This document shows, piece by piece, positions 1-34,413 of a stretch of DNA of 34,413 nucleotides. This DNA comes from a virus. The stretch covers positions 1 through 34,413 of the IMG/VR virus record IMGVR_UViG_3300044712_000953; one strand, written 5' to 3'. The notes under the pieces were generated by a model. That model saw only the letters and a program-made list of their open reading frames with translations, ran no database searches and was not told where the DNA came from. Made by a program: the position numbers and the translations under genes. How positions within the stretch are numbered: position 1 is the first letter of the stretch; every line of letters starts with the position of its first letter.

Positions 1-165
1 AGGAATCAAACCGTTTCTTTCACCTTTCATTTCTGATAGAACCGCGCCTGCACAATCCTGTGAGGTGCCCGTGTAGATGCGTTCGCGCATTTCGTCGGGG
101 TCATTGTTTCGGCAGGCTGATACGCTGTGTTTGTAGGCGTATTGTTTGGCGATTCGTTCTTCAAG
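1..165. repeat. Terminal direct repeat, left copy
   Basis: This segment matches 34249-34413 at 163 of 165 positions. The differences are C102 versus T34350 and A163 versus T34411, the latter three bases from the contig end. Terminal overlap of this kind is what an assembler leaves when it walks around a circular or circularly permuted genome, so the true unit is about 34,248 bp. A gene reads through the junction without a frame break, which supports joining the ends. Physical terminal repeats of a linear virion DNA cannot be excluded from sequence alone. Confidence 0.95.
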
Positions 166-291
166 TTTTTTTAGGCTTCGTTTATGCGGCAAGTCTAGTG
201 TTCTCCAAAGTTTTGTCGATAAAGTTGTGCCGTATGCCACTCGATGGCGGCAAACAACACGGGGGATATAAGGGAAGAGAAGCGGTTGCAC
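1..291 (-). CDS. Junction-spanning protein of unknown function, N-terminal part
   Basis: This minus-strand frame opens after a TGA at 295-297 and runs off the left edge. Joined to the right end through the terminal repeat, it continues to the TAA at 34183-34185 and gives about 118 residues from a GTG at 291. A TTG at 192 with GGAG upstream is an alternative start giving about 85 residues, and the arginine-rich stretch before it may not be coding. The protein has a basic, helical middle (RSLKKLEERIAKQYAYKHS) followed by a mixed alpha/beta end. No family was recognised. It is probably the first gene of the leftward operon that continues into the GTPase/membrane module. The C102/T34350 variant changes Asp to Asn within the duplicated part. 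Confidence 0.6.
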   Translation of the reverse strand, partial: MQPLLFPYIPRVVCRHRVAYGTTLSTKLWRTLDLPHKRSLKKLEERIAKQYAYKHSVSACRNNDPDEMRERIYTGTSQDCAGAVLSEMKGERNGLIP

Positions 292-324
292 GCTTCAAAC
301 TAATTAAAATTATGGTTGGGGTGT

Positions 325-334
325 GTATTTAAAA
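325..334 (-). promoter_or_regulatory. TATA-like box for the junction-crossing operon
   Basis: On the minus strand the sequence reads TTTTAAATAC, about 35-43 bases before the GTG at 291, a suitable distance for an archaeal TATA box with a short leader. A second AT-rich box (ATATATAAATAAG, about 384-397) and a third (TTTATAATAG, about 430-440) lie upstream on the same strand, so the start point is not certain. Confidence 0.45.
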
Positions 335-447
335 CTATCGGTAACAAGCCACAATATAAGCTTTGCAGATACACTTTCACCATACCTTATTTATATATCC
401 AGGTGAATTTTGCATAGAAACAATGCACTATTATAAACCTTTTCGAT

Positions 448-474
448 AGCTATTGTGAGCACCAACAAATAGCT
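448..474. repeat. Inverted repeat AGCTATT/AATAGCT
   Basis: Seven-base perfect arms at 448-454 and 468-474 enclose 13 bases within the largest non-coding gap near the contig junction. It could form a small hairpin or serve as a dimeric protein-binding site. No partner protein can be assigned. Confidence 0.5.
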
Positions 475-648
475 TATGATAACAGGTACTCATAGAAAGA
501 AAGAAAACTACCGCTTAAACCGCAATAGAACAACCAACAAAACAGTCGTTTTTCTCTCCCTACCCCTTATTATTATAATAAAAATAAAATAGTGTCAACT
601 AAGATTTGAAGAAAAGGGAAGGGAAGCGGTTAGGGTTCAGATAAGGGA

Positions 649-1041
649 TTATGGTGGCTTATCCGTTTCGCCTAGCATAAAAGCTTCCCATAGGGGCATG
701 AATCTTTCAAGTATTTTTCTCCTTCTGCTGCTTGTTGCGAGGCGTGTTTGTACAGGTAATTTTCTCTTGTCTAAGAAGTGAGTTATACCCCGAGTGATGG
801 CAGTGCGTATTACGCGGTAAATGTAGCTTGTGGATCGTCCGGTGGCGTTGCTAAGTTGGTTTATGCTGTACCCAAATTTGGAAAGTTTGATGATTGCGGC
901 TTTTTCTCTCTGTAATGGTTTAACGTGAACTGTGCCTTTGGGGTATGGGTGGGTGCGGGTGTATTGTTTGCGTGTGAAGCCATATACACAGCCATCGTCT
1001 TTGGATCGGTGAAGATGTTTAGCTGGGGTGATAAAGTCCAT
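649..1041 (-). CDS. Helix-turn-helix DNA-binding-like protein
   Basis: This is a 130-residue basic protein. Residues of roughly 45-80 form a recognisable helix-turn-helix of the homeodomain-like/resolvase type (KAAIIKLSKFGYSINQLSNA followed by TGRSTSYIYRVIRTA), with a glycine turn between two helices. The N-terminus is rich in His and Arg, and the C-terminus has an RRRK patch and an acidic end. The start is the ATG at 1041, with AGAGG upstream inside the end of the 264-residue gene and only one base between them, so the two are co-transcribed. A role in transcription control or replication initiation is plausible from fold and position. No catalytic domain is visible. Confidence 0.7.
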   Translation of the reverse strand: MDFITPAKHLHRSKDDGCVYGFTRKQYTRTHPYPKGTVHVKPLQREKAAIIKLSKFGYSINQLSNATGRSTSYIYRVIRTAITRGITHFLDKRKLPVQTRLATSSRRRKILERFMPLWEAFMLGETDKPP

Positions 1042-1042
1042 T

Positions 1043-1837
1043 TTATTCTACCTCTGGGCTGTCTTCGCCCTCATCACAGGGCTCTACGGTTTGCCCAACA
1101 AAATCATCTTTGCTTCCATACACCGCGTCTTTCTCATACCGCTCAACAGGAGGCTTAACCACTATAGCCCTTACAGGGGGTGCAGTAGGTTGCACAATTC
1201 TTACGGCTCGGCGCTGATCCCTCACCGATTCTTTACCATCAAAATATACGGCTAAGATATTGCCTGGACGCTGTTCAACTTCTATTTTGGGAAAATGTTT
1301 AGTGACTAAAGTTTCAATATCAGTTAAACGCAGGGTTTTATCGTTAAATTCATATCGGACTTCGGCTAGTGACACGCGACCTATGTCGTTGAATATGTCT
1401 TTGCGGGCGAGTTCTAAGATGATTTTGGCTTGGTCGCGTGGGGTTATGTCTGTTTCTTGTGCGGCGTTGTGTTTGGATTCAATGTGGTTTACGGGGGTAG
1501 TTTTGCCTTGACATATTTTTAATGTGTTTAGGGTAGGGGTCTGAGTATCAAAAGTATCTGTTGTATTTACTGGTGTTTCGGTGGTTGTTTCATCGGTTGT
1601 TTGGTTGCCATATAAGATGGTGTGCCATCTGTCAGCATGATAGGCTGATGTTAAATCGGTTGCGTATTCATGTGCTGATTCGTTGCTGATTAAAAGTTTT
1701 GATGTGGCTACACGAATTATGGTTGCCATGTAGTTTGTGCTGTTGGGGGTGATAAAGTTGTCTGTGCATACTTTTGCGAGTATGTATAGTTTATCGTTTC
1801 GGGAATATTTATTAGATAGATTATTCTCTCTATTCAT
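1043..1837 (-). CDS. Unknown 264-residue protein, possible replication or regulatory role
   Basis: No family was recognised. Residues 1-75 look compact and helical, with YILAKVCTDNFITPNS and YMATIIRVATSKLLISNESA segments. A Thr/Asn/Asp-rich linker covers about 78-125. A second folded part at about 130-190 (ITPRDQAKIILELARKDIFN, then LAEVRYEFNDKTLRLTDIET) looks like a small winged-helix or oligomerisation domain. The tail is acidic. It is the first gene of a two-gene leftward operon with the helix-turn-helix protein and is preceded by iteron-like repeats, the arrangement often found with replication initiators or autoregulators. That functional reading is an inference. The linker shares a TPTLNT segment with the prohead protease. 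Confidence 0.75.
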   Translation of the reverse strand: MNRENNLSNKYSRNDKLYILAKVCTDNFITPNSTNYMATIIRVATSKLLISNESAHEYATDLTSAYHADRWHTILYGNQTTDETTTETPVNTTDTFDTQTPTLNTLKICQGKTTPVNHIESKHNAAQETDITPRDQAKIILELARKDIFNDIGRVSLAEVRYEFNDKTLRLTDIETLVTKHFPKIEVEQRPGNILAVYFDGKESVRDQRRAVRIVQPTAPPVRAIVVKPPVERYEKDAVYGSKDDFVGQTVEPCDEGEDSPEVE

Positions 1838-1890
1838 ACGCAGTTAGCCCCTGCAATCTTTTCTTTATGTTGCTTTTAGTTAGCGGTTGT

Positions 1891-1900
1891 TTATATTTAA
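1891..1900 (-). promoter_or_regulatory. TATA-like box for the 264-aa/HTH operon
   Basis: On the minus strand this reads TTAAATATAA, about 55-60 bases before the ATG at 1837. The predicted start point would leave a leader of roughly 30 bases. The repeated TTGGGTA elements lie just upstream, so a bound protein could act on this promoter. Confidence 0.5.
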
Positions 1901-1904
1901 CAGT

Positions 1905-1974
1905 TGTTACCCAATAAAGTGTATCTACCCAAAATTAAGTAACAGAAAAGCGTACCTACCCAAAAATAAGTAAC
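1905..1974. repeat. Iteron-like direct repeats (TACCCAA core)
   Basis: Two 23-base repeats at 1921-1943 and 1952-1974 differ at two positions (core CTACCCAAAAWTAAGTAAC, starts 31 bases apart). A third, partial copy of the TACCCAA core is at 1908-1914, so the cores start at 1908, 1926 and 1957. They fill the gap between two leftward genes, directly upstream of the TATA-like box. They could be operator sites or origin iterons. Confidence 0.7.
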
Positions 1975-1979
1975 CATAA

Positions 1980-2147
1980 TTAGTGCCTCTTTACTGCCGT
2001 GTTTGGTATGTCGTGTTCTGCGCCTTCAACTGTTCGGGGTTTATGCCAAGGTGTCACCGCTGAAGCTGGAATAACCCTGTATTTGTCGCCATCAACGCAG
2101 CCTTTGCATGTGGACCCACGATCCGCACAGACACCGCATTTAACCAT
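1980..2147 (-). CDS. Zinc-knuckle microprotein, 55 aa
   Basis: The protein starts MVKCGVCADRGSTCKGCVDG, with four cysteines in CxxC...CxxC spacing within the first 17 residues, consistent with a single zinc-binding knuckle. The remaining part is short and basic. It is the last gene of the leftward run that begins at 3348, downstream of the 41-residue zinc ribbon. The ribosome-binding site is weak. Function is unknown; such small zinc proteins in archaeal viruses often bind nucleic acid or host proteins. Confidence 0.5.
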   Translation of the reverse strand: MVKCGVCADRGSTCKGCVDGDKYRVIPASAVTPWHKPRTVEGAEHDIPNTAVKRH

Positions 2148-2156
2148 GTTCTGCGC

Positions 2157-2282
2157 TCATTTTGCTGGTGCCTCTATGTCAACTAGGACTCGGTCTAACG
2201 AGCCGCAGGTGCTGCAATGATAGATTAGGCTGTGGAGTGTCATGGGCATGTGGCAGACAGGGCAAAAATGAGACTTCTTCAT
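2157..2282 (-). CDS. Zinc-ribbon microprotein, 41 aa
   Basis: The sequence has two CxxC pairs, CPVC at residues 7-10 and CSTC at about 23-26, separated by a short hydrophobic hairpin (TLHSLIYH). This is a minimal zinc ribbon. The ATG at 2282 follows the TAA of the DUF559-like gene by two bases, so the genes are co-translated. It is probably nucleic-acid or protein binding; the specific role is unknown. Confidence 0.6.
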   Translation of the reverse strand: MKKSHFCPVCHMPMTLHSLIYHCSTCGSLDRVLVDIEAPAK

Positions 2283-2284
2283 AG

Positions 2285-2629
2285 TTATGGGTCTCCTACA
2301 AAATCAGCTATTTTCTGCATTACTTCAGCCAACGCCTTCCCCGTTAATGGTGGCGTGTAGGGTAACCGTAGGACTTGCCAGCCTCTTAACTCCATTAAGT
2401 TGTCTATTTCGCGGTCATTCTCTATGGCTTTGTCTGAGCCGTGGACCTGCACCCCATCCAAATATACTGCTTTGCGTTTTTCTCGCCATAAAAAGTCGGG
2501 GATTGTCATGCGTAAGATAACTGTGTCTTGGGTGGTCATGCCGCCGGTTAAACCCATGCGGGATAATTCGGCGAAGACGGTGTATTCTGCTTTAGAGACT
2601 GCGCCATCACAGCGAGCGTAACGGTTCAT
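2285..2629 (-). CDS. DUF559/Vsr-like endonuclease-fold protein
   Basis: This 114-residue protein matches the pattern of the DUF559/very-short-patch-repair nuclease family. Residues 44-46 are PDF, followed by AVYLDGVQVH (54-63), an acidic DRE at 72-74, and GWQVLRLPY (83-91). In the family the PDF aspartate and the LDG/VDG region contribute to the PD-(D/E)XK metal site, and the GWxVLR strand closes the domain. Length fits a single minimal domain. Its ATG overlaps the stop of the upstream 50-residue zinc protein. It may nick or repair DNA, perhaps in connection with the viral DNA methylation, but activity is unproven and some family members are inactive. Confidence 0.75.
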   Translation of the reverse strand: MNRYARCDGAVSKAEYTVFAELSRMGLTGGMTTQDTVILRMTIPDFLWREKRKAVYLDGVQVHGSDKAIENDREIDNLMELRGWQVLRLPYTPPLTGKALAEVMQKIADFVGDP

Positions 2630-2778
2630 GCCTTACGCTCCTTTAAGCAGCGTTCACATATAACATAGAAGCCATAGGGTAAATCTTTAGGTTTAGGTAG
2701 TGCTGTATGGCAGAATTGGCAGTCGTAGACAATGTGGGTTTTAGGATGCTTAAAATCGGCTGGAAAACCTTTAGACAT
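2626..2778 (-). CDS. Zinc-ribbon microprotein, 50 aa
   Basis: A CQFC pair at residues 20-23 and a CERC pair at 41-44 flank a KPKDLPYGFYVI strand, giving a classic two-knuckle zinc ribbon. The ATG at 2778 overlaps the stop of the preceding gene (TAATG), and its TGA overlaps the ATG of the nuclease-like gene, so it sits in the middle of a coupled leftward operon. Function is unknown. Confidence 0.65.
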   Translation of the reverse strand: MSKGFPADFKHPKTHIVYDCQFCHTALPKPKDLPYGFYVICERCLKERKA

Positions 2779-2939
2779 TAGCGGCCCTCTGTGATCTTCT
2801 GCGCTTTAAGCAGGCATTTGATGTATGCTGCCTTTTTGCATGTGATTTGGCATTGGCATGTTTCGGGTCGGCGCTGCATAGACAATGTAAGGGTGACGCG
2901 GTTTTGAGATGCGGGACAAAAAACATTAAGCGTGGGCAT
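2778..2939 (-). CDS. Cysteine-rich small protein, 53 aa
   Basis: The reading frame is open further upstream, but GGGAG lies 7 bases before the ATG at 2939 and supports that start (MPTLNVFCPASQNRV). Cysteines occur at C8 and in the cluster ETCQCQITCKKAAYIKCLL near residues 27-45, which could bind one metal ion. It overlaps its neighbours by single bases on both sides (TAATG). No family was recognised. Confidence 0.55.
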   Translation of the reverse strand: MPTLNVFCPASQNRVTLTLSMQRRPETCQCQITCKKAAYIKCLLKAQKITEGR

Positions 2940-3034
2940 TATGGGTTCTCCCAGCACATCATAAGTATAAACCATCTTTCTTGCCCGCCTATATTGCGGT
3001 GAAATCTTGTTCGATCTACATGTGGAAACTTCAC
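2939..3034 (-). CDS. Possible 31-residue microprotein
   Basis: A GTG at 3034 lies two bases after the stop of the previous gene, with AAAGGAG upstream, and the frame ends in a TAA that overlaps the next ATG. The product (MKFPHVDRTRFHRNIGGQER, then WFILMMCWENP) has a basic front and hydrophobic end. The tiling and ribosome-binding site argue for translation, but the size is too small for certainty. Confidence 0.4.
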   Translation of the reverse strand: MKFPHVDRTRFHRNIGGQERWFILMMCWENP

Positions 3035-3036
3035 GG

Positions 3037-3348
3037 TTACTGCTCCTTTGTTTGGCATTTTTGGCATGTGTATGTTCCCTTTGTGAAACATGCGTCACTA
3101 TTACGGCTAGACACCGCTGCTATGCGTCCAGGGTGAAAAGTTGCAGATTCTCCTTTCTGTATGACTGCTCCGCATGTGCTGCATGTGTGGGGTTTAGCAA
3201 CGGTAACGGGTCGGGGGTTGTTGCGGGCTGCCATGATTGTATGAAAGTTTTGTAGTGCAGCGTCGGCGACTGCTTGTTCTTTTTCTCGGATGGCTTTATC
3301 TTGGTGGTATTGGTTGAGGAGTTCTTGGATGCGTTCTTTGCTTAACAT
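3037..3348 (-). CDS. Helical zinc-finger protein, 103 aa
   Basis: The N-terminal half is a charged helix (LSKERIQELLNQYHQDKAIR...), probably coiled coil. The C-terminal half holds CSTC and CQKC pairs about 40 residues apart, with another Cys between, suggesting a zinc ribbon. The ATG at 3348 is preferred over an upstream one because GAGG lies just before it. It is the first gene of the leftward microprotein operon and has its own TATA-like box. Confidence 0.65.
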   Translation of the reverse strand: MLSKERIQELLNQYHQDKAIREKEQAVADAALQNFHTIMAARNNPRPVTVAKPHTCSTCGAVIQKGESATFHPGRIAAVSSRNSDACFTKGTYTCQKCQTKEQ

Positions 3349-3382
3349 ACACTTGTGCCTCTGTAGGCTAATACACCACACA

Positions 3383-3392
3383 AATATATAAG
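3383..3392 (-). promoter_or_regulatory. TATA-like box, leftward early operon
   Basis: The minus strand reads TTATATATTT about 35-45 bases before the ATG at 3348, a good archaeal TATA position. With the plus-strand box at 3411-3420 it forms a divergent promoter pair. Confidence 0.6.
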
Positions 3393-3410
3393 CCTTTTAA
3401 TTTGTATAAA

Positions 3411-3420
3411 ACCTTAAATA
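3411..3420 (+). promoter_or_regulatory. TATA-like box, rightward early operon
   Basis: ACCTTAAATA lies about 40-47 bases before the ATG at 3458, with AAAGAGG just upstream of that ATG. It probably drives the plus-strand block from 3458 toward the methyltransferases. Confidence 0.55.
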
Positions 3421-3457
3421 GTTAAAACGTGTAAGCATTAACTAAAGAGGAAAAAGT

Positions 3458-3610
3458 ATGGTGCTAATATCAATAGATCAAACCGACAAAGACGAAATCG
3501 ATGCACTAAGCCGCAAATTCGCGGAGAAACTAAACGTAAAAGGCGTATCATACGCCGTCACAATTCACGAGTTAGTAAGATTCTACAAAGAACATGAGGT
3601 GAAAGCATAG
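3458..3610 (+). CDS. Small helical protein, 50 aa, possible DNA-binding regulator
   Basis: The sequence begins MVLISIDQTDKDEIDALSRK and continues with a hydrophobic strand (GVSYAVTI) and a C-terminal helix (HELVRFYKEHE). A strand-helix-helix pattern of this length is reminiscent of short ribbon-helix-helix regulators, but no specific match is claimed. It is the first rightward gene after the divergent promoter, a usual place for an early regulator. AAAGAGG precedes the ATG. Confidence 0.6.
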   Translation: MVLISIDQTDKDEIDALSRKFAEKLNVKGVSYAVTIHELVRFYKEHEVKA

Positions 3611-4018
3611 ATGTATCAATGCAGCCAATGTAACAAGCAGTTCCTACACACCGCCAAACTCACAGAGTACAGCACCCCCCAAGATATAGCGTTAGATGAA
3701 GACACCACAGCAAAAGGCGTAATGAACACCCTTGATGCTTCTGTCTGTCCATTCTGCAAATCAAAAGCCTACACTGAAACCGTAGAGGAAAAGCAGGTCG
3801 GCGGCATCAAATTAGAAGACATCGGCAGCCTTATCGACTGCGCCCCAAGCGAAGCAAACAATTACTTAGATCAGGGTTATGTGCTTTATCAGACCTGGCA
3901 AAAAAACGTGTTCTTAGTCAAGTTAAAGCAGAAAGCGCCAGTTGACGCGGAGCCTGATGAGTTAGGCAAAATTATTCAGGCGGGTATTGAGCAAGCCAAA
4001 AAGGAGGCACAGCCATGA
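3611..4018 (+). CDS. Zinc-ribbon protein, 135 aa
   Basis: The N-terminus MYQCSQCNKQF and VCPFCKSK near residues 45-52 give two CxxC knuckles of a zinc ribbon. The middle (IKLEDIGSLIDCAPSEANNY) and YVLYQTWQKNVFLVKLK form a small alpha/beta domain, and the tail is helical. The ATG follows the preceding stop directly. The 3' end contains GGAGG for the next gene. No function is assigned. Confidence 0.7.
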   Translation: MYQCSQCNKQFLHTAKLTEYSTPQDIALDEDTTAKGVMNTLDASVCPFCKSKAYTETVEEKQVGGIKLEDIGSLIDCAPSEANNYLDQGYVLYQTWQKNVFLVKLKQKAPVDAEPDELGKIIQAGIEQAKKEAQP

Positions 4019-4158
4019 CTCTTAAGCTTGCGTCTCAGCACTGTCTCAACTGTGGGTTTTATGGTGAAGCAGCCATGTGTGCAAATCGGAAGTCAGATGT
4101 TTATGGTGAACGGTGCCACATGAATGATTGGTGCAGCCAATGGGGGCAAAAACAGTGA
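4015..4158 (+). CDS. Cysteine-rich microprotein, 47 aa
   Basis: Cysteines at HCLNCGFYGE, AAMCANRKS, RCHMNDWCSQW give five to six possible ligands for one or two metal ions. The ATG overlaps the stop of the 135-residue gene and is served by AAAGGAGG inside that gene. It belongs to a recurring class in this genome of small proteins with a short CxxC front and a WC or YW end. Function is unknown. Confidence 0.6.
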   Translation: MTLKLASQHCLNCGFYGEAAMCANRKSDVYGERCHMNDWCSQWGQKQ

Positions 4159-4253
4159 TTGCTATACCTGAATATGGCGGTTTCAGAGACTACGCGCAGA
4201 TAGCGGTGAATTTGGCGTATTTGCATAAGAAACAGGTGAACAAACATGACTGA
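4155..4253 (+). CDS. Possible 32-residue microprotein
   Basis: A GTG overlapping the preceding TGA (GTGA) opens a frame reading VIAIPEYGGFRDYAQIAVNL and ends in HKKQVNKHD, with its stop overlapping the next ATG region. The overlap on both sides is typical of this operon, but the start codon is weak and the product is very short. Confidence 0.4.
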   Translation: MIAIPEYGGFRDYAQIAVNLAYLHKKQVNKHD

Positions 4254-4938
4254 AAATCTTGAGCGTAAAAACGAGTTAGCATCCCAACCCTTCCAAGAAT
4301 TAGATGTCCGTGATGAGGGTCAAATCCTTGCAGAGATGCGCGGCGAGTTCCTAGAGCAATATGTATATAGTTTCACTCAAGCAGGCCGTAACATCACTAA
4401 CTTGTCCTATGTTGGCGTGAAAGAAGCTATACGCAGACGTGGTCATGTGCAAATCCTTGATCACCGCGTTGAAGAAGTTAATGGGAAATACCGCGCTACC
4501 GTCCTAGTGCATGACTTAGTAAACGATATTGATGTTCTTGGCGTGTCTGAAGCTGAAGTTAACAAACCCTTTGCTTATGTGCTGGCAGTTAACAAGGCAG
4601 AGCGGAACGCATTTATGAAAATCATCCCCGCCAAATTCTACGCAGAATTAATCACTGAGAAACTAAAAATTGCAGCACGACCTACGCCGGTTAATGTTAC
4701 TCCTAAACCTGTGTCGAATTTGCCTAAACAAGAACAAATTGAAATGGCGCTTGTGGAAGCGAAACTCAGTGACCTATTAACTGTAGCTAAAGAAGAAGAC
4801 AACATAACAGTCCACTACAAGACACTGCTTAAAACTGAGGACTTCAAAACCGTATGCCAAATTGCTGAACGCTTTGGCGGCAAATGGAACAAAGAAAACG
4901 GCGTCTGGATCATACCCGAGGGAGAGGTTACGCCATGA
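4246..4938 (+). CDS. Possible single-strand annealing/recombination protein
   Basis: This 230-residue protein has an N-terminal domain (about 30-135) with YVGVKEAIRRRG, a beta-rich centre (YRATVLVHDLVNDIDVLGVS) and KPFAYVLAVNKAERNAFMKI-IP. An alanine-rich helix ending in RNAxxxxIP is common in ERF/Rad52/RecT-type annealing proteins, where it follows the beta sheet. A proline linker leads to a C-terminal module with RFGGKWNKENGVWIIP, like small domains found in replication-related proteins. It is the largest gene of the early block before the modification genes. If correct it would pair DNA strands during replication or recombination. The assignment is by pattern only; an SSB-like or unknown DNA-metabolism role is possible. 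Confidence 0.5.
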   Translation: MTENLERKNELASQPFQELDVRDEGQILAEMRGEFLEQYVYSFTQAGRNITNLSYVGVKEAIRRRGHVQILDHRVEEVNGKYRATVLVHDLVNDIDVLGVSEAEVNKPFAYVLAVNKAERNAFMKIIPAKFYAELITEKLKIAARPTPVNVTPKPVSNLPKQEQIEMALVEAKLSDLLTVAKEEDNITVHYKTLLKTEDFKTVCQIAERFGGKWNKENGVWIIPEGEVTP

Positions 4939-5285
4939 TTGTCTGGAAATACTGCTCCGACTGCGGACGACAACTAAGAACACGCCGCAGTATCCGGTGT
5001 CAACCCTGCTCTGTCCGGTACCGTGCTAAACTGCAAAACCACGATTGGCAACCCACCGAACTGGAGGTTTTGCAAGCGTACTGTAAAACCCGTGAAACCC
5101 TAACAGAATTAACAAGAGAAATCGCAGAGACCAGGCAAACGGCGGTGGCGTTGCGGAGTAAACTGTTAGCGCGTCATAATGCTCAGTCAATTCAGAATAA
5201 AATACATTACTTACAGGACAGGGGATGCTTATCGCGTATGGAGGGGGCGGTGTGTTTTGTGAAGGTGGAGCCGTTAAAATGTTAA
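4935..5285 (+). CDS. Zinc-ribbon plus coiled-coil protein, 116 aa
   Basis: The N-terminus holds CSDCGRQL (residues 8-15) and CQPCSVRYR (about 27-35), a zinc ribbon with a basic flank. A helical segment (RETLTELTREIAETRQTAVA) is likely a coiled coil. The ATG at 4935 overlaps the upstream stop (ATGA); an upstream in-frame start inside the previous gene is less likely. GGGAGAGG precedes it. It is probably nucleic-acid binding or a scaffold; no family was recognised. Confidence 0.65.
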   Translation: MIVWKYCSDCGRQLRTRRSIRCQPCSVRYRAKLQNHDWQPTELEVLQAYCKTRETLTELTREIAETRQTAVALRSKLLARHNAQSIQNKIHYLQDRGCLSRMEGAVCFVKVEPLKC

Positions 5286-5422
5286 AGTTCCGGCTGCCAT
5301 CGTTTTGTCCGGCGCGTCACTTGAAGGTGGGTGAAGCTTTGGTTTGCCCGAAACTTGACGCAGAAGGTGGCTGCCGCCGCTGCATGAATGATAACATAGA
5401 TGTTGAGGTGGACCCAAAGTGA
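5279..5422 (+). CDS. Cysteine-rich microprotein, 47 aa
   Basis: The ATG at 5279 overlaps the previous gene's end. Cysteines at SFCPAR, LVCPKL and GCRRCMND could bind one zinc ion. The end is acidic (NIDVEVDPK) and leads into a GTGA overlap with the next frame. Function is unknown. Confidence 0.55.
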   Translation: MLKFRLPSFCPARHLKVGEALVCPKLDAEGGCRRCMNDNIDVEVDPK

Positions 5423-5553
5423 CATGTCGTAAAGGATGCACTTGGAACGCTACTGATTATGATGGGCAAAAAGCCTTTGGCGTTATGTTGCCGAATGTGA
5501 CTAAAGCATGGGTGGACTCATATGTGCCTGAATGGTGGAGAAAACCAAAATGA
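5419..5553 (+). CDS. Small tryptophan-rich protein, 44 aa
   Basis: A GTG overlapping the preceding TGA opens a frame reading TCRKGCTWNATDYDGQKAFG and ending in SYVPEWWRKPK. Two cysteines and four tryptophans suggest a real folded peptide rather than chance. It overlaps the next ATG by four bases (ATGATG region). Function is unknown. Confidence 0.5.
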   Translation: MTCRKGCTWNATDYDGQKAFGVMLPNVTKAWVDSYVPEWWRKPK

Positions 5554-5879
5554 TGGTTGCTGAGACTAGCCGCCAAAGCTACCACAAATTATCCCCCACA
5601 AAGATTCCGTCTGAAGCAGACCGATGCCTAAACATATTTGTGGGTAAGCCGCATTTGGTGTTTAGCCACCGAGACATAGCCATATCCACAGGGTTAGCGG
5701 TCAACGTTGCACAATCACGCTGTAACTACCTGTTAACCAAACGACACGCCATAGAATACGCAGGGATCTACTACGATTTTATGACCAAAAGAAGTGTACA
5801 GAAATACCGGCTGGTAAAGCATAAAAAGAAAACCACACAGACAGATGAAACTAATCCGATAGGAGATCATCAAGCATGA
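5550..5879 (+). CDS. Winged-helix DNA-binding protein
   Basis: About 109 residues. Residues 25-95 show a winged-helix pattern: a helix (CLNIFVGKPHLVFSHRDIAI), a turn, a recognition helix (VNVAQSRCNYLLTKRHA) and a wing ending in IYYDFMTK...VQKYRLV. Such proteins usually regulate transcription. The tail is lysine-rich. The ATG at 5550 is chosen because it overlaps the stop of the preceding gene; an in-frame ATG at 5532 would extend it by six residues. It lies just upstream of the modification block and may control it. Confidence 0.7.
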   Translation: MMVAETSRQSYHKLSPTKIPSEADRCLNIFVGKPHLVFSHRDIAISTGLAVNVAQSRCNYLLTKRHAIEYAGIYYDFMTKRSVQKYRLVKHKKKTTQTDETNPIGDHQA

Positions 5880-5977
5880 GTACACGAATACATTGCCCTT
5901 ACACCTATTGCAGTCCTAGTTGTCCAGCATGGGATAGCTGCAAAGGCGAACCAGATAAGGAGTATGAAAAGAAATGA
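5876..5977 (+). CDS. Cysteine-rich microprotein, 33 aa
   Basis: The peptide MSTRIHCPYTYCSPSCPAWD followed by SCKG has four cysteines spaced as a compact knuckle, then a charged tail. Both ends overlap neighbouring genes by ATGA, and AGGAGA lies upstream. It is similar in style to the other microproteins but not clearly homologous to any one of them. Confidence 0.55.
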   Translation: MSTRIHCPYTYCSPSCPAWDSCKGEPDKEYEKK

Positions 5978-6540
5978 GTCAGCCCCTTATCTTAGATGCT
6001 ACAAGCAGCTTCCGGCGCATGTGGAAAAACAAACAGCACCCATGGACCGTTTACATGGACATACGAAGCAACAAACAAATCCACAAAGACTGGCACGAGT
6101 GCATGATACAAAAAGGCCGCAACACAGACATAGGCTTCACTAACCTAACCATTCAAGCAGACTTTTCGCATCTACCCTTCAAAAGCAACACCTTTAAGCA
6201 TATCAGCTTTGACCCCCCGCAACTTATCCGCTTAGGCAAAACAAGTATTTATTATAAACAATTTGGCGCGTTAGAAGCTGATACTTGGCGTTTAGTTCTC
6301 ACGCAGGCGGCCAAAGAGTTAATTCGAGTACTGGATTACGGCGGTACACTCAATGTTAAGTGGAGTGACCGCGACATAGACTCTGAGGAAGTTCTAAAGC
6401 TATTTCCAATTGAGCGATTATACGGTCAAGAAGGCGCTCACGGTGCAAGCAGTAAGACTAATTGGTTTACTTTTGTGAAGCTGCCAGTTATTGAAGAATC
6501 AGTTAAAGTGCCGGAACTTTTGGGGGCTGTTATCGGATGA
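5974..6540 (+). CDS. SAM-dependent methyltransferase-like protein with DPPQ motif
   Basis: This 188-residue protein begins with a strand LILDATSSFRRMW, in the position of the SAM-binding motif I, and has VYMDIRS as the next strand (acidic residue for ribose). LPFKSNTFKHISFDPPQL contains the motif IV DPPQ at about residues 80-83, as in amino-methyltransferases. ELIRVLDYGGTLNVKW is the typical strand after helix D. The glycine-rich motif I is degenerate (DATSSF), so activity is not certain. It overlaps the radical-SAM gene by four bases and opens a block with two further N6-adenine methyltransferases, so a nucleic-acid substrate is likely. Phage proteins of this kind are widespread and poorly characterised. 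Confidence 0.75.
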   Translation: MSQPLILDATSSFRRMWKNKQHPWTVYMDIRSNKQIHKDWHECMIQKGRNTDIGFTNLTIQADFSHLPFKSNTFKHISFDPPQLIRLGKTSIYYKQFGALEADTWRLVLTQAAKELIRVLDYGGTLNVKWSDRDIDSEEVLKLFPIERLYGQEGAHGASSKTNWFTFVKLPVIEESVKVPELLGAVIG

Positions 6541-7241
6541 GTTCTACTACTCTAGTGCAGCAAAGATTATGTAAAGATGTCAAGCTAAAGAAGCCCTACG
6601 CTTACGGCCCTTACAATGTGGTGCGGGGAGATCGTCAAGCTATCCGCATAACAGAGGGATGCGTTAACAACTGCCCCCAATGCTACGAACCGACACAGCT
6701 TAAAATATTTGGCATTCCTGAGATCGTTAAGAACGATGTGCTTATCTTTGACATGAATTTGCTATGCAAACCCGAAGCTCTAAAACTGATTGAGCAACTT
6801 GGAGCTAAAAGGGTAGGGGAAAAGGTTGTAAAGTATGAGCTTGTCTGTGGCATAGATTTTAGATTCCTAAATCAAGACTTAGCTAACGCGCTCTATAAGA
6901 ATCGGTTTGTACGGATGCGCCTAGCATGGGACACGCCTTATGCAGATCAGAAGCGGATTAAGAAGGCTCTCGATATGTTGCTTAAAGCTGGCTATCAACG
7001 CAAAGACATCATGGTGTTTATGCTCTGCAACCACAAGCGAGTAAGCTACACGGAGAACTGTAAGAAACTAGACCTGTGCAAAGTGTGGAACGTCAAAGCC
7101 TGCGATTGCTACTATGACGGGTTAGTGATGCCTCATGTTATCCCTATCGGTTGGGCTATGGAGCAAATAATTAGCTTCCGGTCTAAGGTGCGCAAGCATA
7201 ACCAGATTGTTAACTTTGGGATTGATCCAGAGGTTGATTGA
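6537..7241 (+). CDS. Radical-SAM family protein
   Basis: This 234-residue protein carries CVNNCPQC at residues 42-49, the CX3CX2C motif that binds the [4Fe-4S] cluster of radical-SAM enzymes, followed by an aromatic residue (CY) as usual. Downstream strands include VLIFDMNLL, VKYELVCGIDFRFL and RMRLAWDTP, matching a partial TIM barrel, with KALDMLLKAGYQRKDIMVFM near residues 145-165. The C-terminal part has a few more cysteines (LDLCKVWNVKACDCYYDG) that might bind a second cluster. The length is short for the superfamily. It overlaps the DPPQ methyltransferase gene and is three bases from the MT-A70 gene. A role in base or protein modification is inferred from context; substrate and product are unknown. 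Confidence 0.8.
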   Translation: MSSTTLVQQRLCKDVKLKKPYAYGPYNVVRGDRQAIRITEGCVNNCPQCYEPTQLKIFGIPEIVKNDVLIFDMNLLCKPEALKLIEQLGAKRVGEKVVKYELVCGIDFRFLNQDLANALYKNRFVRMRLAWDTPYADQKRIKKALDMLLKAGYQRKDIMVFMLCNHKRVSYTENCKKLDLCKVWNVKACDCYYDGLVMPHVIPIGWAMEQIISFRSKVRKHNQIVNFGIDPEVD

Positions 7242-7244
7242 CGG

Positions 7245-7844
7245 ATGAGCGTTACTTGTCTAGCTCTTCCTAACAAAAAATACCAAGTTATCTATGCTGA
7301 TCCTGCTTGGCAATACGATAATACAAACGGTTTTGGTGAAGGACCAAACGGTGCTGCATTGCACTATGATGTAATGAGTTGCCAAGAAATCTGTAATTTA
7401 CCCATACATTCCATATCTGATAAAAACTGCGTTCTATTCCTTTGGGCAACTGTACCTCTAATGCCTGAAGCTTTTAAAGTTATGGAAGCTTGGGGTTTCA
7501 AATACAAAACTATGCTAACTTGGCGAAAAGTAAACTCATTAGGCTTAGGCTTCTGGTTCAGAGGACAAACAGAGCATCTTCTAGTTGGAACCAAAGGAGA
7601 TGTCAAATGTTTCCATAGCCAAAAACCAAATGTTATACAAGCTAATGTTCATAAGCATTCAGAAAAGCCCCGACAGTTTAGAGCTTTAGTTGAGGAAGTA
7701 ACGAAGGGTATAGGTCCAAAGATAGAACTTTTTGCCCGCGAAAGACTTGAGGGGTGGGATTCTTGGGGAAATCAATTACCCGCGACAATGCAAGTTTGTC
7801 TTGCGTTGGATCATGCACATCCGATAAAGGAGAGAAAACAATAA
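7245..7844 (+). CDS. MT-A70-family adenine-N6 methyltransferase
   Basis: The 199-residue protein has YQVIYADPAWQYDN at 13-26, the catalytic DPPW-type motif with Ala in the third position, followed by HYDVMSCQEICNLP, NCVLFLWATVPLMPEAFKVM and AWGFKYKTMLTWRK. GLGFWFRGQTEHLLVGTKGD and KHSEKPRQFRALVEE are the conserved late motifs of MT-A70 proteins. EKP and the ELFAR end are typical of phage members. It transfers a methyl group from SAM to adenine N6 in DNA (or RNA). Its TAA overlaps the ATG of the D12-class enzyme (TAATG), so the two are co-translated. The recognition sequence cannot be predicted. Confidence 0.92.
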   Translation: MSVTCLALPNKKYQVIYADPAWQYDNTNGFGEGPNGAALHYDVMSCQEICNLPIHSISDKNCVLFLWATVPLMPEAFKVMEAWGFKYKTMLTWRKVNSLGLGFWFRGQTEHLLVGTKGDVKCFHSQKPNVIQANVHKHSEKPRQFRALVEEVTKGIGPKIELFARERLEGWDSWGNQLPATMQVCLALDHAHPIKERKQ

Positions 7845-8560
7845 TGTTCTCTTATTATGGGTCAAAAAGCAAACTGGCCCAGTATTACCCTTACCCAAAA
7901 TATAATGCAATAATTGAACCTTTTGCAGGTAGCGCAAGATATTCCTTATTTGGAGAAAATTGGAAAAAGCAAGTTATACTTATTGATAAATACAAAATCA
8001 TTGCTGATTTATGGCGCTACTTAATTGAGGAAGCCACACCAGAACGTATACTTAATTTGCCCGATGTAGCAGCTGGACAATGCGTTGACGATTTACCAGT
8101 TTCAAACATAGAAAAACAGCTGATAGGGTTCTGTGTTAACAGAGGATGCACTTCACCCTGTCATTATCCTGGGCAATGGAATATCTGGGCAAGTGACAAA
8201 AAAAGAATAGCTACAGAATTACATAAAATAAAGCATTGGAAGATTATCGAAGGAACCTATTTAGATGCTCCCGATTTAGAAGCAACTTGGTTTATCGACC
8301 CTCCTTATCAAAAAGTCAAAAGAGATTATGTTGTTGGGAAAAAGAATCTTAGCTTTGATGCTCTAAGTCAATTCTGTAAGTCGAGAAAAGGGCAAGTTAT
8401 TGTTTGTGAGAATCTTGGGGCTGATTGGTTGCCTTTTAAACGTTTAATTAATTTTGAAGGGCAGCTGCACACAAAAACTGAAACTGTTTGGTTTAACAAT
8501 AATAGCGGAACTTTGTTAGATTTTGTTTCAACGGATGGCGCTGATAAGTCGGAGATATAG
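7844..8560 (+). CDS. D12-class (Dam-type) DNA adenine-N6 methyltransferase
   Basis: A 238-residue protein from the ATG at 7844, chosen because it overlaps the previous stop and gives the conserved start FSYYGSKSKLA. EPFAGSARYSL at 25-35 is the SAM-binding motif; VILIDKYKIIADLWRYL follows; DPPY at 152-155 is the catalytic motif. Family members methylate adenine N6, often in GATC. RGCTSPCHYPGQWNIW lies where Dam enzymes hold the target-recognition region. It closes the overlapping block DPPQ-MTase / radical SAM / MT-A70 / Dam. The final TAG lies within the first palindromic operator of the next transcription unit. GATC sites are common in this genome, so a purely self-protective role by site avoidance is not seen. 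Confidence 0.92.
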   Translation: MFSYYGSKSKLAQYYPYPKYNAIIEPFAGSARYSLFGENWKKQVILIDKYKIIADLWRYLIEEATPERILNLPDVAAGQCVDDLPVSNIEKQLIGFCVNRGCTSPCHYPGQWNIWASDKKRIATELHKIKHWKIIEGTYLDAPDLEATWFIDPPYQKVKRDYVVGKKNLSFDALSQFCKSRKGQVIVCENLGADWLPFKRLINFEGQLHTKTETVWFNNNSGTLLDFVSTDGADKSEI

Positions 8561-8607
8561 TAATTACCACAAATCTTATATAGTAATTACTATATTATAG
8601 TAATTAC
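8558..8607 (+). promoter_or_regulatory. Promoter with three TAGTAATTAC operator repeats
   Basis: TAGTAATTAC occurs at 8558-8567, 8581-8590 and 8598-8607; the core GTAATTAC is a perfect palindrome. A TATA-like CTTATATAG (about 8575-8583) overlaps the second copy, about 42-48 bases before the ATG at 8624. A fourth GTAATTAC is at 9006-9013. The layout suggests repressor sites covering the TATA box of the cassette operon. Confidence 0.65.
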
Positions 8608-8623
8608 TAAAAGAGGAAGTAAA

Positions 8624-8743
8624 ATGGCAACACTAAAAAATCTCTATCATAAATCAAAAGCATGTGTGACACCAAAAAACCGATGCCCCGAATGCGTTTA
8701 CTTTGATCCTACAGAGAAAGTTTGCGGTTACTTCCCACGGTGA
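8624..8743 (+). CDS. Zinc microprotein, 39 aa
   Basis: The peptide contains ACVTPKNRCPECVYFDPTEK then VCGYF, giving four cysteines in a compact pattern likely to bind zinc. AAGAGGAAGT precedes the ATG. It is the first gene after the operator-bearing promoter, so it could be a regulator of the cassette operon or an early host-directed peptide. No family was recognised. Confidence 0.6.
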   Translation: MATLKNLYHKSKACVTPKNRCPECVYFDPTEKVCGYFPR

Positions 8744-8748
8744 TTATT

Positions 8749-9009
8749 ATGAGTGAAGGCGAGTTAGGAAAAAGACTTCAACAGAAAATCAAAGATGGCG
8801 AAGGAAAAGTTAGCTATGCCTTCGGCGTTAAACCAATCTTAGATGAATGCTTGGTTTGGTTCTTAGAAGGCCAACCAGAAGTATCTCCACAAACAATGAG
8901 ATGGCTTAAAGTATGGTTTGGCTTTGATGCTGATACTTGCGAGGGTGTACGCCAAGGTTGCGGCTTTAAACTTTTACCACCAAAAAACCTTAAAAACGGT
9001 TCGGAGTAA
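8749..9009 (+). CDS. Unknown 86-residue protein
   Basis: Starting at the ATG at 8749 (an in-frame ATG at 8722 would overlap the upstream gene), the product has a charged front (SEGELGKRLQQKIKDGEGKV), a hydrophobic core (YAFGVKPILDECLVWFLEGQ) and TMRWLKVWFGFDADTCEGVR. It is small, probably helical, with three cysteines. The stop codon lies inside the fourth GTAATTAC element. Function unknown. Confidence 0.65.
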   Translation: MSEGELGKRLQQKIKDGEGKVSYAFGVKPILDECLVWFLEGQPEVSPQTMRWLKVWFGFDADTCEGVRQGCGFKLLPPKNLKNGSE

Positions 9010-9016
9010 TTACTAT

Positions 9017-9163
9017 ATGGTTTTAAATACGACACCAGAAGAACAAGAAAAATTCAGAGCCTTAAATCGTGTAAGAATGAAGACTTATCGAGACAAAACA
9101 AGAGTCCGCAAATATAGTCCCCGTGTTAAATGTGTTCAAAACGATAAGAAGGGAGAACAATGA
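9017..9163 (+). CDS. Basic small protein, 48 aa
   Basis: The ATG at 9017 follows the GTAATTAC element; the frame is open upstream inside the previous gene, but this start avoids a long overlap. The product is strongly basic (RALNRVRMKTYRDKTRVRKY), suggesting nucleic-acid binding. Its stop overlaps the next ATG. Confidence 0.55.
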   Translation: MVLNTTPEEQEKFRALNRVRMKTYRDKTRVRKYSPRVKCVQNDKKGEQ

Positions 9164-9294
9164 GCGAACATAACTGTGCTAACTGCAAATACAAACCTCA
9201 AGCAAGATTCTGCCATCCTTGCGTCGAGTGTTTAGAGTTTCGTACACAATACCCATACTGGAAATCCAAAGAAACTAAGGAGGAAAAGCAGTAA
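9160..9294 (+). CDS. CANCK zinc microprotein, copy 1 (44 aa)
   Basis: The protein reads MSEHNCANCKYKPQARFCHP then CVECLEFRTQYPYWKSK. CANC and CVEC form a zinc knuckle. It is clearly paralogous to the 40-residue protein at 12821-12943: both share HNCANCK and CLE(F/Y)RTQYPYWK. The two copies lie 3.6 kb apart in the same operon. The ATG overlaps the upstream stop (ATGA), with AAGGGAG just before. Function is unknown; conservation of the RTQYPYWK end argues for a specific binding role. Confidence 0.7.
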   Translation: MSEHNCANCKYKPQARFCHPCVECLEFRTQYPYWKSKETKEEKQ

Positions 9295-9518
9295 TGAACG
9301 AAGAGCACATACAGGGTTGGCAATCGACATATTTCTTTGACGAAATGCAAAACCATAAGAAAAAACTTGAGGAATTAGAGAAAGCAGTCAAAGAATCGCA
9401 AAAAGAACTTACAGCAATCACTTGGGAACGTGACCACGAAAAAGCAATCACTGACGCTTTAGAAAAAGCGTATAATGAAGTCAACGTATCGGTTGTACAA
9501 GAAGAGACGAAACCATGA
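9294..9518 (+). CDS. Coiled-coil protein, 74 aa
   Basis: After an aromatic front (HIQGWQSTYFFDEMQNHKKK) the sequence is a continuous charged helix (LEELEKAVKESQKELTAITW) predicted to form a coiled coil. The ATG overlaps the previous TAA (TAATG), with AAGGAGG upstream. The tail EETKP is encoded by the ribosome-binding region of the next gene. Confidence 0.65.
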   Translation: MNEEHIQGWQSTYFFDEMQNHKKKLEELEKAVKESQKELTAITWERDHEKAITDALEKAYNEVNVSVVQEETKP

Positions 9519-9979
9519 TACAGCAAGTCTTAGCCCCAATAAAATATTCTAATGATGCTCAATACTGGCTCATTCCTAAAAACATCTTTGACCCGTTAGA
9601 TGCTGAGTTCCATTTCGATTTTGACCCTTGCCCCTACCCATACAAACAAGACGGTATAGACGCAACATGGGGCAATGTCAACTGGATAAACCCACCTTTC
9701 AGAAAGAAAGACGCAATCAACAACCATGGACCTACAGCGTTTGTGCGAAAGGCCATCGAGGAAAGCAAGAGGGGTAAAACAAGCGTTATGGTTCTGCCAA
9801 CACAAAGTTATGTTAACTTGATGTTAGAAGCTGGGGCAGAACTTAGGTCAATGGGTAGAATCAGATGGATAGACGCAAGAACTCAAAAACCATGTACTTC
9901 ACCTTCACCAATTACGCTTTTTGTATTAAAAGGTAATTCGACTAGTGTATCCAACTCAACGGAGGATAAAAAACCATGA
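9515..9979 (+). CDS. Phage-type DNA N6-adenine methyltransferase (PF05869-like)
   Basis: This 154-residue protein has the features of phage N-6-adenine methyltransferases: an N-terminal YWLIPKNIFDPLDAEFHFDF followed by DPCPYPYKQDG, the catalytic NPPF at 59-62 in VNWINPPFRKK, and SVMVLPTQSYVN with IRWIDARTQKPCTSPSPITL, where the late strand ends. It is a complete single domain and probably methylates adenine in viral DNA. It is separated from the other methyltransferases by six small genes and lies inside the cassette array, suggesting independent acquisition. The C-terminal NSTEDKKP tail encodes the ribosome-binding site of the next gene. Confidence 0.88.
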   Translation: MIQQVLAPIKYSNDAQYWLIPKNIFDPLDAEFHFDFDPCPYPYKQDGIDATWGNVNWINPPFRKKDAINNHGPTAFVRKAIEESKRGKTSVMVLPTQSYVNLMLEAGAELRSMGRIRWIDARTQKPCTSPSPITLFVLKGNSTSVSNSTEDKKP

Positions 9980-10173
9980 CTGAGTTAAAATGTATCCTCT
10001 GCAAAAAAGTTAGAAAAACAGAGCAAGGCATGTTTAACCACCTTAAAAAAGAACACGCCGAAACCATGCGAGGCCACTATAATATCGTTGATAACTTCTC
10101 ATGTGAAGAGGGAAGCGAGTTATGGAAACAGTTATCGAGTGTAGATGATCCAACGGAGGCTAAAACTCCATGA
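9976..10173 (+). CDS. C2H2 zinc-finger protein, 65 aa
   Basis: CILCKKVRKTEQGMFNHLKK followed by EHAE gives C6, C9, H22 and H26/27, a classical C2H2 zinc finger of the sort common in archaeal viruses. The rest is a short helical region and the tail DPTEAKTP, which doubles as the ribosome-binding site of the next gene. It probably binds DNA or RNA. The ATG overlaps the methyltransferase stop. Confidence 0.75.
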   Translation: MTELKCILCKKVRKTEQGMFNHLKKEHAETMRGHYNIVDNFSCEEGSELWKQLSSVDDPTEAKTP

Positions 10174-10355
10174 GTTCAGAACCATGCAGCACCACAAAGT
10201 ATGTCCTACAAGACTTCGCAAACGACACAACACTATGGTTCAATACGGCCGAAGAAATAGGTGAGTATCTTACTGAAAAAGCCCTAATTGACCCAGCCGA
10301 GTACTCAGCTTATGAACTAGGGAAAGAAGTAAAGTTTAAGCTGGTGCCAACATGA
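10170..10355 (+). CDS. Unknown 61-residue protein
   Basis: A compact, acidic protein with TLWFNTAEEIGEYLTEKALI and SAYELGKEVKFKLV, which suggests two helices followed by a strand. No cysteine knuckle. ATGA overlaps at both ends and the GGAGG lies inside the previous gene. No family was recognised. Confidence 0.6.
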   Translation: MSSEPCSTTKYVLQDFANDTTLWFNTAEEIGEYLTEKALIDPAEYSAYELGKEVKFKLVPT

Positions 10356-10696
10356 AGTGCAAAAACCCCAACCTCTCTATAGATTGCTGGATGGACACAG
10401 AAACCCCCGATTGCACCGGCTGCGGCTACCATGACATGAAGGTTTTAACTGAAAAGATAGAGCAAGCAAAACGAGATCATCCAGACGCTATTTGTTTTGT
10501 CGGCTCAGTCTGCCCTAACATGGAAACCATATTTCTGCCGAGAGGTCCTTGTGGCAAGTATCTTAAGCGTTGGCCTACAAGTCATTGTCGTGTTCGCTTT
10601 GATTTAGATGGTACTTTGAATGTTGAGGCTAAGAAGTGGATGCAGGCGCATGCCGCTAAGACTGATGATAATAAATTAACAGAGGGAAAGGTATGA
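10352..10696 (+). CDS. Cysteine-rich protein, 114 aa
   Basis: The N-terminus KCKNPNLSIDCWMDTETPDC then TGCGYH contains four cysteines likely to bind zinc. The C-terminal half (DAICFVGSVCPNMETIFLPR) and HCRVRFDLDGTLNVEAKKWM form an alpha/beta region with further cysteines. The LTEGKV tail carries the AGAGGG site for the next gene. Function unknown. Confidence 0.6.
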   Translation: MKCKNPNLSIDCWMDTETPDCTGCGYHDMKVLTEKIEQAKRDHPDAICFVGSVCPNMETIFLPRGPCGKYLKRWPTSHCRVRFDLDGTLNVEAKKWMQAHAAKTDDNKLTEGKV

Positions 10697-11040
10697 GTTT
10701 AAAAACAAAAGCCAAAATACCTAGTGAGATTATATCTGAAATAGATCGCCCCCTGAAAATGGCTGAAAAATGGGTAAAACTCAGTGACGCTGAATCAGAA
10801 ATAAAAGTCTCTGTACAACAGGCCGTAATAGATGTTATGCTGGTTGGAATAAAACTGGGGGAAGCGCATAATAAAGTTTTGAATCTATTAGAGCCTTTGC
10901 CTAAAGGATTAAAGGATTCTACTGTCGTTATAAAAATTAAGGAACTTGAAGAGTTAAGAGATTTACTTGAACCAGAACCTAGGGCAATACCTTGCACAGT
11001 GACTAATGGAAATAACTTAACAGAGGGAAAACCAGAATGA
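10693..11040 (+). CDS. Unknown helical protein, 115 aa
   Basis: The product is helical and charged, with PSEIISEIDRPLKMAEKWVK and EIKVSVQQAVIDVMLVGIKL. No zinc motif occurs. The C-terminal NNLTEGKPE encodes the next ribosome-binding site, using nearly the same DNA as the upstream gene's tail (19 of 20 bases match between 10670-10689 and 11011-11030). No family was recognised. Confidence 0.65.
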   Translation: MSLKTKAKIPSEIISEIDRPLKMAEKWVKLSDAESEIKVSVQQAVIDVMLVGIKLGEAHNKVLNLLEPLPKGLKDSTVVIKIKELEELRDLLEPEPRAIPCTVTNGNNLTEGKPE

Positions 11041-11294
11041 AAAACATGAACTGGAAACAGCTTGAGGAAGACCTTAAAGAATTCATAGAAATGGCTGACC
11101 GTTTATCGAGTGATTATTTTGGGAGTAGGTCAGAAGATATAAACGCTAACGCGAAGGGTCCAGAAGATTTCAAGTTGATAGCAGAACAGAAGCAAGCAAC
11201 CTACTGCGAACTTCTCAAAGTTCTGTTTCCTATAGCAGTAGAGAACAACACAAAGACTAATGCCAAAAACTCAACGGAGGCTAAAACAAAATGA
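11037..11294 (+). CDS. Unknown helical protein, 85 aa
   Basis: Mostly alpha-helical, with WKQLEEDLKEFIEMADRLSS and FKLIAEQKQATYCELLKVLF. The end NSTEAKTK is of the translated Shine-Dalgarno type seen in neighbouring genes. It overlaps both neighbours by ATGA. No function is assigned. Confidence 0.6.
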   Translation: MKNMNWKQLEEDLKEFIEMADRLSSDYFGSRSEDINANAKGPEDFKLIAEQKQATYCELLKVLFPIAVENNTKTNAKNSTEAKTK

Positions 11295-11485
11295 GTATGG
11301 AAGAACTGAAAAAGAAGTTAGCACCAATTCACAAAGAACTAAACGAAAATCTAACTAAACAACAACTACTACTCGAAGAATACCAAAACTTGCTAGAAAA
11401 AAGCATTGAAACCACTGATGATTATTTCCAAAAAATTAAAGATTCGTTAAATGCTAAAGACTTGTCTGAGAGGCCACAACCATGA
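11291..11485 (+). CDS. Small coiled-coil protein, 64 aa
   Basis: An almost continuous amphipathic helix (KKKLAPIHKELNENLTKQQL and LLEEYQNLLEKSIE) suggests a coiled coil. The tail LSERPQP overlaps the GAGAGG signal of the next gene. Function unknown. Confidence 0.6.
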   Translation: MSMEELKKKLAPIHKELNENLTKQQLLLEEYQNLLEKSIETTDDYFQKIKDSLNAKDLSERPQP

Positions 11486-11697
11486 CACAAGATTGGGCTA
11501 AATCACCATTCGAGCAAATGATAAGCGACCTAAGAAAAGAAGCGCCAGCTAAATGCCAATCATGCGAATGTCTCTTTGCTAATTACCGAGATGGCGCACA
11601 AGGTACGGGTTGGTATATGGATTGCGAGACTAAACCCGATTGTTACCAGGATGAACCATTGACTAGTGTCAACAATAAATCGGAGACTCAACCATGA
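11482..11697 (+). CDS. Cysteine-rich protein, 71 aa
   Basis: CQSCECLFANYRDG, MDCETKPDCYQDE provide five cysteines, a likely metal site, after a helical front (FEQMISDLRKEA). The GWYMDCETKPDC end recalls other small viral zinc proteins. The tail NKSETQP contains the CGGAGA site for the next gene. Confidence 0.6.
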   Translation: MTQDWAKSPFEQMISDLRKEAPAKCQSCECLFANYRDGAQGTGWYMDCETKPDCYQDEPLTSVNNKSETQP

Positions 11698-12011
11698 CAG
11701 AACAAGAAAGATTAGTTGACGCGCTCTTTGAATGGCATGCCAAGAAACTCGACAAACTTAACACTAAATTCTATGCAACACTTGACCGACTACAAAAAGA
11801 CTGCAAGCACGAAAGAACACATTGGATGCAAGAAATAGATAAAGCCGGGTATCCTAAAGCTGGCCTTTTCAAACGATGTTTTATCTGTGGTGCTACAGTG
11901 GAGCATCTAGATGCTTCTAATGAAGCTGTAGAAATCGCTATGAAAGCGTTCGATGGAGCAACCGAATTAATCAAAGCATCGTTAAATAAATCGAAAGAGA
12001 TGAAAAAGTGA
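11694..12011 (+). CDS. Helical zinc protein, 105 aa
   Basis: A helical front (ERLVDALFEWHAKKLDKLNT) leads to CKHERTHWMQ and CFICGATVEHLD, supplying three Cys and His ligands for a zinc site, then a C-terminal helix. Overlaps the next gene by TGATG. Function unknown. Confidence 0.65.
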   Translation: MTEQERLVDALFEWHAKKLDKLNTKFYATLDRLQKDCKHERTHWMQEIDKAGYPKAGLFKRCFICGATVEHLDASNEAVEIAMKAFDGATELIKASLNKSKEMKK

Positions 12012-12295
12012 TGACTCAAAATAAAAAATATACTAATGAAGTATTGAGAAAAGTAAATGCAGAACTATCGCTACAGTTAGCTAAAGCAGACCAAAAAAAT
12101 GAGGCACTTGAGGCTAAGTTCGCAAAAACAGACAAAACAATAGACTCTCTGATAAAGGATTACGAGCTTATCAAACAGAAAGCCATTGAATCCTCTGACA
12201 CAGTTAAGATTTACTCCTCTGGCGCTGTCATTCGCAACCTCTTAGACTTAAAAGAGATTCTTAGTGGGAAACCAACAGGAGACAGTAACCCATGA
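12011..12295 (+). CDS. Coiled-coil protein, 94 aa
   Basis: The ATG at 12011 overlaps the preceding TGA; a GTG three bases earlier is possible. The product is a long charged helix (LSLQLAKADQKNEALEAKFA, KTDKTIDSLIKDYELIKQKA), probably an oligomerising coiled coil. The tail TGDSNP encodes ACAGGAGA for the next gene. Confidence 0.6.
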   Translation: MTQNKKYTNEVLRKVNAELSLQLAKADQKNEALEAKFAKTDKTIDSLIKDYELIKQKAIESSDTVKIYSSGAVIRNLLDLKEILSGKPTGDSNP

Positions 12296-12474
12296 GTTAT
12301 GAAGAACTAATCAAACAAGAAATTAAGGAATTTGAACAATTCCATAAAACACATAAGCCCTATGAGAACTGCAAATCAATAACTAAGCGTGAGATAGCTC
12401 TTTACGTTCTTCTAAAAAGAGGTCAAATTAAATTTAAGACGAGTTGCGTTGATTCAACAGGAGATAAGAAGTAA
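12292..12474 (+). CDS. Unknown 60-residue protein
   Basis: Helical, charged front (ELIKQEIKEFEQFHKTHKPY), then SITKREIALYVLLKRGQIKF, which has the look of a small helix-turn-helix-like hairpin. The DSTGDKK end carries the next ribosome-binding site. No family was recognised. Confidence 0.55.
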   Translation: MSYEELIKQEIKEFEQFHKTHKPYENCKSITKREIALYVLLKRGQIKFKTSCVDSTGDKK

Positions 12475-12824
12475 TGCAACCTCACTATATCCACCCAACT
12501 GCGGCGGAAATGACAGCACAAAAACTAATAGGAAATGTAGGAAGACGAATTGTCAGACAACCTTATTATGTTCCCGAAATGCCAAACTACTCAAAAATTA
12601 TCTTCCTAAACAAAGAAAATCTTGCAGAGCTTGAAGGCTACAAAGCCTCCGTTGAATTGTATGGCGGTTTAATGGGTAAGCAAGAAGTTCACATAATACT
12701 TACTGGCTTCTCTTTTAATTCAGCAAAGGCATTATTTGATAAACTGAAAGCTCTGCCGAAACATGAGATTTACAGCGATTCGACTAACGCGAACCTTCCG
12801 ATAAAAAAGGAGACAACAAAATGA
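12474..12824 (+). CDS. Unknown alpha/beta protein, 116 aa
   Basis: After a short polar front the protein has SKIIFLNKENLAELEGYKAS and KQEVHIILTGFSFNSAKALF, a likely alpha/beta fold. The tail KKETTK is translated from AAAAAGGAGACAACAAA, the signal for the following CANCK copy. No family was recognised. Confidence 0.6.
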   Translation: MQPHYIHPTAAEMTAQKLIGNVGRRIVRQPYYVPEMPNYSKIIFLNKENLAELEGYKASVELYGGLMGKQEVHIILTGFSFNSAKALFDKLKALPKHEIYSDSTNANLPIKKETTK

Positions 12825-12943
12825 GTAATGATGAACATAACTGCGCTAACTGCAAACATGAGCATGTACCATACATTAAGGAACCATGTGAAACTTGCTT
12901 AGAATATAGGACTCAGTATCCCTACTGGAAGGCGAAAGGATGA
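12821..12943 (+). CDS. CANCK zinc microprotein, copy 2 (40 aa)
   Basis: The protein shares HNCANCK and CLEYRTQYPYWKAK with the copy at 9160-9294, while the central part (HEHVPYIKEPCET) differs. CANC and CETC form the zinc knuckle. ATGA overlaps occur at both ends. Two diverged copies within one operon indicate a duplication or two independent imports of the same cassette. Confidence 0.7.
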   Translation: MSNDEHNCANCKHEHVPYIKEPCETCLEYRTQYPYWKAKG

Positions 12944-13122
12944 GTCAAAAGTTTGTAGTATCCTGGGGCTTCATAGTAGACGCAGAAAACTTCACCGAAG
13001 CAGAGAAAAAAGCGAAAGCTAAACTTAAAGAAGTCTTAGGTGACGAGGCTTATCGGAAACTGGATAAGGCTATTGATGAGTTGTGTATTAGCGATTGGCA
13101 AGAAAGAGACGAACCGGAATAA
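12940..13122 (+). CDS. Unknown 60-residue protein
   Basis: The sequence shows a strand-helix pattern, FVVSWGFIVDAENFTEAEKK, as in small proteins that begin with a V-V-x-A-xN-xxEA unit, then LKEVLGDEAYRKLDKAIDEL. The stop is followed without overlap by a 20-base gap carrying AACAGAGGAG. Function unknown. Confidence 0.6.
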   Translation: MSQKFVVSWGFIVDAENFTEAEKKAKAKLKEVLGDEAYRKLDKAIDELCISDWQERDEPE

Positions 13123-13142
13123 CTTAACAGAGGAGAAATAAA

Positions 13143-13316
13143 ATGTACTACATAATAGCGGAATGGCAACACGGCAATACCGTAATAGGAATTGAATATA
13201 CTCTTGAAGGTGCAATAAGTAGAATAAAAAGTATCTCAACCAATAAAGAGGGAATAACGTATCGGGTTGCAAAAATCGAGGGGTATGTTCTAAACGGCGA
13301 TTTTGTTAAATCATAG
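13143..13316 (+). CDS. Unknown 57-residue beta-rich protein
   Basis: Short alternating strands (YYIIAEWQHGNTVIGIEYTL) and RVAKIEGYVLNGDFVK suggest a small beta-sheet or beta-alpha fold with EGAISRIKSI as the helix. AGAGGAG lies upstream. The preceding 16 bases (13118-13133) are identical to 11011-11026, another cassette junction. It is the last gene of the microprotein array. Confidence 0.6.
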   Translation: MYYIIAEWQHGNTVIGIEYTLEGAISRIKSISTNKEGITYRVAKIEGYVLNGDFVKS

Positions 13317-13330
13317 TAAAGTGATATGGT

Positions 13331-14314
13331 ATGAATAGAACCGTAACCGCCCTAATCCTCCTTATAGCCTGTGCTTTTCTACCCTCAACCATGGGGCAAT
13401 CTGAAACAGCTATTTACCACTCAGAAGTCTACGAAGGCATCGAATACACCTACGCCTACCCCCTCAACGTCACAGATCCCCCGTTAGTGTGGTATAACAC
13501 TGGCAGCGGCGACCAATACCGGCCCCAATTCTTCCAAACCTTCCTAACCCACGGCTACGCAGTGATTCAATGTTACAAAAACGGGTTAACGGGTTACGAG
13601 AAGTGGAGTAACTGGACCGAAGCCCAAACCAACTACACCACCGCATTAAACATCTTAGTTCCCTACGTGTTAGGTGACAGTTTTCCGTATCGGGACACGT
13701 TTAATCATTCAGCGGTGGTTGCGTATGGTTGGAGCTGCGGCGGCGGCGCATGGCTAAACCTCAACTACAGCAGTTTTCGGGGGTTGGTGGCTTCTACACC
13801 CGCCTATGCATTAGAACCCGCGGTTAACGTTTATCCCGTGTTGATTATTACGGGTGAGAATGATTCTGTAACTCCCTCGGCGTCCAACGGCGAAAAATAT
13901 TACGGGTTGATTGGTGCGGATAAGTTTTTTATTCAACAGAAAAATATGGGGCATGAGGAGTACGCGAATTTGAATTACACTTTTGCGTTTTATGATTGGG
14001 TTATTAATGGGAGCCAGTCGGCTTTAAGTTATGTTGAAGAGGCGGGGGGTGATCCGTTTGTGGCTATGGCTAATTATCTGTTAGTTGCTCCGTCGCCTTC
14101 GCCATCACCTACACCGTCACCATCACCTAGTCCTATGGCTACGGCGGTTTCTGCGGAGCCTACGCCACATGCAACAGTAAAAGTGATTAAAACTGTGTCG
14201 CCTACGCCGGCAATACCGGAAGTGTCTTTATGTGCTGTAGCGGCGTTAATGTTGTTTGTGGTTGTATTTGTTGTGGTGGTTAAAAAGGCAAATCCTTTAA
14301 GCAAGCGCCTGTAA
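13331..14314 (+). CDS. Secreted, membrane-anchored alpha/beta-hydrolase
   Basis: This 327-residue protein starts with a signal peptide (about 1-22, TVTALILLIACAFLPSTMG). The catalytic domain (about 25-235) fits the alpha/beta-hydrolase fold: AYGWSCGGG gives nucleophile Ser135 in GxSxGG, LIITGENDS gives an acid (Glu176 or Asp178), and KNMGHEEY gives His208. A Ser/Pro/Thr stalk follows (253-268, SPSPSPTPSPSPSP), then a C-terminal helix (about 296-318) with a KK end. At least eight N-X-S/T sequons are present. It should act outside the cell, anchored to the membrane or envelope, as an esterase or related hydrolase. Substrate is unknown; roles in envelope opening, exit or superinfection control are possible. 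It lies after the cassette operon without an obvious promoter. Confidence 0.8.
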   Translation: MNRTVTALILLIACAFLPSTMGQSETAIYHSEVYEGIEYTYAYPLNVTDPPLVWYNTGSGDQYRPQFFQTFLTHGYAVIQCYKNGLTGYEKWSNWTEAQTNYTTALNILVPYVLGDSFPYRDTFNHSAVVAYGWSCGGGAWLNLNYSSFRGLVASTPAYALEPAVNVYPVLIITGENDSVTPSASNGEKYYGLIGADKFFIQQKNMGHEEYANLNYTFAFYDWVINGSQSALSYVEEAGGDPFVAMANYLLVAPSPSPSPTPSPSPSPMATAVSAEPTPHATVKVIKTVSPTPAIPEVSLCAVAALMLFVVVFVVVVKKANPLSKRL

Positions 14315-14337
14315 TACAAGGATGAGAAGAAACAAAG

Positions 14338-14529
14338 ATGTATAAAAACGAAACAAAAATAGAGGTCTACTGCTTCGCCATCGTATTCGTACTCTTTGGG
14401 TTAGTTATGCTTCCTGCCGCCGCAAATATTAATGGCTTACTATGTGGTCTATTCTTCATAATATCTGGATGTGCTGCTGCTTTTGCTCTAAATTTGCAAT
14501 GGATTAAGCGTAAGTTTTTACGAGTCTAG
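14338..14529 (+). CDS. Two-helix membrane protein, 63 aa
   Basis: Two hydrophobic segments (FAIVFVLFGLVMLPAAANIN and GLLCGLFFIISGCAAAFALN) are separated by a short turn, giving a hairpin membrane protein with charged ends. AAGGATGAG lies upstream. Its final 26 bases overlap the 3' end of the oppositely directed tail gene. A holin-like role beside the secreted hydrolase is conceivable from size and topology but is not shown. Confidence 0.6.
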   Translation: MYKNETKIEVYCFAIVFVLFGLVMLPAAANINGLLCGLFFIISGCAAAFALNLQWIKRKFLRV

Positions 14530-16309
14530 AAACACGCCAATCCACGTTTCCAGCCTTAAGGTTAGATGCTTGCCGGTCTTGCCACTCGGGGCGTATGGCT
14601 TCCCATTGCTTATTTATGTCTTCATAGCGGCTTCTTGCTCTGCCATTGATTAAGTCGCTTGTCACTTCTAAAGTAGTAGAGTAACCGAGCGACGCTGGAT
14701 TGATGTTTTGCACTATTTTTGTTACCCTATAATCTGTACTCTGCACATATACCCATTGTCCGGGCAATATGTCTTTTATCATGTTAGTGGTTTCTATTGT
14801 TCCTACAGTGCTGTTAGTTCGTAACCGTAATAATTCACTATAGGCTAATTTTGCCATTAACCCTGAGTCGTCACTGGCGATTAAACTGTCGTCTTTTCCT
14901 ATATTGTCAGTGATGAGTTTCTGCTTAACAATTACACCTGTATAGTCTGATAATGCGGCTACTCGGCAAACGCTTGCGTCACCAAAATGTAGCCCATCTA
15001 TAAAGAAGCAGTACCGCATAGGAGTTACACCATCATCGACTAGTTCGGCGTCGTTAACGTAGAAAGATATGTATGCAATGCTGTTCCAGTTGGGTGAGCC
15101 GTGGGCGGTCCAGCTTATGTTTTGAGCTTGCGCGTTAGAGTAGGGTCCAACGGGGAGGCTGTATCTTTGCCATTTCTGGTTTGGGGGGATTGCAAATTCG
15201 TTCTTTGTTCCGTCGGCTTGTGTGAAGGTTGCCGCATAAAAGTCTGTTGCAGATGTGTGCATGCTTATGACAAAGTGGGTATCATGGGTTAAGTCATAGT
15301 AGAGATAAAAGTTTAGGTTGGGAGTGTTAAAGTCTGTGAAGCCGCTAAAATCCCATGCGGAACTATCGCCAATGGTTAAACGTATTGGACCTGAGGGGCT
15401 TGTGTGCTGATGCCCATTGATTGATTGTGCGCCTACCATGTGAATGTCTGTGTCGTTTACAACATGCCCGTAAGGGTTGCCCCATAATGCTTCGGTTCCT
15501 TCTGTCCAGTAGTCGCCGTTTGAGGGTCTGCGCCATGCGCCATAGTATGCTATATAGTTGGCTTCTGCCGCCATCTTTTCTAGGTTAATTTTGCGGTAGT
15601 CGGTGCTATAGGTTAATGTGGCGTTTGCTTGGCTATCTCCATAATATTTTGTCCAGCCGACTTGTGTACCGTCTACGAGTTTTATTCTTAGATAGTTGGT
15701 TGCGCCAGATCGGGTAACTATCCAGTGTGGCCCTGCGGTTCCAGCTTTGTAGGCTGTTACCAAGTCGATAAGATCGTTTAGGCATTTGTTAACGGGTTTA
15801 TAGGGCCAGCTAATGTAGGGTATTGTATCGGCTATTGTTTCCACTTTTGTTGTGTCGAAACTGTAGTTGCTGGCTGATCCGCCAAGGATCTTCTGGGTAT
15901 AATTCGGAATTAAACCGTATGTGCTATCAGTGACTATTTCTGTTAAGGTGTCTAATCCATTGGTTGATTGAGTGCCGTATTCTGCGCCTACTAGCATTTC
16001 TGCTAATCCCGCGCCTATACCGCGGCATGATAAGATCAGGGAGTTAGTTTGTGATATGTCGGCGGTTACAAATCTAACAGTTCCTGCGAATAATGCGGTG
16101 TAGTTTACGTCTGAGGCGTCTTTTACTTCTAAAAGTACCGTGGTGCCCTCAGTTACAGTACCAGGATAATATGATGTACTTGGAAGGGTGATTGTGGCTG
16201 TATCAAACCCGTTTTCTATACGAGTAATTTTAGCGGAAACAATAAGGTTTTCTAGTTCTGTTGCGCCCAATGTTAGTTTATTCTGTGGGCTAGTCATGTA
16301 TGTAACCAT
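14504..16309 (-). CDS. Tail hub/baseplate-like protein with jelly-roll-like insert
   Basis: This 601-residue protein has an N-terminal beta-rich part (NLIVSAKITRIENGFDTATI, LFAGTVRFVTADISQTNSLI, LSCRGIGAGLAEML) that resembles the hub proteins of tails (gp27/gp44/XkdQ-like pattern: two barrel-like domains, with SCRG in the middle). A central region (about 290-440) with PIRLTIGDSSAWDFSGFTDF, LNFYLYYDLTHDTHF and RYCFFIDGLHFGD resembles a jelly-roll carbohydrate-binding domain. The end (GQWVYVQSTDYRVTKIVQNI, YSTTLEVTSDL) matches the last hub strands. It is the last late gene and likely sits at the tail tip with a glycan-binding insert. Family placement is by pattern only. Confidence 0.7.
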   Translation of the reverse strand: MVTYMTSPQNKLTLGATELENLIVSAKITRIENGFDTATITLPSTSYYPGTVTEGTTVLLEVKDASDVNYTALFAGTVRFVTADISQTNSLILSCRGIGAGLAEMLVGAEYGTQSTNGLDTLTEIVTDSTYGLIPNYTQKILGGSASNYSFDTTKVETIADTIPYISWPYKPVNKCLNDLIDLVTAYKAGTAGPHWIVTRSGATNYLRIKLVDGTQVGWTKYYGDSQANATLTYSTDYRKINLEKMAAEANYIAYYGAWRRPSNGDYWTEGTEALWGNPYGHVVNDTDIHMVGAQSINGHQHTSPSGPIRLTIGDSSAWDFSGFTDFNTPNLNFYLYYDLTHDTHFVISMHTSATDFYAATFTQADGTKNEFAIPPNQKWQRYSLPVGPYSNAQAQNISWTAHGSPNWNSIAYISFYVNDAELVDDGVTPMRYCFFIDGLHFGDASVCRVAALSDYTGVIVKQKLITDNIGKDDSLIASDDSGLMAKLAYSELLRLRTNSTVGTIETTNMIKDILPGQWVYVQSTDYRVTKIVQNINPASLGYSTTLEVTSDLINGRARSRYEDINKQWEAIRPEWQDRQASNLKAGNVDWRVSRLVKTYA

Positions 16310-16312
16310 AGT

Positions 16313-16675
16313 TTAGTAACCTTCTAAGCTGTCATATATTGCGAATCCAGAAAGAGCTAAGCCTGCGACGCCCATAATTATACCTAAAGGTGTGGTGGAT
16401 GCCAGAAGGGTATAACTCATCTGAAGCATTCTAACTGTAACTATTAATTGAGAGATTAACTGCATTTGCTGTTGTACATCGTCGGGCATACCCATCTTTC
16501 GAGCTACAGTTAAATATCTTAAGGTGATTCTTTCCAGTTGTGTGTAAGCTGAGAGTGATTCACGGATTTTAGGTGTATTCTGCACTACTTTCTCTGTTTT
16601 TATAGTGACGCCATCAATTAACGCCATAATCTCTTTTAAGTCAGCCATGATCTGCTGGGTTTCTGCAAAACTCAT
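16313..16675 (-). CDS. Small helical tail protein with hydrophobic C-terminus
   Basis: A 120-residue protein with amphipathic helices (QQIMADLKEIMALIDGVTIK, QQMQLISQLIVTVRMLQMSY) and a glycine-rich hydrophobic end (PLGIIMGVAGLALSGFAIYD). This mix resembles a miniature tape-measure or membrane-entry protein. It lies between the second head-like protein and the tail hub gene, where a tape measure usually sits, but is far shorter than tape measures of long-tailed viruses. Its ATG overlaps the upstream stop. Confidence 0.6.
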   Translation of the reverse strand: MSFAETQQIMADLKEIMALIDGVTIKTEKVVQNTPKIRESLSAYTQLERITLRYLTVARKMGMPDDVQQQMQLISQLIVTVRMLQMSYTLLASTTPLGIIMGVAGLALSGFAIYDSLEGY

Positions 16676-17001
16676 AGTTGACTTTCACCTGTTGTTCCTG
16701 TTTTCACGTTTTCTTTTAGTTTCTTAACTGATGCTGCTAGTCCTGCTAAACTTTCTATTCTGCCCTCAACATTACATTTGCATTCTGCAAAGATGCCGTA
16801 TTTACTGCCTTTATGTAGTTGGTGTTCATGGGCGAGGCTGCCTATTTGGACATTCCAGACTTCGCCATAGGTGGGGTGAATTAAGCTATCTGGCACGGTA
16901 TCTTCGAAAGTCCATTTGTAACCGTCGATAGCTTGGCAGATTGGGCATATTTGGTGTCCATCTTTTTTGGTGTGCCATGTTAAAGAAACAGCATTACTCA
17001 T
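16672..17001 (-). CDS. Head-morphogenesis-like CPIC...CKC protein
   Basis: The 109-residue product carries CPICQAIDGYKW at about 19-30 and AECKCNVEGR near 78-87, with HPTYGEVW between. CxxC-(A/L)xDG...H...CxC is the signature of the C-terminal domain of Mu F/SPP1 gp7-type minor head proteins, which probably bind a metal. The ATG at 17001 overlaps the stop of the 444-residue gene (TAATG); an ATG at 17019 would add six residues. Finding this domain alone and among the tail genes is unusual. A second such protein is at 22730-23050. Confidence 0.6.
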   Translation of the reverse strand: MSNAVSLTWHTKKDGHQICPICQAIDGYKWTFEDTVPDSLIHPTYGEVWNVQIGSLAHEHQLHKGSKYGIFAECKCNVEGRIESLAGLAASVKKLKENVKTGTTGESQL

Positions 17002-18335
17002 TAACTGATGCCCCACCATGCGCCATTCGTTCCGCTTGCGCCGTTTGTTGCGCTGTATCTGCGGAAAGTCACGGTAACAGTTGAGTTGTTAACTTGTAAA
17101 TCTACAAGTCGTACAGGTATAGTTGTGCCGCCTCCCCAATTTAGATTTTGATAAACCTGTTGAGCGTCAGATTTGTTGCCAAACTTGATTTCACTTAATA
17201 CTTGCCAATTAACTGTATCAGTTTTGGGGGTGGACGCTTGGGGGCGTTTCCATGTTTTGTTGGAGGCGTCGATGTCTATGTCGCAGGTGATTTGTACTTC
17301 AAAGTCTGCTCCGCCGAGGTTTTGCAGGTAGTCTCCGAGGCGTCCGGGGAGCACTATGTGGGCGTCGCCTGTGTCGGGATCTATTATTTTTATATCTGTC
17401 GCGTTTGGGAAATAGTAAGTTGTGCCTTGATTATCTCCGTAAGTGATTGTGGGGAGCGCCGCTGAGTAATCATCGTTACATCGTTTATACTCTACAACTA
17501 TAGCTGTGTGGAAGAGGTAACCATAACCCAAATCCGTTAAAGCTGGCGTAATGGTGTCTAAGTCTCGGACGTTAGCGGTAGCATCATAAGTTGTGAAAAT
17601 ACGCTTAATCTCGTTCTCGAATTTTTCAGCTAAATTTGTTGCCGTGATTGTACTCTTGTTAACCGCATTTATCTCGATAACTACTTCTTCGTTGAAAGCG
17701 TAGGGTTTGCGGCCTAAGAGTTTGTCTGTGTATAGTGGGGTGCTGGATTTGCGAGATATTACCGCTACTGCATCCAGCGTCTTAATTAAAAATAAACGTG
17801 TTATTGGGTAGGTTGCGCCATCAAAACAGGTAGCGGTGGCTGCGTTTGTTGTGCCGTCGTCTTTTTTGATGTTAGTGGCGGTTAGGTAAGTGTCGATTAA
17901 AACCTTCTGTCTATTGCGCGGGTCCGTCTTGGTTGTGGTGCTGTCTACGTGCCATGTGCCCGATGTATCAGGCGTGTTATCGTAGTACCGTTTTTCTAAC
18001 TCAACCTGATAATGATCTATGACTGCACCGATGAGTATGGGTGTAACTGTTTTCACGCCGTAGTAGGTGCTGTTAACATAGATTTCGTCGCCTTCCAGTA
18101 CGGCGGTGGATGTGAAGCCTGTAACGGGGTAACGGGCATAAAACCCCATGCCGCCAGCTACAAAAGACGCGCCTTTAGATTGAATAGGCATCTTAATCGT
18201 AGAGTCAGCGAAAGTTTTAGGAAAATGCCCCGTGATCGAGTCTGCGACGGCACCTAAAGTTAACGTGCGGAGTGTAACACTGCAACTATAGCCTTCCAGC
18301 TCTAACTGTGTTATTGCTTCATCAAGTACACCCAA
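17001..18335 (-). CDS. Virion structural protein, possible stopper/tail protein, 444 aa
   Basis: The start is a TTG at 18335 preceded by AGGAGG, which is strong. The first 125 residues end in GDEIYVNSTYYGVKTVTPIL, a pattern seen in head-tail stopper or connector proteins. The rest is beta-rich, with RLFLIKTLDAVAVISRKSST, YLFHTAIVVEYKRCND and DFEVQITCDIDIDASNKTWK. It ends in a Ser/Gly/Thr-rich stretch. It follows the connector-type gene in transcription order and is probably a neck or tail tube component. No confident family is assigned. Confidence 0.6.
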   Translation of the reverse strand: MGVLDEAITQLELEGYSCSVTLRTLTLGAVADSITGHFPKTFADSTIKMPIQSKGASFVAGGMGFYARYPVTGFTSTAVLEGDEIYVNSTYYGVKTVTPILIGAVIDHYQVELEKRYYDNTPDTSGTWHVDSTTTKTDPRNRQKVLIDTYLTATNIKKDDGTTNAATATCFDGATYPITRLFLIKTLDAVAVISRKSSTPLYTDKLLGRKPYAFNEEVVIEINAVNKSTITATNLAEKFENEIKRIFTTYDATANVRDLDTITPALTDLGYGYLFHTAIVVEYKRCNDDYSAALPTITYGDNQGTTYYFPNATDIKIIDPDTGDAHIVLPGRLGDYLQNLGGADFEVQITCDIDIDASNKTWKRPQASTPKTDTVNWQVLSEIKFGNKSDAQQVYQNLNWGGGTTIPVRLVDLQVNNSTVTVTFRRYSATNGASGTNGAWWGIS

Positions 18336-18347
18336 AAACGTAGCCTC

Positions 18348-18728
18348 CTAGATGAATGCTCGGCTATAATCAGTTTCACGCAGTAACTCAGCGGCTTCTT
18401 TTATAGATGCTAAGACGGCGGGGTTACTCATCAAATCCACCTGTGAAGAAATATTGATGCCTGAGAGCGATACGGTTTTGGTTGCGCTGTTCTTGTAGAA
18501 GCTGGCGTATATTGCTCGGGCTGCCATGTAGATTGCGCCCCGCTGCTTCTCTGTAACCGTCGCCGTCTTGGAGCCTATGGTGCCTGACAGGTTGTTTATG
18601 GAGACGTCTTCGCCGCCGTAGAGTTTAATTAAATCTATAGTTTGAATTAAGATAGGCTCCGCTAAAGTCGCAGTCAACGCTGTGTCATGTATGAGGGTGG
18701 CGAACTCTGCACCGCTAACAGTTGTCAT
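18348..18728 (-). CDS. Head-tail connector-like protein, 126 aa
   Basis: The product is largely helical (EFATLIHDTALTATLAEPIL, QTIDLIKLYGGEDVSINNLS, RGAIYMAARAIYASFYKN, VLASIKEAAELLRETDYSRA). Size, helical content and location just after the decoration-like genes fit the gp6-like adaptor class that sits beneath the portal. The assignment is from context and pattern. It starts directly after the stop of the preceding gene. Confidence 0.55.
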   Translation of the reverse strand: MTTVSGAEFATLIHDTALTATLAEPILIQTIDLIKLYGGEDVSINNLSGTIGSKTATVTEKQRGAIYMAARAIYASFYKNSATKTVSLSGINISSQVDLMSNPAVLASIKEAAELLRETDYSRAFI

Positions 18729-18992
18729 TTAGGCTCGGACTCCAAAAACGAAAAGGGTACATTTCTGGTTAGTGATGCCTGCGGTGTTGCAGGTTACAAC
18801 GTTATTGAGGATAGAAGCAGTTAATTCTACGCCTGTACTGTTTTTTACGAGTGTTGCCACTTTGAGGTCTTCGGTAGCTACAAAATCGGATGCAGTATAG
18901 GTATCGCCGTTACTCATTATGAGTGAATAAACGCCGTACCCGTAGCATTCGACTTCGTTTAGTCGGAGGGTTTCAGCGGTTCTTGCAACCAT
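18729..18992 (-). CDS. Small beta-rich protein, decoration-like, copy C
   Basis: An 87-residue protein with strands YSLIMSNGDTYTASDF and EDLKVATLVKNSTG and a hydrophobic end (CTLFVFGVRA). It resembles the 86-residue protein at 19304-19564 in length, in the NGDT motif, and in its leader: 18986-19011 and 19558-19582 match with one mismatch and one missing base. A duplicated minor capsid decoration or fibre protein is the likely explanation. AGGAGAG is upstream. Confidence 0.6.
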   Translation of the reverse strand: MVARTAETLRLNEVECYGYGVYSLIMSNGDTYTASDFVATEDLKVATLVKNSTGVELTASILNNVVTCNTAGITNQKCTLFVFGVRA

Positions 18993-19005
18993 TTCGTTAA
19001 CTCTC

Positions 19006-19194
19006 CTATGCGCCGAATATGTATATCGTGGTGATTATGTAGCTGCCTGCCTTCACGGAGTCCACTTTAGTTAACGCAGCGGTGGTGTTGCCGATTGCGT
19101 CCGCTACAGCTTTAGCGTATGTGTTTGCGGTTGTTCCTAATTCTCCGTTTTGGGGGAGTCTCATTCTTACGATTTTAACTGTGGGATTTGCCAT
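19006..19194 (-). CDS. Small protein, 62 aa, decoration-like, copy B
   Basis: The product reads ANPTVKIVRMRLPQNGELGT, then an Ala/Thr-rich helix (AKAVADAIGNTTAALTKVDS) and a hydrophobic end (SYIITTIYIFGA). The end resembles the C-termini of the two neighbours. It is separated from the upstream gene by a 109-base gap holding a hairpin. Function unknown, probably virion-associated from location. Confidence 0.55.
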   Translation of the reverse strand: MANPTVKIVRMRLPQNGELGTTANTYAKAVADAIGNTTAALTKVDSVKAGSYIITTIYIFGA

Positions 19195-19237
19195 AAATTG
19201 TCACTTAAAGAGTTGTTTAGTGTACTTCACAGAACCG

Positions 19238-19257
19238 CAGGGCTACACTAGACCCTG
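19238..19257 (-). terminator. Intergenic hairpin after the capsid gene unit
   Basis: On the minus strand CAGGG and CCCTG pair around TCTAGTGTAG, in which CTA and TAG can pair again, giving an eight-pair hairpin with a bulged T. It lies in the 109-base gap after the 86-residue gene. It may stop, slow or process the late transcript after the scaffold, capsid and decoration genes. No strong U-run follows, so termination is uncertain. Confidence 0.45.
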
Positions 19258-19303
19258 ATTATTTTACCTGTGTTCCACTCAAGAAAAATTAAGTGGGAGT
19301 TTG

Positions 19304-19564
19304 TTAGATGCCGATGGCTGTTATGAACAGATAAGCAGCGCCTAAGGGGTCTGCTACGGTTACAGTTATAGTGCCGCCTGAAACATCTGAATCCGTGACC
19401 TGTTTGGTTACGACGGATGTGGGGGAAACACTGTAACTATACACGATTTTAAGGCCCGTATCGAAAACGATAGAGGTATCGCCGTTGCCATAGGTGTATT
19501 TAGCGAAGACTATTTTGTGTGTTCTTAGTCGGTCTTGGCGTTTATAGGTTTGAGCAACAACCAT
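19304..19564 (-). CDS. Small beta-rich protein, decoration-like, copy A
   Basis: An 86-residue protein immediately after the major capsid gene, with strands HKIVFAKYTYGNGDTSIVFD, LKIVYSYSVSPTSVV, GGTITVTVADPLGAAYLFIT. Position and composition fit a capsid decoration protein. It shares length, the NGDT motif and leader sequence with the protein at 18729-18992. AGGAGAG lies upstream. Confidence 0.65.
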   Translation of the reverse strand: MVVAQTYKRQDRLRTHKIVFAKYTYGNGDTSIVFDTGLKIVYSYSVSPTSVVTKQVTDSDVSGGTITVTVADPLGAAYLFITAIGI

Positions 19565-19576
19565 TTTGTTACTCTC

Positions 19577-20902
19577 CTATGCCTTAATATATTTTAATGC
19601 GCCGTGACTCTTCCAGTTCTTACCGATTAATTGGCCTGCCATGTACAAGGTGTGCTTGGTTTCTAATGCGTTTTCTGCGGGGACGCTGCGATAAGTCATT
19701 GGGATCAAGGTGCGGAACTCTAAGCATTTTTGGTTGATTAGGTAGATGTTGCCTACGCCGCCTGTGGTGTATTTGCTGTTTTTCCATAGCCAACTAGATG
19801 AGGCTGTGCCCATGAGGTATGGTGCGGTAACGATTGGAACCTGAATATCGCTGAGTCTGAGAGCGCTGATTTGTACTTTGCCGCCGGGTACGCCTGGGGT
19901 GGATGTGACGCCGTTAACTGTTTGGGTTGCGCCGCTGTATTCTGTTATGAGGGCTTTGGGGTCGTTTTCTGCTTTAACCTTGTTGTATGCCTTCGGAGAC
20001 ATCAACGCGATGTAGTCTGGTTCGCCGTCTGCGTAGTCATGGTAAACTAGGCATTTGGCCATTAAGTCGTCTAGTTCGTCGCAGATGTTGTATGCGTCTT
20101 CTGTTGCTGCTGCCGCTGGGAGTTTGAGTTGTGCATCCCACGCTGTGCTGCCGCTTCGGTCTACGCGGGCTGTGCCTGCGACGCCGGTGCTGTTCCAGTA
20201 AACGTCGCCGTCAGTGTCTGCGCTGACATGGTTAGCTGCGCCTGACTCGGTTTGGTTGGTGATCATGCGGTCGATGGATTCGAACTCTGCGATTGCGCCT
20301 GTGGTGGCTGGTGCGTCTACGCCGTAGCCGCCTTGGTTGGTGCCGTCGCCGCCTGCTGCGAAGTCTACGTAGGTTCCGCAGATTTGCATTTCTACTGCAT
20401 CCCAGAACTTGCTTGTTGCGTAGTCTCGGATTTGCTGGAGGGTTGGGGTTGCTCGGCTTCTTTGGATGCCGCTTAGTTGCTGTGCGACTTCGGTGTTTGT
20501 CCAATCGTACTTTATGATAGCTGGGTAAATGCTGTCTACGTCGGTTAATGCTGGGACGCTGGTGTTTGCGTATAGGGTGTCTGTTTCAAGAATTGGGGCT
20601 AAGCCTGTGTGGCTGTCTGTGCCGATGACTTGGTAGCTGTCACCCATGTTTTGGTAGGTGGTTTTTGTGAGGGCTGAGAAGGCTTTTTTGCTGCGGGTTA
20701 ATCCGCTTAGCATGATGCGGCCTAGGTAGACGGGGTCAAACCATGTGGTTGAGGTGCTGTAGGTTAAGGGTACATCTGCCTTGGTGAGTGCTTGGAGGTT
20801 TTGCATGTTCATGTTTGATTGATCGACGGGGAGGTTGCGGTAGTAGCCTTTTAGGAAGGCACCGTAGGTTTGGGGTGTTTCTTTAGTTAATTGTTGGGTC
20901 AT
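19577..20902 (-). CDS. Major capsid protein, HK97-fold (inferred)
   Basis: A 441-residue protein from the ATG at 20902, which has AAGGAG eight bases upstream; the in-frame TTG at 20920 contains that site and is unlikely. It follows the scaffold-like gene in transcription and has the style of archaeal HK97 capsids: N-terminal arm (QNLQALTKADVPLTYSTSTT), ALTKTTYQNMGDSYQVIGTD, long helix (SRATPTLQQIRDYATSKFWD), insertion rich in Gly/Thr, then PDYIALMSPKAYNKVKAEND and the P-domain/E-loop-like SALRLSDIQVPIVTAPYL. KYTTGGVGNIYLINQKCLEF near the end fits the last core strand. Identity rests on size, order and pattern. Confidence 0.8.
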   Translation of the reverse strand: MTQQLTKETPQTYGAFLKGYYRNLPVDQSNMNMQNLQALTKADVPLTYSTSTTWFDPVYLGRIMLSGLTRSKKAFSALTKTTYQNMGDSYQVIGTDSHTGLAPILETDTLYANTSVPALTDVDSIYPAIIKYDWTNTEVAQQLSGIQRSRATPTLQQIRDYATSKFWDAVEMQICGTYVDFAAGGDGTNQGGYGVDAPATTGAIAEFESIDRMITNQTESGAANHVSADTDGDVYWNSTGVAGTARVDRSGSTAWDAQLKLPAAAATEDAYNICDELDDLMAKCLVYHDYADGEPDYIALMSPKAYNKVKAENDPKALITEYSGATQTVNGVTSTPGVPGGKVQISALRLSDIQVPIVTAPYLMGTASSSWLWKNSKYTTGGVGNIYLINQKCLEFRTLIPMTYRSVPAENALETKHTLYMAGQLIGKNWKSHGALKYIKA

Positions 20903-20903
20903 T

Positions 20904-21296
20904 TTATTGTGCTCCTTCAAATGGTTTAAACAATGCGTCTAGGGCGTCGCCTGCGGGTTTGTTTCCTTCGGGTCCTGCTTTTGGTGTGGCTGCTGGGCTG
21001 CGCTTTTCGGGTGGGGTGGCTTCTAGTTGGGCTTTGCGGATGGCGGTGATTAGGTCGGATTGGTGGATTACGGGGTCTTGTTCTAAGCCGAATCCTTTGC
21101 GGAGGGCTTGTTCCATTTCGACTTCTTTTGATTTTAGGAGGTCGTCGATTTTTTTGTCCATGTTGAGTTCTAAGGCTTTGATTTTGGCTTCGAGTACGTC
21201 TTTGATTACGGCTTCGATGCGTTGGGTTAGGTTTAGGGCTTCGGTTTCTGCTTTTATTTCGGCTGTTGGGAGGGGTTGTTTAGAGGGTTCACTCAT
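20904..21296 (-). CDS. Scaffold-like protein, 130 aa
   Basis: A highly charged protein with a central coiled coil (LTQRIEAVIKDVLEAKIKAL, ELNMDKKIDDLLKSKEVEME) and a Pro/Ala/Gly-rich tail ending in DALDALFKPFEGAQ. A coiled coil plus a short C-terminal capsid-binding end, directly upstream of the capsid gene and downstream of the protease, is the usual layout of a scaffold. GGAAG precedes the ATG, overlapping a CCAAAA-A-TTTTGG palindrome at 21309-21321. Confidence 0.7.
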   Translation of the reverse strand: MSEPSKQPLPTAEIKAETEALNLTQRIEAVIKDVLEAKIKALELNMDKKIDDLLKSKEVEMEQALRKGFGLEQDPVIHQSDLITAIRKAQLEATPPEKRSPAATPKAGPEGNKPAGDALDALFKPFEGAQ

Positions 21297-21332
21297 TGTT
21301 TTTTGCTTCCAAAATTTTTGGTGTGTTGGTGA

Positions 21333-21360
21333 TGCCTCACGGACTGTTGGGTCAGAGGCA
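21333..21360 (-). promoter_or_regulatory. Intergenic hairpin before the scaffold-capsid unit
   Basis: TGCCTC at 21333-21338 pairs with GAGGCA at 21355-21360, and an inner GAC/GTC pair is possible. It lies in the 76-base gap between the free YkgJ-like gene and the scaffold gene, with an AT-rich, TATA-like stretch around 21368-21380. It could mark a separate start, a processing site or an attenuator for the capsid message. Confidence 0.4.
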
Positions 21361-21372
21361 ATGACTAGGAGT

Positions 21373-21663
21373 TTATTTTAGTTTGGTTAGGATTACTTTT
21401 TTATCCATCCACGGATCAACTACGCATCCCTTCTCATCTACAAACTGAATACAACATTTGTCTTGCACTCTTTCTAGATCCATTGGGCTGCGGGGGTAAG
21501 CGGCGCATTCCTTGGGAAAATTCTGTTTGCCGTGGATGAGGCAGTGTCCGCCGGGTCGGGTTACGCTGTACATTTCACAGAGGTGAAACCGTTTAAGACG
21601 TGGACTGTAGACGTAGCAGCATGCGCCGCAGTTGTTGCAGTTGCCGACTTTGGTGTAAGCCAT
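21373..21663 (-). CDS. YkgJ-like cysteine cluster protein, 96 aa
   Basis: The pattern CNNCGACCYVYS (residues 9-20) then LCEMY, GGHCLIHGKQNFPKECAAYP matches the zinc- or iron-chelating YkgJ family, which has a CxxCxxCC start and a CxxH...P.xCxxxP end. Two further cysteines (DKCCIQF) follow. It directly follows the prohead protease gene (TAATG overlap), and that protease ends in a similar domain. Metal binding is likely; the role in capsid assembly is unknown. Confidence 0.7.
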   Translation of the reverse strand: MAYTKVGNCNNCGACCYVYSPRLKRFHLCEMYSVTRPGGHCLIHGKQNFPKECAAYPRSPMDLERVQDKCCIQFVDEKGCVVDPWMDKKVILTKLK

Positions 21664-22727
21664 TAGTGTTTCACTGTCTTGTTAAAGCCGTGTTCTGCGA
21701 AAATGGCTTCGTCACTTTTTACGGTGTTTAGGGTAGGGGTTTTCTCTTCAGTTTGTGCCTTTGTTTTTGCGGCTTCTAAACCCTTAAGGAGACTGCATTT
21801 TGCTTTAGCGATAAAGGGCGATTCACGCTGCGGATAAACTCTGCAACTCTCAGGGCGATTAAGCCAACTGCCGCACCGCTTAGTTTCCTGATCGAAGGAT
21901 TTACAGACCGCTGGGTATTTGACGTAGAAGCCTTTTTCGGCTGCTTTAGTTTCTAACCCGTGGGCTTCGAAATATGTCTTATCCACGGTCTCAGGGTAGT
22001 ATTGAGATACAAAAGTGCAGCATGCGCCGCCACATACTTCAGTGTCGCAGTCGCATTTTGCGGCTTTGCTTAGGACTTCGACGTTGCGTGTGCGGGGGTT
22101 ACGGGGTAGCATTCTGCCTTTAGTGGTTAATGTTATTGCGGTGTATTCTGCATCTAAGATACGGTGCGAATTAGTTGGGTCACGTTCAAGGGGGATGACG
22201 TTTACGCTGTACCCGTTAAAGTGCCCCGCCTTAGCTTCTGCGCGTATCCACTCTGTAGTTTTTGAGCCGTCGTCCGGGCGAATTTCACTAATAAAATATG
22301 TGCCAGCCTCGTGTACATGGGTGAACTGTTCTACGCCTGCTTTAGTAGTGAATTTTAGTTGGGGCTGGGCTGCCTTGACTTCAACTAAGGGGCCTTTGGC
22401 GTGGTCGAGGGTGATTAATTGGTATTCGGGTTTCTGGTTAAAGAAGCGTGTTAACGCTTTTACTTGGGCTTCGGTGGTTAGGATGTCGCCGTCGTCGTCT
22501 TCTATTTCCCACTGCGCATTCCCGCCTAGTACGATGCGGGTTTCGTCGGCTTTAGTTAAGACTTCCAATACGATTGGGGATGCTTTTAGGAGTGCGCCCT
22601 TCATTGCGCGTTCCCGTATCTGCTCACAGATTTTATTGCAGTCCTCGGCACTATGGCCTAGCTTCTTCATTTCTAAAGAGCAGGCGTTCATGGACTCAAA
22701 ACGGCTGAAAGCTAAATCTTCACTCAA
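21663..22727 (-). CDS. Prohead protease (XkdF-like) fused to a YkgJ-like domain
   Basis: A 354-residue protein from a TTG at 22727 with GAGGAA upstream. Residues 50-210 match phage prohead serine proteases: VLGGNAQWEIEDDDGDILTT, LDHAKGPLVEVK with His109, and HFNGYSVNVIPLERD with Ser174, followed by AEYTAITLTTKGRM. Residues 225-311 form a YkgJ-like cysteine cluster, with CDCDTEVCGGACC, VCKSFDQETKRCGSWLNRPE and SCRVYP. The tail is Lys/Thr-rich. The protease would process scaffold and capsid. The added metal domain is unusual and is also found as a free protein in the next gene. The catalytic assignments are by pattern. Confidence 0.75.
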   Translation of the reverse strand: MSEDLAFSRFESMNACSLEMKKLGHSAEDCNKICEQIRERAMKGALLKASPIVLEVLTKADETRIVLGGNAQWEIEDDDGDILTTEAQVKALTRFFNQKPEYQLITLDHAKGPLVEVKAAQPQLKFTTKAGVEQFTHVHEAGTYFISEIRPDDGSKTTEWIRAEAKAGHFNGYSVNVIPLERDPTNSHRILDAEYTAITLTTKGRMLPRNPRTRNVEVLSKAAKCDCDTEVCGGACCTFVSQYYPETVDKTYFEAHGLETKAAEKGFYVKYPAVCKSFDQETKRCGSWLNRPESCRVYPQRESPFIAKAKCSLLKGLEAAKTKAQTEEKTPTLNTVKSDEAIFAEHGFNKTVKH

Positions 22728-22729
22728 AT

Positions 22730-23050
22730 TTATTCCTCTTCTAACTCTAAATCGGTTACTGTAACAGGAAAAACACGCACCATAAAACAGACACAGTGAG
22801 GATGAACATGCGCATAAATGAAAGACTCATTCACAACCTCATGATATGGGAAGCTGCTGCGGAGTTCGTCGCCGCTGTAAACGTCGAGGTTGTAGCTGTG
22901 GCAGTCGCTGCACATGTTTTGTGATTCTGATTCGTAGTATTGCCAGTTGTCGTTTGTGCTGTAGAAGGTTACGCCGCGGATTTCTTTGGGTATGCGTTGT
23001 TTGGCTTTTTCTACGGCTTTAACGGCTTGTACTGCTTCTAGTATGCTCAT
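22730..23050 (-). CDS. Minor head (Mu F/SPP1 gp7-like) protein, short
   Basis: A 106-residue protein with CSDCHSY (about 47-53) and HVHPHCVCFMVRVFP near 80-94. CxxC followed by HPxCxC is the signature at the end of head morphogenesis proteins. The usual N-terminal helical domain is missing, so it is a minimal form. It sits just before the prohead protease, the usual place. The ATG overlaps the stop of the DUF2341-LamG gene (ATGA). Confidence 0.65.
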   Translation of the reverse strand: MSILEAVQAVKAVEKAKQRIPKEIRGVTFYSTNDNWQYYESESQNMCSDCHSYNLDVYSGDELRSSFPYHEVVNESFIYAHVHPHCVCFMVRVFPVTVTDLELEEE

Positions 23051-24774
23051 GCTGGTACATCCCTGTTTTTGGCTATGTAATAATTTAAGATAGCTCTTGC
23101 TTTTTTGCGGCTAAGTTGTTTGGGGAGGGGGCGGGCTTTAATTCTTAAGCCAATCGGTGAAGCATCATAGATGGGTTTGGGGTAATAGACTTGTTCGGGT
23201 TCCCAGCTTCCATGAGTAGGGTTAGTGGTGGATGCGATTTTGCGGGGGCATATGCTGCCAGTCAACAAACCAGAATCAGGATAAATAGATGTGTCGTTTA
23301 ATGTTGTAATTTGGTCTGTTGTTAATAATTCAGTTGTTATAAAAATGTTAGATAAAATCATTTGTGTATCTGCGGTAGAGAGATATTTACCGATTAAAAG
23401 TGCCGCTGTTGAACCAATATCAGATTCAGCCGTAATATTTACAGGTGAACCCGCGGAGGTATTTTTATAAACAATAGCGTTACCATTTCTATTAGCAACC
23501 ACACAACCATTATTCCATGCGTTTAACGTGAATCCTGTAGCTGTAGCAGATGTAGGGGTAGCGTCATTATTGTTACAGTCAAAACGGTTACTTGAACGAT
23601 AAACATATCCGTAATTGCCTGCGTGAGCGCCTCCGCCTTTACTTATAATTGCCCATGTGCCGCCTGCGGCTAAGATTTTTATTTTAACAAATATAGAAAA
23701 GTTTGTTGTTGTTAATTTTAAAACAGTTGCATTAGCTACAGATATGAAGTCGCCTAATCCGTTGAATTGTCTCGCATTTTTTCCTGTGAATGGCCCTGCT
23801 ACTATAGTGGTGCCTGTAGCTGCGCCATTATTCCCGTAACCAGAAGAATCCTCCGCTATTACGCCAACATCTATAACTGCACGGTCTACTGTCCATACAG
23901 TACCTTGTTGATTAACTCCACCATTATCATATCGATACGCGATAATAGCAGCTAGATTGATTGTTCCTCCGAGACTAAAGGCAGAAAACGGAATACTAAA
24001 AGTTTGTCTCCCTACAAAATTATCGATTATTGAATAACGAGCATAATTAGCCCACGTATTATCAGAGGTATAAAGTACACGGAAGATTTTTCCTGTGTTG
24101 TTACCATCTAGAGTTATTCTTATTCGGCTCCCCAATGAACTCCAGTTTTGGGCGGCAAAGGTTTTAATTGCTGTCCACCAGGCGTCGCCCGTTACAGTAA
24201 TCTGAAGTTTATTAGTTCCCGTTACTGGTGCAGTTGTTACGTTTGCTAATGTACATGAGAATGGAGTAAATGCCGCTGCTTGGTTATCATCCACTATAAC
24301 TGTGGGATTAACTTCTGCGTCGGCTTCTTCCATTTTCCAAGCCCCCACCACACCCCCAATAGGAGCCGCAACAAACGTATCAGCCGCACTAGACGCATCA
24401 ACCGCGCCAGCATCGCCAAACGCGCCATAATAAATATCCAGTACGCCATCGCCTGCGGCTAGGTCGCTTTGAATCTCAACAACCCATTCTGATTGTACAC
24501 CTGCGATGGTAGATGCGGGAATACGGAAGAAATCATACTTAGTTGAGCCACAGTAAAAACGGAAGTCATAGAAGTCGGGTCTGCACTCGTTAGGTTTAAT
24601 ATAGAATAAACTGCCTTGTATGCCTGTCTGGTGGGTGTAGCTGCCGTTTGCGCCGTCGCCTACGATGCATTTAATGGGGTACTGATAGTTAGCGAGGGCT
24701 GCGCTGTGTACGCCTGCGGTGATGTGGAGGCGTTTATGTGTTTTCCACTCGGTACCCGGACCAGAACCAGACAT
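23047..24774 (-). CDS. DUF2341-LamG adhesin-like virion protein
   Basis: A 575-residue protein. Residues of about 8-140 match DUF2341: WKTHKRLHITAGVHSAALAN, YDFRFYCGSTKYDFFRIPAS, DGVLDIYYGAFGDAG, a domain of archaeal surface proteins. Residues of about 165-300 look like a jelly-roll (WWTAIKTFAAQNWSSLGSRI). Residues of about 335-500 match a LamG/concanavalin domain (ARQFNGLGDFISV, FSIFVKIKIL, GKYLSTADTQMILSNIFITT). It is probably a receptor-binding or fibre protein for host-surface glycans. Its place between portal and protease genes is atypical. Confidence 0.8.
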   Translation of the reverse strand: MSGSGPGTEWKTHKRLHITAGVHSAALANYQYPIKCIVGDGANGSYTHQTGIQGSLFYIKPNECRPDFYDFRFYCGSTKYDFFRIPASTIAGVQSEWVVEIQSDLAAGDGVLDIYYGAFGDAGAVDASSAADTFVAAPIGGVVGAWKMEEADAEVNPTVIVDDNQAAAFTPFSCTLANVTTAPVTGTNKLQITVTGDAWWTAIKTFAAQNWSSLGSRIRITLDGNNTGKIFRVLYTSDNTWANYARYSIIDNFVGRQTFSIPFSAFSLGGTINLAAIIAYRYDNGGVNQQGTVWTVDRAVIDVGVIAEDSSGYGNNGAATGTTIVAGPFTGKNARQFNGLGDFISVANATVLKLTTTNFSIFVKIKILAAGGTWAIISKGGGAHAGNYGYVYRSSNRFDCNNNDATPTSATATGFTLNAWNNGCVVANRNGNAIVYKNTSAGSPVNITAESDIGSTAALLIGKYLSTADTQMILSNIFITTELLTTDQITTLNDTSIYPDSGLLTGSICPRKIASTTNPTHGSWEPEQVYYPKPIYDASPIGLRIKARPLPKQLSRKKARAILNYYIAKNRDVPA

Positions 24775-24783
24775 AGAAAAATC

Positions 24784-25161
24784 TTACTCTCCATAATACA
24801 ATGTGTCGTCTAGGGCTTCGCGTAGTTGCTTTGCCGCTTCTGTTTCAGCCATGTTCTTTTGGCGTGTCTCAGTGATTAACTCTTGTACAGAGCTATTTAG
24901 TTCAGTAACAGAGAATGTTAACTTAGATAGTAAACTTAGGATGTTGCCTATTTGAGGCAATGACTCCATAGAAGCCGCCGCCTTCTCTAAAGCTACACGG
25001 GTATTTTCGATTTGCCGCGTGGTTTCCTGCGCTGCCTGATTGGCTTTTTGGGCTACGGTTAGGATTTCTTCGGGTTTAGCTTCCGCAACCGCCTTAACAG
25101 ATGCTTCGCTTGATTTCTTTTCTTGGGCTAAGGCTTCTTTACCCTTGTTGTAGATTCCCAT
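24784..25161 (-). CDS. Coiled-coil virion protein, 125 aa
   Basis: The product is an alanine-rich, charged helix throughout (EILTVAQKANQAAQETTRQI, ENTRVALEKAAASMESLPQI) with a second helical part (KLTFSVTELNSSVQELITET). It probably trimerises as a fibre shaft or adaptor for the adjacent adhesin. No family was recognised. Confidence 0.6.
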   Translation of the reverse strand: MGIYNKGKEALAQEKKSSEASVKAVAEAKPEEILTVAQKANQAAQETTRQIENTRVALEKAAASMESLPQIGNILSLLSKLTFSVTELNSSVQELITETRQKNMAETEAAKQLREALDDTLYYGE

Positions 25162-25167
25162 ACTGTT

Positions 25168-25362
25168 TTATTCCTCGATTTTGGGTTTGCGTTTACGGGT
25201 CGGTTTCTCTTCAACTGAGTCAAAAACAACAGTGGGAGCCATAATTGCGGCGACTACGGGTTCGGGGTAATGCTCTAAGTAGTCCTGCATAAACGCGTCA
25301 AACTCGCGGGGTTTAGTAGATATAAAAGCCTCTAAGATTTCTAGTCTTTTCTCTGGATTCAT
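25168..25362 (-). CDS. Small protein with basic C-terminus, 64 aa
   Basis: Helical front (PEKRLEILEAFISTKPREFD, AFMQDYLEHYPEPVVAAI) and a basic tail (KPTRKRKPKIEE). CAGGAG precedes the ATG. It lies in the spike region of the late operon. Function unknown. Confidence 0.6.
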   Translation of the reverse strand: MNPEKRLEILEAFISTKPREFDAFMQDYLEHYPEPVVAAIMAPTVVFDSVEEKPTRKRKPKIEE

Positions 25363-25376
25363 AGTTTATTCTCCTG

Positions 25377-25496
25377 TTAATCGTACGGATTCCTTTTTTC
25401 AGGTACGCCTGAAAGTTTACGTTGCTCCTGGCATTCTTTTGATAGCCAGCTTTGTTCTTCGCCTTGTACAACTTGCTTTTTTATGATAAACTTCAT
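25377..25496 (-). CDS. Basic microprotein, 39 aa
   Basis: The product (KFIIKKQVVQGEEQSWLSKE then CQEQRKLSGVPEKRNPYD) overlaps the upstream stop by ATGA and fills the gap to the next gene. The overlap and lack of any other gene in this gap support it. Function unknown. Confidence 0.5.
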   Translation of the reverse strand: MKFIIKKQVVQGEEQSWLSKECQEQRKLSGVPEKRNPYD

Positions 25497-25678
25497 GGCT
25501 GTACACGCCCACGCACCTTAGCGTCGCGGAAAGATTTCTTGAACCATTCACCATCACGGTTATTTCCAAACACCAGCCGCCCGGTGCCTCTGTTATCGAC
25601 AGCGTCAGCACAGTGGAAGATAGCGGGGTCAAAAATGTGGGGGTCAAAAACGATAACGTCATAGAAGTCTTCAACCAT
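25493..25678 (-). CDS. Unknown 61-residue protein
   Basis: The ATG at 25678 follows a TTG one codon earlier. The protein has DFYDVIVFDPHIFDPAIFHC then RGTGRLVFGNNRDGEWFKKS, a compact mixed fold. An opposite-phase frame on the same strand covers nearly the same bases, but this one links to its neighbours by overlaps. No family was recognised. Confidence 0.55.
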   Translation of the reverse strand: MVEDFYDVIVFDPHIFDPAIFHCADAVDNRGTGRLVFGNNRDGEWFKKSFRDAKVRGRVQP

Positions 25679-25690
25679 CAAGAACCCGCC

Positions 25691-27277
25691 TTAAGGTGTG
25701 TATCCTTTAGTGTTAATAGCCGTAACAGATACTTCTGTGTATGCTCCGTCGAACCATGCGCCCGTCACATAGTTGCCTGTAACGCCTGCATTCTCATAGA
25801 ATGTGTTGCCGCCTGTGGTTTCAAAGTGGCCTCCGTTGATTATGCAGTCATCCGCAAATAAGGCGATGCCGCTGAATGCACCTGTAGCTTTGCCGTCACA
25901 GTCGGTGATTGTGGTGCCGTCTACTTCAATACGGATCGCATCTTGACCTGAGGATATGCTGTTGCCGCGTAGTTTACATTTAGAACTAGTTACGGTGTTT
26001 CCGTTTGCGATGATTAATCCTTTCCATGTTGCACCGTAGATTGTGTTGTCATAGATTTTTAGGTCGGCTACGCCGTAGCATTTCACGTTATCACTGACGC
26101 CAGAACCGTTTATGTCGTTGTCTGCTATTTTCACGCGGGTTATTGCGCCCGTCATGGCGGCGTCACTACGACCTATAGCAATAGAACTGTAGCTGCCAGC
26201 GTCTAAGTCGGAGGTAGCAATATCGTTGCCAACTATTTCCACACCGTCTATGGGGTTAGTTACTGGATCCGCATAGCTGTTGTCTACTGTGATAGCGTCG
26301 TATTGGCTGTTGCGGAATCTGTTGTATAAGATTTTTAGGTTGCGTACGCCGTAGCCGCTATTATCTACTGCCAAGTTAGTCCAGCTACAGGTATCTAGGT
26401 GGTTAAATGCGATTATGCCGCCGTAGGCGCAGCTTTTAATGTTAATGTTGTTGCCACCGTTCGAGGTAATTGTGTTATTTAAGATAAATAGTTCTTCTGT
26501 GTTGGATTCTATGCCGTTGCCGCCGTTAGTGGATATGTCGCAGCCTTCAACGGTTACTTTACCCGCAATGTACATACCGTCATTATCTGCGCCTGAAACA
26601 TTACAGTCATGGAAGTGCCCGTAACCTATCTTTAATAGGTCAATAGCTATAGTTGCAAAAGTGATGTTGAAGGGGCTATCATAATAGAAGTCTATAACCA
26701 TATTATCAAAGGCACGTTTAGCAGTTATGCGTTCTGCATAGGCGTTTTTGCAGCCTGTAAACTGTAGCACATTCGCTTCTGAGACTCCGAAACCGTAAAC
26801 GTATAAATCGGTGCGTCCATCCAAAATTAAGTCATGCACATACACATTGTTGCAGCCGTTAAATACCAGGATTTTGTTTGCGGAGCCTGCTTGTATAGTT
26901 GCGCCTTTTAATCCGCAGACTTCAATGTTTACGTCTGTGTCGTAGGCTTCATCTAAACCGACGTTTACCCATGTGTGGGTGGCTTTGTTATCTACTACGA
27001 TTTTGCCGCCTCCCGCCGCAGCTGCTGCTGTTAAGGCTTGGTTTGCTACGGTGGATTGGTTCGCGCTTGTATCTGTGTAGACTACTTTGCCTGTAACGCC
27101 GTTTATAGCTTCGTAAACTGTTGCGTCTGATGGTTTAAATCTTAGGAAAAAGTTTAGGGGGTGTTGGTGGCTGGGGGTTTCTCCGTTTACGTGGTTTTTG
27201 TTTAGGTTCCACTGTGTTGCGGATACGTCGTATGCGGCGTTGTTGGTTTTGGATGTTGCGGTTAAATCGTAGGACAT
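25691..27277 (-). CDS. Right-handed beta-helix tail spike-like protein
   Basis: A 528-residue protein whose residues of about 85-480 show repeating short strands and Asn-rich turns typical of a right-handed parallel beta-helix: HDLILDGRTDLYVYGFGVSE, GHFHDCNVSGADNDGMYIAG, LFILNNTITSNGGNNINIKS. The first 80 residues look like an attachment domain (VIPLACE is not present; WNLNKNHVNGETPSHQHPLN is). Such folds are common in phage spikes that bind or cut glycans. No catalytic cluster can be placed with confidence. AAGGAGCATTAAC precedes the ATG. Confidence 0.8.
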   Translation of the reverse strand: MSYDLTATSKTNNAAYDVSATQWNLNKNHVNGETPSHQHPLNFFLRFKPSDATVYEAINGVTGKVVYTDTSANQSTVANQALTAAAAAGGGKIVVDNKATHTWVNVGLDEAYDTDVNIEVCGLKGATIQAGSANKILVFNGCNNVYVHDLILDGRTDLYVYGFGVSEANVLQFTGCKNAYAERITAKRAFDNMVIDFYYDSPFNITFATIAIDLLKIGYGHFHDCNVSGADNDGMYIAGKVTVEGCDISTNGGNGIESNTEELFILNNTITSNGGNNINIKSCAYGGIIAFNHLDTCSWTNLAVDNSGYGVRNLKILYNRFRNSQYDAITVDNSYADPVTNPIDGVEIVGNDIATSDLDAGSYSSIAIGRSDAAMTGAITRVKIADNDINGSGVSDNVKCYGVADLKIYDNTIYGATWKGLIIANGNTVTSSKCKLRGNSISSGQDAIRIEVDGTTITDCDGKATGAFSGIALFADDCIINGGHFETTGGNTFYENAGVTGNYVTGAWFDGAYTEVSVTAINTKGYTP

Positions 27278-27278
27278 G

Positions 27279-28895
27279 TTAATGCTCCTTGTGGGTTGGT
27301 TGCTCTATTACTATCCATTGTTTGCTGCCTTTTTCTGTGGCGAACACGTTTTCTTTTTTGATGGGTTCTTTTCCGTTGAAAGCGGTATCTTTTTGCTCTG
27401 CATCTTTTGGCGCTAACTCTGCCTGCTTCTGCATAGTCTCCATAGCCCGTTTTTGCTTCTCTTCTAAGGTTTCGGGTTTGCCGCTGATCTTAACTTCCTG
27501 TTCATCCGTTAATTCTGCGTCCATGCCAAGATTGATAGCGGTTTGGATAACAGTTAATTTTGATTGTAGGATAGCCATGTCTTGGGCTTCGTCTTTTTCT
27601 TCCACAGGATTAAAGTCGTATATCCAATCTGTAACCCCAAGCGCCTGCACAACTACATTGTTAAAAGGGTCTGTCCATTGGTGCTGGTAATACTCGGTGG
27701 TGTTGTTGTTGATGTCAAGTTTCATGCGCGGATTCTGCCCTGTGGTGCCTGGTTGGCTTTGTCCTGCGGCTACGTCCTGCACGTTATAAACGGCGCATAA
27801 GGCTTCTTTCCATAGGTTCCACCAGATGCTGCTCTGCATTTTTTCGGGGTCAGGCATCGCATCAATGGATTTTAAGTCTTTCTCTACTCCTAAGCCGAGA
27901 GTGTTAAGTTTGCGAGTAATCCAGCGCCCTAGTTTAGCGTCATATTCGGGTTTATTCTGCTGTGACTTCGCCGCCTGCATTATGTCGTTAACTTTATCCT
28001 GAGGCACCCCAACAAACGCGAGGATTTTGGCGAGTTTACCATCTGTGTAGGTGTCTAGGTTGAATTGGTCCATTGCAGCTAGGCTAAAAAGTAATCTTAA
28101 TGCGGTTATTGTGCGAGCTACGCCGTATCTGCGGGGTAAGTCGGGGTCGAGGCATCCATGCAGCATCTCATCCGCCGCCCATCTGCCCTGCACAGTTCCA
28201 TCCTTATAGATATAAGCTGTCTGCTTAAGTTCTATGTTGCCACAATGTCTGCATGATGCGCCTGCGGGATAATATTCCTCAGGATACAGCTTAGTGCATG
28301 AAGGGCAGAAATATTCATCATTGCCAAGGTTATCATGGCTGTCAACGCATATCCGTATTTTTGTGGCGTCTTCCACATAGATAGCGAAAGGTGTTAAGGC
28401 TGTGGGCTTGTTCTTTTGTATGCTAATATACCAATCGCTACAGGATAGCATGTAGCGGTAACTGGAAATTTGTATTGCGCCTATCTCGTCACTCTTGTTC
28501 GGCTGCTCTATGAATGCATCTAAGATTTGTTTCTGCTCAATACTTGGCTTGTCTGTTTCTACTTTGCAGTCGGGGCACTTCTCTTTATCGGTCTTAAACT
28601 CTGTGCCGCATTTGGGGCACTTACGCATCCATCTGGGTTTTACTATGCCTTTGTTGCGTACGCACTCTTTTATGATAGCTTCGTGTACAGTGCGGAGTTC
28701 TAAGCTGTCCTTTGTAGCAAGCTCGTATAGTAGGCTGTAATCGTAGGGTAAATCCAGAATCTGATAAGTACCTTGGGGATAGAGTTGGCTGCGGCGTTGA
28801 TCATCCAATATTTCTTTGTAGCTGTCTACTGGTTTAGCTTTCGCTGTGAATACGTTTCTGAAACGCTGAATTAAAGATTGATTGTTTGTCACCAT
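27279..28895 (-). CDS. Portal protein with two zinc ribbons
   Basis: A 538-residue protein from the ATG at 28895, which overlaps the terminase stop. The N-terminal region with YDYSLLYELATKDSLELRTV and SSYRYMLSCSDWYISIQKNK, the LHGCLDPDLPRRYGVARTIT segment and the long helix LRLLFSLAAMDQFNLDTYTD match HK97-type portals, as does the C-terminal charged helical region. Two CxxC pairs each form a zinc ribbon: C93/C96/C107/C110 and C197/C200/C215/C218. Most portals of bacterial phages lack these. It forms the DNA entry ring and binds terminase. Confidence 0.82.
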   Translation of the reverse strand: MVTNNQSLIQRFRNVFTAKAKPVDSYKEILDDQRRSQLYPQGTYQILDLPYDYSLLYELATKDSLELRTVHEAIIKECVRNKGIVKPRWMRKCPKCGTEFKTDKEKCPDCKVETDKPSIEQKQILDAFIEQPNKSDEIGAIQISSYRYMLSCSDWYISIQKNKPTALTPFAIYVEDATKIRICVDSHDNLGNDEYFCPSCTKLYPEEYYPAGASCRHCGNIELKQTAYIYKDGTVQGRWAADEMLHGCLDPDLPRRYGVARTITALRLLFSLAAMDQFNLDTYTDGKLAKILAFVGVPQDKVNDIMQAAKSQQNKPEYDAKLGRWITRKLNTLGLGVEKDLKSIDAMPDPEKMQSSIWWNLWKEALCAVYNVQDVAAGQSQPGTTGQNPRMKLDINNNTTEYYQHQWTDPFNNVVVQALGVTDWIYDFNPVEEKDEAQDMAILQSKLTVIQTAINLGMDAELTDEQEVKISGKPETLEEKQKRAMETMQKQAELAPKDAEQKDTAFNGKEPIKKENVFATEKGSKQWIVIEQPTHKEH

Positions 28896-30151
28896 GAAAG
28901 ATTCGCCACCCAAGTATCAAACTTGTGCTTAAGTTGCCAAGCGTACAATGCAAGCGCAATCACAGTATCATCATGATACCCTTCCGGCGCGTTATACTGC
29001 ACGTTACCACTTGCTGTTATCTCATAAGTGTAAAGTTCTAATTCGTCTTTGAGAATTTGGTAATCGGGATGAATCTCTTTAGGCTTCAACGGGTTGCATG
29101 GAAACCAGATTTCGCCGTTATCTAGCATAAGAGACAAGTTCTCTATGAGAGGCTTCTTTGTTACGCCGCTTATCTTGTAGCCCTGTAAATTACTGTATTC
29201 CCTTATGAGTTCATCATAAACTGGGTCGCCTACACCTGTACTATCTATCAGTAAGCTGGGTACGCCATAGTTTTTGCAGAAGGATACAGTTCGGCCTCTT
29301 TGGAAGTGCCAGTCGATTGTGTTGTAGCGGTCAAAGCCCAAGATTTCCCCATTAGGCCGCCCTGAGATGTGTACTGTGAAGTCCACGGTTTTTCCGTAGT
29401 CTGTGCCAACTAATACCTGTTCGCCTGTTCTGTAAGGGTCTATAGGTTTTATTTGGCGGTTTATGTTGCGGAATACTACGCCTTCGCCTTCTAATTCTTC
29501 TGCATCTATTTCTTGTCGGCGTATCATTTCGGGGAGGTCGTTGGCGATTGTGTCGATGGATTCTTTTTTTAGGAAGCCGCCGTGTTCCTGCGTGTTACTG
29601 TAGCTGCTAAAGCGCCAAGATTTGTATAGGGTTTGTTGGGGATCTTCACCTTTGGCTCGTAGTCGGCTGAACCAGTTTTTGCCTTTTGGTGTGCCTATGA
29701 AGATTACCCAAGCATCATGATCTATAGTTGAAGGCTGTAGTTCTTCGTTCCATCGAGTCTCTTTAAGTGATGCGGCTTCGTCTATTACCATACCGTGAGG
29801 TGCGCTTCCTCTCATGCTGTCTTCTCTGTCTGCGCTATGAAAGAAGCATTCCGCGTTGTTGAAGAGTTGTAGGTAACGTATGGATTCTTGTGTTTCGAGC
29901 TTCTTTTTAATCCACGCTTTAGGCGTTAACTTACGGACTTTTTGAGTAGCTGGAATAAGTTCTTTGTAGAATGGAGCTACCCACCAAATAAGACATCCAG
30001 GGTTATTTAGCATATAGAGTAAGCATTCAATCCATGCCAGCTCTGTTTTGCCCCAACGTCGCCCGCATTCAACTATTTTATATCGGGCATTTGATTGATG
30101 TACGGCTATCTGGTGCCGGTGGAGTTTGAATACTGTCTCGGCTGTTGTCAA
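28889..30151 (-). CDS. terL: Terminase large subunit
   Basis: A 420-residue protein. The ATPase has GRRWGKTE at 30-37 (Walker A), MVIDEA at 121-126 (Walker B with catalytic Glu), and FIGTPKG at 151-157 (motif III). The nuclease domain has VGTDYGKTVDF (Asp251), SLLIDSTGVGDPV (Asp303) and GYHDDTVIALALY (Asp394/395), the three acidic positions of the RNase H-like fold. It cuts and pumps the genome into the prohead. No ATG lies near the start; a TTG at 30151 with GAGTGA upstream is the best choice, overlapping the small subunit by 74 bases. Size and motifs are complete. Confidence 0.95.
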   Translation of the reverse strand: MTTAETVFKLHRHQIAVHQSNARYKIVECGRRWGKTELAWIECLLYMLNNPGCLIWWVAPFYKELIPATQKVRKLTPKAWIKKKLETQESIRYLQLFNNAECFFHSADREDSMRGSAPHGMVIDEAASLKETRWNEELQPSTIDHDAWVIFIGTPKGKNWFSRLRAKGEDPQQTLYKSWRFSSYSNTQEHGGFLKKESIDTIANDLPEMIRRQEIDAEELEGEGVVFRNINRQIKPIDPYRTGEQVLVGTDYGKTVDFTVHISGRPNGEILGFDRYNTIDWHFQRGRTVSFCKNYGVPSLLIDSTGVGDPVYDELIREYSNLQGYKISGVTKKPLIENLSLMLDNGEIWFPCNPLKPKEIHPDYQILKDELELYTYEITASGNVQYNAPEGYHDDTVIALALYAWQLKHKFDTWVANLSW

Positions 30152-30476
30152 TAATTTTCACTCTTACTGAGGGGGTTTCAGATAAGTTGTCTTGTGAGTC
30201 TTTGAGTAGAAGGGTTACTATGCGGTCTAAAGCGCGGCTGGGGTTCTCACGTTTTTCTATGCCGTATAATTCGAAGAACTCTTTAAAGAGAAACTTTTTG
30301 TAGCCGCCGCTTTTCTTCCACTTGTCTATGTCGCGTTCTATGGTTTTTCGTTCTACTCCGCATGCATCCGCCATTTCCTGTTGTGTCTCTAATAAGATAT
30401 GTGATTCAATATAGGCGAGTCGTGCTTTAGATTTGATTTTTGCGACATTTTCGGACGTGTCTGTTAGTGCCTGCAT
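30078..30476 (-). CDS. terS: Terminase small subunit (HTH)
   Basis: A 132-residue protein with an N-terminal helix-turn-helix (ESHILLETQQEMADACGVER then KTIERDIDKWKKSG), typical of phage small terminases that recognise the packaging site. A middle helical part (FLFKEFFELYGIEKRENPSR) and a Pro/Asp-rich tail follow. It lies directly upstream of the large subunit and overlaps it. The non-coding stretch upstream holds structured DNA that might be its target. Confidence 0.8.
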   Translation of the reverse strand: MQALTDTSENVAKIKSKARLAYIESHILLETQQEMADACGVERKTIERDIDKWKKSGGYKKFLFKEFFELYGIEKRENPSRALDRIVTLLLKDSQDNLSETPSVRVKIIDNSRDSIQTPPAPDSRTSIKCPI

Positions 30477-30506
30477 GGGTTGTTGCTTCCTTGCTTGTGA
30501 TACACA

Positions 30507-30517
30507 GCTTTAAATGC
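30507..30517 (-). promoter_or_regulatory. TATA-like box for the late (virion) operon
   Basis: The minus strand reads GCATTTAAAGC about 31-41 bases before the small terminase ATG at 30476, with AAGGAAG between. It could start the 16-kb late transcript. Confidence 0.45.
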
Positions 30518-30615
30518 TAAGATTGTTTTGAGTTTGTTAGGTCATGACTAAATTTTAGAGCCGCCCCTACACCTACCTACGGGTTTCTGGGGGCTTGCTC
30601 ACAATCATAAATGAA

Positions 30616-30634
30616 ACGGAGAGAGAGTCTCCGT
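30616..30634. terminator. Perfect hairpin ACGGAGA/TCTCCGT
   Basis: Seven perfect pairs around a GAGAG loop in the gap between the module ending at 30715 and the terminase genes. It may end transcripts of the upstream leftward operon or mark a packaging site. No U-run follows on either strand. Confidence 0.45.
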
Positions 30635-30635
30635 A

Positions 30636-30707
30636 TAATGCGCCACTTTCCTATTTCCAGCCCTTCAATAGGGTACGTGGTTTAGGACTGGCACGACTTG
30701 CGCATTA
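30636..30707. repeat. 72-base element bounded by TAATGCGC inverted repeats
   Basis: Eight-base perfect arms at 30636-30643 and 30700-30707 enclose a segment with its own short pairings (CCTATT/AATAGG and CCCT/AGGG as alternatives). The size is tRNA-like, but D-, anticodon- and T-arms do not form on either strand. It may be a protein-binding or RNA element. Confidence 0.5.
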
Positions 30708-30714
30708 CTATGAA

Positions 30715-30810
30715 TTACTTTTTTACTGATGGATCAAAAATGCGCCGTAGGATTAATGCGGTGACTACTGCGGCGGCTGCAACAAGAAACGCAACTAAAG
30801 CCTCAACCAT
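30715..30810 (-). CDS. Single-helix membrane microprotein, 31 aa
   Basis: The product MVEALVAFLVAAAAVVTALI followed by LRRIFDPSVKK has one transmembrane helix and a basic cytoplasmic-type end. Its ATG overlaps the upstream stop (TAATG). It is the last gene of the right-hand module. Function unknown; a small membrane effector is possible. Confidence 0.55.
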   Translation of the reverse strand: MVEALVAFLVAAAAVVTALILRRIFDPSVKK

Positions 30811-30941
30811 TATTCTTCATCCAGTATATTTCCGCAGTAAGGGCAATAAGTCCAATCGCTTTTAATGTCTGTATTATGACAGACTGAGCAATAAGAATAA
30901 GTCTGTGCGTTTACGCTTGTGGGTATAACTGTGATTTTCAT
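30810..30941 (-). CDS. Zinc-ribbon microprotein, 43 aa
   Basis: CSVC at about 18-21 and CPYCGN at about 33-38 define a typical zinc ribbon (YCSVCHNTDIKSDWTYCPYC). The ATG at 30941 has GTGATA upstream. It overlaps the following membrane peptide gene. Probably a small adaptor; no family was recognised. Confidence 0.6.
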   Translation of the reverse strand: MKITVIPTSVNAQTYSYCSVCHNTDIKSDWTYCPYCGNILDEE

Positions 30942-31068
30942 GTTATCACTTTTCCGTTGACGCTTTTGGCTTAAACAAAAGACTCACTGTAAGGGGTGGT
31001 TGGTGGCATCCGTAAACGCGAGAGTATATTCGTGTGGTGTTTCTGGAGCGACCTACCCCACCCCATTA
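30942..31068. other. Non-coding gap with long-range pairing GGGGTGG/CCACCCC
   Basis: No gene is supported in these 127 bases. GGGGTGG at 30993-30999 can pair with CCACCCC at 31058-31064 across 58 bases. A terminator, RNA-processing structure or protein site is possible. Confidence 0.45.
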
Positions 31069-31632
31069 CTAGGGAATAGCTTTGATGCTTTTGAGTTCGT
31101 TATAGCGGGTTTCCAAAGTTTTATACTGGTTTTGGAGTTCCTGCTTCTGTTGGTTTAAAGTATTGTTGAGGTTCTGGAGATTCAAGATTTTACCGTCTGA
31201 TTCAGCAGTGGCGGTGGCTACGGCTTTATCGGAGGCGGCTTTGATTTGGTTTTGGATGCTGCCGGTTTGCTCGTTTAGTTGGGCCGCCAGCTTTTCTTTC
31301 TCTGTGTTGGCTTGTTCTGTAACGGATGCTACTGTGCCCTTCAAAGACTCAACCTGTGAACTTAACATGTTTTTGGCTTTAGACGCACCCTTATACGCTA
31401 CTCCCAGGATGCCTGCTGCGCCGCCTGTTCCGGCAATAGTTGCGGTTTCGGGAATATGGGTTGTAACGTATTCTTGGGCTTGACCGCCAAATGATGATAA
31501 GGTATTCCAGATGTTTGCGGCTCCATCAGTTAACATATTGCCTTCTTCCTGTGCTGCCGTAAGTGGAATCAGAGCGCATGCTAACGCTGTGATTGAAAAT
31601 AATAAAAGGGAAATTACAATTTTGGTTTTCAT
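31069..31632 (-). CDS. Secreted or membrane-tethered coiled-coil protein, 187 aa
   Basis: A signal peptide covers residues 1-27 (KIVISLLLFSITALACALIP, then LTAA-Q). A second hydrophobic, Gly/Ala-rich stretch (TIAGTGGAAGILGVAY) lies at about 64-80. Residues of about 90-183 are a long coiled coil (QVESLKGTVASVTEQANTEK, LNQQKQELQNQYKTLETRYN). AAAGGAAA precedes the ATG. It could bridge the envelope in infection or exit, together with the neighbouring membrane proteins and the GTPase. Function unknown. Confidence 0.7.
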   Translation of the reverse strand: MKTKIVISLLLFSITALACALIPLTAAQEEGNMLTDGAANIWNTLSSFGGQAQEYVTTHIPETATIAGTGGAAGILGVAYKGASKAKNMLSSQVESLKGTVASVTEQANTEKEKLAAQLNEQTGSIQNQIKAASDKAVATATAESDGKILNLQNLNNTLNQQKQELQNQYKTLETRYNELKSIKAIP

Positions 31633-31647
31633 GGTTTCTGTTTCCTT

Positions 31648-32169
31648 TTAACTAAATGGGGTAGTTGTTGGAGTTGGAGTAGGTAATGGTGTGGGTGTTG
31701 GTATCGGTGTGGGAGTTACCGTTGGTGATACACGGAGATAAACCATTGTTGGCGCTATCGTTATTTGGTTATTATAGGTGTAGAACTCGTCGCCTGCGGA
31801 TATGAGTAATGAATTATCGGTGTTACTTCGGCCTGTGAGTGGAAACATGTATTCAGCCCATTGGAAGCCTTCGCGTACTGTTGTTTGGAACTCTATGTCG
31901 TCGCCTCGGCTACAGTTACCGCTATAGGGTAAATCTATGTAGGTTAAGGTGAGTCCTTCGCCAGGGTTCGCATGATTAGTGTAGATTACTCTGTCGATTC
32001 CAATGTTTTTCTCGATGGTGAAGGTGATTGTGCTTGAGTCTTTGCTTGTTTTCTTGTTATTTTGTGGCGCGCTTAAAGCGGATGCAATTAATGCACCTAT
32101 AACTACTATAACAACAATTATGCCGATGATTACTTTAAGGTTAACGCGGGGTTTATTTTGGCCCATCAT
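31648..32169 (-). CDS. Membrane-anchored protein with Pro/Thr-rich stalk, 173 aa
   Basis: A single N-terminal membrane helix (VIIGIIVVIVVIGALIASAL, about 13-32) is followed by an external beta-rich domain (about 45-145; STITFTIEKNIGIDRVIYTN, CSRGDDIEFQTTV) and a C-terminal stalk of TPTPIPTPTPLPTPTPTTTP. The arrangement suggests a surface-exposed protein. It follows the 126-residue gene with an ATGATG overlap. It may form part of a membrane complex with the GTPase; function unknown. Confidence 0.65.
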   Translation of the reverse strand: MMGQNKPRVNLKVIIGIIVVIVVIGALIASALSAPQNNKKTSKDSSTITFTIEKNIGIDRVIYTNHANPGEGLTLTYIDLPYSGNCSRGDDIEFQTTVREGFQWAEYMFPLTGRSNTDNSLLISAGDEFYTYNNQITIAPTMVYLRVSPTVTPTPIPTPTPLPTPTPTTTPFS

Positions 32170-32546
32170 AGCAGTTTCACCTCATCTAATGGTTGCTTAA
32201 GTTTGGGAAAAGGTACATTGAAGAGATGTATTTTTTCAGCTAATTCTTCGTTGATGTCTTGGGGGTTAAGGTGATAGGTTAAGCCGTCTTTTTGAGTGGT
32301 TGCATCAAGTTTAGCTATTACTGTGTGGTTATTTATGCAGCCTGCGCGTGTTCCATCTGATGCTTTTGTTACATTGGAAACTGCTAAGACATACTCTTTT
32401 TTGTTAATGTAGAGAAATACACCTATGTCTTTTCGGTTGTATAATTTATCGAGTTCTTTTTCGCTGAGTAGTTGGCTTATGCCGTCTGTGTCATATGCTT
32501 CGGTTGTGTTGTTCACGATTGCTTTTACGAATTGGCCTGTTCGCAT
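32166..32546 (-). CDS. Unknown 126-residue protein next to the GTPase
   Basis: Beta-rich front (GQFVKAIVNNTTEAYDTDGI, DIGVFLYINKKEYVLAVSNV) and a charged, helical end (INEELAEKIHLFNVPFPKLK). It starts four bases after the GTPase stop and is translated with the membrane proteins that follow. It could be an adaptor or regulator of the GTPase. No family was recognised. Confidence 0.6.
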   Translation of the reverse strand: MRTGQFVKAIVNNTTEAYDTDGISQLLSEKELDKLYNRKDIGVFLYINKKEYVLAVSNVTKASDGTRAGCINNHTVIAKLDATTQKDGLTYHLNPQDINEELAEKIHLFNVPFPKLKQPLDEVKLL

Positions 32547-32550
32547 TTTG

Positions 32551-33648
32551 TTAGGCTCCTGCGAAGTTGTGTAGCCAATCGTAGTAGTCTATGAAGTATG
32601 CTTCTGAGTAGCATGGTTTTCTTAGTTTTAAGCGCCAGTCGTCGCTCATGGGGTTTATTTTTCGGACGGCTATTTTGTAGCTGTCTGGTTCTTCGGGCCA
32701 GGGGATTGGCTGGTTTTTGCTGTCAAGTTCTAGCTCGAAGTAGCTAGGTAATAGTATGACGTTTGGAACTTTAAGGGATCGTACGGCTGCATATGTTGCT
32801 GGGAACGCTGATGATACGAAGTCTAAGAGGTCTTGCTGTTGCTGCTGGAACTCACGGGGATTCTTTCGGGGATCATAATGCTGGGTGATGTTGAAGCCTA
32901 ATTCGTCGCCTAATTCTCTTTGCAGTACGTCGGCGGCGGTGATTATGATTGCCATACCTTTGATAGGGCGGCTCATGTTATTCATTTTATAATAGACTAG
33001 GTCTTGGAGTAAACGAACCATGTTTACGTCGGGGTCTTCAGATAGGTATTGGTCTTTTTCTTTTTCGAGTTTGCGGCTGAAGCCTTCGGCGCGTGTACCC
33101 TTAAGGCAAATAGTGAATACGTCTGATTCCCGCATGTACCCGATGAGGTTAGCTATTTTCTGTTTTGCTAGTTCTCCTATGTCTTTTTGCTGGACTACTT
33201 GCCGAATTGTTTGCTGTATGTCTTCGCCTGCTAAGTCACAGATTGGGTTTTGGAGGTAAACGCTTTTTTTGTAGCCGAATGTGTTGTTTTCCCATTCAAG
33301 ATAGAAGCCTGCTTCTGATGCGCCGCCTGTGAAGGCTTGGGTTTTCTTCGGGAAATGCCCTGCGCGTAGGTTGGCTTTATCTTGGTGGATTTGGCCTGAT
33401 CCTTCGAGGATTTGGCAGTAGAATTTGTGGTTAGTGTTTTCCGTCATACGCACTAGAGATTCGGCTGTGATTCCCATACCTGCAACAATGGTTGATTTAC
33501 CGGATGCAACGGTGCCTATGATGCTGTTTCGGCTTTTACATGGAAAAAGTTTAGGGGATAATGCAAGGGTTCCTGGTTGGTTGGTGCTTAATATTCCTGC
33601 GGATTTGGCTAAATCGAACAGGAAGCCCTGCTGCATTATTTGACTCAT
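32551..33648 (-). CDS. TRAFAC-like P-loop GTPase (double-GTPase/adaptor type)
   Basis: A 365-residue protein. GTVASGKS at 45-52 is the Walker A motif. GHFPKKT at 97-103 contains a Thr in the switch I position. DLAGED at 138-143 is a DxxG switch motif. ITAAD at 236-240 takes the place of the base-specific [NT]KxD motif. The long helical regions after residue 145 fit this group of GTPases, which occur in bacterial and archaeal conflict systems and surface-associated operons. It overlaps the two-helix membrane gene upstream and is followed by an unknown protein and a surface protein. It lacks the extended nuclease or packaging motifs of viral packaging ATPases. Confidence 0.65.
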   Translation of the reverse strand: MSQIMQQGFLFDLAKSAGILSTNQPGTLALSPKLFPCKSRNSIIGTVASGKSTIVAGMGITAESLVRMTENTNHKFYCQILEGSGQIHQDKANLRAGHFPKKTQAFTGGASEAGFYLEWENNTFGYKKSVYLQNPICDLAGEDIQQTIRQVVQQKDIGELAKQKIANLIGYMRESDVFTICLKGTRAEGFSRKLEKEKDQYLSEDPDVNMVRLLQDLVYYKMNNMSRPIKGMAIIITAADVLQRELGDELGFNITQHYDPRKNPREFQQQQQDLLDFVSSAFPATYAAVRSLKVPNVILLPSYFELELDSKNQPIPWPEEPDSYKIAVRKINPMSDDWRLKLRKPCYSEAYFIDYYDWLHNFAGA

Positions 33649-34028
33649 GCTGTGCCGACCTCTTCAACGGTTATGGGTTTGGTTTGCTGGATTGCGGGTT
33701 GGACTGTTAAGCCTGTTTGTATGGCTGACTGTTGGGGTTGAAGGGGTATGTTTGCTTTGTAGCCGAAGACGTAGTGGCTGAAGAAGTAGAATATTACTGC
33801 GCCAAGTGCTGCTATACCGGCGTCGCCTAATAGTGCGTTGATTACGCTTTCGTTTTCTACGTCTGCTTCCCAAACGTGGAAGCCTAGATAGTACATGCCT
33901 AAAAAGCTGAAGTCATAGTAGCCTGTTAAGTGTAGTACAATTATAACCACTGCGGTTATAACTACTGTTAAGAGTATGGCCCAGACCCATAGGGGAGCGC
34001 GTTTTTTTAGTTTTGCTGTATAGGACAT
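33645..34028 (-). CDS. Two-helix membrane protein, 127 aa
   Basis: From the ATG at 34028 with GAGGTGA upstream; an upstream start at 34046 is less likely. Helices occur at about 10-33 (APLWVWAILLTVVITAVVII) and at about 58-78 (AGIAALGAVIFYFFSHYVFG), with an external loop between and a Gln/Thr/Pro-rich tail. Its stop overlaps the GTPase start (ATGA). Probably a membrane partner of the GTPase. Confidence 0.7.
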   Translation of the reverse strand: MSYTAKLKKRAPLWVWAILLTVVITAVVIIVLHLTGYYDFSFLGMYYLGFHVWEADVENESVINALLGDAGIAALGAVIFYFFSHYVFGYKANIPLQPQQSAIQTGLTVQPAIQQTKPITVEEVGTA

Positions 34029-34144
34029 TAAGTTGTCACCTCGCATCGCTTGTTTTTATGCTGCTTCTGTTTCTTAGCGAGTTTACTACCGCTTTTCCTA
34101 GCTGTGAAAAGGGTATCGTGACAACTAAAATCAATGCTGTCCAT
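34028..34144 (-). CDS. Lysine-rich microprotein, 38 aa
   Basis: The product (DSIDFSCHDTLFTARKSGSK then LAKKQKQHKNKRCEVTT) ends in a TAA that overlaps the next ATG (TAATG). The basic tail suggests nucleic-acid or membrane binding. Overlap with the next gene supports it; the upstream ribosome-binding site is weak. Confidence 0.45.
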   Translation of the reverse strand: MDSIDFSCHDTLFTARKSGSKLAKKQKQHKNKRCEVTT

Positions 34145-34182
34145 CACTTATTCAACTCAAGAATTTGTTACTGTGAAAATTG

Positions 34183-34413
34183 TTAGATTGTTATATCGAA
34201 GTAGCCTTCACCGCGACTATCACTAATCACAAGCCCCTGCGGATAATCAGGAATCAAACCGTTTCTTTCACCTTTCATTTCTGATAGAACCGCGCCTGCA
34301 CAATCCTGTGAGGTGCCCGTGTAGATGCGTTCGCGCATTTCGTCGGGGTTATTGTTTCGGCAGGCTGATACGCTGTGTTTGTAGGCGTATTGTTTGGCGA
34401 TTCGTTCTTCTAG
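34183..34413 (-). CDS. Junction-spanning protein, C-terminal part
   Basis: This frame enters from the right edge and ends in a TAA at 34183-34185. It encodes LEERIAKQYAYKHSVSACRN, then NNPDEMRERIYTGTSQDCAG and a beta-rich end (GLVISDSRGEGYFDITI). The part up to 34249 duplicates 1-165, so only 34183-34248 is unique. Together with 1-291 it forms one gene of about 118 residues. No family was recognised. Confidence 0.65.
   Translation of the reverse strand, partial: LEERIAKQYAYKHSVSACRNNNPDEMRERIYTGTSQDCAGAVLSEMKGERNGLIPDYPQGLVISDSRGEGYFDITI
34249..34413. repeat. Terminal direct repeat, right copy
   Basis: This is the second copy of the first 165 bases, with T at 34350 in place of C102 and T at 34411 in place of A163. 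It shows that the contig closes on itself. The internal mismatch may be a true variant in the population, whereas the one near the end may be an assembly edge error. Confidence 0.95.

Follow-up and report, generated by a model that had tools for sequence, protein, structure and literature searches.

The run of four genes at positions 5974-8560 of the window, by which we mean the whole 34,413-base virus record analyzed here, is best read as several independent modification enzymes gathered in a viral early region, with the radical-SAM protein standing apart from the methyltransferases around it and not forming one pathway with them, a reading to which we give a probability of roughly two in three. 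The window carries tailed-virus genes, including terminase and portal, and its virus is probably archaeal, an assignment that rests on the Methanofastidiosa host of the related virus vir520, a weak match (29%) of the terminase to that of Halorubrum phage Hardycor1, and the look of the protein encoded at 13331-14314. This last is predicted to be secreted and is hydrolase-like; it has a stretch rich in proline and serine, a membrane anchor at its C terminus and an archaeal style.

Layout of the modification block

The original prediction described four overlapping or abutting genes, and the coordinates and family matches agree with it: all lie on the forward strand, with junctions of -4, +3 and -1 bp. 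The first (5974-6540) encodes a small SAM-dependent DNA methyltransferase of the phrog_954 type (PHROGs E 4.7e-41), whose motif IV, DPPQ, is atypical; in a homologue from Bacteroides phage BS-TP2 the motif reads DPPH, and relatives occur in 232 phage records. The radical-SAM gene follows at 6537-7241, and then an N6-adenine methyltransferase of the MT-A70 family (7245-7844; Pfam MT-A70 E 1.4e-30, phrog_359 E 3.6e-67; motif IV DPAW), which has relatives in 352 phage records.

The fourth gene, predicted as a D12-class Dam, is real, and it is only its start that needed correction. The listed open reading frame began at GTG 7754, a start that we rejected since it merely extends the gene into MT-A70, and the homologous part begins at ATG 7844, within the TAATG that closes MT-A70 and overlapping its stop codon by one base. 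The gene therefore runs from 7844 to 8560 (238 residues, motif IV DPPY). Its Pfam MethyltransfD12 match (E 5e-5) belongs to the reading from 7754 and is barely above the cut-off, and the reading from 7844 matches NCBIfam dam at E 0.006. Relatives are few, comprising three phage and four IMG/VR sequences only. A further N6-adenine methyltransferase had been placed at 9515-9979 (+), and a phage Dam-type (PF05869) enzyme with motif NPPF is indeed found there (Pfam Dam E 2.8e-8); homologues of this gene lie immediately upstream of the radical-SAM gene in two other loci of the family, L021 and L025. The MT-A70, D12 and Dam proteins each combine a family match with a motif IV, the two features by which orphan phage adenine methyltransferases are recognized.

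Tight packing of the four genes is ordinary for this window, because 18 of the 23 junctions across the early region (3458-12824) abut or overlap, 12 of the 23 being exact 4-bp overlaps. Very small genes form a series at 9294-12824, nearly all of them joined by exact 4-bp overlaps, and a small protein with restriction-endonuclease-like matches (DUF559/MTES_1575) is encoded on the reverse strand at 2285-2629.

A predicted stand-alone radical-SAM core

The product of 6537-7241 is, by prediction, a true radical-SAM core of 234 residues, as had been proposed from its CX3CX2C motif. This motif, CVNNCPQC, occupies residues 42-49 and is encoded at 6660-6683 (+; TGC GTT AAC AAC TGC CCC CAA TGC). The Pfam Radical_SAM profile (PF04055) scores 15.2 bits (E 0.024), below its curated cut-off of 29.5 bits, and it is the PHROGs match (phrog_9298, 'radical SAM domain protein', E 3.5e-12) and the predicted structure that place the protein in the superfamily. 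The family was therefore built from alignments; scans with successively larger alignments recovered it, where single-protein or two-sequence scans gave none or one locus. An AlphaFold2 model built on 21 sequences has a mean pLDDT of 85.9 and a pTM of 0.81, and Foldseek returned seven matches at E<=0.001, including AprD4, MgmA, MiaB and RimO. The nearest solved folds, which also take in TsrM and lipoyl synthase, are all radical-SAM enzymes at about 10% identity, and sequence searches of the PDB gave chance matches or none. Sulfur insertion, methylation and rearrangement are all found among the nearest solved homologues, and with reactions so varied the chemistry of the window protein cannot be chosen from sequence.

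The window protein belongs to an unnamed viral and mobile family of 25 members, made up of the window itself, 20 viral loci (vir520 among them) and four assembly contigs labeled Cloacimonadota, Nanoarchaeota and Woesearchaeota; one member is truncated and two pairs are near-duplicates. Within the phage-record collection the family occurs in a single record. Its conserved blocks are G-C-x3-C/H-x2-C, D-M-N, C-G-x-D-x-R, A-W-D and R-K-H-N-Q. Two cysteines outside the cluster motif, C104 and C191, do not vary among the aligned members and are candidate catalytic thiols, C191 (as D-C) being present also in three of the closest cellular relatives.

The UF08_54 type of phrog_9298, from Marinitoga camini virus 1, shares the radical-SAM core, the CX3CX2C motif and the D-x-N, G-I-D-x-R and A-W/Y-D blocks, but has 360 residues with an N-terminal Rossmann-like domain, and the window protein matches phrog_9298 at E 3.5e-12 only. 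The protein vir520_00008 of the Methanofastidiosa virus (BK063667) is a stand-alone core of the same family (about 51-53% identity) that differs in having a CX5HX2C motif, in adjoining a Holliday-junction resolvase-like gene, and in a C5 methylase lying four genes upstream. The cobalamin-type enzymes AprD4, TsrM and MgmA and the methylthiotransferases MiaB/RimO have extra domains that the window protein lacks, and the N-terminal B12-binding domain of class B cobalamin radical-SAM methylases is likewise absent. QueE, of the 7-deazaguanine route, has a CX14CX2C motif and a transglycosylase partner, which has no counterpart among the window ORFs scanned. The three-Cys phage proteins of the DUF5131 (Gp37/Gp68) type are radical-SAM-like too, but form a separate family by sequence; one such gene (L010:7267-7947) lies immediately upstream of a family member.

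The MiaB and RimO neighbors raise the alternative that the protein acts on a conserved RNA or protein of the host, taking over translation in the manner of MiaB/RimO, and is unconnected with DNA. The presence of lipoyl synthase among the Foldseek neighbors is consistent with this, and the high conservation of the gene, which is the best conserved of those common to the window and a sibling virus, could equally reflect such a target. However, MiaB and RimO carry an N-terminal UPF0004-type domain and a C-terminal RNA- or protein-binding domain, and the 234-residue core has no Pfam or NCBIfam match to either; moreover, the cellular relatives adjoin DNA-modification and defence genes and not translation genes. 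We regard a target of this kind as unlikely, although it deserves some weight.

Exchange of cysteine for histidine at the cluster motif

The middle cysteine of the cluster motif is kept in 18 of the 24 readable members, the window among them, and is histidine in the other six, with no other substitution seen. The motif is CX3HX2C in L006, L010, L012, L017 and L028, and CX5HX2C in L002/vir520. Codons at this position are CAY or TGY, two changes apart, so that a single read error cannot explain the histidine. On the tree the Cys/His label requires at least two changes, of which the well-supported branches force one only. A model of the L010 protein gave the same kind of fold in Foldseek, although its alignment is shared with that of the window model and the two are not independent. 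The IMG/VR search found no further members of the histidine-type clade, and among open-licence papers we found no description of CX3HX2C or CxxxHxxC in connection with radical SAM.

The site in these proteins could be a [4Fe-4S] cluster held by two cysteines and one histidine or a zinc site. One rival reading is that the protein might be a decayed or purely structural metal binder in which the exchange marks a zinc site or a binding function only. Alternation of Cys and His is what one expects at a zinc site, not at a radical-SAM cluster, and in the 32 more distant relatives whose motif is readable the three cysteines (CX3CX2C) are always kept, with no histidine in any of them. Set against this, the window and most members have the canonical motif together with the DMN, CG-D-R and AWD motifs, and the histidine forms are themselves intact, otherwise conserved ORFs. 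Decay or a purely structural role is very unlikely in our judgement.

Linkage to methyltransferases among viruses

The original prediction suggested that the radical-SAM protein and the methyltransferases might together form a route to an unusual or hypermodified base. The coupling of the radical-SAM gene to METHYLTRANSFERASES was assessed in three ways, in sibling viruses, across the whole family, and in reverse. The IMG/VR virus behind L015 (G010, 37,395 bases) is collinear with the window in its early and structural genes, and carries the radical-SAM gene in the same position at 64% identity, compared with 27-53% for the remaining shared genes. Upstream of it lies a C5-cytosine methylase, and matches to MT-A70, D12, Dam and N6/N4 methylases are all absent from this virus. 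A second sibling (G011, behind L016) also retains the radical-SAM gene, at 62% identity, and shows no methylase of these five Pfam families within its 19-kb fragment, from which methylases may have been lost or may lie off-contig. With the methylases swapped or lost between siblings, it is the radical-SAM gene that has been retained while the methylases come and go.

Whether homologues of the gene routinely lie away from methyltransferases, which the original prediction had named as evidence against itself, can be answered only half in the affirmative. The window aside, the family occurs in 18 distinct viral records. Of these, 5 have no methylase of the five Pfam families, and in only about a third does one lie no more than a gene away from the radical-SAM gene, whereas 13 hold one at a distance of 8 bp to 5.6 kb; several of these records, like G011, are fragments whose missing methylases may be off-contig. 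MT-A70 occurs once in the 18, some 29 kb from the radical-SAM gene, and D12 has no match above cut-off in any of them. The types found near family members vary between C5, N6/N4, Dam, ParB-fused and none. Distances between the radical-SAM gene and the methylases are shorter than uniform placement would give (Fisher p 0.0046; 0.018 with one record per clade), in a test that assumes such placement and ignores the modular nature of phage genomes. The proximity is weak, and there may be some functional tie. A narrower comparison of neighbors had pointed to no methylase link at all, and this view was replaced by that of a loose, type-changing link in the wider set.

A joint hypermodification pathway, in which one methyltransferase and the radical-SAM protein act sequentially on the same base, would fit the direct adjacency of these genes in the window, the methylases held by the 13 other viral records, and an archaeal plasmid (LC711081) in which a sister radical-SAM gene and three methylases form one overlapping operon. 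It sits poorly with siblings in which the radical-SAM gene persists although the methylases are lost or exchanged, with partners whose type and chemistry (C5 or N6) rotate from virus to virus, and with the abundance of these methylases in phages without the radical-SAM gene, the 232 and 352 phage records noted above standing against one. In addition, the window ORFs scanned yielded no gene for a kinase, hydroxymethylase, glycosyltransferase or transglycosylase, and with these partners lacking the known hypermodification routes were dropped. We therefore consider the joint pathway highly improbable, and the earlier suggestion is not upheld for these methyltransferases.

Cellular and plasmid relatives

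A profile search covering 371 archaeal genomes from a single phylum and 147 bacterial genomes, likewise from one phylum, returned two-domain relatives at E 8e-35 to 4e-31, with the next tier at 4e-10 to 1e-9. The closest cellular relatives by profile (L072-L076, and L087 and L088 on plasmids) have the same core motifs, but at about 340-545 residues they possess an N-terminal domain, matched weakly by Pfam B12-binding in three, and they reside in cellular modification or defence islands that PADLOC leaves unnamed. In archaeal or Cloacimonadota genomes, a DGQHR (DndB/DpdB-like) gene is adjacent in L072, L074, L075 and L076, L074 having a ParB gene besides. A Cloacimonadota contig (L073:3579-9542; G448:C65) has an operon of PbeA, PbeC (a DndD-like ATPase), a Dnd-associated 4 protein and the radical-SAM protein, with neither DndC nor DndA seen within the 18 kb read, and the radical-SAM protein may stand in for the modification component here. 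Components of Dnd/Pbe phosphorothioation (DndC, DndD, DndE, PbeA-D) are absent among the window ORFs scanned, and are present only beside the cellular relatives.

According to excerpts of two papers, the Pbe defence genes function alongside phosphorothioation of DNA (PMC6459918), and differing modification enzymes are taken up by related ABC-ATPase systems (PMC10853773); those excerpts describe no radical-SAM partner for either. Among open-licence papers we likewise found no description of radical SAM with DGQHR or DndB.

On Rhizobium and Agrobacterium plasmids (Rhizobiaceae), the relative overlaps a DGQHR gene and has a GHKL-type ATPase gene after it (cassettes L087:6871-12197 and L088:5499-12203), with a ParB-annotated gene and a helicase also present in L087; this cassette could be a modification or defence system not described before. 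The archaeal plasmid LC711081 (L091:4597-12098) carries an intein-split sister gene whose product is only distantly related to that of the window (25% identity across 141 residues). Three methylase genes (N6/N4, C5 and N6/N4) come next, joined by overlaps of 4 bp, and a PAPS-reductase-like gene lies beyond them. L078 deviates, its neighbors being a GHKL ATPase, a spore-photoproduct-lyase-like protein and TcmP, and the annotation of the Pelobacter and Selenomonas plasmid relatives shows no DGQHR neighbor. Taken together, these contexts suggest that the family and its cellular relatives occur in DNA-modification or defence settings above chance expectation. A regular-expression search for DGQHR near distant matches is too weak a test to be used as a control.

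A model for the radical-SAM protein and its significance

In the reading that we favor, that of several independent enzymes, the methyltransferases would be exchangeable orphan N6-adenine enzymes, most likely marking viral DNA against host restriction, and the radical-SAM protein would be the product of a separate gene that this virus group has long retained. Its core would bind a [4Fe-4S] cluster and SAM, generate a 5'-deoxyadenosyl radical and modify an unreactive position. The most likely class of substrate would be nucleic acid, with viral or host DNA favored since the closest cellular relatives lie beside DndB/DpdB-like, ParB-like and Pbe genes. A role in DNA modification is plausible on the strength of these DGQHR, ParB and Pbe neighbors and of the three methylases beside the archaeal-plasmid sister, and we infer a protective or counter-defence function.

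DNA-acting radical-SAM enzymes are few, and virus-encoded ones without a pathway usually go unexplained. A bolder and, in our estimate, rather unlikely proposal is that the family constitutes an unrecognized class of DNA-modifying radical-SAM enzymes, which in cells would act as a two-domain modification component beside DndB/DpdB-like or Pbe genes and in viruses as a stripped core marking or editing the virus's own DNA, with part of the family running on Cys-His-Cys (CX3HX2C/CX5HX2C). If the histidine forms are active, the accepted ligand rule of the radical-SAM superfamily would change. With the gene context of the family now defined, as viral early genes and as cellular DGQHR, ParB and Pbe islands, its substrate becomes directly testable.
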